Assembly: GCF_013911755.1 (NCBI RefSeq)
Contig: NZ_JACESP010000001.1
Location: forward strand, 248,001-312,000
Length of the DNA stretch: 64,000 nucleotides
Reading direction: 5' to 3'
Source of the DNA: Sphingosinicella sp.
GTDB taxonomy: Bacteria > Pseudomonadota > Alphaproteobacteria > Sphingomonadales > Sphingomonadaceae
The position numbers and the translations under genes were made by a program. Position 1 is the first letter of the stretch; every line of letters begins with the position of its first letter. Below, in pieces: positions 1-64,000 of the stretch. Below the pieces are notes generated by a model that was not told the origin of the DNA, searched no databases, and was given only the letters and a program-made list of their open reading frames with translations.

Positions 1-1
1 G

Positions 2-613
2 CAGAAAACGGGAAAGGGCCAAGTGCTCGACGTGGCGATGACCGATGGCTCCGCCGTGCTGATGGGCATGATCTGGGGCTTCTTCGGGCAGGGCGCGTGG
101 AAGGACGAACGCGGCGTCAACATGCTCGATACGGGAACGCACTTCTACGACACCTACGAATGCAAGGATGGCGGCCATATTTCGATCGGTTCGATCGAGC
201 CGCAGTTCTACGCCGCGCTGCGCCGCATCGCGGGGCTTGAGAACGACGCCGAATTCGACGCGCAGATGGACCCGTCGCGCTGGGGACCGCTCAAGGCCAG
301 GCTGACGGCGCTGTTCCTCACGAAGACGCGCGCGGAATGGTGCGCGCTGATGGAAGGCACGGACGTGTGTTTCGCGCCGGTGCTGTCACTCACCGAGGCG
401 CCGTCGCACCCGCACAATGCGGCGCGCGGCACGTTCATCGAGGTGGGCGGGATGACGCAGCCTGCGCCCGCGCCGCGCTATTCGGAGACGGTGACGGATA
501 GGCCGACCCCGACGCCGCGCACGGGGGCGGATACGGCGGCGATCCTAGGCGAACTCGGCTACTCGGATGCAGAGATCGTGGCGCTGGCGGGCGCGCGGGC
601 CCTCGCGACATGA
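2..613 (+). CDS. CaiB/BaiF family (class III) CoA-transferase, C-terminal fragment
   Basis: The reading frame is already open at the window edge, so the N-terminal part lies outside and 203 residues remain. The fragment resembles the C-terminal half of class III CoA-transferases and alpha-methylacyl-CoA racemases: the LDVAMTDGSAVLM stretch at the start, the GGHISIGSIEPQFY segment, and a closing part where the chain recrosses the CoA-binding domain (PRTGADTAAILGELGYSDAEI). The catalytic Asp lies upstream of the visible part. The substrate cannot be read from this fragment; a 2-methylacyl-CoA racemase role is the most usual for such sequences. The stop overlaps the next gene by 4 bases (ATGA). 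Confidence 0.85.
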   Translation, partial: QKTGKGQVLDVAMTDGSAVLMGMIWGFFGQGAWKDERGVNMLDTGTHFYDTYECKDGGHISIGSIEPQFYAALRRIAGLENDAEFDAQMDPSRWGPLKARLTALFLTKTRAEWCALMEGTDVCFAPVLSLTEAPSHPHNAARGTFIEVGGMTQPAPAPRYSETVTDRPTPTPRTGADTAAILGELGYSDAEIVALAGARALAT

Positions 614-1908
614 TGCGCGCAGCCACCGCCCTGCTGCTGCTCGCGGCGACGGCCGACCCATCGCTCGCGCAGACGCGCAAGGAGAAGGACGACGGAGCGG
701 TCGCGGCGCTGAGCAATCCGGCGCGGCTTGTCACCATCGGCGATCATGGCCGCAATTCCGGCGATTTCATGCTCGCGCTGAGCTTCTACGAACGTGCTCT
801 CGGGATCGATCCCGGCTTCGTCCCCGCGCTCCGGGCCTCGACCGAAGTCGCGCTCGCGATGCGGATGCCGCAGGCGCTGTCGTATGCGGAGCGCTGGGTG
901 CGGGCGACGCCGAAGGACGGGCTTGCGCACCTCGCGGTGGGCGCGGCGCTCGTGCAGCAGAACCGGCCCACGGAAGCGCAGAAGTCGTTCGCGCTCGCCG
1001 AGGCGGCGGGAGGTCCACCCGCGGCGATCGCCATGCAGCGCGGCCTTGCCTTCGATCTGCTCGGGCAGAGTCGTAACGCGCAGATCGCCTATGCGGATGC
1101 GATGCAGCGCGTGCCGGGCGACCGATCGATCGTCGAGCATCTGGCGCTCAGCCTCGCGATCGGCGGCGACAATGAAGCGGCGATGCAGCTCTTGCAGCCG
1201 GAGGCGGAAAAAGCATCCGGCCAGCCGAGTTTCGAACGCACGCTGGTGCTCGTCCACGCGCTCGGCGGGCGGCGCGATCTCGCGCGGCGCATCGCGACGG
1301 CCAACCTCAGCCCGCAGGCGGCCGCCGGGGCCGGGGACGTGCTCGAACGGATCGCCAGCCTGCCGACCCCGGCCGCGAAAGCGGCTGCCGTGCATCTCGG
1401 CATCCTGCCCGATGCAGGGCGACCCGCGCAGGCGCCGGCAGTCGTAGCACAGGCGCCAACATCTCCGCCGCCCGCGCCCGAACCCGAGCCCGAGCCGGCG
1501 GCGCCGGTGATCGAAAGTCCGCCGCCGCGCGCGCCGGAGATCGCGGCCGAAAAACCTGCGCCTGCCAAGCCTGCCGCAGCCAAACCCGCGCCGAAGCCGG
1601 AACCGCTGCCCGCCGGGTTGCCGAAGCTTTCAGCGTCGCAGCTCAAGGCGGCGCATGTGTGGCTGCAGCTTTCGAGCAGCCCGGACCGCGCGCTGATGAC
1701 GTTCGACTTCGCACGCTTCAAGCGCAAGGCGAGCGTGATCGGCAACTATAACGCCTATGTGCAGAATGCCGACGGCACGCACCGCCTGCTGATCGGGCCG
1801 TTCCGATCCGCCGGAGATGCGCAGAAAGTCTCGCGCCGGTTGAAAGCGGCGGGGGTCGACTCCTACATCAACCGCGCGCCGGCCGGCTCCGCCATCGCGC
1901 CGCTCTGA
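610..1908 (+). CDS. Periplasmic TPR-repeat protein with C-terminal SPOR domain
   Basis: The 432-residue protein begins with a signal peptide (MMRAATALLLLAATADPSLA, cut near AQ). Residues about 35-270 are Ala-rich helical repeats of TPR type, including a line such as FYERALGIDPGFVPALRAS. A Pro/Ala/Glu/Lys linker follows (about 280-340), then a C-terminal SPOR domain with VWLQLSSSPDRA and LLIGPFRSAGDAQKVSRRL. SPOR domains bind denuded peptidoglycan at division sites, so a periplasmic cell-wall or division role is inferred. The linker resembles that of the SPOR protein after argS. It overlaps the CoA-transferase upstream by 4 bases and dgt downstream by 1 base. Confidence 0.8.
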   Translation: MMRAATALLLLAATADPSLAQTRKEKDDGAVAALSNPARLVTIGDHGRNSGDFMLALSFYERALGIDPGFVPALRASTEVALAMRMPQALSYAERWVRATPKDGLAHLAVGAALVQQNRPTEAQKSFALAEAAGGPPAAIAMQRGLAFDLLGQSRNAQIAYADAMQRVPGDRSIVEHLALSLAIGGDNEAAMQLLQPEAEKASGQPSFERTLVLVHALGGRRDLARRIATANLSPQAAAGAGDVLERIASLPTPAAKAAAVHLGILPDAGRPAQAPAVVAQAPTSPPPAPEPEPEPAAPVIESPPPRAPEIAAEKPAPAKPAAAKPAPKPEPLPAGLPKLSASQLKAAHVWLQLSSSPDRALMTFDFARFKRKASVIGNYNAYVQNADGTHRLLIGPFRSAGDAQKVSRRLKAAGVDSYINRAPAGSAIAPL

Positions 1909-3068
1909 TGCTGGCGCCGTACGCTTCGAACCCCGCCGCGTCGCGGGGGCGGCTTCATTCCGAAAGCCCGAGCGCGCGCCGCGACGCGTTTCAGCGGGAC
2001 CGCGACCGCATCATCCATTCGACCGCCTTCCGCCGCCTGAAGCACAAGACGCAGGTGTTCGTATCGCCGGACGGCGACCATTTCCGCACGCGGCTGACGC
2101 ACAGCCTCGAAGTCGCGCAGATCGGCCGCGCCATCGCGCGCACGCTGCAGTTCAATGAAGACCTGACCGAAGCGCTCTGCCTTGCGCACGACCTCGGGCA
2201 TCCGCCGTTCGGCCATGTCGGCGAGGACGTGCTCGCCGCGCGCATGGCGCCGTGGGGCGGCTTCGACCACAACGGCCACACGATCCGGATGCTGACCACG
2301 CTCGAGGTCCGCTACGCCGATTTCGACGGGCTCAACCTTTCGTGGGAAACGCTGGAGGGCCTCGCCAAGCACAACGGGCCGGTGACGGCGTCGGGCTGGG
2401 CGCTCGGCGACTACAACGCGCGCCACGATCTCGATCTCGCGACGCACGCGGGGCCGGAGGCGCAGCTCGCCGCGCTCGCGGATGACATCGCCTACGACAA
2501 CCACGATCTCGACGATGGCCTCCGCGCCGGGCTGTTCACGCTCGGCGAGGTCGCGGCGGCGGTGCCGCTCGTCAGCGAGTGTCTGGACGCCGTGCGCGCG
2601 CGTCATCCGGGCGCGCCCGACGACCGGCTGGCGGCCGAACTCGTGCGGTTCCAGATCGGGCGCATGGCCGATGATCTGATCGAGGAAACCGCCCGGCGTC
2701 TTGCCGCGCTTGCGCCCGCCGATGTGGAGGCCATCCGCCGGGCCGGGGCGCCCGTTGTTCGCTTTTCGGAAGCGATGCAGGCGGCCGAGCGCGACCTCAA
2801 GCGCTTTCTCTACGCGAACATGTATTTCCACGCGCGCAACCTCGCGATGCGCGAACCCGCCGCCGCGGTGACGGGCGAACTGTTCGACATGCTCCACGAC
2901 GATCCTTCGAAGCTGCCCGCCGATTGGCGCGAGCGCCTGCCCGAAACCGAACCGGCGCGCGCGCGCCACATCGCGGATTTCATCGCGGGCATGACTGATC
3001 GCTATGCCCTGAAGACCTTCGAAGCGCTGGGCGGGCAAATCGCCTTCCCACCGGGCGCGATCATCTGA
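1908..3068 (+). CDS. dgt: Deoxyguanosinetriphosphate triphosphohydrolase-like protein
   Basis: The 386-residue protein is an HD-domain dNTP triphosphohydrolase that cleaves dNTPs to deoxynucleosides and triphosphate. The N-terminus has the family signature of paired Arg residues before RDRIIHSTAFRRLKHKTQV. The metal site is visible as H65 (THSLEV), H94-D95 in LAHDLGHPPFGHVGE, and a later Asp in DDIAYDNHDLDDGL. It belongs to the shorter dGTPase-like type common in alphaproteobacteria, where it usually precedes argS and the argS-linked SPOR gene, as here apart from the intervening cyclase. The stop codon directly abuts that of the convergent diguanylate cyclase. Confidence 0.93.
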   Translation: MLAPYASNPAASRGRLHSESPSARRDAFQRDRDRIIHSTAFRRLKHKTQVFVSPDGDHFRTRLTHSLEVAQIGRAIARTLQFNEDLTEALCLAHDLGHPPFGHVGEDVLAARMAPWGGFDHNGHTIRMLTTLEVRYADFDGLNLSWETLEGLAKHNGPVTASGWALGDYNARHDLDLATHAGPEAQLAALADDIAYDNHDLDDGLRAGLFTLGEVAAAVPLVSECLDAVRARHPGAPDDRLAAELVRFQIGRMADDLIEETARRLAALAPADVEAIRRAGAPVVRFSEAMQAAERDLKRFLYANMYFHARNLAMREPAAAVTGELFDMLHDDPSKLPADWRERLPETEPARARHIADFIAGMTDRYALKTFEALGGQIAFPPGAII

Positions 3069-4730
3069 TCAGCCGGTGACCGCCTGCGCGCTGCGGTCGC
3101 TTCCCCGAAAGATTACCTGGTTCCGACCATTTGCCTTCGCCTTGTAGAGCTCCTGATCGGCCCAGCCGTAGAGGCGCTGGAAGCTGAGCGCGCGGTCTGC
3201 CGAGGCGACTCCGATGCTGACCGTGACGGCATGGCCGGTGCGCAGTTCGGGATGATGCAGATCGGCGATGCCGCGTCGCACGCTTTCGGCGAACTGGCGG
3301 AGGCCGATGGGGGTGAGCCCGGTGACGGCGAGCACGAATTCTTCCCCGCCGATGCGCCCCGCGACGCATAGCGGCCCTTCCCAGCGTTCGAGTCGGCGCG
3401 CGATCCGGCACAGCACGGCGTCGCCGGCCTCGTGGCCATAGGTGTCGTTGACACGCTTGAAATGGTCGACATCGATCAGCAGCAGGCCGAAGGGCTCGCC
3501 CGGCGCGGCGCGGCCCTCGATCATGAACTCGGCGCGATCCACGAAGCCCCGCCGATTGAGCAGGCCTGTGAGTGCATCGCGGCTGGCAAGCTCGCTCATG
3601 CGTGCCTCCGCCGCGCGCGCCTTGTCGCGCTCGTCGCGGAGGTGCGCGATCCGCAGCGTAACGGCGATCGAGAGCCAGATGGTCTGCAATGCCGCCGCGA
3701 CGAGCATCACGACCTGCGAGCCGCCGCCATAGACCCAGTCATTCACGTCGATAACCTGTACCAGCGCAAGCGTCGCCATCGGCAGCCCCCACGCCCACGC
3801 GAGCGCCTTCGCATCCGCGTTTCCTGCGCGGCAGGCGTTGACGAGGCTGAGCGTGACAAGCGCGAGGACGGACAGGGTGAGCGCGCCGAGAACGGCAACC
3901 TGCCAACCGAGCGCCGGCCCCGTTTCCAGCGAGACGAGAATGCCGAAAGGCATGATGAAAAGACCGAGCGCGAGCGTGCCGATGCGGAGCGCGCGCGGTC
4001 CCATGTCTTTCCCCAGCGCCATAACGCCACTGATGGTTGCCAGCGTGACGGCGAGGCAGGCAAGAAAGGTGCAGATCTGCGATGACCAGCCGGCGATGCC
4101 GGGCGCGACGATGAGTGCGAGCTGAGACCAGAGCAGACCCCACGCGACCATCGTGACTGCCCAGAGCCCGTGCCACAGCAGGTAGATGCGGCGCAGCGCC
4201 ATGCCCACCAACAGCGTGTAAAGCGCGCCGAGCGCGAGCAGCGTGATCGCGCTGCCGACGACCACAGGCAGCACGGCGGCCTGGGCATTGGCTTCATCGG
4301 CGTCGGGCAGACGGATTCTGAGCAGTTCGTGGCTCGCGAGTCCGTCGAAACGCAGAAGAACGGTCTTGACCGGCGCGGCGAGCATCGGGGGTTCGAACGC
4401 GATCTGCCCGCCGATCCGCCAGTGCGCGCCATAATTGCCCCGGCGCACGGTTTGCGAGGCGGTTCGGCCGTCCGCGTAAAGGAAAACCGCCGTCAGTCGC
4501 TCGAAGCGCGTTTGATGAACATAGACGATCCGCGAATCGGCGGGCGCATCGATCTTCAGCCACAGGCTGCGCTGCCGATAGTCGGCGGGCTCCCCCGAAC
4601 ACTCGAACGCGTCCGGTTCGGCTGCCGAAAGGTCCGTCACCGCATGGCAGAAGCGGGCTTCCGCGCGCGCCTCATCGCCCGCTGCAGCGGCGATAAGCGA
4701 TAGAAATGCAAAGGCAATTACGCGGTACAT
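3069..4730 (-). CDS. Membrane diguanylate cyclase with 7TMR-DISM sensor module and GGDEF domain
   Basis: The 553-residue protein has a signal peptide (to about residue 23), a periplasmic beta-rich domain of 7TMR-DISM type (about 25-170), seven predicted membrane helices (about 175-370), a short coiled linker (RDERDKARAAEARMSELASRD) and a C-terminal GGDEF domain with the active site written GGEEF at about 461-465. The site is intact, so c-di-GMP synthesis from two GTP is expected. The usual upstream RxxD inhibitory site is absent (the aligned positions read G and C), so product feedback is probably missing. The ligand is unknown. It is divergent from argS, with about 200 bases between. Confidence 0.88.
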   Translation of the reverse strand: MYRVIAFAFLSLIAAAAGDEARAEARFCHAVTDLSAAEPDAFECSGEPADYRQRSLWLKIDAPADSRIVYVHQTRFERLTAVFLYADGRTASQTVRRGNYGAHWRIGGQIAFEPPMLAAPVKTVLLRFDGLASHELLRIRLPDADEANAQAAVLPVVVGSAITLLALGALYTLLVGMALRRIYLLWHGLWAVTMVAWGLLWSQLALIVAPGIAGWSSQICTFLACLAVTLATISGVMALGKDMGPRALRIGTLALGLFIMPFGILVSLETGPALGWQVAVLGALTLSVLALVTLSLVNACRAGNADAKALAWAWGLPMATLALVQVIDVNDWVYGGGSQVVMLVAAALQTIWLSIAVTLRIAHLRDERDKARAAEARMSELASRDALTGLLNRRGFVDRAEFMIEGRAAPGEPFGLLLIDVDHFKRVNDTYGHEAGDAVLCRIARRLERWEGPLCVAGRIGGEEFVLAVTGLTPIGLRQFAESVRRGIADLHHPELRTGHAVTVSIGVASADRALSFQRLYGWADQELYKAKANGRNQVIFRGSDRSAQAVTG

Positions 4731-4939
4731 AGGAACGGCGCACGCATACTCGTCGAAGGGGGCTCTTGTCAGCCCACCTTGCGCGAAGGGCTATAAGAAA
4801 CCGTTACGGATGTTTTTCGAATTGGAAACGAGCACGCGACGCGCTCTGCCGTGCGGACGGTGACGGATGCTTGGCGCCCACGGGGAAAGCGGTGTAAGGC
4901 CCCGGGCAAATCTCATTTTTGCAGATAGCAGGCCTGGTC

Positions 4940-6676
4940 GTGAGCACTGTTTTTGAAACCTATACGGCGGCGGTCCACGCCGCGCTCGACGCGCTGGAGG
5001 CGGCGGGGGCGATTCCGGCCGGGCTCGACCGCAAGGCCGTGGCGCTCGAACCGCCGCGCGATCCCTCGCACGGCGACCTTGCCACCAACGCCGCGATGGT
5101 GCTGGCGAAGCCCGCAGGCAAGCCGCCGCGCGCGATCGCCGAGCCGCTTGCCGTTGAGCTTGCCAAGGCGTCGGGCGTCGCATCCGTGGAGGTGGCGGGG
5201 CCGGGCTTCATCAACATCCGCCTCGATCCTGCCGTCTGGATCAGCGAGCTGAACGCCATTCTCGCGGCGGGCAGCGATTATGGGCGCACGGGCATGGGCA
5301 CGGGCGTGCACGTCAATGTCGAATATGTCTCGGCGAACCCGACGGGGCCGATGCACATGGGCCACTGCCGGGGTGCCGTCGTTGGCGATGCGCTCGCCGC
5401 GCTGCTCGAATTCGCGGGCTACGAGGTGACGCGCGAATATTATGTGAACGACGCGGGCGGACAGGTGGACGTGCTCGCACGCTCTGCGCACCTGCGCTAT
5501 CGCGAGGCGCTGGGCGAGGATATCGGCGAGATTCCCGAAGGGCTCTATCCGGGCGATTATCTGAAGCCGGTGGGTGAAGCGCTGGCGGCGGAGTTCGGCG
5601 ATGCCCATGTGGGCAAGCCGGAGAGCGAATGGCTGGCGCTGTTCCGCACGCGCGCCGTCGATGCGATGCTCGCGCTCATCAAGGCCGATCTCGCGCTGCT
5701 CGGCATCCACCACGACCTGTTTTCATCCGAAGCCGAGGTTCAGGCGGCAGGCGAGGCTGACCGCGCCGAGGCTGAACTGCGCGCGAAGGGTTATGTCTAC
5801 GAAGGCGTGCTCGAACCGCCGAAGGGCGAACTGCCCGATGACTGGGAGCCGGTGGAACTGACGCTGTTCCGATCGACCGCATTCGGCGACGACGTCGACC
5901 GGCCGCTCAAAAAGTCGGACGGGTCATGGACGTATTTCGGCGCCGACATGGCGTATCACAAGCGCAAGGCCGAGCGCGCCGACCAGCTGATCGACATCTG
6001 GGGCGCCGACCATGCCGGCACGGTGAAACGGATTCAGGCGGCGGTCGCGGCGCTGACGGACGGCAAGCCGTTCGACGTGAAGCTCGTGCAGATGGTGCGC
6101 CTGTTCCGCGCCGGTGAGCCGGTGAAGATGTCGAAGCGATCGGGTTCGTTCGTGACGCTGGCGGACGTGGTGCGCGAGGTCGGCAAGGACGTCGTGCGCT
6201 TCATGATGCTGACGCGGCGGGCCGATGCACCGCTCGATTTCGACTTCGCCAAGGTCGTCGAGCAGTCGAAGGACAACCCGGTCTTCTATGTGCAGTACGC
6301 GCACGCGCGGATTTACTCGCTGGCGCGCCGCGCGGCTGAGGCGGGCTTCACCGTCGCCGCGCCCTCGGCGGCTGATCTTGCCCGGCTCGACGAGACCGAA
6401 CTCGATCTCGTGCGGTTTGCCGCGCAGTGGCCGCGCATCGTCGAGGCGGCGGCGAACGCGCACGAGCCGCACCGCATCGCCTTCTACCTCGGCGATCTCG
6501 CCGCGGCGTTCCACGCCAACTGGAACCGGGGCAACGACGATCCTTCGAAGCGCTACCTGATCGCGGACGATCCCGGCATCACCAACGCGAGGCTGGCGCT
6601 GGCGCGTGGGCTGGGGCAGGTTATCGCGAACGGCCTTCATGTGATGGGTGTGACCCCGGTCGAGGAGATGCACTGA
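4940..6676 (+). CDS. argS: Arginyl-tRNA synthetase
   Basis: Class I aminoacyl-tRNA synthetase that charges tRNA-Arg. The N-terminal additional domain (about 1-100) is followed by the HIGH-type motif [12 protein letters not shown] and, much later, the KMSK motif as [10 protein letters not shown]. The C-terminal helical anticodon-binding domain ends the protein. I chose the GTG at 4940 (product [11 protein letters not shown]) rather than the in-frame TTG at 4919, because homologous proteins start near the FETYTAAV segment; neither start has a good Shine-Dalgarno, so this is uncertain by 7 residues. The SPOR-domain gene follows one base after the stop, the usual alphaproteobacterial arrangement. 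Confidence 0.95.
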
Positions 6677-6677
6677 G

Positions 6678-7559
6678 ATGGCGCGTGGCTACCGGGACGA
6701 CGAGGACGACGATGCCCTGCCGTGGCTTGAACCCGCGGAGCCGGAGGATGAGGACGAGGCGCGGGCTTTTCCGTATCGCGGCCTCATTATCGCGGGCGCC
6801 ATCATCGTGGCGACCGTCGCGGTGCTGTGGTTTGTGGTCGAGTGGATTGGCGGAGGCCGCGGCACAGATACGGTCGCGGCAACGGACGAGGTGCCGCTCA
6901 TCCAGGCGCCGGAGGGGGCTTACAAGGTCCGCCCCGACGACCCCGGCGGACTCGATGTCGACGCCGACAGCCTGACGCACTCGGTCGCCGAGGGGCAGGA
7001 TCCCGGGGGCGAGCTTGCGCTCGACGTGATCCCCGAAGAGCCCGTGCCCGTCATTCCGGCAGCGCCCGTTCAGAATGCGCCTGTGCCCGAACCCGGCACG
7101 GCGGCGCGCGCGACCGTGCCGCCGCCCGCACAGAAGGCGCTTCCCCCCGAGAAAGCCTTGCCGAAGCCAGTGGAAAAGTCTGTCGCGAAGCCGCCGGTCA
7201 AGGAAACGACGAAGCCGGCGCAGAAGGTTGAGACGCCAAAGTCGGCACCGAAGCCGGAGCCTGCGAAGCCTGCGCCGGCGAAGGTTGCAGCCGCGAAACC
7301 CGAGCCTGCAAAGGCGACGGGCAGCGTTACCGTACAACTCGGCGCCTTCAACAGCACGGCGAGCGCCGATCAGGTGTGGTCGAAGCTTTCGGGGCGCGTC
7401 GGCGCGCTCGGCGGACTGCGCAAATCGGTGCAGCCGGTCGAAAGCGGCGGCAAGACGCTTTATCGCCTGCGCGCGGGCGGCATCGCCTCCGAAGCACAGG
7501 CGACGAGTGTCTGCTCTGCCGTGCAGGCGGCGGGCGAGCAGTGCGTGATCGTGCGCTGA
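6678..7559 (+). CDS. Single-pass membrane protein with C-terminal SPOR domain
   Basis: The 293-residue protein has an acidic cytoplasmic N-terminus (about 1-30), one transmembrane helix (about 34-56), a long Pro/Ala/Lys-rich periplasmic spacer (about 110-210) and a SPOR domain at the C-terminus (SVTVQLGAFNSTASADQVW onward, about 217-293). This is the architecture of the argS-linked SPOR proteins of alphaproteobacteria, which are thought to bind septal peptidoglycan. It starts 1 base after argS and ends 7 bases before nagZ, so it is probably co-transcribed with both; nagZ acts on peptidoglycan fragments, which fits a cell-wall role. Confidence 0.85.
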   Translation: MARGYRDDEDDDALPWLEPAEPEDEDEARAFPYRGLIIAGAIIVATVAVLWFVVEWIGGGRGTDTVAATDEVPLIQAPEGAYKVRPDDPGGLDVDADSLTHSVAEGQDPGGELALDVIPEEPVPVIPAAPVQNAPVPEPGTAARATVPPPAQKALPPEKALPKPVEKSVAKPPVKETTKPAQKVETPKSAPKPEPAKPAPAKVAAAKPEPAKATGSVTVQLGAFNSTASADQVWSKLSGRVGALGGLRKSVQPVESGGKTLYRLRAGGIASEAQATSVCSAVQAAGEQCVIVR

Positions 7560-7566
7560 GCCGCGC

Positions 7567-8574
7567 GTGACGCCGCTGCTGCTCGGCCTTTCAGGGCTTG
7601 CAATCACCCACGATGAACGCGCGCTGTTCAAGGCGGCGGACCCGGCGGGCTACATTCTCTTCGCGCGCAATATCGACACGCCGGATCAGGTGCGTGCGCT
7701 GACCGCCGATCTGCGCGCGCTTTCGGGGCGTGATGATCTGCCGATCCTGATCGATCAGGAAGGCGGGCGCGTCGCGCGGCTCGGGCCGCCGCACTGGCCG
7801 CTGTTTCCGCCTGCGCGGCGTTTCGGCGAAGTGTTCGGCATAGCGCCGGTCACGGCCATCGAGGCGGCGCGGCTGAATGCCAAGGCGATCGCGCTGACGC
7901 TCGCGGACCTAGGTATCAGCGTCGATTGCCTGCCGGTGCTCGACGTGCCGGTGCCGGGCGCGCACGACATCATCGGCGACCGCGCTTATGCGCTGGAGCC
8001 CGGCGCGGTCGCCTCGCTCGGCGACGCGACGCTGCGCGGGCTGCGTGCGGGCGGTGTCGTCGGGGTCATCAAGCATATTCCGGGGCACGGGCGCGCCGCG
8101 GCGGACAGCCACCTCGAACTGCCTGTGGTAACGGCGGATCGCGCCGCGCTCGAAGCCGATTTCGCGCCGTTTCGCGCGCTCGCCGCCGCGCCGATGGCGA
8201 TGACCGCGCATGTGCTCTATCAGGCGCTCGACCCGGATGCCTGCGCCTCACAATCGAAGATCGTGATCGAACAGACGATTCGCGGCACCATCGGCTTCGA
8301 CGGCCTGCTGATGGCGGACGACCTCGGCATGAGCGCGCTTGGTGGCACGCTTCCCGAGCGGCTCGCAGGCGTGCTTGCGGCGGGCTGCGACCTCGCGCTC
8401 CACTGCAGCGGCGACTTTGCCGAGAATGCGATGCTTTGCGAAACGGCGCCCGCGTTGACGGCGGAGGCGCTCGACCGGCTGGTGCGCGCGATGGCTTGGC
8501 GCCGCGCCGAGGGCGAAACCGATGTCGCGGCGCTTGTCGCGAGGCGGGACGCGCTGTTAGTCTCCGCCGCATGA
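7567..8574 (+). CDS. nagZ: Beta-N-acetylhexosaminidase (glycoside hydrolase family 3)
   Basis: Cytoplasmic enzyme that removes N-acetylglucosamine from anhydromuropeptides during peptidoglycan recycling. The 335-residue protein is a single TIM barrel with the NagZ signatures PILIDQEGGRVARL, the catalytic loop KHIPGHGRAAADSH (His/Asp pair) and the nucleophile region LLMADDLGMSAL. No signal peptide is present. It starts with GTG (GTGACGCCG), 7 bases after the SPOR gene. It overlaps scpA by 4 bases (ATGA), a linkage conserved in alphaproteobacteria. Confidence 0.94.
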   Translation: MTPLLLGLSGLAITHDERALFKAADPAGYILFARNIDTPDQVRALTADLRALSGRDDLPILIDQEGGRVARLGPPHWPLFPPARRFGEVFGIAPVTAIEAARLNAKAIALTLADLGISVDCLPVLDVPVPGAHDIIGDRAYALEPGAVASLGDATLRGLRAGGVVGVIKHIPGHGRAAADSHLELPVVTADRAALEADFAPFRALAAAPMAMTAHVLYQALDPDACASQSKIVIEQTIRGTIGFDGLLMADDLGMSALGGTLPERLAGVLAAGCDLALHCSGDFAENAMLCETAPALTAEALDRLVRAMAWRRAEGETDVAALVARRDALLVSAA

Positions 8575-9332
8575 CCGAGATCGTTTCGATCGACTTCAAC
8601 GGCAACGAAAGCGAACGCCTGAACCTCGATATCGAGGGTTGGGAAGGGCCGCTTGACGTGCTCTTGCACCTCGCGCGGGCGCAGAAGGTCGATCTGGCGC
8701 GAATCTCGATCCTCGAACTCGTCGAGCAGTATCTCGTCTTCATCGCGGACGCGAAGACGCTGCGGCTGGAATTGGCCGCCGACTATCTGGTGATGGCGGC
8801 GTGGCTCGCGTACCTCAAGTCCTGCCTGCTGCTGCCGAAGGAGGAGCAGGAGGAGCCGAGCGCCGAGGAACTGGCGCTCCGCCTGCAACTTCGGCTGCAA
8901 CGCCTCGACGCTATGCGTGAAGCGGGCGCGCGGCTGATGGCGCGCGACCAGATCGGGCGGGACGCCTTCATGCGCGGCGCGCCCGAAGGCGTCCGTGTGG
9001 TGAAGACCGCGACGTGGGACTGTGAGCTTTACGACCTCCTGAAGGCCTATGGCGCGATCAAGAGCCGGCACGGCCCCCGCGAGTATGCGGTGCGCCGCCG
9101 CCCGGTGTTCTCGCTCGAAGAGGCGCTGGACCGGCTGGAATCGATGCTCGGCACCGCGCTCGACTGGACCGTGCTGTCGAGCTTCTTGCCGGACGGCATC
9201 ACCGATGAGGACTTCCGCCGGTCAAGCGTCGCGAGCAGCTTCGTCGCCGCGCTTGAACTGACGCGGCTCGGCAAGACCGAGCTGTCGCAGGCGGACAGCT
9301 TCGCCCCCCTCTTTCTCAGAAAGCGCCAATGA
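8571..9332 (+). CDS. scpA: Segregation and condensation protein A
   Basis: Kleisin subunit of the SMC-ScpAB complex, which compacts and segregates chromosomes. The protein is 253 residues when started at the ATG overlapping the nagZ stop. It has the N-terminal kleisin signature WEGPLDVLLHLARAQKVDL and the helical LADYLVMAAWLAYLKSCLLLP segment that contacts the SMC neck; the C-terminal winged helix ends at LRKRQ. It overlaps scpB by 4 bases. A much longer in-frame extension upstream is only the shadow of nagZ. Confidence 0.93.
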   Translation: MTEIVSIDFNGNESERLNLDIEGWEGPLDVLLHLARAQKVDLARISILELVEQYLVFIADAKTLRLELAADYLVMAAWLAYLKSCLLLPKEEQEEPSAEELALRLQLRLQRLDAMREAGARLMARDQIGRDAFMRGAPEGVRVVKTATWDCELYDLLKAYGAIKSRHGPREYAVRRRPVFSLEEALDRLESMLGTALDWTVLSSFLPDGITDEDFRRSSVASSFVAALELTRLGKTELSQADSFAPLFLRKRQ

Positions 9333-9967
9333 GCGACGCGATTGACGACGATCTCCGGTTCCAGCGCATCATCGAGGCGACGCTGTTCGCTGCCGACAAG
9401 CCGCTGACGCGCGAGCAGATCGCCGAGTTTCTGCCAGAAGGCACGCCGGTGCAGCCGCTGCTCGATGCGCTTGCGGAAAGCTATGCGCCGCGCGGCATCA
9501 ACCTCGTGCAGCGCGGCGGCAAGTGGCATTTCCAGACGGCGGGAGACCTCGGCGATATCCTGCGGCGCGACGAGGATCAGACGCGCAAGCTTTCGCGCGC
9601 AGCGCTCGAAACGCTGGCGATCATCGCTTATCACGAGCCGGTGACGCGCGCGCAGATCGAGGAAATCCGCGGCGTTTCCATCTCGAAGGGCACGATCGAC
9701 GTGCTGATGGAGGCGGGATGGGTGCGTCCGGCGGGCCGCCGCGAGGTGCCGGGGCGCCCGCTGCTGTATGCGACGACGCAGGGCTTCCTTGTTCACTTCG
9801 GCCTCTCCACGCGCCGTGACCTGCCGGGCCTTGCCGAACTGAAGGCCGCGGGCCTGCTGGAGCCTATCGATGCCGCGATGAACCAGCTCCAGTTCGAAAA
9901 GCCGCCCGAAACTCCGGATGTCGACGAGACCGACGCGGAGGAAGAAATGGACGACGAGGCGCTCTAG
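9329..9967 (+). CDS. scpB: Segregation and condensation protein B
   Basis: The 212-residue protein is the winged-helix partner of ScpA in the SMC complex. The ScpB signature is clear in [22 protein letters not shown] and in [23 protein letters not shown], followed by [18 protein letters not shown]. The C-terminal tail is acidic ([14 protein letters not shown]), as is common in the family. The start overlaps the scpA stop by 4 bases. tatA follows after 82 bases. Confidence 0.94.
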
Positions 9968-10049
9968 GATTCGCATTTTTACATGCGGGGGACTAGACAG
10001 GGGCGAAGGCGCTGCCGATATCGCGGGCGGCGGAAACGGAGTACGGACC

Positions 10050-10277
10050 ATGGGTGGTTTCAGCATCTGGCATTGGCTGATTGTCGGCATCGTCGTCATC
10101 CTGCTGTTCGGCAAAGGCCGAATTTCGGACGTGATGGGAGACCTCGCCAAGGGCATCAAGAGCTTCAAGAAGGGGCTTTCCGAGGACGAAACGCCAGCCC
10201 CGCCCCGCCAGATCGGCCCGGCTTCACCCGATCAGACGATCCGCAGCGAAACGCCGCAGGAAACGCCGCGTAGCTGA
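10050..10277 (+). CDS. tatA: Sec-independent (Tat) translocase subunit TatA
   Basis: The 75-residue protein forms the protein-conducting element of the twin-arginine translocase. It has a short N-terminal membrane helix ([13 protein letters not shown]), the conserved FG hinge ([15 protein letters not shown]) and an amphipathic helix ([11 protein letters not shown]), then a polar tail. I placed the start at the ATG giving MGGFSIWHW; an upstream in-frame extension has no homology. The intergenic stretch before it (9968-10049) may carry its own promoter. It is followed by tatB and tatC. Confidence 0.95.
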
Positions 10278-10300
10278 TAATCCTCCATCCGGACGGATAA

Positions 10301-10630
10301 ATGTTCGACGTCGGCGCGCCCGAACTCCTGCTCATCGCGATCGTCGCGCTCCTCGTCGTGGGGCCGAAGGATTTGCCGCGCCTGCTGCGCACCGTCGGCA
10401 ACTGGATCGGCAAGGCGCGCGCGACCGCGCGGCACTTTCGCACGGGTGTCGACGCCATGATCCGCGAGGCGGAGATGGAAGATATGCAGAAGCAGTGGGA
10501 AGCGCAGAACGCCGCGATCATGAAAGCGCATCCCGCGACACCCGAACCCCAGACACCGGCTCCGGACGGCCCCGTCGAAGGCGTGCCGCCCGCTGAAACG
10601 GCGCCCGATACCGGCAAGCCGCAGGCATGA
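10301..10630 (+). CDS. tatB: Tat translocase subunit TatB
   Basis: The 109-residue protein begins MFDVGAPELLLIAIVALLV, giving the TatB pattern with Glu8 in the membrane helix, then VGPKDLPRLLRTVGNWIGKAR with the Gly-Pro hinge. An amphipathic helix and a Pro-rich tail follow. With TatC it forms the receptor for twin-arginine signal peptides. It begins 23 bases after tatA and its stop overlaps the tatC start by 4 bases. Confidence 0.94.
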   Translation: MFDVGAPELLLIAIVALLVVGPKDLPRLLRTVGNWIGKARATARHFRTGVDAMIREAEMEDMQKQWEAQNAAIMKAHPATPEPQTPAPDGPVEGVPPAETAPDTGKPQA

Positions 10631-11403
10631 GGGACATCGACGACAGCAAGGCACCGCTCCTCGATCACCTGATCGAGCTGCGCCAGCGCCTGCTTTATTG
10701 TGTCATCGCCCTCATCGTCGCGTTCGGCATCTGCTTCGCGTTCGCGAGCGATATTTTCGCCTTTCTCGTGCAGCCGCTGGTGAAGGCGAAGGCGTCGCAG
10801 CTGATCTACACGAAGCTCTACGAAGCCTTTTTCGTGGAGATCAAGGTGGCGCTGTTCGCGGCATTCCTGATCGCGTTTCCGATCATCGCGAACCAGCTCT
10901 GGCTGTTCATCGCGCCGGGCCTCTACCGATCCGAGAAGCGGGCGTTTCTGCCGTTCCTGATCGCGACGCCGGTGTTGTTCACCATGGGCGCGGCGCTTGC
11001 CTATTACGTGGTGATGCCGACGGTCTTCACCTTCCTGCTCGGCTTCCAGACGACGGACGCAGGCATTCCGCAGCAGGCGCTGCCGGCAATGGATGATTAT
11101 CTGTCGTTCGTGATGGGGCTGATCTTCGCGTTCGGCTTCTGTTTTTTGCTGCCGGTGCTGCTGATGCTGCTGGCACGTGCGGGGATCGTTGACGTCGCGC
11201 AACTGCGCGCGTTCCGCCGCTATGCGATCGTCGGGGCCTTCGTGGTCGCGGCCGTGCTGACACCGCCGGACGTCATCTCCCAGCTGCTGCTCGCGATCCC
11301 GCTGATGGTTCTCTATGAGGCGGGCATTATCGGAATCGTTCTCACCGATCGCCGCGCGGCGCGTATGAAATCTGCCGAGGAAGCGGGGGACGCCGCCGAG
11401 TAG
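10627..11403 (+). CDS. tatC: Tat translocase subunit TatC
   Basis: The 258-residue integral membrane protein has six predicted helices and binds the twin-arginine motif of folded exported proteins. Family signatures are DHLIELRQRLLYC at the N-terminus and the loop FIAPGLYRSEKRAFLPF (E at the conserved position). The last gene of the tatABC operon; the next gene lies on the other strand. Confidence 0.95.
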   Translation: MRDIDDSKAPLLDHLIELRQRLLYCVIALIVAFGICFAFASDIFAFLVQPLVKAKASQLIYTKLYEAFFVEIKVALFAAFLIAFPIIANQLWLFIAPGLYRSEKRAFLPFLIATPVLFTMGAALAYYVVMPTVFTFLLGFQTTDAGIPQQALPAMDDYLSFVMGLIFAFGFCFLLPVLLMLLARAGIVDVAQLRAFRRYAIVGAFVVAAVLTPPDVISQLLLAIPLMVLYEAGIIGIVLTDRRAARMKSAEEAGDAAE

Positions 11404-11432
11404 CCGCGTCCCCGTTTTCCCGATTCTTACGC

Positions 11433-11564
11433 TTAATTGGCCGTGTCTTCGACCGCTTCGCCGGCCGACTGGACGTCCTTGCCGACACCTTCGACCGTGT
11501 TGCAGGCCGCAGCGGCCAGCAGCGCAATGATAACAGCGAACTTTGCACCCATTTTATTGCGCAT
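11433..11564 (-). CDS. Entericidin A/B family lipoprotein
   Basis: A 43-residue product that is too short for most gene finders. It has a lipoprotein signal peptide (KFAVIIALLAAAA) followed by the lipobox Cys and the entericidin core CNTVEGVGKDVQSAGEAVED. Entericidins are small membrane lipoproteins that are often stress induced in alphaproteobacteria. I chose the ATG at 11564 because GGGAGA sits 6 bases upstream of it; the ATG at 11570 would touch the ribosome site. An EcfG-type promoter candidate lies 28 bases upstream of the start, which fits its position at the edge of the stress locus. Confidence 0.88.
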   Translation of the reverse strand: MRNKMGAKFAVIIALLAAAACNTVEGVGKDVQSAGEAVEDTAN

Positions 11565-11591
11565 GTTCATTCTCCCATAAACTGCCCGGAG

Positions 11592-11618
11592 AAAACGGTT
11601 GTCGCCTCAATAGGTTTC
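11592..11618 (-). promoter_or_regulatory. Candidate EcfG-type promoter of the entericidin gene
   Basis: On the minus strand GAAAC (11618-11614) is separated by 16 bases from CGTTTT (11597-11592). The sigma-EcfG consensus is GGAAC, 16-17 bases, CGTT, so there is one mismatch in the -35 element and none in the -10 element. The element lies about 28 bases upstream of the entericidin start. This is a motif match only. Confidence 0.5.
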
Positions 11619-11642
11619 ATCGGACCGTTCCGGCGGCAGCAC

Positions 11643-11691
11643 AAAAAGAAAAGAGCCCGATGCCGGCGGGGGGAGCAGGCAACCGGGCTCT
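11643..11691 (-). terminator. Intrinsic terminator of the PhyP-like gene
   Basis: AGAGCCCG (11652-11659) pairs with CGGGCTCT (11684-11691), with an inner TGCC/GGCA pairing inside the loop. Read on the minus strand, the stem is followed by TTTCTTTTT, the reverse complement of 11643-11651. It lies 89 bases downstream of the leftward kinase-like gene and would isolate it from the entericidin gene. Confidence 0.6.
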
Positions 11692-11780
11692 GGTGGGACA
11701 GCGAGAGCGGGGGGCAAAGTTCGCTGTCCGTGCGGCATCAACGGCGAATCACCGGCATGGTTCCCTCGCGGGCGATAATT

Positions 11781-13415
11781 TTATTCCGCCATTTTCAGGG
11801 GGAATTCGACAATGTAGCAGGGCACGCCGGCGTCGAAGGTCAGGCGACCGCGAAGCTGGCGAACCATGCCGCTGACGATGCGTGCCGCAGCGCGGGTTTC
11901 CGTGGGTGCCAGCGGATCATCCTCCCCAAACGCATCAGAACAAATGGTCAATTTCCCGCCGCCTTCGGTGCGGCGGACATGGATATCGATCACCAGCTTG
12001 GCCCGCCCTTCCGCTGCCGCGAGGCGCGCCGCGAAAGCAATGACCTCGGTGATCAGGAAGGCGAGCGGCACGGCTGAGTCCTGGCTGATGTGCAGGCGCT
12101 CCAGATGCGTATTGATGCGGGGCTCGACAAGTTTCGCCGTGGGAATGATCTGCTGAAGGCTGGCGCAGAGATCGTGGGTGAGCGCCGTGAAGTCCACGCC
12201 TTGCGTGTCGCTTTCCTCATACAGCCAGCGGTGAACGATAGACAGAGCGCCGACACGCATCTGGATGCTCGCGTATGCGCGCCCCACGGAGCCGCCCTCG
12301 GCTTCGCGGGCCTGGATGCTGATAAGACTGGCAATGATCTGCAGATTGTTCTTCACGCGGTGGTGGACCTCGCGCGTCAGGCGGCGCTGTTCGGTGAGTG
12401 CGGCATCCACCTCGTGCCGCGCCTCCGCCATGTTCCTCGCCATCGCATCGAACGTCTCGGCGAATGCCTGCATCTCATCGGTCCGCCCGGCGCGCCCGGA
12501 CAGGCGCACCCGGTCGTCGCCAGCGCCATAGGCGCGAACGCCTGTCGCCATGTTCTGCAGCGGGCGCACGACAAAGCGCCGCACGACCATCCAGCCGATG
12601 AGCAGCGCTGCGATCCACATCAGCGCCGGGGCAGCGATCGCAAGCACTTCGGATGTGGCAAGGCGCTCTGCGGGCACAACGGTGGTGAGTGCGAACGGCG
12701 CAATCGAGAGCGGGCCTGCCGCAACCACCTGATCGCGTCCGCCTGCTTCCGTGATACGGCGCACCGTCAGCAGGCCGCCTGGGGCCTTAATATCGGGCGG
12801 GGGAACACCGACGATCGGCCTTTCTCCCAGCCAGACCATCACGGCACCCTCCATCGCTGCGACCTCGCGCAGCCGGGTCTTCAGGCGGGAAACAGATGCC
12901 GTCGCGACAATGAGACCGGGTCCTTCCGCATCCGACGTCTCGCGAACCGCGAAAAATACGTGGTCTCCGCCCGGCCAGATCAGGTTTTCACGCTCTCCTT
13001 CTGCCGCAAGGCGCGTAAGCTCCGCAGCCGACGGCTTCGTTCCGCCGCGGCTTTGGCAGATCGGGCGGCCGAGCTTGTCCGTCCAGATGATGGCGTCAAA
13101 TGTTTCCGCGTCGTCGAGCGCGTTTGCGGCTCCCGTGTTGCATGTCTGGCCGTCGTGGAGGCCGCTTCCGTTACGAAGTAGGGCGCGTAGAACCAGAAAA
13201 TCGACGTTCAGCAGGTCGTCGACGATACGTGCGGTCGCGCGGAACTGGTTCTCGGCACGGATCAGCTCGGCTTCGCGCGTGCCGCGGATTCCATCCGCAG
13301 CAAGCACCGCGGCGAGAATACCGATCGGCAGCAATGCCAGCGTGAGCGCGACGGCAAGCTGGAAAGACAGCGAACGTCTTGGCCCCGAACCCTTGGTTTC
13401 TGTCTTTTCCGGCAT
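11781..13415 (-). CDS. PhyP-like sensor protein: HisKA_2 histidine kinase fold with degenerate ATP site
   Basis: The 544-residue protein has a membrane helix near 20-45, a large extracytoplasmic domain, a second helix near 260-285 (ALMWIAALLIGWMVV), a HAMP-like segment, a HisKA_2 helix with the phospho-acceptor REVHHRVKNNLQIIASLI (His 351-352), and a C-terminal ATPase-like domain. In that domain the N box reads ITEVIAFAAR without the essential Asn, and the expected DxGxG reads SDAFGEDDP, so ATP binding and autophosphorylation are doubtful. It is divergent from phyR. In sphingomonads a HisKA_2 protein in this place, PhyP, dampens PhyR; I infer the same phosphatase-type role. Started at the ATG giving MPEKTETKG; an upstream extension is not supported. 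Confidence 0.8.
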   Translation of the reverse strand: MPEKTETKGSGPRRSLSFQLAVALTLALLPIGILAAVLAADGIRGTREAELIRAENQFRATARIVDDLLNVDFLVLRALLRNGSGLHDGQTCNTGAANALDDAETFDAIIWTDKLGRPICQSRGGTKPSAAELTRLAAEGERENLIWPGGDHVFFAVRETSDAEGPGLIVATASVSRLKTRLREVAAMEGAVMVWLGERPIVGVPPPDIKAPGGLLTVRRITEAGGRDQVVAAGPLSIAPFALTTVVPAERLATSEVLAIAAPALMWIAALLIGWMVVRRFVVRPLQNMATGVRAYGAGDDRVRLSGRAGRTDEMQAFAETFDAMARNMAEARHEVDAALTEQRRLTREVHHRVKNNLQIIASLISIQAREAEGGSVGRAYASIQMRVGALSIVHRWLYEESDTQGVDFTALTHDLCASLQQIIPTAKLVEPRINTHLERLHISQDSAVPLAFLITEVIAFAARLAAAEGRAKLVIDIHVRRTEGGGKLTICSDAFGEDDPLAPTETRAAARIVSGMVRQLRGRLTFDAGVPCYIVEFPLKMAE

Positions 13416-13443
13416 CTTCCCAAACGAACTTAAGTATGGGGCG

Positions 13444-13469
13444 AAACAAAAGAAAGCCTCGACCGTTCC
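13444..13469 (-). promoter_or_regulatory. Candidate EcfG-type promoter of the PhyP-like gene
   Basis: On the minus strand GGAAC (13469-13465) is followed after 16 bases by TGTTTC (13448-13443). This matches the sigma-EcfG consensus (GGAAC, 16-17 bases, CGTT) except for the first base of the -10 element. The site lies about 28 bases upstream of the kinase-like gene's start, in the divergent region shared with phyR, and would give feedback control of PhyR by its own regulon. Confidence 0.55.
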
Positions 13470-13545
13470 ACCGCTGGGCGTCACTTTCAAAGGGGACCGG
13501 TCACCGTTCGGGCGTGATCCGGGTTTCAAGGAGGCAGAAGACAAC

Positions 13546-14340
13546 ATGACATTGGCTGCGAAACTCGCGCCGCATCTCCCGCTGCTCCGTCGCTATGCGC
13601 GGGCGCTCACGGGAACGCAGCGGGACGGGGACACGTATGTACGTGCGGCGCTGGAGGCGATCGTCAGCGCGCCGCAGGATTTTCCGCGCGATGTGGATGA
13701 GCGACTGGCGCTCTACCGCACGTTCCACGTCATCTGGTCGTCGTCGAACATCGATGTCGATTCCGACGAGCCGGCAGCATCCGATTTCGAGCGTGCCGCC
13801 CACCAGCGTCTCGCCGCGATCACGCCGCTGTCGCGCCAGGCGCTGTTGCTCACCGCGATGGAGGGTTTTTCGCACGAGGATGTCGGCTACCTCATCGATC
13901 TTGATCCGGACAGCGTCTCGGGCCTCGTGAAGGAGGCCATGGATGAAATCAGCCGGCAAACGCGTACGCGCGTGCTCATCATCGAAGATGAACCGATTAT
14001 CGGCATGGACCTCGACAGCATCGTCCGCGACCTAGGCCACGACGTGACCGGCATCGCGGTCACCCGTGACGAAGCCGTGGCACTGGCGATCGAAACCGAA
14101 CCCGGGCTCGTGCTTGCGGATATCCAGCTGGCCGACGACAGCTCCGGGATCGACGCGGTGAAGGACATTCTCGGGCGATTCTCGGTCCCGGTTATATTCA
14201 TCACGGCCTTTCCCGAGCGTCTGCTCACCGGGGAGCGCCCGGAGCCGACGTTTCTCATCACCAAACCGTTCCAGCGCTCGACCGTTTCGGCGGCGATTGC
14301 CCAGGCGCTTTTCTTCAACAGCACGGCGGCGATGCGATGA
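13546..14340 (+). CDS. phyR: General stress response anti-anti-sigma regulator PhyR
   Basis: The 264-residue protein has the PhyR architecture: an N-terminal sigma-factor-like domain (about 1-135, with LAPHLPLLRRYARALTGTQRDGD and LLTAMEGFSHEDVGYLID) joined to a C-terminal receiver domain (about 140-260). The receiver shows the acidic pair in RVLIIEDEPIIGMDLDS, the phospho-acceptor Asp in VLADIQLADD, the Thr in VIFITAFPE and the Lys in FLITKPFQ. Phosphorylated PhyR binds NepR and frees EcfG. The start ATG has an AAGGAGG ribosome site about 10 bases upstream. It is divergent from the PhyP-like gene. Confidence 0.95.
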   Translation: MTLAAKLAPHLPLLRRYARALTGTQRDGDTYVRAALEAIVSAPQDFPRDVDERLALYRTFHVIWSSSNIDVDSDEPAASDFERAAHQRLAAITPLSRQALLLTAMEGFSHEDVGYLIDLDPDSVSGLVKEAMDEISRQTRTRVLIIEDEPIIGMDLDSIVRDLGHDVTGIAVTRDEAVALAIETEPGLVLADIQLADDSSGIDAVKDILGRFSVPVIFITAFPERLLTGERPEPTFLITKPFQRSTVSAAIAQALFFNSTAAMR

Positions 14341-14344
14341 CGGT

Positions 14345-14376
14345 CCTTCCCGCGGCCTTGTGGGCATGCGGGAAGG
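14345..14376 (+). other. Perfect hairpin downstream of phyR
   Basis: CCTTCCCGC (14345-14353) pairs perfectly with GCGGGAAGG (14368-14376) around a 14-base loop. No T tract follows, so it is not a classical terminator. It lies between the phyR stop and the small membrane protein gene and could stabilise the upstream mRNA or tune read-through into the sigma factor gene. Confidence 0.4.
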
Positions 14377-14403
14377 GGCATAGCCTTCACACAACAGGAG
14401 CCA

Positions 14404-14550
14404 ATGGCCATGGAACAGGACCACGAAACGGTGAGGACGAACGAGGCGAGGGCGGGAGAAACGCCGCATATCACTCGGTATATCCTTATGTTCTCGGTTG
14501 TGCTGGTGGTCGCGATCTTCGCGGCGATGCTGTTCTTCTGGTCACGCTGA
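14404..14550 (+). CDS. Unknown 48-residue single-pass membrane protein in the stress locus
   Basis: A small open frame with a good ribosome site (CAGGAGCC just before the ATG), an acidic/polar N-terminus of about 25 residues (MAMEQDHETVRTNEARAG) and one strong C-terminal membrane helix (ITRYILMFSVVLVVAIFAAM), ending FFWSR. I do not recognise the family. It fits neatly between phyR and the nepR-ecfG fusion gene (22 bases to the next ATG), so it is probably co-transcribed with the sigma factor. It is not NepR: it has none of the NepR helix pattern. Confidence 0.65.
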   Translation: MAMEQDHETVRTNEARAGETPHITRYILMFSVVLVVAIFAAMLFFWSR

Positions 14551-14572
14551 AGCTTGGATCTAGGGGCATAGA

Positions 14573-15319
14573 ATGATCGAACAGACGACCGCGCAGCGCG
14601 CCGGTGCCAGCCCGTTGGGCGCAGACGAGATCGGCGGGTTCCTGCGCTCTGCCTATGCGGAGGCGGCGACGCAGCCGCTCCCGCAGGTGTTCCTCGACCT
14701 GTTGGCGCGGCTGGAGACGAGCCCCGACGACACGAAGCAGGGGCAGCTTTCCGACAAGGCGTTCAAGGACGAGCTTTCGGCCGTGATCCCGCAGCTCCGT
14801 GCCTTCGGACGATCGCTTTCGGGCAATCGCGACATGGCGGACGATCTCGTGCAGGAAACGCTGCTGAAGGCGTGGGCGGCGCGGGATCGCTTCCAGGCCG
14901 GGACGAACATCCGTGCTTGGACCTTCATCATCCTCCGGAACCTGTTCCTCAGCCAGATGCGCCGGTCGCGCTTCAAGGGCGAGTGGGACGAGCTTGTCGC
15001 CGACCGGCTGCTTTCCGCACCGGCTGGACAGGACAAGCAGATCGAACTCGCCGATCTTCAGCGCGCGCTCCTCGAACTGCCGTCTGCGCAGCGCGAGGCA
15101 CTGATCCTCGTCGGTGCTGGCGGCTTTGCCTATGAAGAGGCGGCGACGATCTGCGATTGCGCGGTCGGTACCATCAAGAGCCGAGTCGCACGTGGCCGCG
15201 CAGCGCTCGAGCTGGTGATCGCCGAGGGCAGGCTCCCGTCGCGGCGGGGTTCGAGCGCATCGGGCACGACGGCGCTTGACGAGATCATGGGACAGGTGGA
15301 TCAGCTGGCGCGCGAATAA
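14573..15319 (+). CDS. ecfG: Fused NepR anti-sigma factor and EcfG general stress sigma factor
   Basis: One uninterrupted 248-residue frame. Residues about 18-50 (ADEIGGFLRSAYAEAATQPL, then PQVFLDLLARLE) carry the NepR signature that normally forms a separate anti-sigma protein of about 60 residues. After a short linker (TSPDDTKQGQL) comes a full ECF15/EcfG sigma factor: region 2 with LRAFGRSLSGNRDMADDLVQ and AWTFIILRNLFLSQM, region 4 with LPSAQREALILVGAGGFAYE and GTIKSRVARGRAAL, and a C-terminal tail. No separate nepR gene is nearby. The sequence shows no stop or obvious frameshift at the junction, but a sequencing indel cannot be ruled out. AGGGG lies 7 bases before the ATG. Confidence 0.85.
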   Translation: MIEQTTAQRAGASPLGADEIGGFLRSAYAEAATQPLPQVFLDLLARLETSPDDTKQGQLSDKAFKDELSAVIPQLRAFGRSLSGNRDMADDLVQETLLKAWAARDRFQAGTNIRAWTFIILRNLFLSQMRRSRFKGEWDELVADRLLSAPAGQDKQIELADLQRALLELPSAQREALILVGAGGFAYEEAATICDCAVGTIKSRVARGRAALELVIAEGRLPSRRGSSASGTTALDEIMGQVDQLARE

Positions 15320-15333
15320 CGAAAGGGCTCTCC

Positions 15334-18099
15334 TTGGCGGAGACAACGCCAGCGCTACCGGCCGAACTTGTACGTTTCCTTGCTGATGCGGATATCAATG
15401 CCGCACCGGAGGATCTGGACGCCTGCGCCCGCGCGTGGGCGCATTCACCGTATCTGCGCGCGCTCATGCGTCGCGAGGATGAAGTCCTCGTGCGCTACCT
15501 CGCGGAGGGACCCGAGTCGCTGATGGAATCGGCGCTCGCCCTGCTCGCTACCCCGGATGCGGACGGCGGCATGATGCGCGAAGCAAAGCGGATCGCGGCC
15601 ATCGCCATCGCGCTTGCCGACATTTCCGGCCGCTGGCCGCTTGAGAAAGTGACGGCCGCGCTTTCGGACCTTGCAGACCGCGCCATCGACCGTGCGATCC
15701 GCATCGCGGTTGACGAGCGCATTCCTGGCGCCGGGCCGGACGGCTTCACCGCCATCGCGCTCGGCAAGCTCGGCAGCCGCGAACTCAATTATTCGAGCGA
15801 TGTCGACCTGATCCTGCTCTACGACCGCGACCGGCTCGCCGTGCGCGAAGGTGACGATCCGGACAACACCGCTGTCCGTATTGCCCGCCGCATGGTCGAG
15901 TTGATGCAGACGCGCGATGCGGGCGGCTACGTGTTCCGTGTCGATCTGCGCCTGCGTCCCGCGTCGGAAGTAACACCGATCGCGATGCCGATCCGGGGCG
16001 CGGAGACCTATTACCAGTCCGAAGCGCTGGCGTGGGAGCGCGCGGCGTTCATCCGCGCGCGCGCGGTGGGCGGCGACGTGAAGATGGGCGTGGATTTCCT
16101 TGCCGCGATCGAGCCGTTCGTCTGGCGCCGCTCGCTCGACTACACGGCGGTGCGCGACATTCAGGACATGTCGCTGATGATCCGCGACCACTACGACGAA
16201 CGGCAGGAGGTCGGCCCCGGCTACTGCCTGAAGCGCGGGCGCGGCGGTATTCGCGAGGTCGAGTTTTTCGCGCAGATCCACCAGCTGATCTTCGGCGGCC
16301 GCGACTGGACGCTCCGCCAACCCGCGACGCTTGATGCGCTCGCGGCGCTGGTCGCCGCCGAGCGCATCAAGCCCGATGAGGCGGAAACGCTAGCCGCCGC
16401 CTACCGCGTGCTGCGCACCGCCGAGCATCGCCTACAGATGCTGGAGGACGCGCAGACGCACCAGATCCCGACCCGCGCGCCGGAACGCAAGGGCCTCGCG
16501 CTGCTTTCGGGTTACCGCGACTGGGCGGCGATGGAGCGTGAGATCAAGCGCCATGCGACCGCCGTTGGCCGCATTTACGACGCGCTGATCGCAGAGGCCG
16601 AAGTGGACCGGTTGCCGCGCCAGCCGGCGCAGCTCAAGGCGGCGCTCAAGAAGGCCGGGATCGGCCCGCACGCCGACCTTGCCGACCTCATCGTCCGCTG
16701 GCGCGACCGCAGCTACCGCGCGCTGCGCAGCGATGCGGCGCAGCGTGAACTCGAAAGCGCGCTCCCCGGGCTCGTGAAGGCTTTTGCGGCAGCAGGCACC
16801 GGCCGCGAGGCGCTGCTGCGCTTCGACGATTTTCTCGGCGCGCTGCCCTCCTCGATTCAGTTCTTCGCGCTCATCGAGGCGAACCCGCGCGTCGCTCTGC
16901 TCCTCGCGCGCGTTCTGGAGCTGGCGCCGGTGCTCGCGGGCAAGCTCGCGCGGCGGCCGGAAATCGTCGACATCATGCTGTCGAATGAGGCGTTCGCGCC
17001 GCTGCCCTGCACCGACGACCTCACCGACATGCTGCGCGCGCGCCTGCGCCGCCACGATGCGCTCGAACTGAAGCTCGACGAGGTGCGGCGCTTTGTGGCG
17101 GAGCGGCGCTTCCAACTCGGCGTGCAGATCATCGAGGGCGCGGCGGACCCGATCCGCGTCGGCCGGGATCACGCCAAGCTTGCAGACGCCGCGATCACCG
17201 TGCTTGCGGACGCGGTGCAGGCGGAGTTTGCCGAAACGCACGGGCGCGTGCCTGGAGGGCGGCTGCTGGTGCTGGGCTTCGGGCGCTACGGCGGCGCGAT
17301 CCTCACCGAGAAGTCCGATCTCGATCTCGTGTTTCTGTTCAGCGGCCACCACGAAGCGATGTCGGACGGGACGAAGCCGCTGCCCGCAACGACGTGGTTC
17401 AACCGGCTCGGCCAGCGGCTGACGGGCGCTCTCACCGTCAGCACGGCGGCGGGGCCGCTGTTCGAGGTGGACACGCGCCTGCGCCCTTCGGGTCAACAGG
17501 GGCTGCTTGCGGTCAATATCGATACGTTCGCGCGCTATCAGCAGGAGGACGCCTGGAGCTGGGAGCACCTGGCGCTCACCCGCGCGCGCGTCGTCTACGG
17601 CGCGGAGGAAGACCGCGCGGCGGTCTCGGCGGGAATCGCCGCAGCGCTAACAAAGCCCCGCGACACCGAGCGCTTCAAGGCCGAGGTGCTGGAAATGCGC
17701 GGCGACATGGTGAAGGCCCGCCGCGATGGCGGCCTGTGGGACGTGAAGCACGCGCCGGGCGGGCTCATCGATCTCGAATTCATCGTGCACTTCCTCCAGC
17801 TTTCGCGTCGTGAGGGCTTCGATCCCGATCTCGGCGCGGCGACGGCGCACTTCGTGAAGACGGGCGTGCTGCCTGAAGACGTGCTCGGCGCCCATGACCT
17901 GATGACGCGGCTGCTCGTGGTGTTGCGGCTCATTGAGGGCGATGAACCCTCCAAACAGCCTGCGGCCGCGAAGGCGATGATGGCGGCTGCAACCGGCATG
18001 GCGGATTTCGATGCATTGAAAGCCGCGCTGGAGGACGCCAAAAGGGCCGTCCTCGCCGCCTGGGAGGCGGTGTTCGCGGTCAAACGAAAGGCACGATGA
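15334..18099 (+). CDS. glnE: Bifunctional glutamine synthetase adenylyltransferase/deadenylylase
   Basis: The 921-residue protein controls glutamine synthetase by adding or removing AMP on its Tyr. Both nucleotidyltransferase copies are visible: N-terminal GSRELNYSSDVDLILLYDRD (deadenylylase) and C-terminal YGGAILTEKSDLDLVFLF (adenylylase), separated by the regulatory helical region. GRGGIREVEFFAQIHQLI and APGGLIDLEFIVHFLQL are the repeated family signatures. The start is TTG with GAAAGGG 6 bases upstream. It begins 14 bases after the sigma factor gene and overlaps bcp by 4 bases. Confidence 0.95.
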   Translation: MAETTPALPAELVRFLADADINAAPEDLDACARAWAHSPYLRALMRREDEVLVRYLAEGPESLMESALALLATPDADGGMMREAKRIAAIAIALADISGRWPLEKVTAALSDLADRAIDRAIRIAVDERIPGAGPDGFTAIALGKLGSRELNYSSDVDLILLYDRDRLAVREGDDPDNTAVRIARRMVELMQTRDAGGYVFRVDLRLRPASEVTPIAMPIRGAETYYQSEALAWERAAFIRARAVGGDVKMGVDFLAAIEPFVWRRSLDYTAVRDIQDMSLMIRDHYDERQEVGPGYCLKRGRGGIREVEFFAQIHQLIFGGRDWTLRQPATLDALAALVAAERIKPDEAETLAAAYRVLRTAEHRLQMLEDAQTHQIPTRAPERKGLALLSGYRDWAAMEREIKRHATAVGRIYDALIAEAEVDRLPRQPAQLKAALKKAGIGPHADLADLIVRWRDRSYRALRSDAAQRELESALPGLVKAFAAAGTGREALLRFDDFLGALPSSIQFFALIEANPRVALLLARVLELAPVLAGKLARRPEIVDIMLSNEAFAPLPCTDDLTDMLRARLRRHDALELKLDEVRRFVAERRFQLGVQIIEGAADPIRVGRDHAKLADAAITVLADAVQAEFAETHGRVPGGRLLVLGFGRYGGAILTEKSDLDLVFLFSGHHEAMSDGTKPLPATTWFNRLGQRLTGALTVSTAAGPLFEVDTRLRPSGQQGLLAVNIDTFARYQQEDAWSWEHLALTRARVVYGAEEDRAAVSAGIAAALTKPRDTERFKAEVLEMRGDMVKARRDGGLWDVKHAPGGLIDLEFIVHFLQLSRREGFDPDLGAATAHFVKTGVLPEDVLGAHDLMTRLLVVLRLIEGDEPSKQPAAAKAMMAAATGMADFDALKAALEDAKRAVLAAWEAVFAVKRKAR

Positions 18100-18560
18100 T
18101 GACGAAGCCCGGTTCGAAGGCCCCCGCCTTCACGCTCGACAGCGAAGACGGCCCGCTGTCCCTGAAGGATTTCGCGGGCAAGAAGCTCGTGCTCTATTTC
18201 TATCCCAAGGACGACACGACCGGCTGCACGCGCGAAGCGATCGACTTCACGGGGCTTCTGCCGCAATTCGATAAGGCGGATACCGCCGTGCTCGGCGTTT
18301 CGAAGGACACGGTCGCGAAACACGGGAAGTTCCGCGCGAAGCATAATCTTGGCGTCAAACTCGGCTCCGATCCCGACGCGAAGACCATCGAGGCCTACGG
18401 TGTCTGGGTCGAAAAGACGCTCTATGGCCGCAAATACATGGGCATCGAACGCGCCACGTTCCTGATCGGCCGCGACGGCAAGATCGCCGAGGTGTGGCAC
18501 AATGTGAAGGTACCGGGCCACGCCGAAGCCGTGCTGAAGGCGGTGCAGACGCTTGGCTGA
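18096..18560 (+). CDS. bcp: Thiol peroxidase of the BCP/PrxQ family, single-Cys type
   Basis: The 154-residue peroxiredoxin reduces hydrogen and organic peroxides. The peroxidatic Cys is in YPKDDTTGCTREAIDF. The resolving Cys usually found five residues later is replaced (REAIDF), and the protein contains no other cysteine, so it must work as a 1-Cys enzyme reduced by an external thiol. It overlaps glnE by 4 bases and the following ferritin-like gene by 8 bases. Confidence 0.92.
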   Translation: MMTKPGSKAPAFTLDSEDGPLSLKDFAGKKLVLYFYPKDDTTGCTREAIDFTGLLPQFDKADTAVLGVSKDTVAKHGKFRAKHNLGVKLGSDPDAKTIEAYGVWVEKTLYGRKYMGIERATFLIGRDGKIAEVWHNVKVPGHAEAVLKAVQTLG

Positions 18561-19350
18561 CACAATCGGCGCGGCGGCCGCCGAGGTTCTGCTGACGGCC
18601 GATCCGGTGGAGAAGTCGGGGCTTTCACGGCACCACGCCGCGCGCTGGCGCGCGGGTGAACTTGGAGCCCTCTATGACGTGCCGATGCCGGACCGGCCCG
18701 CCCGGCCTCCGCGCCCCGAATTGCTGCCGCCGTCACGGATGCCGAAGCGGGGCAGGGCAGGATCCGAGCGCAGCCGGATCGCGCTGCTCCACGCGCTCGC
18801 ACACATCGAGTTCAACGCCATCGACCTCGCGTGGGATGCGGCGGGGCGTTTCGGCGGTGCCATGCCGCAGGCGTTCACCGACGACTGGGTGGCTGTGGCC
18901 GATGACGAGGCGCGGCACTTCATGCTGCTTGCCGATCGCCTTGCAGAACTGGGCGCGGCCTACGGTGATCTCCCCGCGCACGACGGTCTGTGGGAAGCCG
19001 CGATGTCGACTGCCGATGACCTGCTCGCTCGGCTCGCCGTGGTTCCGCAGGTGCTCGAAGCGCGCGGGCTCGATGTCACTCCCGCGACCGAATCACGGCT
19101 TCGCGCGGCTGGCGATAAGCTCAGCGCCGATGTTCTGAACACAATCTACCGCGATGAAATCGTTCATGTTTCGATAGGGAATCGCTGGTTTCGACACCTT
19201 TGCGACGAACTGCGAATCGAAGCCGCCCCAACGTTCCAGCGCCTTGTCGGTTCCCGATTCAAAGGTGCGTTGAAACGCCCCTTCAACGACTCGGCGCGAA
19301 TCGAGGCCGGTCTGACGCCGGCATTTTATGATTCACTTGCAAGCCCTTAG
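18553..19350 (+). CDS. DUF455 family ferritin-like protein
   Basis: The 265-residue protein has the DUF455 layout: an N-terminal PxRP-rich segment (MPDRPARPPRPELLPP) followed by a four-helix ferritin-like domain. Carboxylate/His metal ligands are visible in ALLHALAHIEFNAIDL, VADDEARHFMLLADRL and YRDEIVHVSIG. The chemical reaction is unknown; related diiron folds include tRNA hydroxylase MiaE. Start TTG at 18553 overlaps the bcp stop. Confidence 0.85.
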   Translation: MADTIGAAAAEVLLTADPVEKSGLSRHHAARWRAGELGALYDVPMPDRPARPPRPELLPPSRMPKRGRAGSERSRIALLHALAHIEFNAIDLAWDAAGRFGGAMPQAFTDDWVAVADDEARHFMLLADRLAELGAAYGDLPAHDGLWEAAMSTADDLLARLAVVPQVLEARGLDVTPATESRLRAAGDKLSADVLNTIYRDEIVHVSIGNRWFRHLCDELRIEAAPTFQRLVGSRFKGALKRPFNDSARIEAGLTPAFYDSLASP

Positions 19351-19458
19351 GCGGCTTGTCACCTAACGCTCCGGGCTCGGAGGGCATGGGGTCCAAACAC
19401 GAGTTAGACGAATCTATTGCGCCAACATCGCGTTTGCGCAGTGCGGGGGTCTTATTTG

Positions 19459-20601
19459 GTGCTGGATATAATGAAGGTCGCATCCGGGTTTCGGGACAAG
19501 GTCGCAAAGCGGCTGCCCGAGCGGGAATTTCTCCATTACAAGCGCGATGTCGGCATGCAGGTGTACCGCCTGACGACGCGTGCGCAGGTCATCGGCCTCA
19601 CCGGCCTTGCCGCGCTGCTCACCTACACGGCGGTGGCGACGGGCGCGATGATCGGCAGCAGCACGGTCGAAGCATCTGCGGAAAACGAAGTTACTGCCAT
19701 GCGCGCCGAACTGGCAGCGCTGCGCCAGGGCGTCGCAAAAACCACGGCGCGCGTCGAGCAGCGCCAGCAATTCCTCGCCCAGCTCGTTTCGGGCAAGGCA
19801 GACCCGGCGCAGCTTGCTGCGTTGATGCCCGCGCTTGCGCCTGCCGCAGGCGTCGGCGGTTCGGCTGTCCTGAAACCGCTCGCCGAGCTCGACCGCGCGC
19901 AGCTTGCGCTCGCTGATCACGCCCGCACGGCTGCCGAGGCCCGCTTCGAGACATCGAGCGCGCTCATTCGCCGTCTGGGTCTTCAGCCGGCGCGCTTTCT
20001 AAAACAGTCGACTTTCGGCATGGGCGGCCCGGAAGAGACGGCGGATTCGCCGCTGGCGGGCGCAGAGCCGCAGTTCAAGGCGCTGTTCGTCAGCTGGCAG
20101 AAGCTTGACCTGCTCGAAAAGGGCATGAGCGCCATTCCGTCGCTGAAGCCGGTGAAGGCCTACACCTACACCTCGGGTTACGGCGTCCGCTATGATCCGT
20201 TCACGGGCGACACCGCGATGCACAAGGGCGTCGACCTTGCCGGCCCGGTCGGCGAACCGATCCACGCGGCTGCGGACGGCGTTGTCGTCGATGCGCGCTA
20301 TCATCCGGGCGGTTACGGCAAATATGTCGAGATCGACCACGGCGCCGGCATCGTCACGCGCTATGGCCACATGTCGCGTCTCGACGTGAAAAAGGGCGAC
20401 CGCATCGCTCGCGGCGAACTGATCGGCGGCATGGGCTCGACGGGCCGTTCCACGGGCAGCCACCTTCACTACGAGGTGCTGATCGATGGGCGCCAGGTCA
20501 ACCCGATGCCGTTCCTCGAAGCCGGCGACCGGGTGCTCGCCGCGCAGCAGAGCGCGGGAGCCATCGCGGTCGGCGGTCCGGCCGAGCCGACCGGGAACTG
20601 A
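19459..20601 (+). CDS. M23 family metallopeptidase (peptidoglycan endopeptidase)
   Basis: The protein (about 380 residues) has an N-terminal cytoplasmic stretch, one membrane helix near residues 45-65 (IGLTGLAALLTYTAVATG), a coiled-coil region (AENEVTAMRAELAALRQG) and a C-terminal LytM/M23 domain. Zinc ligands are seen in MHKGVDLAGPVG (H and D) and GSHLHYEVLIDGRQVNP (HxH). It probably cuts peptide cross-links in the wall. Start choice is uncertain: the GTG at 19459 has CGGGGGT 8 bases upstream, the ATG at 19471 lies in the same frame with a weak site. Confidence 0.88.
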   Translation: MLDIMKVASGFRDKVAKRLPEREFLHYKRDVGMQVYRLTTRAQVIGLTGLAALLTYTAVATGAMIGSSTVEASAENEVTAMRAELAALRQGVAKTTARVEQRQQFLAQLVSGKADPAQLAALMPALAPAAGVGGSAVLKPLAELDRAQLALADHARTAAEARFETSSALIRRLGLQPARFLKQSTFGMGGPEETADSPLAGAEPQFKALFVSWQKLDLLEKGMSAIPSLKPVKAYTYTSGYGVRYDPFTGDTAMHKGVDLAGPVGEPIHAAADGVVVDARYHPGGYGKYVEIDHGAGIVTRYGHMSRLDVKKGDRIARGELIGGMGSTGRSTGSHLHYEVLIDGRQVNPMPFLEAGDRVLAAQQSAGAIAVGGPAEPTGN

Positions 20602-20669
20602 ACACCTAACCGACGTCGGTATCCACACCCGTCATTGAACTGCTCACAGCAAACCCCTATCTCTGCGGC

Positions 20670-20999
20670 ATGAGCGCACCTCATCTCACCGAAGCAGCCG
20701 CGGCGCGCGTTGCCGCCATCGCCACCCGGCAGGGCGGCGTGCCCGCGATCCTGCGGCTCTCCGTGGAAGGTGGCGGCTGTGCGGGATTCCAGTATCGCTT
20801 CGGCCTCGAAACCGAGATCGCGTCCGACGACCTCACCACCGAAACCGCGGGCGTGAAGCTCGTCGTCGATCCGGTAAGCCTCGATCTTCTGGAAGGTTCC
20901 GAGGTGGATTTCGTCGAAAGCCTCGGCGGCGCGTCCTTTCAGGTGCGCAACCCGAACGCCGCATCAGGATGCGGCTGCGGTACGTCCTTCTCGGTTTGA
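20670..20999 (+). CDS. erpA: Iron-sulfur cluster insertion protein ErpA
   Basis: The 109-residue A-type carrier has the three conserved cysteines that bind the transferred Fe-S cluster: one in EGGGCAGFQYRFGLE and two in the C-terminal SGCGCGTSFSV. The Asp/Glu pattern around VVDPVSLDLLEGSEVDFVE matches ErpA. It delivers clusters to apoproteins, including isoprenoid enzymes. It lies between the M23 peptidase and xth on the same strand. Confidence 0.92.
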   Translation: MSAPHLTEAAAARVAAIATRQGGVPAILRLSVEGGGCAGFQYRFGLETEIASDDLTTETAGVKLVVDPVSLDLLEGSEVDFVESLGGASFQVRNPNAASGCGCGTSFSV

Positions 21000-21030
21000 C
21001 CGGGCGCCTGCGGGACGTTAGCCCTGCGCC

Positions 21031-21801
21031 ATGCGTATCGCCACCTTCAACGTCAACGGAATCGCCGCGCGCCTGCCGCGCCTTCTTGAATGGCTGGAAA
21101 GCCGAAAGCCGGACGTCGCCTGCCTGCAGGAAGTTAAGTGCATCGACGAGCGCTTCCCGGCGGCGGATATAGAGGCGCTCGGCTATCACGTTCTCGTGCA
21201 CGGTCAGAAGAGCTTCAACGGCGTTGCGATCCTCAGCCGCGAGCCTGCGACCGAAGTGCAGCGTGGGCTTCCGGGTGACGATACCGATGAGCAGGCGCGC
21301 TACCTCGAAGCCGATGTAAACGGTGTTCGCATCGCTTCGATCTACCTGCCCAACGGCAATCCGCAGCCGGGGCCGAAGTTCGATTACAAGCTCGGCTGGA
21401 TGAAGCGACTGGAAGCGCGCGCCGCGCTGCTGCTTGCCTCCGAAACGCCCGCGGTGCTTGCCGGCGACTACAATGTCGCGCCGGAAGATCGCGACGTGTT
21501 CAGTATGCAGGTGATGGCGAACGATGCGCTCGTGCAGCCCGAATCCCGCGCCGCGCTGCGCCGGATCATCCATCAGGGCTGGACGGAGGCGCTGCGTGCC
21601 GTGCATCCGGCGGACGATCATCTCTATACGTTTTGGGACTATCAGGCGGGCTGCTGGCCGCGGAATGCGGGCCTGCGCATCGACCACTTCCTGCTTTGCC
21701 CGCGCGTTGCGGACCGGCTGACGAATGCGACCGTGGACCGCGAGGCGCGGGGGGCGGAGAAGGCCTCCGACCACGCACCGGTCTGGATCGATATCGTCTA
21801 G
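21031..21801 (+). CDS. xth: Exodeoxyribonuclease III
   Basis: The 256-residue AP endonuclease/3' exonuclease acts in base excision repair. Motifs in order: ATFNVNGIAARLP (Asn), CLQEVKCIDERFP (catalytic Glu), the YLPNGNPQPGPKFDYKLGWM loop, LAGDYNVAPEDRDV (Asp/Asn), and SDHAPVWIDIV at the end (Asp-His). Starts 31 bases after erpA. It overlaps the convergent ceramide synthase candidate by 4 bases. Confidence 0.95.
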   Translation: MRIATFNVNGIAARLPRLLEWLESRKPDVACLQEVKCIDERFPAADIEALGYHVLVHGQKSFNGVAILSREPATEVQRGLPGDDTDEQARYLEADVNGVRIASIYLPNGNPQPGPKFDYKLGWMKRLEARAALLLASETPAVLAGDYNVAPEDRDVFSMQVMANDALVQPESRAALRRIIHQGWTEALRAVHPADDHLYTFWDYQAGCWPRNAGLRIDHFLLCPRVADRLTNATVDREARGAEKASDHAPVWIDIV

Positions 21802-22943
21802 AGCGCCTTTTCGTAGACCCGGTAGGTTTTCGTGATCTTTGATTCGATGATTTCGGCGATCGACTTCATCGGGCCGTTGTCATCGAGCACCCAGCCAAGT
21901 TCGCCCTGCGTCGCGCCGTAAACGCCGACGGCCGCGCGGCGGATATGCTCGACCATCATCAGCGCCATGAAGCTGGCGAGGCGGCTGCCCTGCATCGATT
22001 TGCGCACCCCCATCAGCGGCACGCGCATACGGCGGACCTTCGGCGCGCGCAGCCGCCAGAGCAGCTTCGCCCAGCCGAATGGCAGCAGCTTGCCGTCGAG
22101 GTCGGCGGTCATCTCGTTGACGTCGGGCAGCGTAATCATGAACGCGACCGGCTCGCCGTCCACCTCGCAGATGCGGATCAGGTCTTCAAAGACGATCGGC
22201 TTCAGCTTCTTGCCGACATACGCCACTTCCGAAGGCGTAAGCGGGATGAATCCCCAGTTATCGGACCACGCGTCGTTCAGAATATCGAGGATCAGCGCGG
22301 CTTCGGAATCGAAACGCGACTTGTCGACATTGCGCATATGGATGCGGCTGGATTTCTCGGCGGCTGCAACGATCCGGTTGAACGCAGGCGGGAAACCGGT
22401 CGCGATCGGCAGTTCGTAGGTGTGCAGATCCTTGATGCCGGCATAGCCGCGCCCTTCGATCAGCGCTTCGTAATAGGGCAGATGGTGGCCCATCATCACG
22501 GTGGGCGGCAGTTCGAAGCCGCTGACGAGAAGGCCGGGCTCGTCCCAGATCGAAAGGCTGAACGGTCCGAGCGACCGTGTCATACCCTTGGCCTTCAGCC
22601 AGGCCTCTGCTGTGTCCAGAAGCGCCATGGCAACCGCCGGATCGTCGACGCATTCGAACATGCCGAATTGGCCCGTGCCCGCGCCCATGTGCTGAAGCAC
22701 CAGCTGGTCGACCTGCGCGGAGATGCGCCCGACGGGCTTTCCGTCCCGCCATGCCAGCCAGAAGGCGGCCTCGGCGTGTTCGAACCAGGGGTTGCTCTTC
22801 GCGCCGCCGATCAGCCCGGCGACTTCCGATTTCAGCGGCGGCACCCAAGCCGGATCGCGCGCGTAGAGCGCCCACGGCAGGTCGATGAACGTTTTGCGGT
22901 CGGCCGCGCCCGCGACCGGCCGGATCTCGATGCCGCCCCCCAT
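21798..22943 (-). CDS. GNAT-like N-acyltransferase, candidate bacterial ceramide synthase (bCerS)
   Basis: The 381-residue protein looks like a tandem GNAT-fold acyltransferase: IEIRPVAGAADRKTFIDLPW at the start, an acetyltransferase-like core (AFWLAWRDGKPVGRISAQVD), and a second half with RICEVDGEPVAFMITLPDVN. No signal peptide. Proteins of this type are often labelled only as hypothetical acetyltransferases. In Caulobacter the enzyme that N-acylates 3-ketosphinganine (bCerS) is a GNAT-type protein in the spt cluster; the same neighbours occur here (hydroxylase, LptFG, SPT, reductase), so I infer that role. The position just downstream of the hydroxylase gene (8 bases) supports one operon. 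The assignment needs a direct comparison. Confidence 0.6.
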   Translation of the reverse strand: MGGGIEIRPVAGAADRKTFIDLPWALYARDPAWVPPLKSEVAGLIGGAKSNPWFEHAEAAFWLAWRDGKPVGRISAQVDQLVLQHMGAGTGQFGMFECVDDPAVAMALLDTAEAWLKAKGMTRSLGPFSLSIWDEPGLLVSGFELPPTVMMGHHLPYYEALIEGRGYAGIKDLHTYELPIATGFPPAFNRIVAAAEKSSRIHMRNVDKSRFDSEAALILDILNDAWSDNWGFIPLTPSEVAYVGKKLKPIVFEDLIRICEVDGEPVAFMITLPDVNEMTADLDGKLLPFGWAKLLWRLRAPKVRRMRVPLMGVRKSMQGSRLASFMALMMVEHIRRAAVGVYGATQGELGWVLDDNGPMKSIAEIIESKITKTYRVYEKAL

Positions 22944-22951
22944 GCCGAGAA

Positions 22952-23725
22952 TCAGGCCGCTTTTTTCATGCGCTGGCGGGGATGGCCTTCAGCGACGCCG
23001 CCGGACATCGAGGCTACCCACGGCCATTTCTCTGCGGCCTCTGGCGTGTAGCCGAGGTTGAACACCGTCTCGCTCTTCTCCGGGCGTTCGGCGCGCTGGT
23101 AGTAAGTGCCAAGCAGCTTGTCCCACATGAAGCTGGTGATGCCGAAATTGCCATCCTCGTCATGGAAGTGGTGTTCCATGTGACGCGTCTTCATCTCGAC
23201 CAGCCACGGCGACTTCGGCTTGTAGGAGAGATGCTGGATGCAGTGGCAGAATTCGTAGAAGCAGGTGGTGAGCAGGCCCGCGCCGAAGCCCCAGGCCGCG
23301 CCGCCGATGCCGCCGATCGCGTAGCCGACCGGGATGGTGACGATCGCGATGGTCGGCAGCGTCGTGTAGAGCGCGCCGAACAGCACCTCGAGGTGGTTCG
23401 GGTCCTGGTGGTGATCGTAATGAATGCGCTTCCACGTCCGCGCCGTCAGCGGTGACTTGAACATCCAGCGGCTGTGGAGGACGTAGCGGTGCAGCAGGAA
23501 CCACGCCAGCGGATAGGCCGCGACGGCGATGGCGACGGAGGCCGCGCCGCGCAGCAGCGTCGTGGGATAGGCATAAGCGACATAGGCGCAAGCCACCGTC
23601 AGCAGCAGATACGCCTGAATGGCGTAATACTGGAAATAGGCGACGACGAGCTCGCGGAACGTCATCTTCGACAGGTTGTGGCTCTTGCTCCACATGCCGA
23701 GCCGATAGCCCTTGAGCATCTGCAT
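22952..23725 (-). CDS. Membrane fatty acid hydroxylase superfamily protein
   Basis: The 257-residue membrane protein belongs to the sterol desaturase/fatty acid hydroxylase superfamily. The di-iron histidine clusters are HRYVLH (HxxxH), HYDHHQDPNH (HxxHH) and HMEHHFH (HxxHH-like), placed between hydrophobic helices. Sphingomonad sphingolipids typically carry a 2-hydroxy acyl chain, so alpha-hydroxylation of the ceramide acyl group is a good guess; hydroxylation of the base cannot be excluded. The ATG at 23725 has GAGG 8 bases upstream. A long upstream extension in the same frame is a shadow of the flippase gene. Confidence 0.82.
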   Translation of the reverse strand: MQMLKGYRLGMWSKSHNLSKMTFRELVVAYFQYYAIQAYLLLTVACAYVAYAYPTTLLRGAASVAIAVAAYPLAWFLLHRYVLHSRWMFKSPLTARTWKRIHYDHHQDPNHLEVLFGALYTTLPTIAIVTIPVGYAIGGIGGAAWGFGAGLLTTCFYEFCHCIQHLSYKPKSPWLVEMKTRHMEHHFHDEDGNFGITSFMWDKLLGTYYQRAERPEKSETVFNLGYTPEAAEKWPWVASMSGGVAEGHPRQRMKKAA

Positions 23726-23799
23726 GGTACGGACCTCTGAGATTCGGGCGGCATTGCCGCAAACTACGGGGATCTTAATCCCGCCCCAATGCGGCAACT

Positions 23800-25329
23800 T
23801 TACGACGACGGCGTGGCGGGAGCCAGACCGATGCGCGCGCCGAGGCTGCCGAGCGCGCCGCGATCGGAGCGGGCGAGCCCGAAACGCAGGCCGAGCCAGA
23901 TGACGCCCAGCATCAGCGCGAACATCGCGGGCAGCTCGATATAGAAGCGTGCGTGGGCGAGCCCGAGATCGGCGACCATGAGGATCGCCGCGCCCGCAAG
24001 CCCGAGGCCGACGCAGAGCAGGAAACGCCAGCCGAACGGCCGGAAACCGTGCGCGATGGTAAGCTCGGCGAGCGGCAGAAAGGCGTTGGAAACGCTTGCC
24101 GCCGCGACCGCCCACGCCATGCCGACGGCGCCGTCGATGGGTACGCGCCACCACGTAACTGCGGCCCACACGCCGATGGTAAGCACGCCGTTCAGCGTCG
24201 GCAGCAGGCGGTGGCCGATCATCTCGATCACCGGACGGGCCGGGCCGATCGCGGTTTCGATGGCGCGCCCCAGAACGAGCACGACAAGCACCGGCAGCGC
24301 GGCGACAGCGTCCGGCGTGAACAGCCACAGGATGCGGTCGCCGATCAGGCACAGGAACGCGGCCATCGGCAGCACGACCACGGTCGAAAGCCGCGTCGCG
24401 AAGGCGTAGAGCGGCTCGATGGCGAGGCGGTTGACGGCGGCCTGCGCGGCGGTAAGCGGCGCCAGCACATACTGGAACACCTGCTGGAGCAGCTGCGGGA
24501 TCGTCGCCACCTTGCGCGCGATGCCGTAAAGGCCCGAGGCGACGGCGCCCGCGTTGCCCGGAATGAGCGCGTTGATGACGAGCGGCGGCAGGTCGATCAG
24601 CACGCGGTAGACGACGTTGATCGGCAGCAAGCTGATGCCGGTGACGAAGACATGCCGCGAAATTCGCCTGTCGAACGGTGTGTGCCACATGGCGCGGACA
24701 TCGTAGTAGCGGGCGAGCAGGCGCACGGCGAGGATCGCAGTGACGAACAGCGACGCTGTGTGCGCGGTGACGAGCGCGAGCGTGTCCCACCCCGCGAGGA
24801 ACAGGCCGAAGGCGAGCACGAGGCGCACGCACTGCTCCCAGAATAGCCGCAGCCGCACCTCGGGGCCGAACGCGCGCCGCGCGCGGGCCGCTGCCGTCAC
24901 CAGCTCGATGAACGACCACAAAGGCAAGCCGGGCGCGAAGATCAGGATGGCAAGGCGCATGTCCGCCGCTTCGCGCGGGCCGGCGTTGACGAGGGCCGCC
25001 AGATCGCCCGCGAAGACCATCACGAGCGCGGCGACGATGATGCTCGGCACGACGCCGAGCAGAAGTGCCGCCTTCAGCGCGGCGAGCACGTCGCGCTCGC
25101 TCCGCGACTGCGGGATCACGCGCTGCAGCGCGCGCGTGATGGCAAGGTCTGCGACGTTGGAAACGGTGTTCACCGCCGCCCAGAGCACGGTGTAGACACC
25201 GTACACCGCGATGCCGAACATCCAGACGTAGGCGGGCTGCGACACCACCTCGACAAGCGCGCCGAGACGCGACAACGCTACGACGCCCGCGCCCTTGGCG
25301 ACGTCAGACTTTCCAACGGCGGTGTTCAT
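23800..25329 (-). CDS. Lipopolysaccharide/oligosaccharide flippase-like membrane transporter
   Basis: The 509-residue protein has about 12-14 hydrophobic helices and the look of a Wzx/MurJ-type MOP exporter (VVALSRLGALVEVVSQPAYV, LPINVVYRVLIDLPPLVINA). Its ATG overlaps the lptG stop by 4 bases, so it belongs to the same leftward operon as LptFG and the sphingolipid genes. I infer flipping of a lipid-linked sugar or (glyco)sphingolipid across the inner membrane. No glycosyltransferase is visible in the island. Confidence 0.72.
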   Translation of the reverse strand: MNTAVGKSDVAKGAGVVALSRLGALVEVVSQPAYVWMFGIAVYGVYTVLWAAVNTVSNVADLAITRALQRVIPQSRSERDVLAALKAALLLGVVPSIIVAALVMVFAGDLAALVNAGPREAADMRLAILIFAPGLPLWSFIELVTAAARARRAFGPEVRLRLFWEQCVRLVLAFGLFLAGWDTLALVTAHTASLFVTAILAVRLLARYYDVRAMWHTPFDRRISRHVFVTGISLLPINVVYRVLIDLPPLVINALIPGNAGAVASGLYGIARKVATIPQLLQQVFQYVLAPLTAAQAAVNRLAIEPLYAFATRLSTVVVLPMAAFLCLIGDRILWLFTPDAVAALPVLVVLVLGRAIETAIGPARPVIEMIGHRLLPTLNGVLTIGVWAAVTWWRVPIDGAVGMAWAVAAASVSNAFLPLAELTIAHGFRPFGWRFLLCVGLGLAGAAILMVADLGLAHARFYIELPAMFALMLGVIWLGLRFGLARSDRGALGSLGARIGLAPATPSS

Positions 25330-26429
25330 TCCTCGGTCCGGAACAGCACCGCTTCGCCGACGAGGAAGAACAGCAGGAACGGCGCCCAGCCCGCTGCCAA
25401 GGGCGGAACGGAGCCGAACTCGCCCATCGCCACCATGAAGTTGTCGGCCACGAAATAGGCAAAGCCCAGCACCATGCCGACGACCGCGCGTGCGAACAGC
25501 CTCCCTGAGCGGGCGAGTCCGAAGGCGGTCACCGCGCCGAGCAACGGCATCAGCACGGCGGAAAGCGGCAGCGAGACCTTGTGGTAGAGCGCGACGCGCA
25601 GCGAATCCGTACTGCGCCCGACGGATTCGAGCAGGCGCGTCTGTTTCCAGAGGTCGACGATATTCGTTCGGTCGGGGTCGGGCGCACGCATCGTGAAGCG
25701 GTCGGGCTCGATACCCGCCCCGAGCCGCATCTGCGGCGCGTGCGAAAGCGCGCCCGTGCGCACGGTGAAGATACGGACGTTCTCGAGCTGCCAGGCGTTG
25801 CGGTCCGGGCGGGCGCTTGCGGCGTTGATGATCTGGCGCAGGCGGCTACCGTCGCGGCGGTCGACGCGCACGCCATGAAGCACGGTCGACGCGCCGCTTC
25901 CGGTCACGCTGTCGGCATGGATGATCTCGCGCCCCTCGCGCACCCACACGTCGGTGAGCGGATTGGTGTCGATTTTTGCGTCGCGCCGGTATTCGGCCTT
26001 TTCCCACGCGATGAGTTCCGCATTCGTGCGCACCAGCACCATCTCGTTGAACGCGAAGTGAAACAGCGAGACGCTGAGCGCCGCCGCCATCATCGGGTAG
26101 AGGATTTGATGCGCGGAAAGTCCTGCCGCGCGGAAGATCGTCACCTCGCTGTTCTGGCTTAGCGTCGCCATCGTCACGAGCGCGCCGAGCAGCACGGAGA
26201 AGGGCAGGAACTGCGAGATGAGCTGCGGAACGCGAAGCTGCACGTAGCGCAGCAGCTCGGCGTTGCCGTTGCCGTCGATGGCAAGGATCTTGTTCGATTC
26301 CGTCAGCAGGTCGAGCGTCTGCAATATGGCGACGAGGCCGATCGCGAAGGCGAGCGTTCGCAGCATGAACATGCGCGCCGTGTAAGTCGCGATGGTGCGA
26401 GAGGGCCAGAATGTCAGCGCGCTGCTCAT
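25326..26429 (-). CDS. lptG: LptG-type permease, sphingolipid-island paralog
   Basis: The 367-residue protein has the LptF/LptG permease layout: three N-terminal membrane helices (TIATYTARMFMLRTLAFAIG), the coupling segment FSVLLGALVTMATLSQNSEV that meets the LptB ATPase, a periplasmic beta-jellyroll (about 120-260) and three C-terminal helices (LPLSAVLMPLLGAVTAFGLA). LptFG with LptB moves lipopolysaccharide from the inner membrane. Here it sits in a sphingolipid operon. Whether it is the genome's only LptG or a dedicated second copy cannot be seen. It overlaps lptF and the flippase gene by 4 bases each. Confidence 0.85.
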   Translation of the reverse strand: MSSALTFWPSRTIATYTARMFMLRTLAFAIGLVAILQTLDLLTESNKILAIDGNGNAELLRYVQLRVPQLISQFLPFSVLLGALVTMATLSQNSEVTIFRAAGLSAHQILYPMMAAALSVSLFHFAFNEMVLVRTNAELIAWEKAEYRRDAKIDTNPLTDVWVREGREIIHADSVTGSGASTVLHGVRVDRRDGSRLRQIINAASARPDRNAWQLENVRIFTVRTGALSHAPQMRLGAGIEPDRFTMRAPDPDRTNIVDLWKQTRLLESVGRSTDSLRVALYHKVSLPLSAVLMPLLGAVTAFGLARSGRLFARAVVGMVLGFAYFVADNFMVAMGEFGSVPPLAAGWAPFLLFFLVGEAVLFRTEE

Positions 26430-27649
26430 GCTGTGCGCACCCTTCCCAAGCGGCGCCGCAGCAGGCGCCACAGGCTGACGATCCACTTGGTGACGATGCC
26501 CGCGCCGCGCTCGATCATCGCGATCGGCTGGCCTCCCGGTACGTTCGCCAGCACGTGGAAGAACCACGCGCAGAGCAGGCTGAACGCGATGAAGCTGCCC
26601 CACTGGCTGAGCACGATGTCGGCCTTGCCCGCAGCGCCGGAGCGCTCGGCGGCTTCTGAAATCTCGTTATAGACGATGAGGATGGTGAGCGCGGCGAACA
26701 CGCCAACCGCCGAGGTCGAGCGCTTCGGCGGCACCGCGAGCGCCACGGCGAGCAGCGGAATCACCATCACGGCGAACACCTGCACGAGCCGCCGATGCAG
26801 GTTCGCGCGCACGGCGTGCCGGTTTTCCTCGGTGGTGGTGCCCTGACCGAGATAGCCGACGCGGTAGAGTTCGGGGAGGGTCAGTTCATTGTCGTCAGCT
26901 TCGGCGCCCCGAATGCGGAACAGCTCGATCTGCGGCAGATCGATCGGCAGGTCGTGCATCCGGAAGCTCAGGACGCGCGGTTGCCTGTAGCCAGGCGCGT
27001 CGTGCACGAGCGTACCATCGGTGAGCCGCAGCAGGATCACGTCGGGATCGTCGGTGGCAAGAAAGGTGCCTCGCGCGGCGGTGACAGAGACGGTCTTGCC
27101 GTCCGCGCTCTGGCCGCTGACGAAGATGCCGCGCAGGTCGCGGCCATGATTGCGGCTTTCCTCGACGCGGAGCGTGGTGTTGCGCGCCACCTGCACGAAC
27201 TCGCCCACGTCGATCGTCGCGCCGAGCGCGCCCGAACGCAGCTCGAATTCCAAGCCCTCATACGCATAGCGGCTGATCGGCTGGATGAAACCGACGATGA
27301 GCAGCGTGAGAAGCCCGAGGAGCAGCGCATACATGTAGGGGACGCGCAGCATCCGCATGTAGCTGATGCCGACGGCGCGCATCGCATCGAGTTCGCTCGA
27401 AAGCGCCAGATTCCGGAAAGCGAGCAATATGCCAAGGAGAAGGCCAACGGGAATTCCCAGGCCCAGATACTGCGGAATGAGGTTGCCGAGCATACGCCAG
27501 ACGACTGAGGCCGGTCCGCCTTCGTTCACCACGAAGTCGAACAATTTCAGCATCTTCTCCAGCAATAGCAGCATGGCCGCGATCATCAGTGTCGCGAACA
27601 ACGGCACCGCGATCAGCCGCGCCATGTACCTGTCGAACCGGGCCAGCAT
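26426..27649 (-). CDS. lptF: LptF-type permease, sphingolipid-island paralog
   Basis: The protein (about 407 residues) is the partner permease: MLARFDRYMARLIAVPLFAT and two further helices, the coupling segment PVGLLLGILLAFRNLALSSE, a periplasmic jellyroll, and C-terminal helices (VQVFAVMVIPLLAVALAVPP). A TTG at 27676 would extend it by nine residues; I prefer the ATG at 27649 because LptF proteins usually start near LARFDRYM. It is the first gene of the leftward operon lptF-lptG-flippase-hydroxylase-acyltransferase and is divergent from the DUF2141 gene. Confidence 0.84.
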   Translation of the reverse strand: MLARFDRYMARLIAVPLFATLMIAAMLLLLEKMLKLFDFVVNEGGPASVVWRMLGNLIPQYLGLGIPVGLLLGILLAFRNLALSSELDAMRAVGISYMRMLRVPYMYALLLGLLTLLIVGFIQPISRYAYEGLEFELRSGALGATIDVGEFVQVARNTTLRVEESRNHGRDLRGIFVSGQSADGKTVSVTAARGTFLATDDPDVILLRLTDGTLVHDAPGYRQPRVLSFRMHDLPIDLPQIELFRIRGAEADDNELTLPELYRVGYLGQGTTTEENRHAVRANLHRRLVQVFAVMVIPLLAVALAVPPKRSTSAVGVFAALTILIVYNEISEAAERSGAAGKADIVLSQWGSFIAFSLLCAWFFHVLANVPGGQPIAMIERGAGIVTKWIVSLWRLLRRRLGRVRTA

Positions 27650-27766
27650 CTCTTGGTTTTGTCGATCCTTGGTCAAATTTTGGCCGCAAGCGGACCCGAT
27701 ACCACGGTGAGACAGGGATGCATCAACAATTTGGTGATTCGCGAAGGGGGAAGGTCGAGGAGGTTC

Positions 27767-28315
27767 ATGGTGCTGAAGCGTTCAAATGCGGTTATCCGGG
27801 GGCTGGTCCGTTCGCTTGTCGCGTCAACGGTGGTTCTTGGTGCATTTTCAACGCCCGCCGTGGCTCAGACGATCATCGGCCCCGATGCCGCCGCCTGTGC
27901 GCCGGGCGCGCGCGGTCCGGCCGCGCTCGTGCGCGTGTATGGCTTCAAGGACCGCGAAGGGAACCTCCGTGTTCAGGTCTACAGCGACAAGCCCGACGAG
28001 TTTCTGGAAAAGGGCAAGTATCTGAAGCGCATCCAGCTGCCCATGACAGCGTCCGGCGACATGAACGTCTGCATGGCCCTGCCGCGTTTCGGCGAATTCT
28101 CGATGGTCGTGCTTCACGACCGCGACGTGAACGGCAAGCTCTCCGTCTCGAAGGACGGCGTCGGCTTTTCGGGCAATCCGAAACTTGGCCTGTCCAAGCC
28201 CGATTATGACGACGCGATGTTCGTCGCGCGCGACGGGGTGACGGTCGTCGATGTGATCCTGAATTACCGGCAGGGGCTGTTTTCCGTGAAGCCCCTTGTG
28301 GCAAGGCGCGACTGA
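27767..28315 (+). CDS. Secreted DUF2141 protein of the sphingolipid island
   Basis: The 182-residue protein has a signal peptide (VRSLVASTVVLGAFSTPAVA, cut before QTI) and a beta-rich DUF2141 domain (LVRVYGFKDREGNLRVQVYS, FGEFSMVVLHDRDVNGKL). It has Cys pairs at about 42 and 101 that could be bonded in the periplasm. The family has no known reaction. It begins with a GAGGAGG site 3 bases before the ATG, and the lipid kinase gene follows its stop directly, so the two are surely co-transcribed. A role in handling phosphorylated ceramide in the periplasm is only an inference from this linkage. Confidence 0.8.
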   Translation: MVLKRSNAVIRGLVRSLVASTVVLGAFSTPAVAQTIIGPDAAACAPGARGPAALVRVYGFKDREGNLRVQVYSDKPDEFLEKGKYLKRIQLPMTASGDMNVCMALPRFGEFSMVVLHDRDVNGKLSVSKDGVGFSGNPKLGLSKPDYDDAMFVARDGVTVVDVILNYRQGLFSVKPLVARRD

Positions 28316-29287
28316 ATGGCCTGCGTCGCGCTCCTCTCCAATCCGCGCTCGACCGGCAACAAGGCCGCGTTGCCGCGCATCCGGGAGTTCGTGGCGCAGC
28401 ACCCGAACATCTTCCACTACGAAGTGGGCGATATCTCCGAAGTGCCCGACGCGCTCGCCATGATCGCGCGCGTGAAGCCGGCTGTGCTCGTCATCAACGG
28501 CGGTGACGGCACGGTGCAGGCCGCGCTCACCGAGATTTACAACGGCCACCACTTCAAGGGCGCGGTGCCGCCGCTCGCGGTGCTGCCGAACGGCAAGACC
28601 AACCTTATCGCGCTCGATCTCGGCGCCGGTGCCAATCCGGTCGAGGCGCTTGGTAACATCCTCAAGATCGTGGAGACGGGTGTTGATCCGCACGTCGTCG
28701 CGCGGCAACTGATTGCGCTCAGCGACGGCATCGCGGCACGCCCGGTGTTCGGCATGTTCCTTGGCGGCGCTGGTCTTGCAGAGGCGATCCTGTTCTGCCG
28801 CAACAAGATTTACCCGCTCGGCTTGCCGAACTGGGTGAGCCATCTCATGGCGATCTTCGTGGTGCTCGCAAGCGTGCTCGTCGGCGTGGGTGCGCGCTGG
28901 AATCCCGTCAAGCCGAGCCCGATGCGCGTCTCGCTGCACCGTGGCGGCAAGCCTGTCGAGGGAAGCTTCTTCGTGCTGATGGTGACGACGCTCGAACGGT
29001 TGCTGCTGAATTTCGCGACGCCGTTCAACGATCACGGCGGATCGCTGAAGCTGATGGCGATCGAGCAGCGCCGGGGCACGATCTTCAAGGCGCTGCTTTC
29101 GGCGCTCGCCGGGCGGCTCGGCAGCGCGCGCTTCAACGGCCTTCACCTGCGCCGCGGCGACGAGATCCGCATTGAGGGCAAGCGCGCCAGCGTCATCCTC
29201 GACGGTGAGCTTTACGAAGCGGGCGAAGGGCATTCGATCGTGCTGACGCCCACCGCGCCGGTGTCCTTCCTCAGCCTCGCGGCATGA
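28316..29287 (+). CDS. Diacylglycerol/sphingosine kinase family enzyme, candidate ceramide kinase
   Basis: The 323-residue protein has the catalytic fold of the DAGK/sphingosine kinase family: an N-terminal nucleotide motif (LLSNPRSTGNKAALP), the signature VLVINGGDGTVQAAL (GGDGT) and VLPNGKTNLIA, where most lipid kinases read GTAND. A hydrophobic segment (LMAIFVVLASVLVGVGA) may dip into the membrane. In Caulobacter the ceramide phosphoglycerate genes near spt include such a kinase (CpgB), which phosphorylates ceramide; the context here argues for the same substrate. It starts at the base after the DUF2141 stop and overlaps the nucleotidyltransferase gene by 4 bases. Confidence 0.72.
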   Translation: MACVALLSNPRSTGNKAALPRIREFVAQHPNIFHYEVGDISEVPDALAMIARVKPAVLVINGGDGTVQAALTEIYNGHHFKGAVPPLAVLPNGKTNLIALDLGAGANPVEALGNILKIVETGVDPHVVARQLIALSDGIAARPVFGMFLGGAGLAEAILFCRNKIYPLGLPNWVSHLMAIFVVLASVLVGVGARWNPVKPSPMRVSLHRGGKPVEGSFFVLMVTTLERLLLNFATPFNDHGGSLKLMAIEQRRGTIFKALLSALAGRLGSARFNGLHLRRGDEIRIEGKRASVILDGELYEAGEGHSIVLTPTAPVSFLSLAA

Positions 29288-30201
29288 CGGCGCTCGTGCC
29301 GCTCGTTGCGGCCGAGCTGGAAACGCCTGCCGCGCCCGAAGTCGCCGATTTCGCCAAGGCGATCGCCGGTCGTTGCGGTGGCGCCGCGCAGGCGGTGCTG
29401 TTCTACGGCTCGTGCCTTAGAAGCGAAGACCTCGGCGATTCGCTTCTCGATTTCTATCTGCTCGTCGATTCCTACAACCGCGCCTACACGCGCCGCTGGA
29501 TGGCGACGGCGAACCGGCTGATCCCGCCCAACGTCTTTTACGCGGAGCATGAAGGCCTGCGCGCCAAGTTCGCGGTGATGTCCCTCGAAGATTTCGCGCA
29601 TGCGTGCTCCCCGGATTGCGACAACGTTTCGGTCTGGGCGCGGTTCGCGCAGCCCTCGCGGCTCGTCTGGGTGCGCGGCGATGCGGCGCGTGCGCGCGTC
29701 ATCCGTGCGGTTGCGACGGCCGCGCCGACATTGCTCAAGACCGCGCGGCCGATGCTGGACGATGATCTCAGCATCGAAGCGCTGTGGACCGGCGCCTTCG
29801 CGCTCACCTACGCTTCCGAACTCAGGTCCGAACGTGCCGGGCGTGGCCAGTCGATCTTCGAAACCGATCCCGCGCGCTATACCGCGTTTACCGCGCCCGC
29901 CATCGCGGACAGCGATCTCGCGGCGGAGGTGCGCGGCGGCATTGTGCATTTCCGCGCGCATACCGATCGCAAAGCCGGCGAACGCGCGTGGGCGAGACTC
30001 CGCCGCCGGGGCAAGCTGCTTTCGGTGCTGCGGCTCGCGAAGGCGAGTTTCACCTTCAAGGGCGGCGTGGATTACATCGCGTGGAAGGTGAACCGCCACG
30101 CGGGCGCGGGCATCATCGTGAAGCCCTGGCACCGCCGCTTCCCGATCCTCGCCGGGCTCGTGTTGTTGCCGAGGCTCATTCGCAAGGGGGCGGTGCGGTA
30201 G
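29284..30201 (+). CDS. TAM41-like nucleotidyltransferase of the sphingolipid island
   Basis: The 305-residue protein begins with a nucleotidyltransferase-type motif: VLFYGSCLRSED, then LLDFYLLVD with the acidic Asp, then YTRRWMATANRLIPPNVFY. This order resembles the mitochondrial CDP-diacylglycerol synthase TAM41 (YGSGVF, then VDFIFAV, then N-rich HYS). Later: FTFKGGVDYIAWKVNRHAG and a basic C-terminus, typical of that fold. A cytidylyltransferase reaction is therefore possible, for example activating phosphorylated ceramide or a headgroup precursor such as phosphoglycerate. This is inferred from fold motifs and its 4-base overlap with the lipid kinase; no substrate can be read. Confidence 0.6.
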   Translation: MTALVPLVAAELETPAAPEVADFAKAIAGRCGGAAQAVLFYGSCLRSEDLGDSLLDFYLLVDSYNRAYTRRWMATANRLIPPNVFYAEHEGLRAKFAVMSLEDFAHACSPDCDNVSVWARFAQPSRLVWVRGDAARARVIRAVATAAPTLLKTARPMLDDDLSIEALWTGAFALTYASELRSERAGRGQSIFETDPARYTAFTAPAIADSDLAAEVRGGIVHFRAHTDRKAGERAWARLRRRGKLLSVLRLAKASFTFKGGVDYIAWKVNRHAGAGIIVKPWHRRFPILAGLVLLPRLIRKGAVR

Positions 30202-30308
30202 CGGCGATCGAAAATCGCGCGGCTGGAAACCGAAACTCGACTTCTGTGACGGCTTGGTCAAAAAGACGGAAACATCCGTTCGGGTGACCTTTCGAGGGGG
30301 AGGACCGT

Positions 30309-31040
30309 ATCCAAACGCGAACCACCGAGATTGCTCCGGGCATCCACCGCGTGTCGACACATGTCGCTGATATTGCGCCGCCCGCGGGTTTCACATTCAA
30401 TCAGTTCCTGATCGTTGCGGATGAACCCTTGCTCTTTCATTGCGGACCCCGCTCGCTCTTCGCATCGGTCTCGTCAGCCGTCGCAGCCATCCTGCCGCTT
30501 GATCGCCTCCGCTGGATCAGTTTCGGGCATATCGAGGCCGATGAATGCGGTGCGATGAACCTGTGGCTTGAAGCCGCGCCCCAAGCGCAGGTCGTCTACA
30601 GCCCGCTTGGATGCAATATCTCGGTCAATGATCTCGCGGACCGTGCGCCTCGGGCTCTGGGCGAAGACGAGGTGATGGATCTTGGCGGCAAGAGCGTTCG
30701 GCTTGTTCCCACGCCGCATGTCCCGCACGGCTGGGAAGCGCAGATGCTTTACGAGGAAACGACCGCCACACTCTTTTGCGGGGATGTGTTTACGCAGGTC
30801 GGGGACGGCGAGGCTGTAACGGCAAGCGACATTGTTCCGGCAGCCATGGCCGCAGAAGACATGTTCCAGGCAACCAGTCTCACGCCCGATACCGCACCAA
30901 CGCTGCGCCGATTGGCGGATTTGGCGCCCAGCCTGCTCGCCGTCATGCACGGCTCATCCTTCCGGGGAGACGGGGCGGAGGCGCTTCGCAGGCTGGCCGA
31001 CGAATACGAGCGACGCCTGAACGTCGCGGCTACGCGTTGA
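30309..31040 (+). CDS. Metallo-beta-lactamase-fold protein of the flavodiiron-like type, possible non-canonical start
   Basis: The protein has an MBL-fold metal site of the flavodiiron type: HxExDE in SFGHIEADECGAMN, a His in PTPHVPHGWEAQM, an Asp in LFCGDVFTQVGDG and a final His in VMHGSSF. No flavodoxin domain follows, so it is a stand-alone ODP-like protein; substrate unknown. The first canonical start codon is GTG at 30351, but family-like residues (TTEIAPGIHRV) continue upstream to a stop at 30285, and a strong GGAGG lies 5 bases before an ATC at 30309. I therefore place the start there tentatively. Its 3' end overlaps the convergent spt gene by 11 bases. Confidence 0.68.
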   Translation: MQTRTTEIAPGIHRVSTHVADIAPPAGFTFNQFLIVADEPLLFHCGPRSLFASVSSAVAAILPLDRLRWISFGHIEADECGAMNLWLEAAPQAQVVYSPLGCNISVNDLADRAPRALGEDEVMDLGGKSVRLVPTPHVPHGWEAQMLYEETTATLFCGDVFTQVGDGEAVTASDIVPAAMAAEDMFQATSLTPDTAPTLRRLADLAPSLLAVMHGSSFRGDGAEALRRLADEYERRLNVAATR

Positions 31041-32238
31041 GCGAAATCCCCGCGATCTCCGCCGCCTGCACGAAGCGATCGATGATGATGTCCACCTGTT
31101 CGGCGCGATGCTCCGCGCAGAGCGAGCAGCGCAGCAGGAACATGCCAGCGGGCGTCGCGGGCGGACGCGCCATGTTGACGTAGACGCCAAGCTCGATGAG
31201 CGCGCTCCACATGCGCGCGCACGCTTCCTGGCCCGGCATCAGCACAGCGATGATGGCGCTTTCTGCGGTCTCGGTGGCGATCGTGAAGCCCTTGGCCTTG
31301 AGCCCCGAATGCAGCTTGCGACTGTTTTCCCACAGATGCTGGCGCTTGTTATGCGCGTGCTTCAGCTTGCGGATGGATGTCGCTGCCGTGGCGACGACGC
31401 TCGGCGGCAGCGAGGCAGTGAACACGTAAGGCCGGCAGACGAGGCGCAGCACCTCGAACTTCGGGTGGTTGGAAACGACGAAGCCGCCGACGGTGCCCAC
31501 CGATTTCGAGAAGGTGCCAACGACGAAATCGACGTCCGCCTCGACGCCTGCGGCCTCATAAACGCCGCGTCCGTTCGGGCCGAAGAAGCCCATGCCGTGC
31601 GCTTCGTCGACGACGACCATGGCGCCGTATTTCTTGGCGACCGCGACCATTTCTTTGAGTGGCGCGATGTCGCCCAGCATCGAATAGACGCCTTCGAGGA
31701 CGACGAGCTTGCCTGCCTCCGCCGGAAGGCGACCGAGACGCTTGTCGAGGTCTTCCACGCTGTTGTGACGGAAGCGCACGATGTCGGCGTTGCCCATCGC
31801 GCAGCCGTCGTAGATGGAGGCGTGGCTGTCGGCGTCGAGGATGATGTATTCGCCCCGTGCCGCCATCGTTGCCATCAGGCCGAGGTTCGCCTGGTAGCCG
31901 GTGGAGAAGACCATGGCGTGGCTGGTGCCGTAGAAATCCTTCAGCGCTTCCTCGACCTCGCGGTGGCCCTGATAGGTGCCGTTCAGCACGCGGCTGCCGG
32001 TGGTCCCTGCGCCGAATTCGTCGAGCGCCTGCTTGCCCGCCGCGATCACGTCGGGGTCGAAGGTCATGCCCATGTAATTATAGGTGCCGACGAGAATGGT
32101 CTCGCGCCCGTTCACCGTCGCTTCGGTCGGTGAATGGACCTTCTCCATCACGAGGTTGAACGGGTCGTTGACACCCGTCGCCAGCAGCGCGGCCTTTTCG
32201 GCGATGATCGGGTCGAATTTATCGAAAAGATCGCCCAT
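31030..32238 (-). CDS. spt: Serine palmitoyltransferase
   Basis: The 402-residue PLP enzyme of the alpha-oxoamine synthase family condenses serine with an acyl thioester to give 3-ketosphinganine, the first step of sphingolipid synthesis. It closely follows the known Sphingomonas SPT: GTYNYMGMTFDPDVIAAGK, DADSHASIYDGC, VVVDEAHGMGFFGPNGRGVY (PLP Asp), GTFSKSVGTVGGFV with the Schiff-base Lys, and YVNMARPPATPAGMFLLRCS near the end. It lacks a membrane anchor, as does the bacterial soluble enzyme. The acyl carrier protein gene lies 9 bases upstream. Confidence 0.95.
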   Translation of the reverse strand: MGDLFDKFDPIIAEKAALLATGVNDPFNLVMEKVHSPTEATVNGRETILVGTYNYMGMTFDPDVIAAGKQALDEFGAGTTGSRVLNGTYQGHREVEEALKDFYGTSHAMVFSTGYQANLGLMATMAARGEYIILDADSHASIYDGCAMGNADIVRFRHNSVEDLDKRLGRLPAEAGKLVVLEGVYSMLGDIAPLKEMVAVAKKYGAMVVVDEAHGMGFFGPNGRGVYEAAGVEADVDFVVGTFSKSVGTVGGFVVSNHPKFEVLRLVCRPYVFTASLPPSVVATAATSIRKLKHAHNKRQHLWENSRKLHSGLKAKGFTIATETAESAIIAVLMPGQEACARMWSALIELGVYVNMARPPATPAGMFLLRCSLCAEHRAEQVDIIIDRFVQAAEIAGISLNA

Positions 32239-32247
32239 CGTCTCGCC

Positions 32248-32496
32248 TCAGCCGTTCACGATCTTGGCGACGGCATCGGCAAGCTGGCCGATCGTCTCCA
32301 GCTCGGGGAGCAGGTTCATCGGCAGGATGATGTCGTATTCGTCCTCGATGTTGGCGACGAGGTCCATCACGGTGAGCGAGTCCAGCTCAAGATCGCTCGC
32401 GAAGCTGGTGTCCTCGGAGAGCGCGATCCCCTTGCGGTTCAGCGGCTCGATCAGTTCCAGCAGCTTTGGGAGGATGGTGTCGCGTGTGTGCGCCAT
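32248..32496 (-). CDS. Acyl carrier protein dedicated to sphingolipid synthesis
   Basis: The 82-residue protein has the acyl carrier fold with the phosphopantetheine Ser in DLELDSLTVMDLVANIEDEY. It is not the housekeeping ACP: it is more divergent and sits 9 bases upstream of spt. A dedicated ACP is a regular member of bacterial spt clusters and probably delivers the acyl chain activated by the fatty acyl-AMP ligase to SPT or to the ceramide synthase. The start is the ATG at 32496; an upstream extension in frame has no homology. Confidence 0.9.
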   Translation of the reverse strand: MAHTRDTILPKLLELIEPLNRKGIALSEDTSFASDLELDSLTVMDLVANIEDEYDIILPMNLLPELETIGQLADAVAKIVNG

Positions 32497-32566
32497 GCGT
32501 ATGTCCTGAAATGTCGTTGGGGCTCGATGCCAACAGATTGTGGCAGGGGATAGGCAGACAGGCGGT

Positions 32567-33475
32567 CTAAATCCAGCCTGCGTTCCGGTACCATGCCGCC
32601 GTTCGTGCGATGCCCTCTGCCGCGGGAACCTCAGGCGTCCAGATGCCGAGCGCGCGCAGGGGCGCGCTGTCCGCCACCCAGTCCGGATGCGCGAGATAGC
32701 GCGCACGGTCGAAGCTGAGCGCGGGCAAGCGCCCGGCGAGCTTCGCGCCGAGCGTGTCGATCGCGGCGCCGAGCCTCAGCGCCGCTGGGGGCAACGGAAT
32801 GTAGGTCGGCGTCTTGTCGAGCGCTGCGGCGATATGCGCGGCCATCTCGCGGTGGCTGAGCCCGCCGGGCGTTCCATCGTCGATCTCGAAGGTGCCGCTT
32901 GGCGCCGGGTTTTCCGTGAGTGCGAGCAGCGCCCGCGCAAGGTCGGACACCTCGACGATCGAAAAGCGTCCACCACCCGGCAGCAGCGCCCAGCCGCGCG
33001 CGACGAGCTTGTAGACGTTCGCCGTCTCACGGTCGCCGGGTCCGTAGACAGCAGGCGGACGCACGATCGCTGCATCGGGGCGGGCGGTTTCGACGAGCGC
33101 GTCGGCGGCCGCCTTGGTGTTGCCGTAGATGGAAAGCGCCGGCTCGCGCGCTGCGAGCGAGGAGACGTGAACGAAACGCGGAACGTCCCGGCTCGCCTCC
33201 AGCATCGCGCGCGTGCCCTCCACATTGCCAGCAGCAAATTCCAGCGGCGTGCGGGCGTTGATGATGCCCGCGACATGGATCACCGCGTCCGCGCCCTCTG
33301 TCAGACGGGCGAGTGCATCGCGATTGCCGAGATCCCCCGCGATCCATTCGACGCCATGCCGTTCCGGTTGCGTGCGGCGCGCAAGCGCGCGAACAGCTTG
33401 GCCCTTTTCAAGCGCAAGATCGATCAGCTTCGACCCGACGAAGCCGGTTCCGCCGGTGATGGCGAGTGTCGTCAT
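32567..33475 (-). CDS. NAD-dependent epimerase/dehydratase family protein, candidate ceramide reductase (CerR)
   Basis: The 302-residue extended short-chain dehydrogenase has the Rossmann motif LAITGGTGFVGSKLIDLALE, the HVSSLAARE and YGNTKAAADALVE segments (Tyr and Lys of the YxxxK catalytic pair) and a substrate domain. In Caulobacter such a reductase (CerR) in the spt cluster reduces the 3-keto group after acylation, unlike the eukaryotic order. Here it lies between the ACP/SPT genes and the fatty acyl-AMP ligase gene (13 bases away), so I assign the same reduction by context. Confidence 0.7.
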   Translation of the reverse strand: MTTLAITGGTGFVGSKLIDLALEKGQAVRALARRTQPERHGVEWIAGDLGNRDALARLTEGADAVIHVAGIINARTPLEFAAGNVEGTRAMLEASRDVPRFVHVSSLAAREPALSIYGNTKAAADALVETARPDAAIVRPPAVYGPGDRETANVYKLVARGWALLPGGGRFSIVEVSDLARALLALTENPAPSGTFEIDDGTPGGLSHREMAAHIAAALDKTPTYIPLPPAALRLGAAIDTLGAKLAGRLPALSFDRARYLAHPDWVADSAPLRALGIWTPEVPAAEGIARTAAWYRNAGWI

Positions 33476-33488
33476 GCGCCGGGCGGCG

Positions 33489-35273
33489 TCAGGCCGCGAT
33501 GTCGAGCGGCTGGATCTGGCCGGAGAGGTAGAGCGCGCGGGCCTTGGAGCGGCTGAGCTTGCCCGAGCTGGTGCGCGGCAGCGTGCGCGGCGGGACCAGT
33601 TCTACGATACAGTTCATGCCGGTGATGGCGCGCACCTTGGTCTTGATCGTTTCGCGCAGGTCGGCGCGTTCGGCGGCATCGCTGGTGCGGCACTGGACGA
33701 GCACGGCGGGCGCTTCCTCGCCGCCTTCCGTGGTGATCGAGAACGCGGCGATGTCGCCCGCCTTGAAGCCCGGAAGCTGCTCGATTGCCCACTCGATGTC
33801 CTGCGGCCAGTGGTTCTTGCCGTTGATGATGATCATGTCCTTGGCGCGGCCGACGATGTAGAGCGCGCCGTCCAGCATGTAGCCCATGTCACCGGTATCG
33901 AGCCAGCGGCCCTGCAGCGCTGCGCGGGTAGAGATTTCGTCGCGGAAATAGCCGGTCATGATGCTGGGGCCCGCCACGAACACTTTGCCGATCTGGCGGT
34001 CGCCAAGGCGGCGTCCGGCCTCGTCGCGGATTTCGATTTCCATGCCCGGCAGGGCGACACCGCAGTTCACGATCGCGCGCATCCGGCCCGTACCGGCACC
34101 AGTATCCTCGCGCTCGCCCGAAAGCAGACGCTCATCGACGAGATCGGTGACGATGCCCGTGCCCACCGGAGAAATGGTAACGGCAAGCGTCGCTTCTGCG
34201 AGGCCGTAGCTCGGCAGGAACGCACCGCCCGAAAATCCTGCGGGCGCGAACGCTTCCACGAAGGCGTTCATGACGTCCGGGCGGATCATGTCGGCGCCGT
34301 TGCCTGCCACGCGCCAGCGCGACAGGTCGAACCGCTCGGCGATATCGGTCTGGCTGGAAACGCGGCGCGCGCAGATGTCGTAGCCGAAGGTCGGCGAGTA
34401 AGAGAGGCTGTGGCCCTCATTGCGCGTGATGAGCGCGAGCCATGAGAGGGGACGGCGCGCGAAATCCTCAGTGGCGAGGTAATCGGCGGAAACCTGGTTC
34501 GCGATCGGCGCCATCAGGCAGCCGACGAGGCCCATGTCGTGATAATAAGGCAGCCAGGAGATGACGCGGTCGTCGCGGCGAAGCTGCACGCCGACGGCAT
34601 GGCCGTTGAGGTTCGCGAGCAGCGCCTCGTGCGTGATTTCCACACCGTGCGGGAAGCGCGTCGAGCCGCTCGAATACTGGAGGTAGGCAATGTCGGCCTT
34701 GCGCGCCGACGGCAGCGCAGCGGGCTTCGCGTCGCGCGCCATGAAGTTCAGCCAGTCATGCGCGGTGCGGCAGCGCAGGCCGTGTGCGGCTTCCGCCACG
34801 ATCGCAGCAAGGCCGGACGGCGCAAACACGATCTCGGGGTCGCAGGAGGTGAGCTGGCTGCGGATCTGCTCCACATAACCTTCGCGTCCGCCGAACGAGG
34901 TCGGCAGCGGCAGCGGCACGGGCAGCGCACCGGCGTATATGGCGCCGAAGAACAGGCTTACGAAATCCGCGCTCGTCTCGGCGATCAGTGCCACGCGGTC
35001 ACCCGGCTTGATGCCGGCGGCGATCAGCCGGTAGGCGTTGGCGGTCGCATCGACCTTGAGGTCCGAAAACGTCAGGACGCGCGCGAGCCGCGCCCGCGCA
35101 TCGAAGAAGTTGAGGCCGCGCTTGCCCTGCGCCGCATAATCCAATGCTTCGCCAAGCGTGTTGAAGTCCGCCAGACGGCGCGGCAAATCGTCGAGCGTCG
35201 GCGTTGGCGCCAGCGCCGTTTCATCGGCGCCGGACAGCGCAAGCGCGCTCGAATCCGAAGTGCGATTCAGCAA
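33489..35273 (-). CDS. Fatty acyl-AMP ligase / acyl-ACP synthetase
   Basis: The 594-residue adenylate-forming enzyme has the P-loop segment AYLQYSSGSTRFPHGVEITH, the ISWLPYYHDMGLVGCLMAPI signature of fatty acyl-AMP ligases, GSDGLWLDTGDMGY-like ATP-binding residues (WLDTGDMGYM), and VGRAKDMIIINGKNHWPQDI near the C-terminus, followed by the hinge and lid. FAAL-type enzymes activate fatty acids and load them onto an ACP. A TTG start at 35273 is preferred because GAGGAGG lies 9 bases upstream. First gene of the leftward block FAAL-CerR-ACP-SPT, it would supply the acyl chain. Confidence 0.88.
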   Translation of the reverse strand: MLNRTSDSSALALSGADETALAPTPTLDDLPRRLADFNTLGEALDYAAQGKRGLNFFDARARLARVLTFSDLKVDATANAYRLIAAGIKPGDRVALIAETSADFVSLFFGAIYAGALPVPLPLPTSFGGREGYVEQIRSQLTSCDPEIVFAPSGLAAIVAEAAHGLRCRTAHDWLNFMARDAKPAALPSARKADIAYLQYSSGSTRFPHGVEITHEALLANLNGHAVGVQLRRDDRVISWLPYYHDMGLVGCLMAPIANQVSADYLATEDFARRPLSWLALITRNEGHSLSYSPTFGYDICARRVSSQTDIAERFDLSRWRVAGNGADMIRPDVMNAFVEAFAPAGFSGGAFLPSYGLAEATLAVTISPVGTGIVTDLVDERLLSGEREDTGAGTGRMRAIVNCGVALPGMEIEIRDEAGRRLGDRQIGKVFVAGPSIMTGYFRDEISTRAALQGRWLDTGDMGYMLDGALYIVGRAKDMIIINGKNHWPQDIEWAIEQLPGFKAGDIAAFSITTEGGEEAPAVLVQCRTSDAAERADLRETIKTKVRAITGMNCIVELVPPRTLPRTSSGKLSRSKARALYLSGQIQPLDIAA

Positions 35274-35401
35274 GTCCCCGAACCTCCTCAGCTCTTCTCG
35301 GCGCAGCGGCGGCTTTTCCTGCCGCTCATAAACCTCGCCAAATACACGACTCCTTGGCCACTTGCAAAACAGGCCAGCGTCAGCCTTTGCCGGAATGTGA
35401 C

Positions 35402-35416
35402 GTTCAAAATTGGGTC
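35402..35416 (+). promoter_or_regulatory. Possible LexA-type operator before recX
   Basis: GTTC (35402-35405), seven bases, then GGTC (35413-35416). Alphaproteobacterial LexA boxes read GTTC, seven bases, GTTC, so one base differs. It lies 21 bases before the recX start, where an SOS operator would be expected. Weak, motif match only. Confidence 0.3.
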
Positions 35417-35437
35417 CGACTATGGCAGGAACATGGC

Positions 35438-35959
35438 GTGCGTACCGAAAAAAGCCGAAAACCGCCCCCGCCGCTCGATGAGGAAGCCCTTCGCGCGCTC
35501 GCGCTTCGGTATGTGGAACGCTACGCGACCTCTGAAGGCAAGCTGGCATCCTACCTTACCCGGAAGCTGCGCGAGCGCGGCTGGGCCGGGGAACGCCCCG
35601 CCGACGTGGCGGCTATCGTCGTGCGTTTCGCGGAGTTGCGTTATGTCGATGATCGCACGTTTGGGGAGGCGCGGGCGCGGGGACTCGAGCGGCGCGGCTA
35701 CGGCGCGCGGCGAATCGGGCAGGACCTGCGTGCGGCGGGCCTGGCCGAAGACCTGCGCGGAGAGATCACGGGCGCGGTCGACGCACGCGGGGCTGCAATA
35801 GCCTACGCGCGCCGCAAGCGCTTCGGACCGTTCGCGCGGGAAGCGCCCGATCGCGCAGCGCGGCAGAAGCAGTTCGCCGCGATGCTGCGTGCGGGCCACG
35901 ATGTGCGCATGGCCGCCGAGATTCTCGACATGCGGGACGTGGACCCCGATTACGAGTAG
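35438..35959 (+). CDS. recX: Regulatory protein RecX
   Basis: The 173-residue protein limits RecA filament growth. It consists of helical RecX repeats: LALRYVERYATSEGKLASYL with TRKLRERGW, then FAELRYVDDRTFGEARARGL and RRIGQDLRAAGLAED, the usual tyrosine/glycine pattern. recX is often next to recA; here recA is not nearby. The GTG at 35438 is preferred, preceded by AGGAA. Its end overlaps the convergent molybdopterin-type gene by 10 bases. A possible LexA site lies upstream. Confidence 0.88.
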   Translation: MRTEKSRKPPPPLDEEALRALALRYVERYATSEGKLASYLTRKLRERGWAGERPADVAAIVVRFAELRYVDDRTFGEARARGLERRGYGARRIGQDLRAAGLAEDLRGEITGAVDARGAAIAYARRKRFGPFAREAPDRAARQKQFAAMLRAGHDVRMAAEILDMRDVDPDYE

Positions 35960-37527
35960 CGCGCCCTCGCCGCCGCGAGGGCTTCGGGCGTATCGACATC
36001 CATGAAGATCGCGTCGCTCTCCACCGGCACTTCGACAATATCGTCTGCGAACTCGGCGAGCAGCGCCTTTCCGCCCACGTCGCCTTCAAGACCGCGCAGC
36101 CGCGCGAAATAGCGCCGGCCCCAGGCCACCGGATTCCCGCGCTTGCCCTTGTGCGCGGGCACCGCGATGCGGTTCGCGTCCGCAGCAGCAGCGAGGCTTG
36201 CGATATGCCCGGCGCTTACCTCCGGCATGTCGCCCAGCAGCACCAGGGCTGCCGACCAGTCTTCGGGCACGGCGGCTATGCCCGTTGCGAGCGATTGGCT
36301 CAGCCCCTCCGCGTAGCGCGCAGCGTGGACGCTCGGAAAACCGTAGTGCCCCGCCAAGGCCGCGATTTCCGCTTCGGCGTTGCCCGTGACGACGATCGCG
36401 GAAAGTCCGGCTTCTTTCACTGCGTCGAGCACGTGCGCGAGCACCGGCCTGCCGCCGAGGTCGGCGAGCAGCTTGTTCGCACCCATGCGCACCGAGCGTC
36501 CGGCCGCGAGCACTACAGCGCCAATGCTGCCGCCCACCGCCGGTTTCGGGCGGGGTTCGGGGCGGGGGACGTCGGCGAGAAGCCCGCCAGCGCCCATACG
36601 CGCGATGTCGCCGCCGCTGACGTCGAGCCCCGCCCAAAGGCGTTCGAGGACCCAGTCAAAGCCGTTACGGCGCGGGCTCCGCGCACAGCCGGGTAGTCCG
36701 ATCACGGGGCGCGTGCCGATGCGGGCGAGGCACAGGAGATTGCCGGGGTCGACCGGCATTCCGAGCCGCAGCACCTCGCCGCCGGCCTGTTCGATCGCGG
36801 CGGGAATGACGTCGCGCCGGTCGCTGATCGCTGAGGCGCCGCTCACAAGGACGATGTCGGCATCTGCGGTCTCGGCGAGCACGGCGGCGAGTGCCTCTTC
36901 CGTGTGCGCGCAACGCATTTCGCGCCATGCGGCGAGGCCTAGCGCGGCGCAGCGCGCCTGCGTCACCTCGGCGGTTTTCGCGAGCAGCTTCGCCGATGTG
37001 CCGGGAAGTGTCGTCTGGATGAAGGCGACGCGGAGCGTCCCGAACGGCGCCAGTCGCAGGACGCCTTTCGCGCTGGCTGACGCGCTTCGAACCAAGGCTT
37101 CGGGCGCGGCGAAGGGAATGATCTTCACGGTCGCGACGATTTCGCTCTTGGCGGCGGGCGCGAACGGGGCGAGCGTGCCGAGCGTCACGGCCTCATCGTG
37201 GGCGTTCACGATGTCGACTGCGGCCGTTTCCACGAGCAGCAACCCGGCGGCATCGGCCACGATGTTGGCGCGGCCGTGCACGGGCGGATGGGCGGAGAGG
37301 CCGGGCCCGGCAGCAGCGGACGCCAGCAGGGCGGCAGCGGCGTCTTCGTGCAGATCACCGCTTTCAAGGGTGGCCACGACGAGTTCGTCGAGCCCTGCCG
37401 CGCGGGCGTCAGCGATGTCCGCCGCATCGAGGCGTTTTCCCTTGGCGATTCGCCGCCCGCCGACATGCGCGGCGTGGGCGAGATACGCACCTTCCGCAAG
37501 GTCCAGAGGGACACGTCCGAACTTCAC
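35950..37527 (-). CDS. Molybdopterin-binding (MoeA/MogA-like) and MobA/MocA-like nucleotidyltransferase fusion
   Basis: The 525-residue protein joins two domains. Residues about 1-330 are a molybdopterin-binding, MoeA/MogA-like part (LLLVETAAVDIVNAHDEAVT, DIVLVSGASAISDRRDVIP, VIGLPGCARSPRRNGFDW). Residues about 335-525 are a GT-A nucleotidyltransferase of the MobA/MocA type (GAVVLAAGRSVRMGANKLLA, LVLLGDMPEVSAGHI). Such fusions mature the cofactor of xanthine-dehydrogenase or CO-dehydrogenase type enzymes, adding CMP. Overlap with xdhC by 4 bases supports this. The enzyme to be matured is not in the window. Confidence 0.85.
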   Translation of the reverse strand: MKFGRVPLDLAEGAYLAHAAHVGGRRIAKGKRLDAADIADARAAGLDELVVATLESGDLHEDAAAALLASAAAGPGLSAHPPVHGRANIVADAAGLLLVETAAVDIVNAHDEAVTLGTLAPFAPAAKSEIVATVKIIPFAAPEALVRSASASAKGVLRLAPFGTLRVAFIQTTLPGTSAKLLAKTAEVTQARCAALGLAAWREMRCAHTEEALAAVLAETADADIVLVSGASAISDRRDVIPAAIEQAGGEVLRLGMPVDPGNLLCLARIGTRPVIGLPGCARSPRRNGFDWVLERLWAGLDVSGGDIARMGAGGLLADVPRPEPRPKPAVGGSIGAVVLAAGRSVRMGANKLLADLGGRPVLAHVLDAVKEAGLSAIVVTGNAEAEIAALAGHYGFPSVHAARYAEGLSQSLATGIAAVPEDWSAALVLLGDMPEVSAGHIASLAAAADANRIAVPAHKGKRGNPVAWGRRYFARLRGLEGDVGGKALLAEFADDIVEVPVESDAIFMDVDTPEALAAARARYS

Positions 37528-38444
37528 GCGCCGCGCCGTACCGCGATCATCTGGGCGGCGATCGAAAGCGCGATCTCGGCGGGGTTCGCCGCGCCGATGG
37601 CGAGGCCCGCGGGGCCATGAACGCGCGCCAGCGCAGCCTCGTCGAAGCCCGCAGCGGCGAGCCGTTCGCGGCGGAGCGCCTGATTCTTCCGCGACCCAAG
37701 CGCGGCAATATAAAACGCAGGCGAGCGCAGCGCCGCGATAAGCGCAGGGTCGTCGAGCTTGGGATCGTGCGTCAGCGCGACGATCGCGCTCGCGCTGTCG
37801 GGCTTCCAGTCAGCGAGCGCCTCATCGGGCCAGCGCGGATCGACCGCGATGTGCTGGAAGCGCTCGGCGGCGGCGAAGCTCCCGCGCGGATCGACGACGA
37901 GCGGCACGTAGCCGAGCAGTTCCGCCATCGGCACGAGCGCCTGCGCGATGTGAACCGCACCGACGATCATCAGACGCCCTGCGGGCTCGTAAAGGCGCGC
38001 GAAACCTTCGCCTTCGCCTTCATGGGAAACACCATCGGCATCGGTGGTGACGCGAATGCTCTCACCGTTCGCGAACGCTTTGCCAAGGCGTTCGGCGAGG
38101 TCAGGGGCGAAGCCCGCATCGGACACCGGCTGCACCAGAACCGCGATGCGCCCGCCGCAGGCAAGGCCCACCTCCCACGCGCGGGCATCGGCAACGCCGT
38201 ATTCGAGGCGTCTCGGCGCGTTGTCGGCGATCACGTCCGCCGCTACCGCGATCACGTCACCCTCCACGCAGCCGCCGCTCACCGAGCCTTCGAAGAGCCC
38301 ATCGTCGCGAATGATAAGGTGCGCGCCCGCGCGGCGTGGCGCGGAACCCCATGTTTCAATCACCGTGGCGATCGCGGCCTTGTGCCCGGCGGCGATCCAG
38401 CCGCGGAGCGTCGCGATCAGCGCGGCGGTGTCGTCTCCGTTCAC
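37524..38444 (-). CDS. xdhC: XdhC/CoxI family molybdenum-enzyme maturation protein
   Basis: The 306-residue protein (from the GTG at 38444, whose GTGA overlaps the coxG stop) has the XdhC/CoxI signatures IATVIETWGSAPRRAGAHLI, GSVSGGCVEGDVIAVA and, in the C-terminal Rossmann part, VALTHDPKLDDPALIAALRS and FYIAALGSRKNQALRRERL. XdhC proteins bind molybdopterin, protect it and help its sulfuration before insertion into xanthine dehydrogenase-type enzymes. It overlaps its neighbours on both sides. Confidence 0.9.
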   Translation of the reverse strand: MNGDDTAALIATLRGWIAAGHKAAIATVIETWGSAPRRAGAHLIIRDDGLFEGSVSGGCVEGDVIAVAADVIADNAPRRLEYGVADARAWEVGLACGGRIAVLVQPVSDAGFAPDLAERLGKAFANGESIRVTTDADGVSHEGEGEGFARLYEPAGRLMIVGAVHIAQALVPMAELLGYVPLVVDPRGSFAAAERFQHIAVDPRWPDEALADWKPDSASAIVALTHDPKLDDPALIAALRSPAFYIAALGSRKNQALRRERLAAAGFDEAALARVHGPAGLAIGAANPAEIALSIAAQMIAVRRGA

Positions 38445-39025
38445 AGCACCAGCCAGAGCACCAGCGCGGCGACGAGCGCGATCACGATGCTGCCCCACAC
38501 GGTTGGGGAAAGCCCGGGCATCTCCTCAGCGCCCTCGGAGAGATCGGTTTCGGGAAGCACCACGGGTGCAGGCTCTGGCGCGCCCTCACTTTCCACGCGC
38601 GCTTTGAAGGCTGCGAAGAAGGATTCGGCATAAGCCTTTGCGGTGCCTTCGATCAGCCGTGCGCCAAGCTGCGCGAGCTTGCCGCCGACGGTGGAACTCG
38701 CCTGCCAGGCGAGTCGCGTGCCGCCCGGGGCGTCTTCGAGCTTCACCGAAGCCTTGCCCTTCGCAAACCCCGCGACGCCGCCTTTGCCCTCACCGGAAAT
38801 CACATAGGCGTTCGGCGCATCGATTTCGGAGAGCTCGACGGCGCCGGTAAACTTCGCGCGTACCGGCCCGACCTTGGCGTTCATCGTGCCCTCGAAGCGG
38901 TTTTCCCCTGCACGCTCAAGCCGTTCCACGCCATCGATGCACGCGGCCAAAACTTCGGGGTCGTTGAGCGCCGCCCAGACCCTTTCGCGCGGTGCCGCGA
39001 TCAGGGTCTCACCGTTCAGTTCCAT
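38441..39025 (-). CDS. coxG: CoxG family SRPBCC membrane-anchored protein
   Basis: The 194-residue protein begins MELNGETLIAAPRERVWAAL, the start of the CO dehydrogenase subunit G/START-type family, with the classic pattern NDPEVLAACIDGVERLE and, later, AKFTGAVELSEIDAP. A Pro/Glu linker and a C-terminal membrane helix (VWGSIVIALVAALVLWLVL) follow, as in CoxG, which anchors aerobic CO dehydrogenase to the membrane. With xdhC and the molybdopterin fusion it forms a three-gene accessory operon, but the CO dehydrogenase subunits are absent. CoxG relatives also occur with xanthine dehydrogenase-type enzymes, so the partner is unknown. Confidence 0.85.
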   Translation of the reverse strand: MELNGETLIAAPRERVWAALNDPEVLAACIDGVERLERAGENRFEGTMNAKVGPVRAKFTGAVELSEIDAPNAYVISGEGKGGVAGFAKGKASVKLEDAPGGTRLAWQASSTVGGKLAQLGARLIEGTAKAYAESFFAAFKARVESEGAPEPAPVVLPETDLSEGAEEMPGLSPTVWGSIVIALVAALVLWLVL

Positions 39026-39060
39026 CGGCGCAAATCCTTTGTCTTGTCGCTTTGAAAATT

Positions 39061-39072
39061 AACTATATAGTT
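39061..39072. repeat. AT-rich palindrome in the coxG / cold-shock gene intergenic region
   Basis: AACTATATAGTT (39061-39072) is a perfect 12-base palindrome inside the AT-rich divergent intergenic region (39026-39136), which contrasts with the GC-rich surroundings. It lies upstream of both coxG (36 bases from its start) and the cold-shock gene, so it could be an operator for either. No regulator is identified. Confidence 0.45.
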
Positions 39073-39136
39073 CGTTGTTACGGGGTTTTGTGGTAGCGTT
39101 CTTTCTCGGAAAATTAAATGTGCGTCGGAGGGGGTA

Positions 39137-39712
39137 ATGGCCGAGCACGCGTTGCTGCCAGAGGGTGAGCACGTGTCCGACCTTGCCGAAGTCGCCGAAG
39201 AATGCCGCGTCGATGGCACGGTAAAGTGGTTCGATGCGGTACGGGGATATGGCTTCATCGTTCCCAGTGATGGGAGCGGCGATGTGTTGGTACACTTTTC
39301 CACGTTGCGCGAGGTTGGTCGCCGCACGCTGCCTGAAGGCGCGACAGTCGTCTGCATGGCGGTTGCGCGGGAACGCGGTCGGCAGGCGCGGCGTATCATT
39401 GAACTCGATTTGACGACGGCGATCGGGCCTGATCCCGAACTCGTCGTGCAGCGGGCTGCTGCGCGCGTCGATCCGATGCAGCTCATCGACGATGCGGGCG
39501 ATTACGAGCGGCTTGAAGTCAAGTGGTTCAACCGCCTGAAAGGCTATGGTTTTCTCACGCGCGGGGAAGGTTCGCATGACATTTTCGTGCACATGGAAAC
39601 CGTGCGTCGTGCCGGGCTTATCGAACTGATACCGGGCCAGTACGTGATGGCGCGCATCGCGGAGGGCGACAAGGGCCCGCTCGCCGTTGCCATCGCGGTC
39701 GGAGAGGCATAG
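39137..39712 (+). CDS. Protein with two cold-shock domains
   Basis: The 191-residue protein has two cold-shock (OB-fold) domains: residues about 24-95 with [20 protein letters not shown] and [13 protein letters not shown], and about 125-190 with [19 protein letters not shown] and [13 protein letters not shown]. Each shows the aromatic RNP1 (KGYGFI) and RNP2 (VFVHF) type motifs that bind single-stranded RNA or DNA. Double-CSD proteins are usual in alphaproteobacteria. The ATG is preceded by GGAGGGGG. The 5' leader is AT-rich. Confidence 0.92.
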
Positions 39713-39722
39713 AGCCCTTTTC

Positions 39723-40256
39723 ATGAATTCCGTTCGTCATCGGCCGCTTCTTGCGGCCTTCCTGCTCGCGGCCATCGTGTCGGGCTGTGGCAGCAAGCCG
39801 TCCGCCGCCACGCAGGAACCTGCGGCCGAAACCGCTGGAGAGCCTGCGGTCCGGCGGCTTCGCACCGTCCCGCTCACCATCGTCACCAACGACGGCAAGC
39901 GGCATGTTTACACGGTCGAAGTCGCGCGCACGGCGGACGAGCAGGCGCAGGGGCTGATGTATCGCCGCGCGATGCCGAAGGATGCGGGCATGATCTTCCC
40001 GTTCCCGGCACCGCGCCCCGCGACGTTCTGGATGCGCAACACATATATCCCGCTCGATATGGTGTTCCTGCTTGCTGACGGGCGCATCGAGAGCATCCTT
40101 GCCGACGTTCCGCCGCTGAATGATGCGCAGCGCAGCTCGCTCGGCCCCGTCGCCGCCGTGCTCGAACTGAGTGCCGGAGAGGCCGCGCGGATCGGTGCGA
40201 CGCCCGGCGATCTCGTCGAATACGACCTTCGGGACTTGCAAGGCGGCACGGAATAA
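39723..40256 (+). CDS. DUF192 family lipoprotein
   Basis: The 177-residue protein has a lipoprotein signal sequence (RPLLAAFLLAAIVSGC, lipobox Cys 21) and a DUF192 domain: YTVEVARTADEQAQGLMYRR, then MIFPFPAPRPATFWMRNTYI and LDMVFLLADGRIESI. DUF192 proteins are small periplasmic proteins of unknown function, often next to cold-shock genes in this class. The ATG at 39723 follows the cold-shock gene by 10 bases. Confidence 0.87.
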   Translation: MNSVRHRPLLAAFLLAAIVSGCGSKPSAATQEPAAETAGEPAVRRLRTVPLTIVTNDGKRHVYTVEVARTADEQAQGLMYRRAMPKDAGMIFPFPAPRPATFWMRNTYIPLDMVFLLADGRIESILADVPPLNDAQRSSLGPVAAVLELSAGEAARIGATPGDLVEYDLRDLQGGTE

Positions 40257-40293
40257 GGCTCTAAGGCGCCAACTGAAGTCAGCGGAGCCGGCA

Positions 40294-40683
40294 ATGGGTC
40301 TGTTCAAGTCGATTTTCACCTGGTGGGACGGTCCGACGTGGGGCACGCGCTACATGACGCGTTTCCACGGCGAGGAAGTCGGCCAGGACGCGGAAGGCAA
40401 CCGCTATTTCCGCAAGCCCGGCAAGCGCGAGCGCCGCTGGGTAATCTATAACGGCTTCAACGAGGCGAGCCGTGTGCCCCCCGAGTGGCACGGCTGGCTG
40501 CACAAATCCACCGACGTGCTGCCGAGCGACTCGAAGCTGCCGCGCAAGGTGTGGGAAAAGCCGCATCACGCGAACCTCACCGGCACTGCCGCGGCATGGC
40601 AGCGTCCCGGCACGCTCGCGAGCGAGGCGCCGCGCGCCCGCGCGACCGGCGACTATGAAGCGTGGAGCCCCGAAGAGGCATGA
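40294..40683 (+). CDS. NADH:ubiquinone oxidoreductase accessory subunit NDUFA12 (B17.2)
   Basis: The 129-residue protein matches the NDUFA12/B17.2-like subunit of complex I found in alphaproteobacteria and mitochondria: GPTWGTRYMTRFHGEEVGQD, RYFRKPGKRERRWVIYNG and PPEWHGWLHKSTDV are the diagnostic runs. It is an accessory subunit on the matrix/cytoplasmic side. It overlaps the mlaD gene by 4 bases (ATGA), and this cluster is not part of the nuo operon. Confidence 0.92.
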   Translation: MGLFKSIFTWWDGPTWGTRYMTRFHGEEVGQDAEGNRYFRKPGKRERRWVIYNGFNEASRVPPEWHGWLHKSTDVLPSDSKLPRKVWEKPHHANLTGTAAAWQRPGTLASEAPRARATGDYEAWSPEEA

Positions 40684-41186
40684 CCGCACTGTTCCGGCAG
40701 AACCTGATCGAGGCGATCGTCGGCGCGCTTGTCGTGGGCATCGCGGTCGTGTTCGTGCTGTTCTCGTATCAGCGGACGTCAGGCAATGTTGGCGCGGATC
40801 GCTACCGCGTCTCGGCGCTGTTCCCGAACGCCACGGGTGTCGCTGTCGGTACCGATGTGCGCGTCTCGGGCATCAAGGTGGGGTCGGTCGTCGATCAGTC
40901 GCTCGACCCGGATACGTTCCAGGCTCGGCTCGGCCTTTCGATCGACCAGCGAATCAAGCTGCCGCTCGACAGCAGTGCGGCGATCACCTCCGAAGGGATT
41001 CTCGGCGGCAGCTACATCTCGCTGACGCCGGGCGGCGACCCCGAGACGATGCGCGAGGGCGACGAGATCATCGATACGCAAGGTTCGGTCGATCTGATGA
41101 CGCTGATCGGGGGCTTCATCAACCAGAGCGGCAAGTCTGAAAACAAGGCCGGCGAGCCTGCGCCAGCGGAGCCCGCCGCACCGTGA
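40680..41186 (+). CDS. mlaD: MlaD-type MCE-domain lipid transport protein
   Basis: The 168-residue protein has an N-terminal membrane helix (LIEAIVGALVVGIAVVFVLF) and one MCE domain (YRVSALFPNATGVAVGTDVR, VSGIKVGSV). MlaD hexamers pass phospholipids between inner and outer membranes in the Mla system. The other mla genes are not adjacent. A Pro/Ala/Lys tail is short. Overlaps the NDUFA12 and DUF2155 genes by 4 bases. Confidence 0.9.
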   Translation: MTALFRQNLIEAIVGALVVGIAVVFVLFSYQRTSGNVGADRYRVSALFPNATGVAVGTDVRVSGIKVGSVVDQSLDPDTFQARLGLSIDQRIKLPLDSSAAITSEGILGGSYISLTPGGDPETMREGDEIIDTQGSVDLMTLIGGFINQSGKSENKAGEPAPAEPAAP

Positions 41187-41734
41187 TCCGTACGGCGGCC
41201 CGCGCCGCGTTTGGCATGGTGCTGCTCGCCGCGCCGGCGGTCGCGCAGCCCGCGCCTGCTGCCGAACCGGTGCCGGCTCCAACGCCTGCGGCGCCCAAAG
41301 CTGCGCCCGTGAAGCTCCCCACACCGAACGCGGAGCGCGTGCTCGTGATCGGCGTGCTCGACAAGGTGAGCAGCGAAACGCGTAACCTCACGTTGAAGCC
41401 GGGCGAGACCGTGCGCTTCGGCAAGCTGCGCATCGCGGCGCGCACCTGCGAGGCTTCGCCGCCGTGGCAGCGTCCGCACACAGGCGCCTTTCTTCAGATC
41501 GACGGGCCGGTGCGCGACAACACGATGAAGCGCCTGTTTTCCGGCTGGCTCTTCGCCGAAAGTCCTTCGCTCAACAGCTTCGATAATGAGCGCTACGATG
41601 TCTGGGTCAGAAGCTGCGCGATGCGCTTCCCGGACACGGGGCCGCGCACGATCGTGGTCGGCAAATCGTCAGGCAGCGCATCGAGCGCGCCGAAATCCGC
41701 ATCCGAAACCCCGGTCGCGCCGCCGAGCAACTGA
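41183..41734 (+). CDS. DUF2155 periplasmic protein
   Basis: The 183-residue protein has a signal peptide (ending VAQP), a Pro/Ala spacer, and the DUF2155 core: VLDKVSSETRNLTLKPGETV, then FGKLRIAARTCEASPPWQRP and FSGWLFAESPSLNSFDNERY, then DVWVRSCAM. The family has two conserved Cys and is regularly found next to aat and mlaD in alphaproteobacteria; function unknown. The start is GTG overlapping the mlaD stop. Its last 142 bases lie antisense to the aat gene. Confidence 0.85.
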   Translation: MIRTAARAAFGMVLLAAPAVAQPAPAAEPVPAPTPAAPKAAPVKLPTPNAERVLVIGVLDKVSSETRNLTLKPGETVRFGKLRIAARTCEASPPWQRPHTGAFLQIDGPVRDNTMKRLFSGWLFAESPSLNSFDNERYDVWVRSCAMRFPDTGPRTIVVGKSSGSASSAPKSASETPVAPPSN

Positions 41735-42303
41735 AGATAGGCTTCGCGCTTGATCTCCACTGCGCCGAGGCTGGCGAGGTGACCGGTCATGAATTGGCAA
41801 TCGAGGAGCCGGAAGCCGCCGACGCGCAGACGCGCAACGAGATGCGCGAGCGCAGTCTTCGACGCGTCCGTGCGGCGGCTGAACATGCTTTCGCCGAAGA
41901 ACGCGCCGCCGATCCTGACCCCGTAGAGACCTCCCACGAGCGCATCGCCTTCCCAGCACTCGACGCTGTGCGCGTGGCCGATGCGGTGCAGGAATGTGTA
42001 GGCCTCGCGGATCTGCCGGTTGATCCATGTGTCGGCGCGATCCGGTGCCGGCTCGGCGCAGGCGTCGATCACCGCGTCGAAGGCGCGGTCCACACTGTGC
42101 GCGAAGCGCTCCTGCTTCAGCGTTTTGGCGAGGCTGCGCGAGAGGTGGAAACCTTCGAGTGGCAGGATGGCGCGCTCCCGCGGCTCTACCCAGAACACGT
42201 CCTCGGCATCGCGGCTTTCCGCCATCGGGAAGATGCCGATCGAATAAGCGCGGAGCAGCAGCTCCGGGTCGAGCGCCGCGCCGCGCTGCTGCCGCGAGCT
42301 CAT
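41593..42303 (-). CDS. aat: Leucyl/phenylalanyl-tRNA-protein transferase
   Basis: The 236-residue enzyme adds Leu or Phe to the N-terminus of proteins with basic first residues, marking them for ClpAP. Motifs: ELLLRAYSIGIFPMAESRDA, VFWVEPRERAILPLEGFHLS, SVECWEGDALVGGLYGVRI and the C-terminal FMTGHLASLGAVEIKREAYL. Length is normal for the family. The 3' end overlaps the convergent DUF2155 gene by 142 bases, an unusually long antisense overlap. The start overlaps dprA by 4 bases. Confidence 0.94.
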   Translation of the reverse strand: MSSRQQRGAALDPELLLRAYSIGIFPMAESRDAEDVFWVEPRERAILPLEGFHLSRSLAKTLKQERFAHSVDRAFDAVIDACAEPAPDRADTWINRQIREAYTFLHRIGHAHSVECWEGDALVGGLYGVRIGGAFFGESMFSRRTDASKTALAHLVARLRVGGFRLLDCQFMTGHLASLGAVEIKREAYLQLLGGATGVSDADFGALDALPDDLPTTIVRGPVSGKRIAQLLTQTS

Positions 42304-43397
42304 GCGAGCGCGACGCGCGCGCCCGCGTGACGCACCAGCCGCCCGGCAAGTTCGAGTTCGAGAAGCACGGTCTGCACCACCGCTGGCGGTTCGCCCGACA
42401 GGCGCACGAGTTCATCGATGGCAACGGGCGTGAGGCTGAGCAGCGCTGTCACGGCGTCGCGGGCGCTGTCGTCGGCGTCTGTGAGGGGAGGGGCTGAGAA
42501 GCGACTGCCGCCCGCGGCGAGTCGCGCGGCCCCGAAAGGCGCGATCGTCTCGGCGATGTCGGCGGCGGACTGCACGAGCGTCGCGCCGTCGCGAATCAGC
42601 TGGTTGCAGCCCTGCGCGCGCGGATCGAGCGGGAAGCCCGGCACCGCCATCACCTCGCGGCCCTGCTCGCCGGCGAACCGCGCGGTGATGAGCGAGCCCG
42701 AACGCGGCGCGGCCTCGACGACGACAATGCCTGCGGAAAGCCCGGAGATCAGCCGGTTGCGGCGCGGAAAGTGGCGCGCCTGCGGCTCGGTGCCGAAGGG
42801 CTGCTCGGCGATCACGAGGCCGCGTTCGTAAAGCGCAGCATAAAGCTCGGCGTTTTCGGGCGGGTAGATATTGTCGATACCGCCCGCGATCACGCCGATC
42901 GTGCCGCCCGAAAGCGCGCCTGCGTGCGCCGCAGCGTCGATGCCGCGCGCGAGTCCCGAGACGACGACGATGTCTGCGGCAGCAAGATCGGTCGCAAGCC
43001 CGCGCGCGAACCGGATTGCCGCTGCCGACGCGTTGCGCGCGCCGACGATCCCGATGGTGCGGCGGTGCGCGAGCGCGGGATCGCCGCGCATGGCAAGCGC
43101 GGGCGGCGCGTCCTCGATCTCGGCGAGCAGCGGCGGATAATTGGCCTCGCCAAGAAAGACGAAGCGGGCGCCGGCTGCCTCCACCGCTTCCATCTCGCGC
43201 TGGACTGCCACGAGGTTCGCAATCCGGAAGTTGCGGCGTCCGCCACGCTCTGCCAGCTCGGGAAGCGCTTCAAGCGCCGCCGATGCACTGCCATAGCGCG
43301 CGGTGAGATGCCGGTAGCTTACCGGCCCAACGTTTTCACTGCGAAGCAGCCGCAGCTTTGCGATGCGTTCGACGTCGCTGCCCGGACGGTCAGCCAT
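42300..43397 (-). CDS. dprA: DNA-processing protein DprA
   Basis: The 365-residue protein binds incoming single-stranded DNA and loads RecA during transformation. The N-terminal SAM-like domain (LRSENVGPVSYRHLTARYG) is followed by the Rossmann-like DprA core (GIVGARNASAAAIRFARGLA, VSGLARGIDAAAHAGAL, FPRRNRLISGLSAGIVVVEA) and a C-terminal winged helix (LSGEPPAVVQTVLLELELAG). Starts inside the plsY stop, overlapping by 8 bases. Confidence 0.95.
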   Translation of the reverse strand: MADRPGSDVERIAKLRLLRSENVGPVSYRHLTARYGSASAALEALPELAERGGRRNFRIANLVAVQREMEAVEAAGARFVFLGEANYPPLLAEIEDAPPALAMRGDPALAHRRTIGIVGARNASAAAIRFARGLATDLAAADIVVVSGLARGIDAAAHAGALSGGTIGVIAGGIDNIYPPENAELYAALYERGLVIAEQPFGTEPQARHFPRRNRLISGLSAGIVVVEAAPRSGSLITARFAGEQGREVMAVPGFPLDPRAQGCNQLIRDGATLVQSAADIAETIAPFGAARLAAGGSRFSAPPLTDADDSARDAVTALLSLTPVAIDELVRLSGEPPAVVQTVLLELELAGRLVRHAGARVALA

Positions 43398-44016
43398 TCG
43401 GATCGGGCGTGCCCCTGCGCCCGCCGATCTTGCCTTCGGTGCCCGCGCGCAGCCGCGCGATATTCTCGTCGTGCTTCGCGATCACGAGCACGGCCATCCC
43501 TGCGAACAGCAGCGCGGCATCCCAGCGTCCGGCGAGCGCGGGCGCCAGCGGAGTGAGAGTCACCGCCATCAGCCCGGCAAGCGAGGAATAGCGTGTAACC
43601 CCGGCCACCAGCAGCCAGACCGCCGCGAAGACGAGGCCCGCTGGCGGATGGATGGCGAGCGCGATGCCAAGCATCGTGGCGACGCCCTTGCCGCCGCGGA
43701 ACAGCAGCCAAACCGGGAAAAGGTGGCCGATGAACGCGCCCATGCCGCCGAGGATGTCACCACCGTGAGCGAAGGTCTGCCCCAGCCAGACGGCAAGCGC
43801 GCCCTTGCCCGCATCGAGCAGCAGGGTAAGCGCGGCAAGGCTCTTTCCGCCGGTGCGCAGCACGTTGGTCGTGCCGATATTCCCCGATCCCAGGCGGCGG
43901 ATATCGCCCATCCCGGCGAGGCGGGTGACGATCAGGCCGAAGGGAATCGCGCCCAGCAGATAGCCCACGACGAACCAGGTCCATGGATTGGCCAGAAGGG
44001 GTGTGTCGTCGAACAT
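43390..44016 (-). CDS. plsY: Acyl-phosphate glycerol-3-phosphate acyltransferase PlsY
   Basis: The 208-residue membrane enzyme transfers an acyl group from acyl-phosphate to glycerol-3-phosphate, the first step of phospholipid synthesis. Motifs: GYLLGAIPFGLIVTRL, the signature SGNIGTTNVLRTGGK, and FRGGKGVATMLG. Five or six membrane helices. The ATG at 44016 (MFDDTPLL) is chosen over an upstream in-frame extension. Overlaps dprA; divergent from nadE. Confidence 0.94.
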   Translation of the reverse strand: MFDDTPLLANPWTWFVVGYLLGAIPFGLIVTRLAGMGDIRRLGSGNIGTTNVLRTGGKSLAALTLLLDAGKGALAVWLGQTFAHGGDILGGMGAFIGHLFPVWLLFRGGKGVATMLGIALAIHPPAGLVFAAVWLLVAGVTRYSSLAGLMAVTLTPLAPALAGRWDAALLFAGMAVLVIAKHDENIARLRAGTEGKIGGRRGTPDPNG

Positions 44017-44117
44017 CGGCGCGGAACCTAAACGGAAGCCGTCGCGTTCGAAAGCCCCCTTTGCAAGACCGCGCGAAGGCATCGCCAAAGCCGTTTCGAC
44101 AGCCTAGAAGACCCGCC

Positions 44118-45770
44118 ATGACTGACCGTCTCCTGATCGCTTTCGCGCAGCTCAACCAGACCATGGGCGATCTTCGCGGCAACGCCGACGCCATGCTCAC
44201 GGCGCGCGCGAAACAGCCGCAAGCGGACCTCATCGTCACCTGCGAACTCTCGCTCATCGGTTATCCGCCCGAAGATCTCGTGCTGAAACCTTCGCTCGTG
44301 CGCGCTGCGGAGGCTGAGCTTGAACGCATGGCACAGGCCACGGCGGACGGCGGCCCGGCCATTCTCGTCGGCAGCGTGCTCCTTGAAGACGGCAAGCTCT
44401 ACAATGCGATGGCGCTGCTCGACGGCGGCGAGATCGCGGCGTGGACACGCAAGCACGAACTGCCGAACTACGGCGTCTTCGATGAGAAGCGTGTGTTCGC
44501 GGCCGGCCCGTTGCCGGGTCCGCTTCCCTTCCGCGGCGTCCGTCTCGGCGTGCCGATCTGCGAGGACATCTGGTTCCCGAACGTCTGCGAATGCCTCGCC
44601 GAAACCGGCGCCGAGATCCTGATCGTGCCGAACGGCAGCCCGTATGAGCTCGACAAGGACGACAAGCGACTATCACTCGCCGCGATGCGCGTCGCCGAAA
44701 CCGGCCTGCCGCTTGCGTACCTCAACCGCGTCGGCGGGCAGGACGAAATCGTCTTCGACGGGGCGAGCTTCGTGATGAACGCGGACCGCCGCATCGCCGT
44801 GCAGTTCCCGGATTGGGAAGAGCGGACCACGCTCACCACCTGGTTCCGCTCGTCGAAGGGCTGGATCTGCGAGGAAGGCCACAAGCACCGCCTCGATCCG
44901 TACCCGGAGGATATCTATCACGCGATGCAGATCGGCCTTGCCGATTATGTGAACCGCAACCGCTTCCCCGGCGTCGTGCTCGGCCTGTCGGGCGGCATCG
45001 ATTCGGCGCTGTCGGCAGCGGTGGCGGTCGATGCGCTCGGCGCCGACCGGGTCTGGTGCGTGATGATGCCGTCACGCTTCACGTCGCAGGATAGTCTCGA
45101 CGATGCGGCAGAATGCGCGGCGATGCTCGGTTGCCGGCTCGACACCATCCCGATCACGCCTGCCATGGAGGCCTTCGACGCGATGCTCGCGCACGCGTTC
45201 GAGGGCAAGGCGCGCGACATCACCGAAGAGAACATCCAGTCGCGCATTCGCGGGATGACCTTGATGGCGCTTTCGAACAAGTTCGGTCACATGCTGCTCA
45301 CCACCGGCAACAAGTCCGAGATGTCAGTCGGGTACGCCACGATCTACGGCGACATGGCGGGCGGCTATTCGGTGCTGAAGGACGCCTACAAGACCACCGT
45401 GTTCGCGCTCTCGCGCTGGCGGAATGCGAACCGACCGAAGCTCGCGCTTGGCCCTGGTGGGCCGGTAATGCCCGAGCGCGTCATCACCAAACCGCCCACG
45501 GCGGAGCTGCGCGAAAACCAGAAGGACCAGGATTCGCTGCCGCCCTACGACATCCTCGATCCCATCCTGCACGGCCTTGTCGAAGAGGAGCTTTCGGTCG
45601 CCGATATCGTCGCGCGCGGCTTCGAACGCGATACCGTGGCCCGCATTGAGCGCCTGCTCTACGTCGCCGAATACAAGCGCCGACAGTCGCCGCCGGGCGT
45701 CAAGATCGGCGTCCGCAACTTCGGGCGCGACCGCCGCTACCCGATCACCAACGCCTTCCGGACATCATGA
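44118..45770 (+). CDS. nadE: Glutamine-dependent NAD+ synthetase
   Basis: The 550-residue protein makes NAD+ from deamido-NAD+, using glutamine. Its N-terminal half is a carbon-nitrogen hydrolase (glutaminase) with the catalytic Glu (CELSLIGYPPEDL), Lys (WTRKHELPN) and Cys (GVPICEDIWFP). The C-terminal half is the NAD synthetase with the P-loop VLGLSGGIDSALSAA and LLTTGNKSEMSVGYATIYGD. A Cys in GCRLDTIP is not conserved. Divergent from plsY, overlaps gltX by 4 bases. Confidence 0.95.
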   Translation: MTDRLLIAFAQLNQTMGDLRGNADAMLTARAKQPQADLIVTCELSLIGYPPEDLVLKPSLVRAAEAELERMAQATADGGPAILVGSVLLEDGKLYNAMALLDGGEIAAWTRKHELPNYGVFDEKRVFAAGPLPGPLPFRGVRLGVPICEDIWFPNVCECLAETGAEILIVPNGSPYELDKDDKRLSLAAMRVAETGLPLAYLNRVGGQDEIVFDGASFVMNADRRIAVQFPDWEERTTLTTWFRSSKGWICEEGHKHRLDPYPEDIYHAMQIGLADYVNRNRFPGVVLGLSGGIDSALSAAVAVDALGADRVWCVMMPSRFTSQDSLDDAAECAAMLGCRLDTIPITPAMEAFDAMLAHAFEGKARDITEENIQSRIRGMTLMALSNKFGHMLLTTGNKSEMSVGYATIYGDMAGGYSVLKDAYKTTVFALSRWRNANRPKLALGPGGPVMPERVITKPPTAELRENQKDQDSLPPYDILDPILHGLVEEELSVADIVARGFERDTVARIERLLYVAEYKRRQSPPGVKIGVRNFGRDRRYPITNAFRTS

Positions 45771-47095
45771 CCGTAACCACCCGCTTCGCCCCGTCGCCGA
45801 CGGGATATCTGCACGTCGGCAATGTCCGCACCGCGCTTCACAACTGGCTGTTCGCGAAGAAGCACGGCGGCCGCTTTCTGCTGCGCCTCGACGACACCGA
45901 CGTTGAACGCTCCCGCGCGGAGTATGCGGACGCCATTCGCGACGATCTCGCATGGCTCGGCCTCGTACCTGACGCCGAATATCGTCAGTCGGACCGGCTC
46001 GCCCGCTACGACGAGCAGTTCGAAACGCTGGTCGCGGCCGGGCGGATTTACGCCTGCTTCGAAACCGCGGAGGAACTGGACGTCCGCCGCAAGATCCAGC
46101 TCGCGCGCGGCCTGCCGCCCGTCTACGACCGCGCCGCGCTGAAGCTCACACCGCAAGAGATCGCTGCGAAGCAGGCAACGGGCGAACGGCCGCACTGGCG
46201 TTTCCGCCTCGATACGAGCGCGCATGTTCACTGGGAGGATTTGATCCGCGGCGATTCCCATATCGATCCCGCCTCGCTCAGCGATCCGGTCGTGCGCCGT
46301 GCCGACGGCTCCTACCTCTACATGCTGCCTTCGGTGATCGACGACATCGACATGGCCGTTACCCACGTCATCCGGGGCGAAGACCACGTCACCAACTCGG
46401 GCGTCCAGATCCAGATGTTCGAAGCGCTGGGCGCCAAACCGCCCGCCTTCGCGCACGAGGCACTGATCACGGGCACCGAAGGCGCGCTCTCGAAGCGGCT
46501 CGGCTCGGCAGGCATGGCGCATTTTCGGGAAGTGGGCATTGAGCCGATTGCCATCGCCGCGCTGCTCGCACGTCTCGGCACGTCCGATTCGGTGGAGCCG
46601 GTCACGCGCCTCGACCCGCTCGTTGATCATTTCGATTTTGCACACTTCGGCCGCTCGGCCGCGCGCTTCGACGAGGCGGAGCTGCGCCAGCTCAATGCGC
46701 GAATCCTGCATCAGCTCGATTACGATGCCGTCGCGGAGCGTCTGCCGCCGGGCATGGATGAAGAGGCGTGGACGGTGCTGCGCCCGAACATCGAAACCCT
46801 CGCGGATGCCGCGGACTGGTGGCGGGTCGTCGAAGGTCCGGTCGTTTCGACTGCCGACGATGCTGATTATCTGGCTCTTGCCGCCCACACGCTCGAATCG
46901 CTGCCGTGGGAATCCGGCATCTGGTCATCGCTCATCGGCGCGCTCAAGGCGGCGACCGGGCGCAAGGGCAAGGATCTTTTCCTCCCGCTCCGCCGCGCGC
47001 TCACGGGACGCGATCACGGGCCGGAAATGGCGGGGCTGCTGCTGCTGATCGGTCGAGACCGCGCCCTGGAACGGTTACGCCGCCGTACCAACTGA
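45767..47095 (+). CDS. gltX: Glutamate--tRNA ligase
   Basis: The 442-residue class I synthetase charges tRNA-Glu (and in organisms lacking GlnRS, tRNA-Gln). HIGH-type motif: FAPSPTGYLHVGNVRTALHN; KMSKS-type motif: GALSKRLGS, as in the shorter GluRS. Alphaproteobacteria usually have two gltX genes; only this one is in view. Overlaps nadE by 4 bases. Confidence 0.94.
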   Translation: MTVTTRFAPSPTGYLHVGNVRTALHNWLFAKKHGGRFLLRLDDTDVERSRAEYADAIRDDLAWLGLVPDAEYRQSDRLARYDEQFETLVAAGRIYACFETAEELDVRRKIQLARGLPPVYDRAALKLTPQEIAAKQATGERPHWRFRLDTSAHVHWEDLIRGDSHIDPASLSDPVVRRADGSYLYMLPSVIDDIDMAVTHVIRGEDHVTNSGVQIQMFEALGAKPPAFAHEALITGTEGALSKRLGSAGMAHFREVGIEPIAIAALLARLGTSDSVEPVTRLDPLVDHFDFAHFGRSAARFDEAELRQLNARILHQLDYDAVAERLPPGMDEEAWTVLRPNIETLADAADWWRVVEGPVVSTADDADYLALAAHTLESLPWESGIWSSLIGALKAATGRKGKDLFLPLRRALTGRDHGPEMAGLLLLIGRDRALERLRRRTN

Positions 47096-47130
47096 GCGTG
47101 GCGCGAATGATCTGCTCGGCAGAGGTGAGG

Positions 47131-47147
47131 GTGTTATAGTATAACAC
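47131..47147. promoter_or_regulatory. Zur-like operator upstream of the TonB-type gene
   Basis: GTGTTATA-G-TATAACAC at 47131-47147 is a perfect inverted repeat around a central G, AT-rich in a very GC-rich region. It resembles the palindromic zinc-uptake regulator (Zur) operator TGTTATA-N-TATAACA. It lies 85 bases upstream of the TonB gene start and 36 bases after gltX. Zinc-dependent repression of a TonB is a known use of Zur. The regulator itself is not in the window. Confidence 0.6.
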
Positions 47148-47231
47148 ACGGGCCGGCATGTTGCCGGCGGTGGAGCGGCGCTGCCGTTCGGCAACGCATG
47201 GGGCGCCCCTCCCTTGGGATGGAGTCGTTCG

Positions 47232-47876
47232 ATGAAGTCAGCGTTCCCGACCCCCCGTGCCCTGCGAGACAGCAGCGGCATTCTCATCACTGCAGCCGTT
47301 CATCTCGTCCTCGGCTATGTGGCGCTCACTGCCACGGGTATCGTCAAGGTTCCGAACATCATCCGTCCGCAGGCGCCGGTCTGGATCGAGGAAGTCGAGC
47401 CAGCCCGGCCCGAAACGCCGCCGCTGCCAGCCATGAAAGACGACGTGGACATAACGGTCGTCGAGCCCGTCCTCGTCGTCGACACGCCGCAGCAGGCACC
47501 GATCGTCCGCGATGAACAGACGCCGATTCTGCCGCGTGTTCCGGATGTCACCGGGCCGGTTGGGCCAGCACAGGTCGCGGAGCCTGTCTTCGTCGCGCCA
47601 AGCCTCGATCCGCGCTATCGTGATCGCTTCCAGCCCGCCTATCCGCCGGCATCGCGCCGTGCGGGCGAGGCGGGGAGCGTCGTGGTCAGCGTGCTCGTGG
47701 ATGTGGACGGGCGCGTCGCCGATGCCGGAGTGGCGCGGTCCAGCGGCTATGAACGGCTCGATAGCGCGGCGATCCGGCAGGCCCTTTCCGCCTGGCGCTT
47801 CCGGCCCGCCACGCGCGACGGCGTCGCGGTACAGAGCCGTCACCAGATTACGGTGACATTCGTGCTGAACCCGTAA
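47232..47876 (+). CDS. TonB-like energy transducer protein
   Basis: The 214-residue protein has an N-terminal membrane helix (ILITAAVHLVLGYVALTATG), a Pro/Val/Glu-rich periplasmic spacer (EEVEPARPETPPLPAMKDD) and a C-terminal TonB-type domain (GSVVVSVLVDVDGRVADAGV, then SSGYERLDSAAIRQALSAWR with the Trp-Arg-Phe-x-Pro of the family: FRPATRDG). It would give inner-membrane energy to TonB-dependent receptors. The ATG at 47232 has GGATGGAG 8 bases upstream. The Zur-like site upstream suggests zinc uptake. ExbB/ExbD are not adjacent. Confidence 0.85.
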   Translation: MKSAFPTPRALRDSSGILITAAVHLVLGYVALTATGIVKVPNIIRPQAPVWIEEVEPARPETPPLPAMKDDVDITVVEPVLVVDTPQQAPIVRDEQTPILPRVPDVTGPVGPAQVAEPVFVAPSLDPRYRDRFQPAYPPASRRAGEAGSVVVSVLVDVDGRVADAGVARSSGYERLDSAAIRQALSAWRFRPATRDGVAVQSRHQITVTFVLNP

Positions 47877-47931
47877 AGGCGTAACGCAGGCACTGGCGCG
47901 GGTGCGTTCGAAACCCTATCTGTGGCCCCAC

Positions 47932-48276
47932 ATGAGCACCGCCACAATTTTCGGGCGCATCCGCGCGCGCATCGCCGCTGTCGAACGACGTCAGTGGGTC
48001 ATCGGCAGCCTTTCGGTGCTGATGACCTTCATCATCATGTTCACGTTCCTGATCGAGAACCGCTTCGGCTACCTCCCGCCCGATCCGATCATCGCCTACT
48101 TCAAGAACTGGGAAGACGGCCGCTCGCGCGCTGATGCGCTCGCCGAGCAGGAGGAAGAGGAGCGGCTGATGCAGGAACAGGCGGACGCGATCGCCGCGCA
48201 GCTCGATATCAACGCGGAGAAGGCGGCGCCCGAGCCTGCCGCCCCCCCCGAAACCAAAGAGCCCGCAAGCGAATGA
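47932..48276 (+). CDS. Small membrane protein with coiled-coil tail, unknown
   Basis: The 114-residue protein has a short basic N-terminus (GRIRARIAAVERRQWVIGSL), one membrane helix (VLMTFIIMFTFLIENRF), then an acidic coiled-coil stretch (ADALAEQEEEERLMQEQADA) and a Pro/Ala/Glu tail. No family recognised. It overlaps ribD by 4 bases and so is probably the first gene of the riboflavin operon, although its role there is unclear. Confidence 0.7.
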   Translation: MSTATIFGRIRARIAAVERRQWVIGSLSVLMTFIIMFTFLIENRFGYLPPDPIIAYFKNWEDGRSRADALAEQEEEERLMQEQADAIAAQLDINAEKAAPEPAAPPETKEPASE

Positions 48277-49265
48277 ACGAGGCGGCGCGGCTGATGGATG
48301 CCGCTATCCGCTTGTCGCTCCGCGGTCTCGGCCGGACCGCACCCAATCCCAATGTCGGCTGCCTCGTCGTGAAGAACGGCGTGGTGATCGCGCGCGGCTG
48401 GACGCAGCCGGGCGGGCGCCCCCATGCCGAAGCCGTGGCGCTGGAGGCCGCGGGTGCGGGGGCCGAGGGCGCCGAACTTTATGTCAGCCTCGAACCTTGC
48501 GCGCATGTCAGCGTGCGGGGCCCGGCCTGTGCCGATCTCGTTGCCGCGTCAGGTGTTGCCAGCGTTCACGTCGCCGTGCTCGATCCCGATCCGCGCACGG
48601 CCGGGCAGGGGGTCGCGCGTCTCCAGGCCGCGGGAATTTCCGTCACGGTCGGCACCGGCGAGGCGGCGGCGCGCGCGGCGATGGCGGGATTTTTCTCCCG
48701 GATGGAGCGTGGCCGTCCCCGGATCACGCTCAAACTCGCCATGTCGATCGACGGGCGCGTGTCGATGCCCGGCGGCGAGAGCCAGTGGATCACGGGCCCC
48801 GAGGCGCGCGCCCATGTTCATCTCGAGCGCGCGCTTGCGGACGTGATCGTCGTCGGGCGCGGTACGCTCGAAGCCGACGATCCTTCGCTCGATGTGCGCT
48901 TGCCGCGGCTGGAGGATCGCAGCCCGCGCCCCGCGGTGCTCAGTGCGACGCTCGATGCCATTCCGGCATCGGCAAGGCTCGCAGCGCGTGATGCGCTGCT
49001 GCTGGCGTCGACCGACGATCTTTGCGGGCTCGCCGTCAACGACGTGTTCGTGGAGGGCGGCCCAGCAACCGCGAGCACGCTGCTCGCCGCCGATCTCGTC
49101 GACCGGATGCTCGTCTACCGCGCCCCCATCGTGATCGGCGACGGCGCGCCCGGCGCAGGGCGAATCGCGCTCGAACGGCTGGCCGATGCGCACGGCCGTT
49201 GGCGGCTCACCGAAACGCGCACGTTCGGCAACGACCGACTCGAAGTCTACGCGCGGACGCGCTAA
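48273..49265 (+). CDS. ribD: Bifunctional riboflavin deaminase/reductase RibD
   Basis: The 330-residue protein deaminates diaminohydroxyphosphoribosylamino-pyrimidine and then reduces the ribose, two steps of riboflavin synthesis. Deaminase: PNPNVGCLVVKNG, HAEAVALEAAGA (catalytic His/Glu) and the zinc Cys pair in EPCAHVSVRGPACAD, where the spacing between Cys residues is one more than in the usual motif. Reductase: RPRITLKLAMSIDGRVSM and VFVEGGPATASTLLA. Starts inside the preceding gene stop, ribE follows after 9 bases. Confidence 0.94.
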   Translation: MNEAARLMDAAIRLSLRGLGRTAPNPNVGCLVVKNGVVIARGWTQPGGRPHAEAVALEAAGAGAEGAELYVSLEPCAHVSVRGPACADLVAASGVASVHVAVLDPDPRTAGQGVARLQAAGISVTVGTGEAAARAAMAGFFSRMERGRPRITLKLAMSIDGRVSMPGGESQWITGPEARAHVHLERALADVIVVGRGTLEADDPSLDVRLPRLEDRSPRPAVLSATLDAIPASARLAARDALLLASTDDLCGLAVNDVFVEGGPATASTLLAADLVDRMLVYRAPIVIGDGAPGAGRIALERLADAHGRWRLTETRTFGNDRLEVYARTR

Positions 49266-49274
49266 AGGGGCGCC

Positions 49275-49877
49275 ATGTTCACCGGGATCATCACCGACAT
49301 CGGCACCGTCACCCGCGTTGAAGCGCGCGGCGACACGCGGCTTACGATTGCTTGCGGCTACGACATGGCGGGCGTCGATATGGGCGCCTCCATCGCCTGT
49401 GCGGGCGTCTGCCTTACCGTGGTGGACAAGGGGGCAGACTGGTTCGCGGTCGACGTGTCTGCTGAAACCCTGTCGAAAACCGCCGCGTCGCGCTGGCAAC
49501 AGGGCGCCAGGCTCAACCTTGAGCGTGCGCTGAAGGTTGGCGACGAGCTCGGCGGCCATATCGTCACCGGCCATGTCGATGCGGTCGGCCGCGTCGAATC
49601 GGTGGAAGCGGTGGGCGACAGCCACGCGTTCCGCATCTCTGCGCCCAAAAGTGTCGCCCCGTTCATCGCGCCGAAGGGCTCGGTGGCGCTCGATGGCGTC
49701 TCGCTCACCGTGAACACGGTGGAAGACAGGGCCGGCGGGGTCATCCTGTCGTTCAACCTCATCCCGCACAGCGCGGCGCACACCACGTTCGGCGATGCCG
49801 GCGCGGGAGACGCGGTGAACATCGAGATTGATGTGCTCGCGCGCTATATCGGCCGGATGCGCGACGTCGCGGCCTGA
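49275..49877 (+). CDS. ribE: Riboflavin synthase subunit alpha
   Basis: The 200-residue enzyme joins two lumazine molecules into riboflavin. It has the two tandem lumazine-binding repeats: MFTGIITDIGTVTRVEARGD and, at about 95-105, GGHIVTGHVDAVGRVESVEA. Family residues include DMGASIACAGVCLTV and VALDGVSLTVNTVED. Called ribE here (ribC in some nomenclatures). 9 bases after ribD. Confidence 0.94.
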   Translation: MFTGIITDIGTVTRVEARGDTRLTIACGYDMAGVDMGASIACAGVCLTVVDKGADWFAVDVSAETLSKTAASRWQQGARLNLERALKVGDELGGHIVTGHVDAVGRVESVEAVGDSHAFRISAPKSVAPFIAPKGSVALDGVSLTVNTVEDRAGGVILSFNLIPHSAAHTTFGDAGAGDAVNIEIDVLARYIGRMRDVAA

Positions 49878-49905
49878 CACGACCCTGTGACAAATATGGA
49901 TTGCG

Positions 49906-49923
49906 ATCACATCGTAGTGTGAT
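49906..49923. promoter_or_regulatory. Inverted repeat before the HTH-ribB gene, candidate operator
   Basis: ATCACA (49906-49911), six bases, TGTGAT (49918-49923), 13 bases before the ribB ATG. The polarity is the reverse of a CRP site (TGTGA, six bases, TCACA). The protein encoded next begins with a DNA-binding helix-turn-helix, so self-regulation at this repeat is possible. Motif observation only. Confidence 0.4.
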
Positions 49924-49936
49924 ACGCTGCCATCCT

Positions 49937-51208
49937 ATGAGCCAGATCCTGATCGAAACGATTCGCGGCCTCGTCTCCAAGGGTGACGTGTCCCGCTCCG
50001 GCCTCGCCCGCGCGGCGGGGCTTCACGCCAACACGCTCCGCGACATCGATTCGCCCGAGTGGAATCCGACGGCTGAAACGCTCCGCAAGCTGGAGCTGTA
50101 CATGGCCTCGAACAGCGACCGCCCTGCGCTTGTTCCGATCGAGGAGATCATCGAGGAGGCGCGCAACGGCCGCATGTTCATCCTCGTCGACGACGAGGAC
50201 CGCGAGAATGAGGGCGACCTCATCATCCCCGCGCAGATGGCGACGCCCGACGCGATCAACTTCATGGCGACGCACGGCCGCGGCCTGATCTGCCTTGCGA
50301 TGACGAAAGCGCGCGTCGATCAGCTCGGCCTCGGCCTGATGAGCCGCCAGAACGGCACGCGGCACGAAACCGCCTTCACCGTATCGATCGAGGCGCGGCA
50401 GGGCGTCACCACCGGGATTTCCGCTGCGGATCGCGCGAGAACGGTCGCGGTCGCCATCGATTCCGCGCGCGGTTCCGACGATATCGTGACGCCGGGCCAC
50501 GTCTTCCCGCTCGTTGCGCGCGACGGCGGCGTGCTCGTGCGCACCGGCCATACCGAAGCGGCCGTGGATGTCGCCCGCCTCGCCGGGCTCAATCCCTCGG
50601 GCGTGATCTGCGAGATCATGAAAGACGATGGCACAATGGCGCGCATGGACGATCTCGTCCCGTTCGCGCGCCTGCACGGCCTCAAGATGGGGACGATCCG
50701 CGATCTCATCGCCTATCGCCGCCGCCACGATCATCTCGTCGAGTGCGTCGCGCAGGCGCCGTTCACGTCGGATTACGGCGGGGATTGGCGGGTGCTGTCC
50801 TATCGAAACAAGATCGACGGATCGGTCAATGTCGTGCTCCAGAAGGGCAAGGTCAGCGCCGACGAGGCGACCCTCGTGCGTATGCACGGGCTTTCCATCT
50901 TTTCGGACGTGCTCGGTCAGCCCGGTCCGCGCAAGCGGATCCTGCAGCGCTCGATGGAGGAGATCGGACGTCTCGGCTCAGGGGTCATCGTGTTGCTCAC
51001 GGGCTCGGGTACGGACGGTCTGACGCGCGAAATTGCGGGTGAACGCGGCGAGGACATGGATTTGCGTTCCTACGGCATCGGCGCGCAGATTCTCGCCGAT
51101 CTCGGGATTCACGACATGATCCTGCTCACCAATTCGCATCGCAACATCGTTGCGATCGAGGGTTACGGCATCAATGTCGTCGGCGAACGGCCCATTCCCA
51201 CCAACTGA
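49937..51208 (+). CDS. ribB: 3,4-dihydroxy-2-butanone-4-phosphate synthase with N-terminal HTH and degenerate GTP cyclohydrolase II domain
   Basis: The 423-residue protein has three parts. Residues about 1-55 form an XRE-like helix-turn-helix ([20 protein letters not shown]). Residues about 65-265 are RibB, with the acidic loop [20 protein letters not shown] and the [11 protein letters not shown] and [14 protein letters not shown] signatures. Residues about 270-423 resemble RibA, but the Zn-binding cysteines of GTP cyclohydrolase II are missing ([12 protein letters not shown] instead of the Cys-rich motif), so this domain is probably inactive. The HTH fusion suggests a DNA-binding autoregulatory enzyme. 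The ATG at 49937 gives MSQILIETI. Confidence 0.92.
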
Positions 51209-51227
51209 GATTACGGAAAGGCCGTTC

Positions 51228-51647
51228 ATGGCACGCGTCCTCATCGTCGAAGCCCGTTTCTATGCGCACCTCAACGACATGCTGCTCGCCGGCGCACGCG
51301 CCGCGCTTGAGGATGCGGGGCACAGCCACGAGACGATCACCGTCCCCGGCGCGCTCGAAATCCCGGGCGCCATCGCGCTTGCGGCGGAATCCGGCCGCTA
51401 TGACGCGTTCGTCGGCATCGGCGTCGTCATTCGCGGCGAGACCTATCATTTCGAGATCGTGGCGGGCGAAAGCGCGCGCGGGCTGATGGCGCTGACGATG
51501 GATGGCCTTGCTGTCGGCAACGGCATCCTCACGGTGGAAGATGAAGCGCAGGCGCTTGTGCGCGCCGATCCGAAACAAAAAGACAAGGGGGGCGAAGCGG
51601 CGAAGGCGGCACTTGCTCTCCTCGATCTCAAGAGCCGTTTCGCCTGA
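51228..51647 (+). CDS. ribH: 6,7-dimethyl-8-ribityllumazine synthase
   Basis: The 139-residue enzyme condenses the RibD product with the RibB product to give lumazine. Motifs: [40 protein letters not shown] and [20 protein letters not shown], with the catalytic His in the last. Its ATG lies 19 bases after ribB. A later part ends with the tail LLDLKSRFA. nusB follows after 49 bases, the common ribH-nusB link. Confidence 0.94.
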
Positions 51648-51696
51648 CGCGTCTTTGGCGCTTGGGTTTCGAGGGCGGCGGCTCTACATAGCCGCC

Positions 51697-52170
51697 ATGT
51701 CCTCCAAGACCTCATCCCCCAAGACGAAAACACAACGACCATCGCGCGCGACTGCGCGTCTCGCCGCCGTTCAGGCGCTCTATCAGCGCGAGATGTCGGG
51801 CGATCCGATCCCGAAGCTGCTGCGCGAATTCCATGAACACCGCCTCGGCCGCACCCTCGAGGATACAGCCTTCGCGCCTGCGGACGCGGACTTCTTCGAC
51901 GATCTCGTTTCCGGCGTGGCCGCGCGCGAGGCGGAGATCGACGAACGCATTGCCGGCGCACTCGCCGAAGGCTGGACGCTTGATCGCCTCGACCGGCCGA
52001 TGCGACAGATTCTGCGCTGCGGCGTCTATGAACTCGTCGCCCGTCTCGACGTGCCGCGGGCGGCGGCAATCAGCGAATATGTCGATGTCGCGAAAGCGTT
52101 TTACGAAGCGCGCGAGGCGGGTTTCGTTAACGGCCTGCTCGATCGTATCGCGAAGGACGTGCGCGAGTAG
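51697..52170 (+). CDS. nusB: Transcription antitermination factor NusB
   Basis: The 157-residue protein binds boxA RNA with S10 (NusE) in rRNA antitermination. All-helical, with the NusB signatures ARLAAVQALYQREMSGDPIP and RPMRQILRCGVYELVARLDV and the C-terminal GFVNGLLDRIAKDVRE. The ATG at 51697 gives a normal length; an upstream in-frame extension is a shadow of ribH. An inverted repeat lies directly downstream. Confidence 0.94.
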   Translation: MSSKTSSPKTKTQRPSRATARLAAVQALYQREMSGDPIPKLLREFHEHRLGRTLEDTAFAPADADFFDDLVSGVAAREAEIDERIAGALAEGWTLDRLDRPMRQILRCGVYELVARLDVPRAAAISEYVDVAKAFYEAREAGFVNGLLDRIAKDVRE

Positions 52171-52175
52171 AGAGT

Positions 52176-52258
52176 TTGTGCGTCCCTCGACTTCGCTTGG
52201 GATGAAAAACCTTTCTACTCCACGATCATCATCCCGAGCGAAGTCGAGGGACGCACAA
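52176..52258. repeat. 30-base near-perfect inverted repeat between nusB and thiL (REP/MITE-like)
   Basis: The left arm (52176-52205, starting TTGTGCGTCCCTCGACTTCG) and the right arm (52229-52258, ending GAAGTCGAGGGACGCACAA) are reverse complements with one difference in 30 bases, separated by 23 bases. The CCTCGACTTCGCT/C core is typical of small dispersed intergenic palindromes of sphingomonads. It lies 5 bases after the nusB stop and ends 15 bases before thiL, so the thiL leader RNA should fold into a long hairpin. Confidence 0.85.
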
Positions 52259-52273
52259 GAAGCTGGAGCAGTG

Positions 52274-53230
52274 ATGCGCGAAGGCGAGATCATCGAGCGG
52301 CTGCTGCGTCCGATTGCGACGCACTCCGCAGCACGCGGCCTTGCGGACGACGCGGCGGTGTGGTCGCCCCCGATGGGCCGCGAACTCGTGCTCACGCACG
52401 ACGTGATCGCCGAAGGCGTCCACTATCTCGGCACCGACGACCCTTCCGACATTGCGTGGAAGCTCGTCGCGGTGAATCTTTCCGATCTCGCCGCGAAAGG
52501 TGCGGAGCCCGCAGGCGTGCTCATCGGCCTTGGCCTTGCGCAGCCTGACGATGCCTGGCTCGAACGCTTCGCATCGGGCCTCGCCCGTGTGCTTGCCGAA
52601 CACAGAACCGCGCTCTTCGGAGGCGACACGACGACCGGCGCCGCATCCGCCGTTCTCGGCTGCACAGCGATCGGACATGTGCCGCGCGGGCAATCGCTGT
52701 CGCGAACGGGCGCGCGGCCGGGCGACGACCTTTATGTCACCGGCACGATTGGCGACGCCGGACTCGGTCTTGCCATCGCGCGCGGCGAAGCGGCACCCGA
52801 TCCTGCGTTACTCCGTCGCTACCGCTTGCCCGCCCCACGTCTTGCGATGGGGCAGGGCCTCGCGGCCGCGGGCGCGCACGCGGCGATGGATGTGTCGGAC
52901 GGTCTCCTCATCGATGCCTCGCGTATGGCGAAGGCGTCGGGCGTGCGTGTCGAGATCACGCTTACCGACGTCCCCCTCTCGGAAGCCGCCGCCGCGCGCC
53001 TTGCTCCGGGCGATACGGGACGCCTCGCTGCGGCGACCGCAGGCGACGATTACGAACTCCTGATCGCCGCGCCGCCGGAAAGTCGCGCCGCGCTCTTAAC
53101 GCTTTCAGAAGCCGCACGGCTTAGGCTCACGCGCGTCGGCCGCGTTTCGGCCGGCGAGGGGTTTTCGGTGATCGGCGAGGGCGGCGCGCCCGTGCCGGTT
53201 CCGCGTTTGGGGTACGAGCATGGGGCATGA
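52274..53230 (+). CDS. thiL: Thiamine-phosphate kinase
   Basis: The 318-residue enzyme phosphorylates thiamine monophosphate to thiamine diphosphate. Motifs in order: LADDAAVWSPP, LVLTHDVIAEGVHYLGTDDP, VAVNLSDLAAKGAEPAGVLI (Asp metal ligands), LFGGDTTTGA, and AMDVSDGLLIDASRMAKASG. GTG at 52271 is an alternative start. No thiamine riboswitch was seen. It overlaps the following gene by 11 bases. Confidence 0.94.
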   Translation: MREGEIIERLLRPIATHSAARGLADDAAVWSPPMGRELVLTHDVIAEGVHYLGTDDPSDIAWKLVAVNLSDLAAKGAEPAGVLIGLGLAQPDDAWLERFASGLARVLAEHRTALFGGDTTTGAASAVLGCTAIGHVPRGQSLSRTGARPGDDLYVTGTIGDAGLGLAIARGEAAPDPALLRRYRLPAPRLAMGQGLAAAGAHAAMDVSDGLLIDASRMAKASGVRVEITLTDVPLSEAAAARLAPGDTGRLAAATAGDDYELLIAAPPESRAALLTLSEAARLRLTRVGRVSAGEGFSVIGEGGAPVPVPRLGYEHGA

Positions 53231-53654
53231 AGCGCGGCAGGGAAGGCGGACGCTGCATGCGGGTCTCGCCGGCGTACTGCTCGGCGTGCTCGTCACCGCG
53301 AGCGTGCTTAGCGGTGAGACCTTTCGCCGGCAAACGGCGGACGCCTCCGATATCGCCTATGTCCCCGTCGAACGCATGACTCTGCCGGTTATGGGCGCAT
53401 CCGGCCCGCAGAGCTACGTCGTTGTCGCCTTCACGCTGGAGGTGCCGCGCACCCGCCGCGCGTGGGTTCGCAAGCGGGTGCCTGCGGTGCGCCACGCGGT
53501 GAATGAGGCGGCGTGGCAGTCCAGTCTCGTCGCCGAAAGTGCCGACCGGCTCGACATTGAAGCGATGCGCGCGGCGCTGCTCGTGGCGGCCCGCTCAGCG
53601 CTCGGCCCGTCCAATGTCCGACAGGTCCGCATTCTGACGGCGGTTCCTGTCTGA
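53220..53654 (+). CDS. Unknown single-pass membrane protein, possibly FliL-like
   Basis: The 144-residue protein has a basic N-terminus, one membrane helix (LAGVLLGVLVTASVLSG) and a periplasmic alpha/beta domain (IAYVPVERMTLPVMGASGPQ, YVVVAFTLEVPRTRRAWV) that ends with ALGPSNVRQVRILTAVPV. The pattern resembles small FliL-like domains but no flagellar genes are near; function unknown. Its ATG lies inside thiL. Confidence 0.6.
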   Translation: MGHEARQGRRTLHAGLAGVLLGVLVTASVLSGETFRRQTADASDIAYVPVERMTLPVMGASGPQSYVVVAFTLEVPRTRRAWVRKRVPAVRHAVNEAAWQSSLVAESADRLDIEAMRAALLVAARSALGPSNVRQVRILTAVPV

Positions 53655-53776
53655 AATCCGTAGCTTGCCTGTTGCCATTCCATTTGCAATGCTCCGCCCC
53701 GACATAAAGTCAAACTTGGGGAAACGCGCCTGCCTGCCCGGCAAGGGCGGGTAAGGCGAGCAGCAGGGGTTCGTTC

Positions 53777-55864
53777 ATGGACGTTGTTGTTGTCGCCATA
53801 TTGTGCGGCCTCGCGGCCGTGCTCTACGGCATTGTCACCACGAAGAGCGTAACAAGCGCCTCACCGGGCAATGCCAAGATGCAGGAAATCGCGGGCGCCA
53901 TTCAGGAAGGCGCGGCCGCCTATCTCGGCCGCCAGTATCGCACCATCGCCGTCGTCGGCGTCGTCGTTGCGGCGCTCGTCGGTTATTTCCTGGGAGTCAC
54001 GTCGGCCATCGGCTTCGTGCTCGGCGCCGTGCTTTCGGGGCTCACCGGGTTCATCGGCATGAACATCTCCGTCCGCGCCAACGTGCGCACGGCGGAGGCT
54101 GCGCGCGCCGGGCTCCAGCAGGGTCTCACGATGGCGTTCCGCGCCGGTGCGGTGACGGGTCTGCTCGTGGCGGGCCTCGCGCTCCTCGCGATCGCCGGCT
54201 TCTTCTACTATCTCGTCAACATGGCGGGGAATGCGCCCGATAGCCGCCTCGTCATCGATGCGCTCGTCGCGCTCGCATTCGGCGCCTCGCTGATCTCGAT
54301 CTTCGCGCGTCTCGGCGGCGGCATCTTCACCAAGGCTGCCGACGTCGGCGCCGACCTCGTCGGCAAGGTCGAAGCGGGCATCCCCGAGGACGACCCCCGC
54401 AACCCCGCGGTCATCGCGGACAACGTCGGTGACAACGTCGGCGATTGCGCCGGCATGGCGGCCGACCTTTTCGAAACCTATGTCGTCACTGTCGGCGCCA
54501 CGATGGTGCTGACTGCGCTTCTGGTCGGAACGGCTGCTGGCGATGCGCTCTACGGCCTCATGGGTCTGCCGCTCATCATCGGCGGCGTGTGCATCATCAC
54601 CTCGATCATCGGCACGTTCTTCGTTCGCCTCGGTAAATCGCAGAACATCATGGGTGCGATGTACAAAGGCTTCGCGGTGTCGGCGATTCTTGCGATCCCG
54701 GCGCTCTGGTACGTCACCGGCATGGCGCTCGGCGGCATGGAGACGGAGATCGGCGGCCTCACCGGCCGTGCGCTCTTCTACTGCATGTTGATCGGCCTTG
54801 CCGTCACCGGCCTCATCGTCTGGATCACCGAGTATTATACGGGCACGAACTACCGCCCGGTGCGCTCGATCGCGAAGGCGTCGGAAACCGGTCACGGCAC
54901 GAACGTCATCCAGGGTCTCGCCATCAGCCTTGAAGCGACCGCGCTGCCCACGCTCGTCATCTGCGCGGGTATGCTCGGCAGCTTCGCGCTCGCTGGTTAC
55001 ATCGGCATCGCCTTTGCGGCGACGGCGATGCTGGCGCTCGCGGGTATGGTTGTGGCGCTCGACGCTTACGGTCCTGTCACGGACAATGCGGGCGGCATCG
55101 CCGAAATGGCCGGCCTCGACAAGGACGTGCGCCAGCGCACGGACGCGCTCGACGCCGTCGGCAACACCACCAAGGCAGTCACCAAGGGCTACGCGATCGG
55201 TTCGGCAGGCCTTGCCGCGTTGGTGCTGTTCGGTGCCTACACGGCCGACCTCAACACCTTCTTCGGGGACGTTCAGGTCGATTTCGCTCTGTCCAACCCT
55301 TATGTTGTGGTCGGCCTCCTGCTCGGCGCGCTGCTCCCGTATCTCTTCGGTGCGATGGGCATGACCGCCGTGGGCCGCGCGGCGGGCGACGTGGTGAAGG
55401 ACGTGCGCGACCAGTTCGCCACCAACAAGGGCATTATGGAGGGCACCAGCCGTCCGGATTATGCCCGCACGGTGGACCTGGTCACCAAGGCGGCGATCAA
55501 GGAGATGATCATCCCCTCGCTGCTGCCGGTGCTGGCGCCGATCGTCGTGTATTTCGTGATTACCGCCATCGCGGGTCAGGCGCAGGGCTTCGCCGCCCTC
55601 GGCGCGTTGCTCCTCGGCGTCATCGTCTCGGGTCTCTTCGTGGCGCTCTCAATGACTTCCGGCGGCGGCGCGTGGGATAACGCCAAGAAGTATATTGAAG
55701 ACGGCAATCACGGCGGCAAGGGCTCCGAGGCTCACAAGGCCGCGGTCACCGGCGACACTGTGGGCGACCCGTACAAGGATACGGCGGGCCCGGCGGTGAA
55801 CCCGATGATCAAGATCACCAACATCGTGGCGCTGCTCCTCCTCGCGAGCCTCGCCGCGCACTGA
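53777..55864 (+). CDS. hppA: K+-independent proton-pumping inorganic pyrophosphatase
   Basis: The 695-residue membrane pyrophosphatase couples PPi hydrolysis to proton export. About 16 membrane helices. Substrate-binding motifs: [40 protein letters not shown], and the C-terminal conserved Lys/Asp patch [20 protein letters not shown], with [20 protein letters not shown]. The sequence [16 protein letters not shown] carries Lys (not Ala) after GNTT, the mark of the K+-independent class. A strong terminator follows. Confidence 0.95.
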
Positions 55865-55885
55865 TCTGCGCATCTGCGCGAAAAA

Positions 55886-55920
55886 AGCCCCGCCGGAGCG
55901 ATCCGGCGGGGCTCTTTTTT
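55886..55920. terminator. Bidirectional intrinsic terminator between hppA and bamE
   Basis: A perfect 12-base stem: AGCCCCGCCGGA (55886-55897), loop GCGA, TCCGGCGGGGCT (55902-55913), followed by CTTTTTTT on the plus strand and preceded by AAAAAA (55881-55886), which gives U-rich tails on both strands. It ends hppA and the convergent bamE transcript. Confidence 0.92.
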
Positions 55921-55943
55921 TGCCCCTGGACGGGAAGGGTGGT

Positions 55944-56402
55944 TTATTGATCCCGGCTCGGGCCGGGGGCTACGGCGCCGACGGCACCGATGTTGCCGAA
56001 GATGTCCTCGAAGAAACCCGAGTCGCGGCCGTAAACCGGCGTCTTGTCGCCCGACGGTATCACTTGAACGATCTGGTCGAGCGTCTGGTCGCGGCTGACG
56101 CCGGTCACATTGCCCGCGCTGTCGAAGGTGATCTTCAGCATGTCCTGCGACGTCGGCTTCGACGGGAGGAAGGCCAGCTGGCTCGTCGTGCGGGCGAGAT
56201 AGTACCAGCTGTTCTCGTCCCACTTGGAAACGAAGGTCGGCCGGCCCAGTGTCTTTTCAACAGAGGCGCGGTTGTCCACGCCCGGCGAGATCGCGGCGAT
56301 CAGCTCCTGATCGGCAAGGAAGCCCTGCCGGTCGGTGATCCGCGTGCACGCGCCCAGCGCGACGACGATCGCAAGCGTTCCGACAACCCGTTTCACCGAC
56401 AT
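55944..56402 (-). CDS. bamE: Outer membrane assembly lipoprotein BamE (SmpA/OmlA)
   Basis: The 152-residue lipoprotein has a signal peptide (VKRVVGTLAIVVALGAC; lipobox Cys) and a BamE domain: ISPGVDNRASVEKTLGRPTF, SWYYLARTTS and KITFDSAGNVTGVSRDQTLD. BamE stabilises the BAM complex that inserts outer-membrane proteins. The ATG at 56402 is chosen; the upstream extension has no homology. It is convergent to hppA and divergent from the bc1 chaperone gene. Confidence 0.92.
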   Translation of the reverse strand: MSVKRVVGTLAIVVALGACTRITDRQGFLADQELIAAISPGVDNRASVEKTLGRPTFVSKWDENSWYYLARTTSQLAFLPSKPTSQDMLKITFDSAGNVTGVSRDQTLDQIVQVIPSGDKTPVYGRDSGFFEDIFGNIGAVGAVAPGPSRDQ

Positions 56403-56546
56403 GGACACTCCTGACCCTGGCCTGATCCTGGCGCGCTCCGCGCATTGACCTCGCGGCCTCGCCACTCAATATGCATGTTGCCGCGGCCCCGCAAGCTGGA
56501 GCCGTGCCTCTTCGTTAGCGCTTACAGGATGAAACGGGACTGAACC

Positions 56547-57071
56547 ATGTTGAAATGGCTGCAAAGGCGGAGTGCCGGGGCGGACGGAGAGGTGCGCGCG
56601 GCGGAGCTTTACGACGAGATCGTCGCCGTTGCGCGCCGACCGGACTGGTATGTATCGGGCGGCGTGCCCGACACCGTCGACGGCCGTTTCGACATGGTCG
56701 TGCTGGCGCTGTCGTTGCTGCTCGTCCGGCTCGAACGCGATGCGGACGATGCGCGCGCGCGTGCGCTTTCCAGCCTGCTCATCGAGCGTTTCGTGGCGGA
56801 TATGGACGGCAGCTTCCGTGAGATCGGCATCGGCGACATGGTGATCGGCAAGCACATGGGCCGCGCCATGCAGGCGCTCGGCGGCCGGCTCGGCAGCTAC
56901 CGCGATGCCCTTGCCGCGGATGCGGATTCCGCGCTGCTGCGCACGGCGCTCACCCGCAACGTGCTGCGCGGCGAGGATGTCGCAGCCGACCGGCTGGACT
57001 GGCTGGAGCTGAATGTGCGCGAGGAATGGGCGCGCTTCTCCGCGCGGCCGCTTTCGGAGTTTCTGGGATGA
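56547..57071 (+). CDS. Ubiquinol-cytochrome c chaperone family protein
   Basis: The 174-residue protein resembles the Cbp3/UQCC1 family that assists assembly of cytochrome bc1: PDWYVSGGVPDTVDGRFDMV, FVADMDGSFREIGIGDMVI and GRAMQALGGRLGSYRDAL. It follows bamE on the opposite strand, the usual order in alphaproteobacteria, and overlaps the DUF177 gene by 4 bases. Confidence 0.9.
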   Translation: MLKWLQRRSAGADGEVRAAELYDEIVAVARRPDWYVSGGVPDTVDGRFDMVVLALSLLLVRLERDADDARARALSSLLIERFVADMDGSFREIGIGDMVIGKHMGRAMQALGGRLGSYRDALAADADSALLRTALTRNVLRGEDVAADRLDWLELNVREEWARFSARPLSEFLG

Positions 57072-57598
57072 GCGAATTCGTGCGCATACTGGCGCTGGAC
57101 GAGATCGGCGCGGGTGTCGAACGCCGTATCACGGCAAATCCGCAGGAGCGTGCCGCGCTTGCCGCGCGCTTCGATCTGCGGTCGCTGGACCGGCTGGATG
57201 CCGTGCTGACAGCCACGCCTGCGCCCGGCGGCGTCCGCCTGACCGGTCGTATCGAGGCCGAAGCGGTGCAGGCCTGCGTTACTTCCGGCGAGGATGTTCC
57301 GGCGCACATAGACGAACCTGTGGCACTGCTGTTCCTGCACGATCTCGGGCCGGCCGGCGATGAGGTCGAGCTTCACGAGGCGGACTGCGACGTGCTGCCC
57401 ATCGAAGGGCGGAGCATCGACCTCGGAGAAGCTGCCGCGCAGACCTTTGGTCTTGCGCTCGACCCCTATCCGCGCGCGTCTGCCGAGGTGCTCGCTGCGG
57501 CGCGCAAGCGGCTTTTGAGCGAGGAAGAGGCAGCGGCGCGCGAGGCTGCCGAAAAGGCAAACGCAAGCCCGTTCGCGGTCTTGAAGCGCAACAGCTGA
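57068..57598 (+). CDS. DUF177 (YceD) family protein
   Basis: The 176-residue protein has the DUF177 pattern: FVRILALDEIGAGVERRITA, GVRLTGRIEAEAVQACVTSG, EVELHEADCDVLPIEGRSID. DUF177/YceD proteins are linked to 23S rRNA accumulation in some bacteria and usually precede rpmF or plsX. Here no plsX or fabH follows: the next gene on the right is ssb on the opposite strand. The ATG at 57068 overlaps the chaperone stop. Confidence 0.87.
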   Translation: MSEFVRILALDEIGAGVERRITANPQERAALAARFDLRSLDRLDAVLTATPAPGGVRLTGRIEAEAVQACVTSGEDVPAHIDEPVALLFLHDLGPAGDEVELHEADCDVLPIEGRSIDLGEAAAQTFGLALDPYPRASAEVLAAARKRLLSEEEAAAREAAEKANASPFAVLKRNS

Positions 57599-57606
57599 AA
57601 AGGAGT

Positions 57607-57639
57607 GCAAGACCGGGAAGCGTGGCTCCCCGGTCTTGC
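57607..57639 (+). terminator. Long perfect hairpin after the DUF177 gene
   Basis: GCAAGACCGGG (57607-57617) pairs with CCCGGTCTTGC (57629-57639), with further pairing inside the 11-base loop (AGC with GCT). It lies 8 bases after the stop. No T tract follows (GTGAGATC), so termination may depend on Rho; the strength of the stem still suggests an end of transcript. Confidence 0.5.
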
Positions 57640-57765
57640 GTGAGATCAGAGACATGGGACTCTGGTATGGGCGAGAGCCGTTGCCCACGCGGCATCCTCT
57701 GCAAGCCCTGTGCCAGCGGCGAATGCAGAGACCGTCTCTGAACGCGGCCAACCCCTTGAATGGTT

Positions 57766-57793
57766 AATAAAAAGGGCGCCCGAACGGACGCCC
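57766..57793 (-). terminator. Intrinsic terminator of ssb
   Basis: On the minus strand a stem formed by 57785-57793 and 57774-57782 (GGGCG outer pairing with CGCCC, inner CCG with CGG, one mismatch) is followed by TTTTTATT (57773-57766). It lies 28 bases after the ssb stop in the leftward direction. Confidence 0.75.
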
Positions 57794-57821
57794 CTTCAAA
57801 CTGTAAATCGTGCCGACAGAC

Positions 57822-58319
57822 TCAGAACGGCACGTCGTCGTCGAGATCGTCGTCGAAGCTCGGCCGGCTGCCCTGGCGCGATCCGCCGCCGCTTGCGCCG
57901 CCGAAGCCGCCGCCCGATCCGCCACTCGGCCCACCGCCGCCGTAGTTGCCGCCGCCACCGCCTTCACCGCGGCCATCGAGCAGGGTCAGCTCGCCGCGGA
58001 AACGCTGCAGTACTACCTCTGTGGTGTAGCGGTCCTGACCGGACTGGTCCTGCCACTTGCGGGTCTGCAACTGGCCCTCGACATAGACCTTGCTGCCCTT
58101 CTTCAGGTACTGCTCGGCAACGCGCGCTAGGTTCTCGTTGAAGATCACGACGTTGTGCCACTCGGTCTTCTCGCGGCGTTCGCCGCTCGCCTTGTCGGTC
58201 CAGTTTTCGGATGTGGCGATGCGCATGTTCACGACCTTGCCGCCGCTGCCCATCGTGCGCACTTCCGGGTCCGCGCCGAGATTGCCGATCAATATGACCT
58301 TGTTGACGCTGCCCGCCAT
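57822..58319 (-). CDS. ssb: Single-stranded DNA-binding protein
   Basis: The 165-residue protein has an N-terminal OB fold ([60 protein letters not shown]) and a Gly-rich disordered linker, ending with the acidic tip [10 protein letters not shown] that binds repair and replication partners. Lies 24 bases after feoB on the same strand, but has its own terminator. Confidence 0.95.
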
Positions 58320-58343
58320 GCCTTGTCCTTGTTCGCTTGGGGA

Positions 58344-60197
58344 TCAGCCGATGAGTGCCCGGCTGATCCAGTACGTGAGTCCGGCCATGACATAGGCAAG
58401 AGCGAACAGGTACGCAAACATGAACAGCGGCCACTTCCACCCGTTGGTCTCGCGCTTCACCACGGCGAGCGTCGAGATGCACTGCGGGGCGAACACAACC
58501 CACGCGAGGAAGGCAAGCGCGGTGGGCAGGGGCCACGCCGTGCGCAGCCGTTCGACAAGGCCTTGCTGCAAGGCTTCGTCGTCGTCGGCCTGCAGGCTGT
58601 AGATCGTGCCGAGCGCCGCCACGGAGACTTCGCGCGCGGCGAGCGTGGGCAGCATGGTCATGCTGATCTCGTGATTGAAGCCGATGGGAGAGAACACCAC
58701 TTCGAGCGCGCTGCCGATGCGCCCCGCGATCGAATATTCGATCGGGGATTCGTCGGAGCCTTCGGGGGGCACCGGATAGCTTGCGAACGCCCACAGCAGG
58801 ATCGTCGAGGCGAGGATGATGCCGCCGGCGCGCTTCATGAAGACGACGCCGCGCTGCCAAAGGCCAATGATAAGGTCGCGAAGGACCGGCCACTGGTATT
58901 TCGGCATCTCCATCATGAAGCCGCTGCCGGCGCCGCGCGTTACCGTGCGTCGCAGCACCAGCGCCGCCACCATCGCGCCAACGATGCCGAAGAGATAGAG
59001 GCCGAACAGTACGAGGCCCTGCAGGTTCGCGAAGCCCACCTGCCGATCGGGGATGAACGCGGCGATCATTACGGCGTAGACCGGAAGCCGCGCCGAGCAC
59101 GTCATCAGCGGCGCGATCAGAATGGTGGTCAACCGGTCCTTCGGGTCGTCGATGCTGCGCGTCGCCATGATGCCGGGAATCGCGCAGGCGAAGGAGGAGA
59201 GGAGGGGGATGAACGCGCGCCCGTTGAGGCCCACATAGGCCATCAGCCGGTCCATCAGGAACGCCGCGCGCGTCATGTAGCCCGATTGTTCGAGCACGAG
59301 GATGAACGCGAACAGGATCAGGATCTGCGGCAGGAACACCACCACGCCGCCGACGCCGGCGAGCACGCCGTCCACGATCATCGATTCCACCCAGCCTTCG
59401 GGGATCACGCTGGCCGCGATGGCCTGAAGCGCGGCGATTCCGTCCTCGATCCACGCCATCGGCGCTTCGGCCCAGGCGAACACCGCCTGGAACATGATGA
59501 ACAGCAGCACGGCTAGGATCACGGGTCCAAACACGGGATGGAGAGCGACATTGTCGATGCGGCGTGTCGCGGCTCCCGCGCCGCCGGAAAGCGTGGTCAC
59601 CGCGTCGGCGATGCGCTGCGCCTCGTGCTGCAGCGCGCGAATGTCAGCGCCCGGTCCCGCGGGCACGGCCTCGCGCATCAGCATCGTCGCCGTTTCCTGC
59701 CCCAGATCGGCAAGACCACGCCGTCGCACGGCAACGGTCGGCACCACGGGAAGCCCGAGAAGCTGGGAGAGCCTCGCCGTGTCGACCTTCGTGCCGTCGC
59801 GGTCGGCAAGGTCGATCATGTTGAGCGCGACAACCATCGGCCGCCCGAGCCGCGCGAGTTCGAGCACGAATCGCAGGTGGTTGCGCAGGTTGGTGGCATC
59901 CACCACGCAGATGATGGCGTCCGGCGCCCGCTCGATGCCGTGCTCGCCCATCAGAACGTCGCGCGTCACCTGCTCGTCGGGGGAATGCGGGCTGAGGCTG
60001 TAGGTGCCGGGCAAGTCGACGATCTCGACGTTCGAACCGTCGGGCAGCTGCATGGCACCGACCTTGCGCTCCACGGTGACGCCCGGATAGTTGCCGACCT
60101 TCTGCCGCGCGCCGGTCAGTGCGTTGAACAAGGATGTCTTGCCGGCATTGGGGTTGCCGACCAACGCCACCATCGGCACGGTGGTCACGGCATTCAT
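58344..60197 (-). CDS. feoB: Ferrous iron transporter FeoB
   Basis: The 617-residue protein joins an N-terminal G domain (G1 GNPNAGKTS, switch region VGNYPGVTVERKVG, G3 DLPGTYSLSPHS, G4 NMIDLAD) to a membrane domain of about 10 helices (LPQILILFAFILVLEQSGYM, FACAIPGIMATRSIDDPKDR). It imports Fe(II). The ATG at 60197 (MNAVTTVPM) overlaps feoA by 4 bases. The G domain lacks a distinct FeoC. Confidence 0.94.
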   Translation of the reverse strand: MNAVTTVPMVALVGNPNAGKTSLFNALTGARQKVGNYPGVTVERKVGAMQLPDGSNVEIVDLPGTYSLSPHSPDEQVTRDVLMGEHGIERAPDAIICVVDATNLRNHLRFVLELARLGRPMVVALNMIDLADRDGTKVDTARLSQLLGLPVVPTVAVRRRGLADLGQETATMLMREAVPAGPGADIRALQHEAQRIADAVTTLSGGAGAATRRIDNVALHPVFGPVILAVLLFIMFQAVFAWAEAPMAWIEDGIAALQAIAASVIPEGWVESMIVDGVLAGVGGVVVFLPQILILFAFILVLEQSGYMTRAAFLMDRLMAYVGLNGRAFIPLLSSFACAIPGIMATRSIDDPKDRLTTILIAPLMTCSARLPVYAVMIAAFIPDRQVGFANLQGLVLFGLYLFGIVGAMVAALVLRRTVTRGAGSGFMMEMPKYQWPVLRDLIIGLWQRGVVFMKRAGGIILASTILLWAFASYPVPPEGSDESPIEYSIAGRIGSALEVVFSPIGFNHEISMTMLPTLAAREVSVAALGTIYSLQADDDEALQQGLVERLRTAWPLPTALAFLAWVVFAPQCISTLAVVKRETNGWKWPLFMFAYLFALAYVMAGLTYWISRALIG

Positions 60198-60466
60198 TCG
60201 GCGGCCTCGGCCTGTACCCCGGCAGGTATAACGTTGACCTCGATCAGCCGCGATGCGGCCTTGCGCAATGCGATGACATTGCTGCCCACGCGCAACGCGA
60301 TCGGGCAACCGCCGATAAGGCCGCGGTGCAGCAGCTCGATCTCGATGCCCTCGTCGAATCCCATTTCACGCAGACGCAGCGCCTCGGCGGCGTGCGTACC
60401 GGTTTCCCTGATCTTCACGATGCTGGCGGTTTGCCCGACCTTGAGATCCTCGATCTGCATGAACAC
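60194..60466 (-). CDS. feoA: FeoA domain protein
   Basis: The 90-residue SH3-like protein (GQTASIVKIRETGTHAAEAL, RLREMGFDEGIEIELLHRG, IALRVGSNVIALRKAAS) is the small cytoplasmic partner of FeoB in ferrous iron uptake. It is the first gene of the leftward feoAB operon, with a Fur-like site 20-34 bases upstream of its start. Confidence 0.92.
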   Translation of the reverse strand: MFMQIEDLKVGQTASIVKIRETGTHAAEALRLREMGFDEGIEIELLHRGLIGGCPIALRVGSNVIALRKAASRLIEVNVIPAGVQAEAAE

Positions 60467-60485
60467 TCTGATCTGCCCGTACTGT

Positions 60486-60500
60486 TGCGAGCGATTATCA
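60486..60500. promoter_or_regulatory. Possible Fur box before feoAB
   Basis: TGCGAGCGATTATCA at 60486-60500. Its right half (ATTATCA) matches the Fur 7-1-7 consensus half-site TGATAAT fully, the left half only partly. It lies 20-34 bases upstream of the feoA start, a plausible operator position. Motif match only. Confidence 0.35.
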
Positions 60501-60533
60501 TGTTCAATGAGGCTTGACTAGGGCAGGCGCGAC

Positions 60534-61208
60534 CTACGCGGCAGGATAACGCAGGCGGCCGAGGAAGCGGGAGAGGCGCGGGCGGTTGCCCGCCTGTTCG
60601 CGGAACCGCATCTTGGCCTTTTCCACCTGCATGATCGTGTCGATGCGGCGGCCGAGGAACGCGAACGTTTCCGCGTCGTCCTCGCTTTCGTCCTGCAGCC
60701 AATAGAGCAGTGTCGCGGCGTAGACGCCGCCAAGCGACAGGCGCTTGGTATAATGGTTGAAGTCGGTCGCCGTGTCGCCCGCGGCGCGCCACATGGCGTC
60801 GGCGCTGCGCCACAGCGTGCGTGCCGAAAGCGCGGCGTTCTGGGGCTGTGCGAGCACGGCGAACGCGCGGCGCACGGCTTCCTTGTGCGGCCGCGCCTGT
60901 TCGATGCGGATTCGGATCGCTGTGGTGATACGTTCGCGAATCTTCATGGCGGCGGTTCCGCGCCTCTCCATCTCGGCGGCCATGTCGCGGTCTGTCTTCA
61001 GAATCCAGGCATCGATCATCTCGGCCGCGCCGCTGGGGAACACCAGCCGCGCCCGATCCGCCGGTATGCCGACGGCCGCTGCGGCCGCATCGAGCGCCGC
61101 CGCGCTCCAGCCGTCGAACGCCACATTGGGTAACAGCGCTTCGATCAAGATCGGACGAAGCTCGTCGAGCGTCATGTCTGCGGGCGTGATGGCGTCGGTC
61201 ATGGTCAT
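60534..61208 (-). CDS. COQ9 family ubiquinone biosynthesis accessory protein
   Basis: The 224-residue protein has the COQ9 pattern: MTLDELRPILIEALLPNVAF near the N-terminus, an ILKTDRDMAAEMERRGTAAM region and the conserved YTKRLSLGGVYAATLLYWLQ D segment (about 160-190). COQ9 is a TetR-like fold that presents ubiquinone intermediates to Coq7. Start at ATG 61208; 61202 is an alternative. It is divergent from rpsU and separated from feoA by about 67 bases. Confidence 0.88.
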   Translation of the reverse strand: MTMTDAITPADMTLDELRPILIEALLPNVAFDGWSAAALDAAAAAVGIPADRARLVFPSGAAEMIDAWILKTDRDMAAEMERRGTAAMKIRERITTAIRIRIEQARPHKEAVRRAFAVLAQPQNAALSARTLWRSADAMWRAAGDTATDFNHYTKRLSLGGVYAATLLYWLQDESEDDAETFAFLGRRIDTIMQVEKAKMRFREQAGNRPRLSRFLGRLRYPAA

Positions 61209-61280
61209 GTGATACACGAGGCGCGTCGGCGCGTCAGCCCTTGCTGCACGCACGCGAATCTGCTAGATCGCGCCCTCTTT

Positions 61281-61312
61281 CCGCCGAGGCTTGCCTCCGG
61301 CGGCTCATTTTA
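61281..61312 (+). other. Terminator-like hairpin in the rpsU leader
   Basis: CCGCCGAGG (61281-61289) pairs with CCTCCGGCGG (61294-61303) with one bulged G around a 4-base loop, followed by CTCATTTTATT. It lies 46-77 bases before the rpsU ATG and 73 bases after the divergent COQ9 start. It could attenuate rpsU or end a short leader RNA. Confidence 0.45.
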
Positions 61313-61357
61313 TTGTGCCGGGCAAACGGCAAAACTGGATTGGAGTAGACGGCCGCA

Positions 61358-61564
61358 ATGCAAATCATCGTTCGCGACAACAACGTCGATCAGGCCCTTC
61401 GTGCGCTCAAGAAGAAGCTGCAGCGTGAAGGCGTCTACCGCGAGATGAAGCTGCGCCGTCACTACGAAAAGCCCTCTGAAAAGCGTGCTCGCGAGAAGGC
61501 CGCCGCCGTTCGCCGCGCCCGCAAGCTGGAACGCAAGCGCGCCGAGCGCGACGGCGTTCGTTAA
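61358..61564 (+). CDS. rpsU: 30S ribosomal protein S21
   Basis: The 68-residue basic protein has the S21 signature: [20 protein letters not shown] and [20 protein letters not shown], ending in a Lys/Arg-rich helix. Binds the 3' domain of 16S rRNA near the Shine-Dalgarno interaction site. The ATG at 61358 has GGAG about 11 bases upstream. Confidence 0.95.
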
Positions 61565-61626
61565 GCCGGTTTCCGGCTCGAAAGGGGCCGGGTCTCGTTC
61601 AGGTTTCAGGTCTGGAGTGTGCGCTG

Positions 61627-62118
61627 ATGGCGACTGTTGCGACGCGCGGTAGCGGCCTTGGCCGTTGGGTTCTGCTCATCGCGGTTCTTCTCGTCGGCAT
61701 GGGCGCACTCGCATGGGCCGGAACACAGAAATTTGCGGTACCCAGCAATATGCAGACGACAGCCTCAGGCTTGATGTACGAAGTGGTCCGCGAAGCCGCC
61801 GGCCAGAAGCCGACCGCCGAGGACGTGGTGCTGGTCCACTATGAAGGTCGCCTGCTCGACGGTACCAAGTTCGATTCGAGCTACGATCGCGGCCAGCCCG
61901 CTGCCTTCCCGGTGAACGCCGTGATTCCCGGCTGGCAGGAAGGCATCCAGCTGATGTCGAAGGGCTCCAAATACCGCTTCCGCATCCCGCCGCAGCTCGC
62001 CTATGGCGCGGAAGGCGCAGGCGGCGTCATCCCGCCGAACGCGACGCTGGAGTTTGATGTCGAGCTCCTCGAAATCGCACCGCGCGAGGCTCTCGAACAG
62101 GGTGTGCTGGGTCAGTAA
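61627..62118 (+). CDS. FKBP-type peptidyl-prolyl isomerase, membrane anchored
   Basis: The 163-residue protein has an N-terminal membrane anchor or uncleaved signal (LGRWVLLIAVLLVGMGALAW) and one FKBP domain: VVLVHYEGRLLDGTKFDSSY, VIPGWQEGIQLMSKGSKYRF and IPPNATLEFDVELLEIA. It faces the periplasm and isomerises prolyl bonds in exported proteins. It lies 62 bases after rpsU on the same strand. Confidence 0.92.
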   Translation: MATVATRGSGLGRWVLLIAVLLVGMGALAWAGTQKFAVPSNMQTTASGLMYEVVREAAGQKPTAEDVVLVHYEGRLLDGTKFDSSYDRGQPAAFPVNAVIPGWQEGIQLMSKGSKYRFRIPPQLAYGAEGAGGVIPPNATLEFDVELLEIAPREALEQGVLGQ

Positions 62119-62123
62119 GACGG

Positions 62124-62483
62124 CTAGTCGCAGTCGGTGAGGGTGGCTGCAGCGCCGATCGTTTCCATCACCCCATCCAGATTTTCCACGATCTCCGCGT
62201 TCCAGAACCGCAGCACGCGATAGCCTTCGCCCTCCAGAAACCGGGTTCGCACCGCATCCGCTTCGATCTGGAACGCATGTCCGTCGCCATCGAGTTCGAC
62301 AATCAGCCGCGCCCGATGACTCGCAAAATCGGCGATGTAAGGTCCGAACGGCACCTGCCTGCGAAACCTCAATCCCGGCAGCCGTTCACGAAGCGCGGAC
62401 CAAAGTATCCGTTCGAACACGGTCGCGTCTCGCCGTAGTCGCCGTGCGCGGGGGATTGCTCCCGTCATTGGATAGCTTTTCAT
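62124..62483 (-). CDS. DUF559 family endonuclease-like protein
   Basis: The 119-residue protein has the DUF559 pattern, a Vsr-like restriction-endonuclease fold: ERILWSALRERLPGLRFRRQ, VPFGPYIADFASHRARLIVE (Asp of the active site), LDGDGHAFQIEADAVRTRFL and GYRVLRFWNAEIVENLDGVM. Function unknown; such genes often occur singly between short repeats. Its last codons and the start region coincide with copies of a GGTGAGGGTGG repeat in inverted orientation, so the gene itself may be part of a mobile or repeated cassette. Confidence 0.85.
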   Translation of the reverse strand: MKSYPMTGAIPRARRLRRDATVFERILWSALRERLPGLRFRRQVPFGPYIADFASHRARLIVELDGDGHAFQIEADAVRTRFLEGEGYRVLRFWNAEIVENLDGVMETIGAAATLTDCD

Positions 62484-62629
62484 CCGGCCACCCTCACCCT
62501 CCCACCGCTTCGCGGCGGGCCCCTCCCTCTCCCATCAAGGGAGAGGGGATACAGACCAACCTCTCCCTTGATGGGAGAGGTTACGAAGCCTTGGCCGCAG
62601 GCCATAGGCGAAGTTGGTGAGGGTGGCTG
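62136..62629. repeat. Three copies of a GGTGAGGGTGGCTG-type repeat around the DUF559 gene
   Basis: GGTGAGGGTGGCTG occurs in direct orientation at 62136-62149 (inside the last codons of the DUF559 gene) and at 62616-62629. An inverted copy of its 11-base core (CCACCCTCACC, 62488-62498) lies 5 bases upstream of the DUF559 start codon, so the gene is bracketed by inverted copies, with the third copy beyond a further palindrome. The arrangement looks like a small cassette. Confidence 0.75.
62526..62580. repeat. 21-base perfect inverted repeat, intergenic REP-like element
   Basis: The left arm at 62526-62546 (CCTCTCCCATCAAGGGAGAG plus G) and the right arm at 62560-62580 are exact reverse complements, and each arm is itself a partial palindrome. 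This CCTCTCCC...GGGAGAGG element is a well-known dispersed intergenic repeat in alphaproteobacteria. It lies between DUF559 and lepB. Confidence 0.85.
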
Positions 62630-62637
62630 TGCCGCCG

Positions 62638-63447
62638 TTACTCTTCCCCGTCCCGCAGCGAAATCCACGCCCGGTCCCCGCGCAGCGCGGTGAACCAGCT
62701 CACCGGGTTCCAGAATCGCTGGCTGCCGTCGAGCGAGAAGGTCGTGAACTCGGCGCGGCCGATCACATTCTCGATCGGCAGCAGGCCGAGCCCGCCCTCT
62801 TCGGGTGAGAAGCGGCTGTCGGCGGAACGGTCGCGGTTGTCGCCCATCAGGAACACATGGCCCTGCGGCACGAGCACGGGCGGTGTATCGTCGGCGTAGC
62901 TGAACAGCAGGTCGAGTACGGCATAGCTGCGCCCGCCGGGCAGCGTTTCGATGAAGCGCGGATAGCGGCAGAAGCGTGTTCCATCGGCCTCGGTCACGCG
63001 GAACTCCGGCCGCGCGCAGGGCATGTTCTCGGTTTCCAGAATCATCGTCGGCGATGCCGCCCGCTTCGGCACGGCGGTGTTGTTGAGGAAGAGCACGCCG
63101 CCCTGCATCTGTACGGTGTCGCCGGGCAGGCCGATCACGCGCTTGATCCAGTCCTTGTGGTCGCTCGGCGACTTCACGACCACGATGTCGCCGCGTTCTG
63201 GGAGCTTGCCGAACGCGCGGCCCTCCATCTTCGGCAGCACGGGCAGGAAGGGCGAGAGGTAGGAAAAGCCGTAGGGATATTTGCTGACGACGAGACGGTC
63301 GCCCACCAGAAGCGTCGGCACCATCGATTCCGAAGGGATGAAGAAGGGCTTGGCGACGAAGGACCAGATGCCCATCACCGCGATGCCGAGGAGCGCCGCG
63401 TAGCGCAGCTCCTTCTTCCAGTCGATGCCCGGTTTCCTGCCGCTCAC
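62638..63447 (-). CDS. lepB: Signal peptidase I
   Basis: The 269-residue protease removes signal peptides. A membrane helix ([20 protein letters not shown]) precedes the catalytic Ser in [18 protein letters not shown]; the Lys is in [15 protein letters not shown]; the later signature is [15 protein letters not shown]. The GTG at 63447 overlaps the acpS stop (GTGA). In related bacteria lepB is followed by rnc and era; here those are absent and repeats plus DUF559 follow. Confidence 0.94.
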
Positions 63448-63851
63448 AGTGCCCGCGCCGTGATGAGCACCATCGCCTGCGCCCACGGGTGGTCGTCGGT
63501 CAGTGTCAGGTGGATGTCGAGCGTGTGTCCCTCGGGCGTGATCTCAGCAAGCCGTAGCGCCGCGCCGCCGGTCAGTGCCAGCGTCGGCTGGCCCGAGGGG
63601 AGGTTGATGACGCCCATGTCGCGCAGGAACACGCCGCGCCGGAAGCCGGTGCCGAGCGCCTTCGAGCAGGCCTCCTTCGCCGCGAAGCGCTTGGCGTAGG
63701 AGGCGGCGCGCGTCAGCACGCGGCGTTCTGAGCGGGCGATCTCGATCTCGGTGAACACGCGGTTGATGAAGCGCACGCCGAACCGGTCGAGGCTCGACTG
63801 GATTCGCTCGATGTTGCAGAGGTCAGAGCCGAGGCCGACGACGTGTGGCAG
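63444..63851 (-). CDS. acpS: Holo-[acyl-carrier-protein] synthase
   Basis: The protein transfers phosphopantetheine from CoA to the Ser of acyl carrier proteins. Motifs: [15 protein letters not shown] (metal Asp) and [15 protein letters not shown] (Glu). These essential N-terminal residues lie upstream of the first canonical GTG at 63776, but no ATG, GTG or TTG is available in frame between them and the upstream gene. A CTG at 63851 (GGGAG seven bases upstream) or ATC/CTG further up could start the protein, which would then be about 135 residues, a normal AcpS length. Overlaps lepB by 4 bases; it begins inside the pdxJ end region. Confidence 0.82.
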
Positions 63852-63853
63852 GA

Positions 63854-64000
63854 TCAGGCTCCCGGGGCGGTGGATGCGGCGCGGGCTTCGTCCATCAGCC
63901 GCCGCATTTCGCGGATCGCGGCGTCGAGACCGATGAACACAGCCTCCCCGACAAGGAAATGCCCGATATTGAGCTCGACGACTTCGGGAATCGCCGCGAT
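63854..64000 (-). CDS. pdxJ: Pyridoxine 5'-phosphate synthase, C-terminal fragment
   Basis: The frame runs from the window edge to a TGA at 63854-63856 (minus strand); its 5' part lies outside. The translation contains [20 protein letters not shown], the characteristic PdxJ C-terminal barrel segment, then [16 protein letters not shown]. PdxJ condenses 1-deoxyxylulose-5-phosphate derivatives with aminoacetone phosphate to form pyridoxine phosphate. pdxJ-acpS-lepB is a conserved order. Confidence 0.92.

What the first reader, a model, noticed from the sequence alone, without database searches (positions are those of the whole stretch)
14573..15319. NepR anti-sigma factor fused in frame to the EcfG sigma factor
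In the general stress response, NepR is normally a separate small protein that holds EcfG inactive until PhyR titrates it. Here residues about 18-50 carry the NepR signature (IGGFLRSAYAEAATQPL, FLDLLARLE) and the rest is a complete EcfG. No other nepR is nearby, and no stop codon, ribosome site or internal start lies in the linker. If real, inhibition becomes intramolecular and PhyR must open the same molecule, which would change the stoichiometry and switching of the pathway. The alternative is a sequencing or assembly indel that removed a stop.
Basis: partly seen in the sequence, partly recalled or inferred. Interest (0 to 1): 0.85.

Follow-up and report, generated by a model that had tools for sequence, protein, structure and literature searches.

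The report
Stress sigma factor carrying its inhibitor
In Sphingosinicella bacteria the master switch protein of the general stress response is made as one chain with its own inhibitor, and no separate copy of the inhibitor was found in the genome, so the on/off control probably happens inside a single molecule.

Summary
ORF 14573-15319 (+) carries a NepR domain (PF18557, E 6.5e-7, above its cut-off) in frame with a complete EcfG sigma factor. It is no artefact: 4 of 5 other genomes of the genus (Sphingosinicella) have the same fusion at 90-93% identity, and the NepR part is as constrained as the sigma domains (pN/pS 0.067 against 0.060 and 0.074; flanks 0.40, 0.55). Fusion itself is known: Methylobacteriaceae EcfGs have a NepR-like N-terminal extension (PMC4814048), said there to be absent from other Alphaproteobacteria. 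New here are a second lineage and the loss of free NepR: Pfam's model and a profile from close relatives found only the fused copy in the five genomes with ecfG, one a single contig. 27 of 29 unfused loci examined keep nepR between kinase gene and phyR; Sphingosinicella does not. In three genera that keep both copies the fused NepR evolves faster (0.22-0.49 against 0.07). Best reading: an intramolecular partner switch, the NepR segment shutting its own sigma until PhyR~P pulls it off.

The parts
14573..15319 (+). NepR-EcfG fusion gene, 248 aa
   Evidence: PF18557 + PF04542 + PF08281 in one frame; full length in 4 further Sphingosinicella genomes
14624..14719 (+). NepR domain (residues 18-49)
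   Evidence: PF18557 E 6.5e-7; A3 profile 37.9 bits; pN/pS 0.067 (residues 17-49), 0.071 (18-49)
14720..14746 (+). linker, residues 50-58, variable in 9 of 9 positions, no stop and no ATG/GTG/TTG
14783..14971 (+). sigma region 2
   Evidence: PF04542 residues 71-133
15053..15208 (+). sigma region 4
   Evidence: PF08281 residues 161-212
13546..14340 (+). phyR, anti-anti-sigma response regulator upstream of the fusion on the same strand
   Evidence: PRK09191 368.9 bits, cut-off 240; sigma-like domain pN/pS 0.070, receiver 0.032
14410..14550 (+). small membrane protein (46 aa) between phyR and the fusion; recurs in the same slot in many relatives; function unknown
11781..13415 (-). membrane HisKA_2 histidine kinase homologue, divergent from phyR (PhyT/PhyP-like by place, an inference); standalone nepR is missing between it and phyR
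   Evidence: PF07568 E 7.8e-22; NCBIfam PhyK model only 124 bits against a cut-off of 750; synteny; start position
13443..13467 (+). putative sigma-EcfG promoter GAAAC-N16-CGTT upstream of phyR, found in 5 of 5 Sphingosinicella loci; one base off the GGAAC consensus

Best explanation
The gene encodes an EcfG general-stress sigma factor whose only NepR anti-sigma is built into its own N-terminus. Without stress, the NepR segment folds back over the sigma2/sigma4 surface of the same molecule and keeps it off RNA polymerase. Under stress, PhyR is phosphorylated and its sigma-like domain binds the NepR segment, opening the molecule; the sigma part, still tethered to PhyR~P, joins RNA polymerase. 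Inhibitor and sigma are therefore always 1:1, and PhyR competes with a tethered ligand. Shown: the fusion, its conservation, the constraint on the NepR part, the failure to find another NepR, and its place after phyR. Inferred: co-transcription, binding in cis, and opening by PhyR~P.
For: The NepR domain passes the Pfam cut-off. Full-length fusion at 90-93% identity in 4 of 5 other genomes of the genus; the fifth, 78% complete, gave no ecfG match. pN/pS of the NepR part equals that of the sigma domains while both flanks drift. In 5 of 5 genomes with ecfG no second match passes the PF18557 cut-off (best other 16.1 bits), and a profile of 17 standalone NepRs of relatives finds nothing else below E 0.03 (150 of 165-263 candidates scored per genome). 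The fused domain is more constrained in this genus (0.071, 95% CI 0.015-0.152) than in three genera that keep a free NepR (0.254, 0.219, 0.486). PhyR keeps a constrained sigma-like domain. In M. extorquens only EcfG1 without its NepR-like extension binds NepR in vitro (PMC4814048 section 21), as expected if the extension occupies that surface.
Against: No structure or binding data for this protein. The linker is only about 10 residues and I could not test whether it spans the NepR site in cis. In other genera the fused domain coexists with a free NepR, so it may do something else there. M. extorquens EcfG1 isoforms with the extension were pulled down with NepR in vivo (PMC4814048 section 17), so an extension need not block NepR fully. 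The constraint comparison rests on 2-5 genomes a group and a codon bootstrap that ignores relatedness. A pair of MAGs in which no free NepR was found gives 0.19 on seven differences, within the range of the looser genera, and the fused-only G008 has a weak fused domain (17.3 bits with PF18557).
Confidence: 0.6

Rival explanations
1. Inhibition in trans: the NepR segment of one molecule closes the sigma part of another, giving head-to-tail dimers or oligomers that PhyR~P breaks up.
For: The linker is short (9-10 residues), which can favour domain swapping.
Against: No oligomer evidence. Linker length and sequence differ widely between genera, which suits a flexible tether as well as a swap.
Confidence: 0.15
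2. Shield or scaffold: the NepR-like segment has lost anti-sigma activity and instead blocks free NepR, stabilises the sigma factor, or recruits PhyR.
For: Related genera keep a free NepR as well, and in three of them the fused domain is looser. M. extorquens EcfG1 binds NepR in vitro only without its extension.
Against: In Sphingosinicella no free NepR was found that could be blocked, yet the segment is most constrained there and, of the sphingomonad fusions scanned, the most NepR-like (30.6-33.0 bits with PF18557; the others at most 29.4).
Confidence: 0.15
3. The chain is cut, or a short EcfG is also made from an internal start, so that the pathway works as two separate proteins.
For: M. extorquens EcfG1 has two isoforms from two start codons (PMC4814048). 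Codon 39 is ATG or GTG in 4 of 5 genes, codon 15 ATG, GTG or TTG in 4 of 5, and CTG 43 is in 5 of 5. The variable linker could be a protease site.
Against: No ATG/GTG/TTG is shared by the five genes in codons 41-80, and none lies in the linker; a start at codon 39 or 43 would cut the NepR domain in two. A release mechanism would need a protease that nothing here points to.
Confidence: 0.08
4. Sequencing or assembly error, or a recent stop-codon loss in one strain.
For: None found. In the two genomes of genus g88 that I read, nepR and ecfG are separate but in one frame, divided only by TGA-ATG, which shows how easily a fusion can arise.
Against: The same fusion is in 5 of 5 Sphingosinicella genomes with ecfG, from separate assemblies, and in further genera.
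Confidence: 0.01

Closest known systems
NepR-like N-terminal extension of EcfG in Methylobacteriaceae (M. extorquens; PMC4814048, sections 17 and 21 read, other passages seen)
   Same: About 55 extra N-terminal residues resembling NepR in front of an ECF15 sigma factor.
   Different: There a free NepR exists, ecfG lies away from phyR and there are six ecfG copies. Here the fused copy is the only NepR and the only EcfG found, downstream of phyR on the same strand.
Canonical PhyR-NepR-EcfG partner switch (Sphingomonas melonis Fr1, Caulobacter)
   Same: phyR, a membrane HisKA_2 kinase homologue, EcfG and a NepR domain at one locus, with an EcfG-type promoter motif upstream of phyR.
   Different: NepR is normally a free protein of about 60 residues that can be titrated independently of EcfG (recalled; PMC8103513 passages).
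Two-nepR arrangements (Sphingopyxis granuli TFA nepR1/nepR2, PMC7083833 passages; L154 and L155 here)
   Same: One nepR ahead of ecfG and a second one divergent from a phyR.
   Different: All genes separate; in S. granuli nepR1 lies elsewhere in the genome with a second phyR. The Sphingosinicella state is explained by fusing the first and losing the second.
ECF sigma factors fused to an anti-sigma factor (IutY/ECF243, some ECF36; PMC8999054 passages)
   Same: Sigma and anti-sigma in one chain.
   Different: Those are membrane anti-sigma parts; for IutY, activation by proteolysis has been characterised. NepR is soluble and should be released by partner switching.

Membership tests
NepR anti-sigma factor (PF18557) | NepR core sequence above the curated cut-off | tested here: met
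   29.3 bits against 25.7
NepR anti-sigma factor (PF18557) | E or Q at the residue three before the conserved Pro (a feature derived here, not one stated in print that I saw) | tested here: met
   Q34 here. E in 37 of 37 standalone sphingomonad NepRs; Q 21, E 5 of 26 standalone from Methylobacterium-like and neighbouring genomes. E or Q in 12 of 22 sphingomonad fused and 13 of 29 fused of the Methylobacterium type.
NepR anti-sigma factor (PF18557) | free-standing small protein | tested here: not met
   fused in frame to EcfG
NepR anti-sigma factor (PF18557) | binds EcfG and PhyR | not testable with these tools
   no binding assay; structure prediction unavailable
EcfG (ECF15) sigma factor | sigma2 + sigma4 closest to EcfG | tested here: met
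   best solved relative 5UXX_A, deposited with a NepR chain, E 1.8e-43
EcfG (ECF15) sigma factor | locus with phyR | tested here: met
   phyR at 13546-14340
Methylobacteriaceae-type extended EcfG | about 55-residue NepR-like N-terminal extension | tested here: met
   58 residues before the sigma part
Methylobacteriaceae-type extended EcfG | a separate NepR in the same genome | tested here: not met
   none found
Methylobacteriaceae-type extended EcfG | ecfG away from the phyR locus | tested here: not met
   fusion follows phyR on the same strand with one small ORF between

The most novel reading that the evidence does not exclude
A general stress response that has given up free NepR altogether: inhibitor and sigma factor form one molecule, PhyR~P opens it by competing with a tethered ligand, and, since free NepR promotes PhyR phosphorylation in S. 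melonis in vitro (PMC5898713, passage), PhyR may be phosphorylated on the sigma factor itself, in an obligatory PhyR-NepR-sigma complex.
Probability: 0.45. Interest if true: 0.75.

Novelty: new variant of a known kind. Interest (0 to 1): 0.6.

Why it matters
Partner switching is usually discussed as titration between free proteins whose ratios set the threshold. A genus in which inhibitor and sigma are locked 1:1 removes one variable and makes a standing question testable: does PhyR~P only sequester NepR, or does it act on a NepR-EcfG complex? Sister genera with free NepR only, both, or fused only give a ready natural series. The fused-only state also shows that a NepR-like extension on EcfG can be under as strong a constraint as the sigma factor itself, which bears on the open question in Methylobacterium of what that extension does.

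Tried and rejected
Artefact: rejected, the fusion is in independent assemblies. Free NepR too diverged for Pfam: tested with a profile of 17 standalone NepRs of close relatives, nothing beyond the fused copy in G000-G004 at E below 0.03. In that call only 150 first-look candidates a genome were scored (of 221, 189, 263, 165, 183 in G000-G004); the PF18557 search scored all of its candidates. G005 (78% complete) showed neither ecfG nor a NepR better than 14.9 bits.

Glu-loss idea: in sphingomonads every standalone NepR read (37 of 37) has Glu where the fused ones rarely do (2 of 22), which first suggested that tethered NepR needs weaker binding. Standalone NepRs of Methylobacterium-like and neighbouring genomes mostly have Gln there (21 of 26), the residue that Sphingosinicella has, so I dropped it as an argument for this genus. 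The class 'E or Q' still separates standalone (63 of 63) from fused (25 of 51). For one search I fetched 60 places, my pick from the listed part's matches, leaning to better scores; 93 loci were given to the script, 55 frames were counted, and frames without a readable NepR motif (or, for standalone, under 20 bits) were dropped before the count, among them the Microvirga copy L244. The 22 sphingomonad 'fused' rows are also my choice: L069 was taken in on its alignment alone, without a PF18557 match.

Single origin of the sphingomonad fusion: not settled. The EcfG tree needs 3 changes and the AU test does not reject one clade (p 0.235, with two long rows left out).

A second EcfG in the genome: the only other match at E 1e-8 or better (C8) is a 36%-identity ECF followed by a gene that I read, by eye, as its own anti-sigma factor; its family scan failed and was not repeated. 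A Mesorhizobium plasmid copy (H41, L245) fetched as a possible third lineage showed no NepR motif by eye.

Rfam at gathering scores found nothing in the window. A file of the whole genome was not given.

Full report
WHAT IS THERE. The ORF at 14573-15319 (+) encodes 248 residues. Pfam's NepR model matches residues 18-49 (E 6.5e-7, 29.3 bits, cut-off 25.7), sigma-70 region 2 matches 71-133 and region 4 matches 161-212, all in one frame. The sigma part is closest among solved structures to 5UXX_A (E 1.8e-43), an entry that also holds a NepR chain. The linker SPDDTKQGQ (residues 50-58) has no stop and no ATG, GTG or TTG. In codons 41-80 no ATG, GTG or TTG is shared by the five genes of the genus; CTG 43 is shared, and codon 39, inside the NepR part, is ATG or GTG in 4 of 5.

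WHOSE IT IS. The window lies in a 3.63-Mb, 48-contig genome. A named collection puts the genus as Sphingosinicella: S. soli, S. microcystinivorans and a MAG carry the protein at 92-93% identity. Of the other whole genomes of the genus, G001-G004 have it full length at 90-93%; G005 (78% complete, 680 contigs) gave no ecfG match. Several other records named Sphingosinicella (for example L111, L119) have an unfused ecfG, so the name is not a safe guide.

IS THE NEPR PART REAL AND USED? Between the five Sphingosinicella genes, pN/pS is 0.067 in the NepR part, 0.060 in sigma2 and 0.074 in sigma4, against 0.40 in the N-terminal tail and 0.55 in the linker, where 9 of 9 residues vary. So a NepR-shaped block is held between two drifting stretches as tightly as the sigma factor itself.

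IS THERE ANOTHER NEPR? PF18557 gives one match over the cut-off in the own genome, the fused one; the next are 14.4 bits. Among the 24 genomes, G000-G004 show only the fused copy over the cut-off; their best other match is 16.1 bits. A profile of 17 standalone NepRs of close relatives (A3) finds the fused domain in G000-G004 at 35.2-40.4 bits and nothing else below E 0.03 (150 of 165-263 first-look candidates scored per genome). G002 is one contig and rated 100% complete. One other ECF matched at E 1e-8 or better in the own genome (36% identity); it is followed by a gene that looks, by eye, like its own anti-sigma factor.

SURROUNDINGS. Upstream on the same strand lie phyR (13546-14340) and a 46-residue membrane protein (14410-14550); divergent from phyR is a membrane HisKA_2 kinase homologue (11781-13415); S. 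melonis has its PhyT gene at the phyR locus too (PMC5898713, passage). NCBIfam's PhyK model reaches only 124 bits of its 750 cut-off, so the kinase's name is open. glnE follows the fusion. I scanned 17 chosen loci and 29. Of the 29 of these with an unfused ecfG, 27 have a nepR (45-75 bits) between kinase and phyR; the exceptions are L077 and L247. The small protein was found in 22 of the 29 and glnE in 20. In the four Sphingosinicella loci the slot between kinase and phyR holds no nepR, nor does it in the window. A motif GAAAC-N16-CGTT lies 103 bases before phyR in the window and 100-104 in the other four loci; it departs by one base from GGAAC-N16-CGTT (consensus as in PMC7083833, passage). 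Co-transcription of phyR and the fusion is inferred from the close spacing only.

WHERE THE FUSION COMES FROM. NCBI places Sphingosinicella and Polymorphobacter in Sphingosinicellaceae; the other genera are unnamed. Two genomes of g88 have nepR and ecfG in the same frame, divided only by TGA and ATG. Parvibaculum-like L154 and L155 have two nepR genes, one ahead of ecfG and one beside phyR; Sphingopyxis granuli has a comparable pair (PMC7083833, passages). The simplest history: the nepR ahead of ecfG fused with it, and Sphingosinicella then lost the one beside phyR. The EcfG tree needs 3 changes between fused and unfused; one clade is not rejected (p-AU 0.235).

FUSED ONLY VERSUS BOTH. Of the genomes examined, both a fused and a free NepR were found in g85 5 of 5, g94 2 of 2, g13 1 of 1, g6 4 of 4 (free copy convergent, between ecfG and glnE) and G340 (its free copy 22.1 bits, under the cut-off). 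Fused only: Sphingosinicella 5 of 5 with ecfG, G008, G801 and G802; in G801 and G802 the fused domain itself scores only 16-18 bits, so a diverged free copy could have been missed. G803 has one further weak match (19.2 bits) that I did not follow. The fused NepR part has pN/pS 0.071 (95% CI 0.015-0.152) in Sphingosinicella but 0.254 in g6, 0.219 in g85 and 0.486 in g94 (two genomes), while the sigma part is alike in all four (0.049-0.078). Share of bootstrap draws in which Sphingosinicella is not lower: 0.0055, 0.0265, 0.0005. The free NepR of g85 gives 0.197, like its fused one. Against the pattern: the MAG pair L171/L181, fused only, gives 0.19 from seven differences, and the fused domain of G008 scores only 17.3 bits with PF18557.

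WHAT IS KNOWN. PMC4814048 (sections 17 and 21 read; other passages seen) reports that M. [quoted passage not shown] in vivo both EcfG1 isoforms were pulled down with NepR. I see such copies in Methylorubrum, Methylobacterium and Microvirga plasmid records (three read, L244 by eye only) and many PF18557 matches in an unnamed genus that I take to be Methylobacterium-like (29 fused frames, of which L242 and L243 are from named plasmids). My searches for a fusion or extension of NepR and for Sphingosinicella with NepR showed me no report outside Methylobacteriaceae. That rests on listings plus the papers named here; other listed papers, such as PMC3999984 and PMC11165598, were not opened, and the library lacks most subscription journals.

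MECHANISM. Shown: fusion, conservation, constraint, no second NepR found. Known for the family (recalled, and passages of PMC8103513 and PMC5898713): NepR binds EcfG and keeps it from RNA polymerase; PhyR~P mimics sigma and takes NepR; NepR aids PhyR phosphorylation in vitro. Inferred: here the NepR segment binds its own sigma part and PhyR~P opens the molecule. A trans (dimer) version and a shield role are the main rivals.

VERDICT. Real and conserved; a new variant (sole, fused NepR; second lineage) of a known kind (NepR-like extension on EcfG).

Noticed in passing
window 11643-11731 (-), promoter 11740-11764 (-): Candidate stress small RNA behind the kinase gene: a GGAAC-N16-CGTT motif in 4 of 5 Sphingosinicella loci (one-base departure in S. 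soli), then about 90 conserved bases with a hairpin whose loop holds CCCCCC and a terminator-like hairpin with a T run (fold z-score -5.1 for 11628-11731). Resembles GsrN-type RNAs, often proximal to the GSR locus (PMC5869019 section 14). No Rfam match at gathering scores.
   Followed up: partly
window 11433-11564 (-): Entericidin-like 43-residue lipoprotein (PF08085, 41.1 bits) behind a second EcfG-like motif GAAAC-N16-CGTT at 11594-11618.
   Followed up: partly
window 14410-14550 (+): 46-residue single-helix membrane protein of unknown function, found between phyR and ecfG in 22 of 29 unfused loci and in fused ones.
   Followed up: no
L067 7613-7780, L251 8789-8983, L252 8866-8988, L073 7918-8037: A NepR gene convergent to ecfG, between ecfG and glnE; in genus g6 the only free NepR found, elsewhere a second one.
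   Followed up: partly
L069 8868-9506 (-): G017 has a second EcfG-like gene on another contig whose N-terminus aligns with the fused NepR part, without a PF18557 match there.
   Followed up: no
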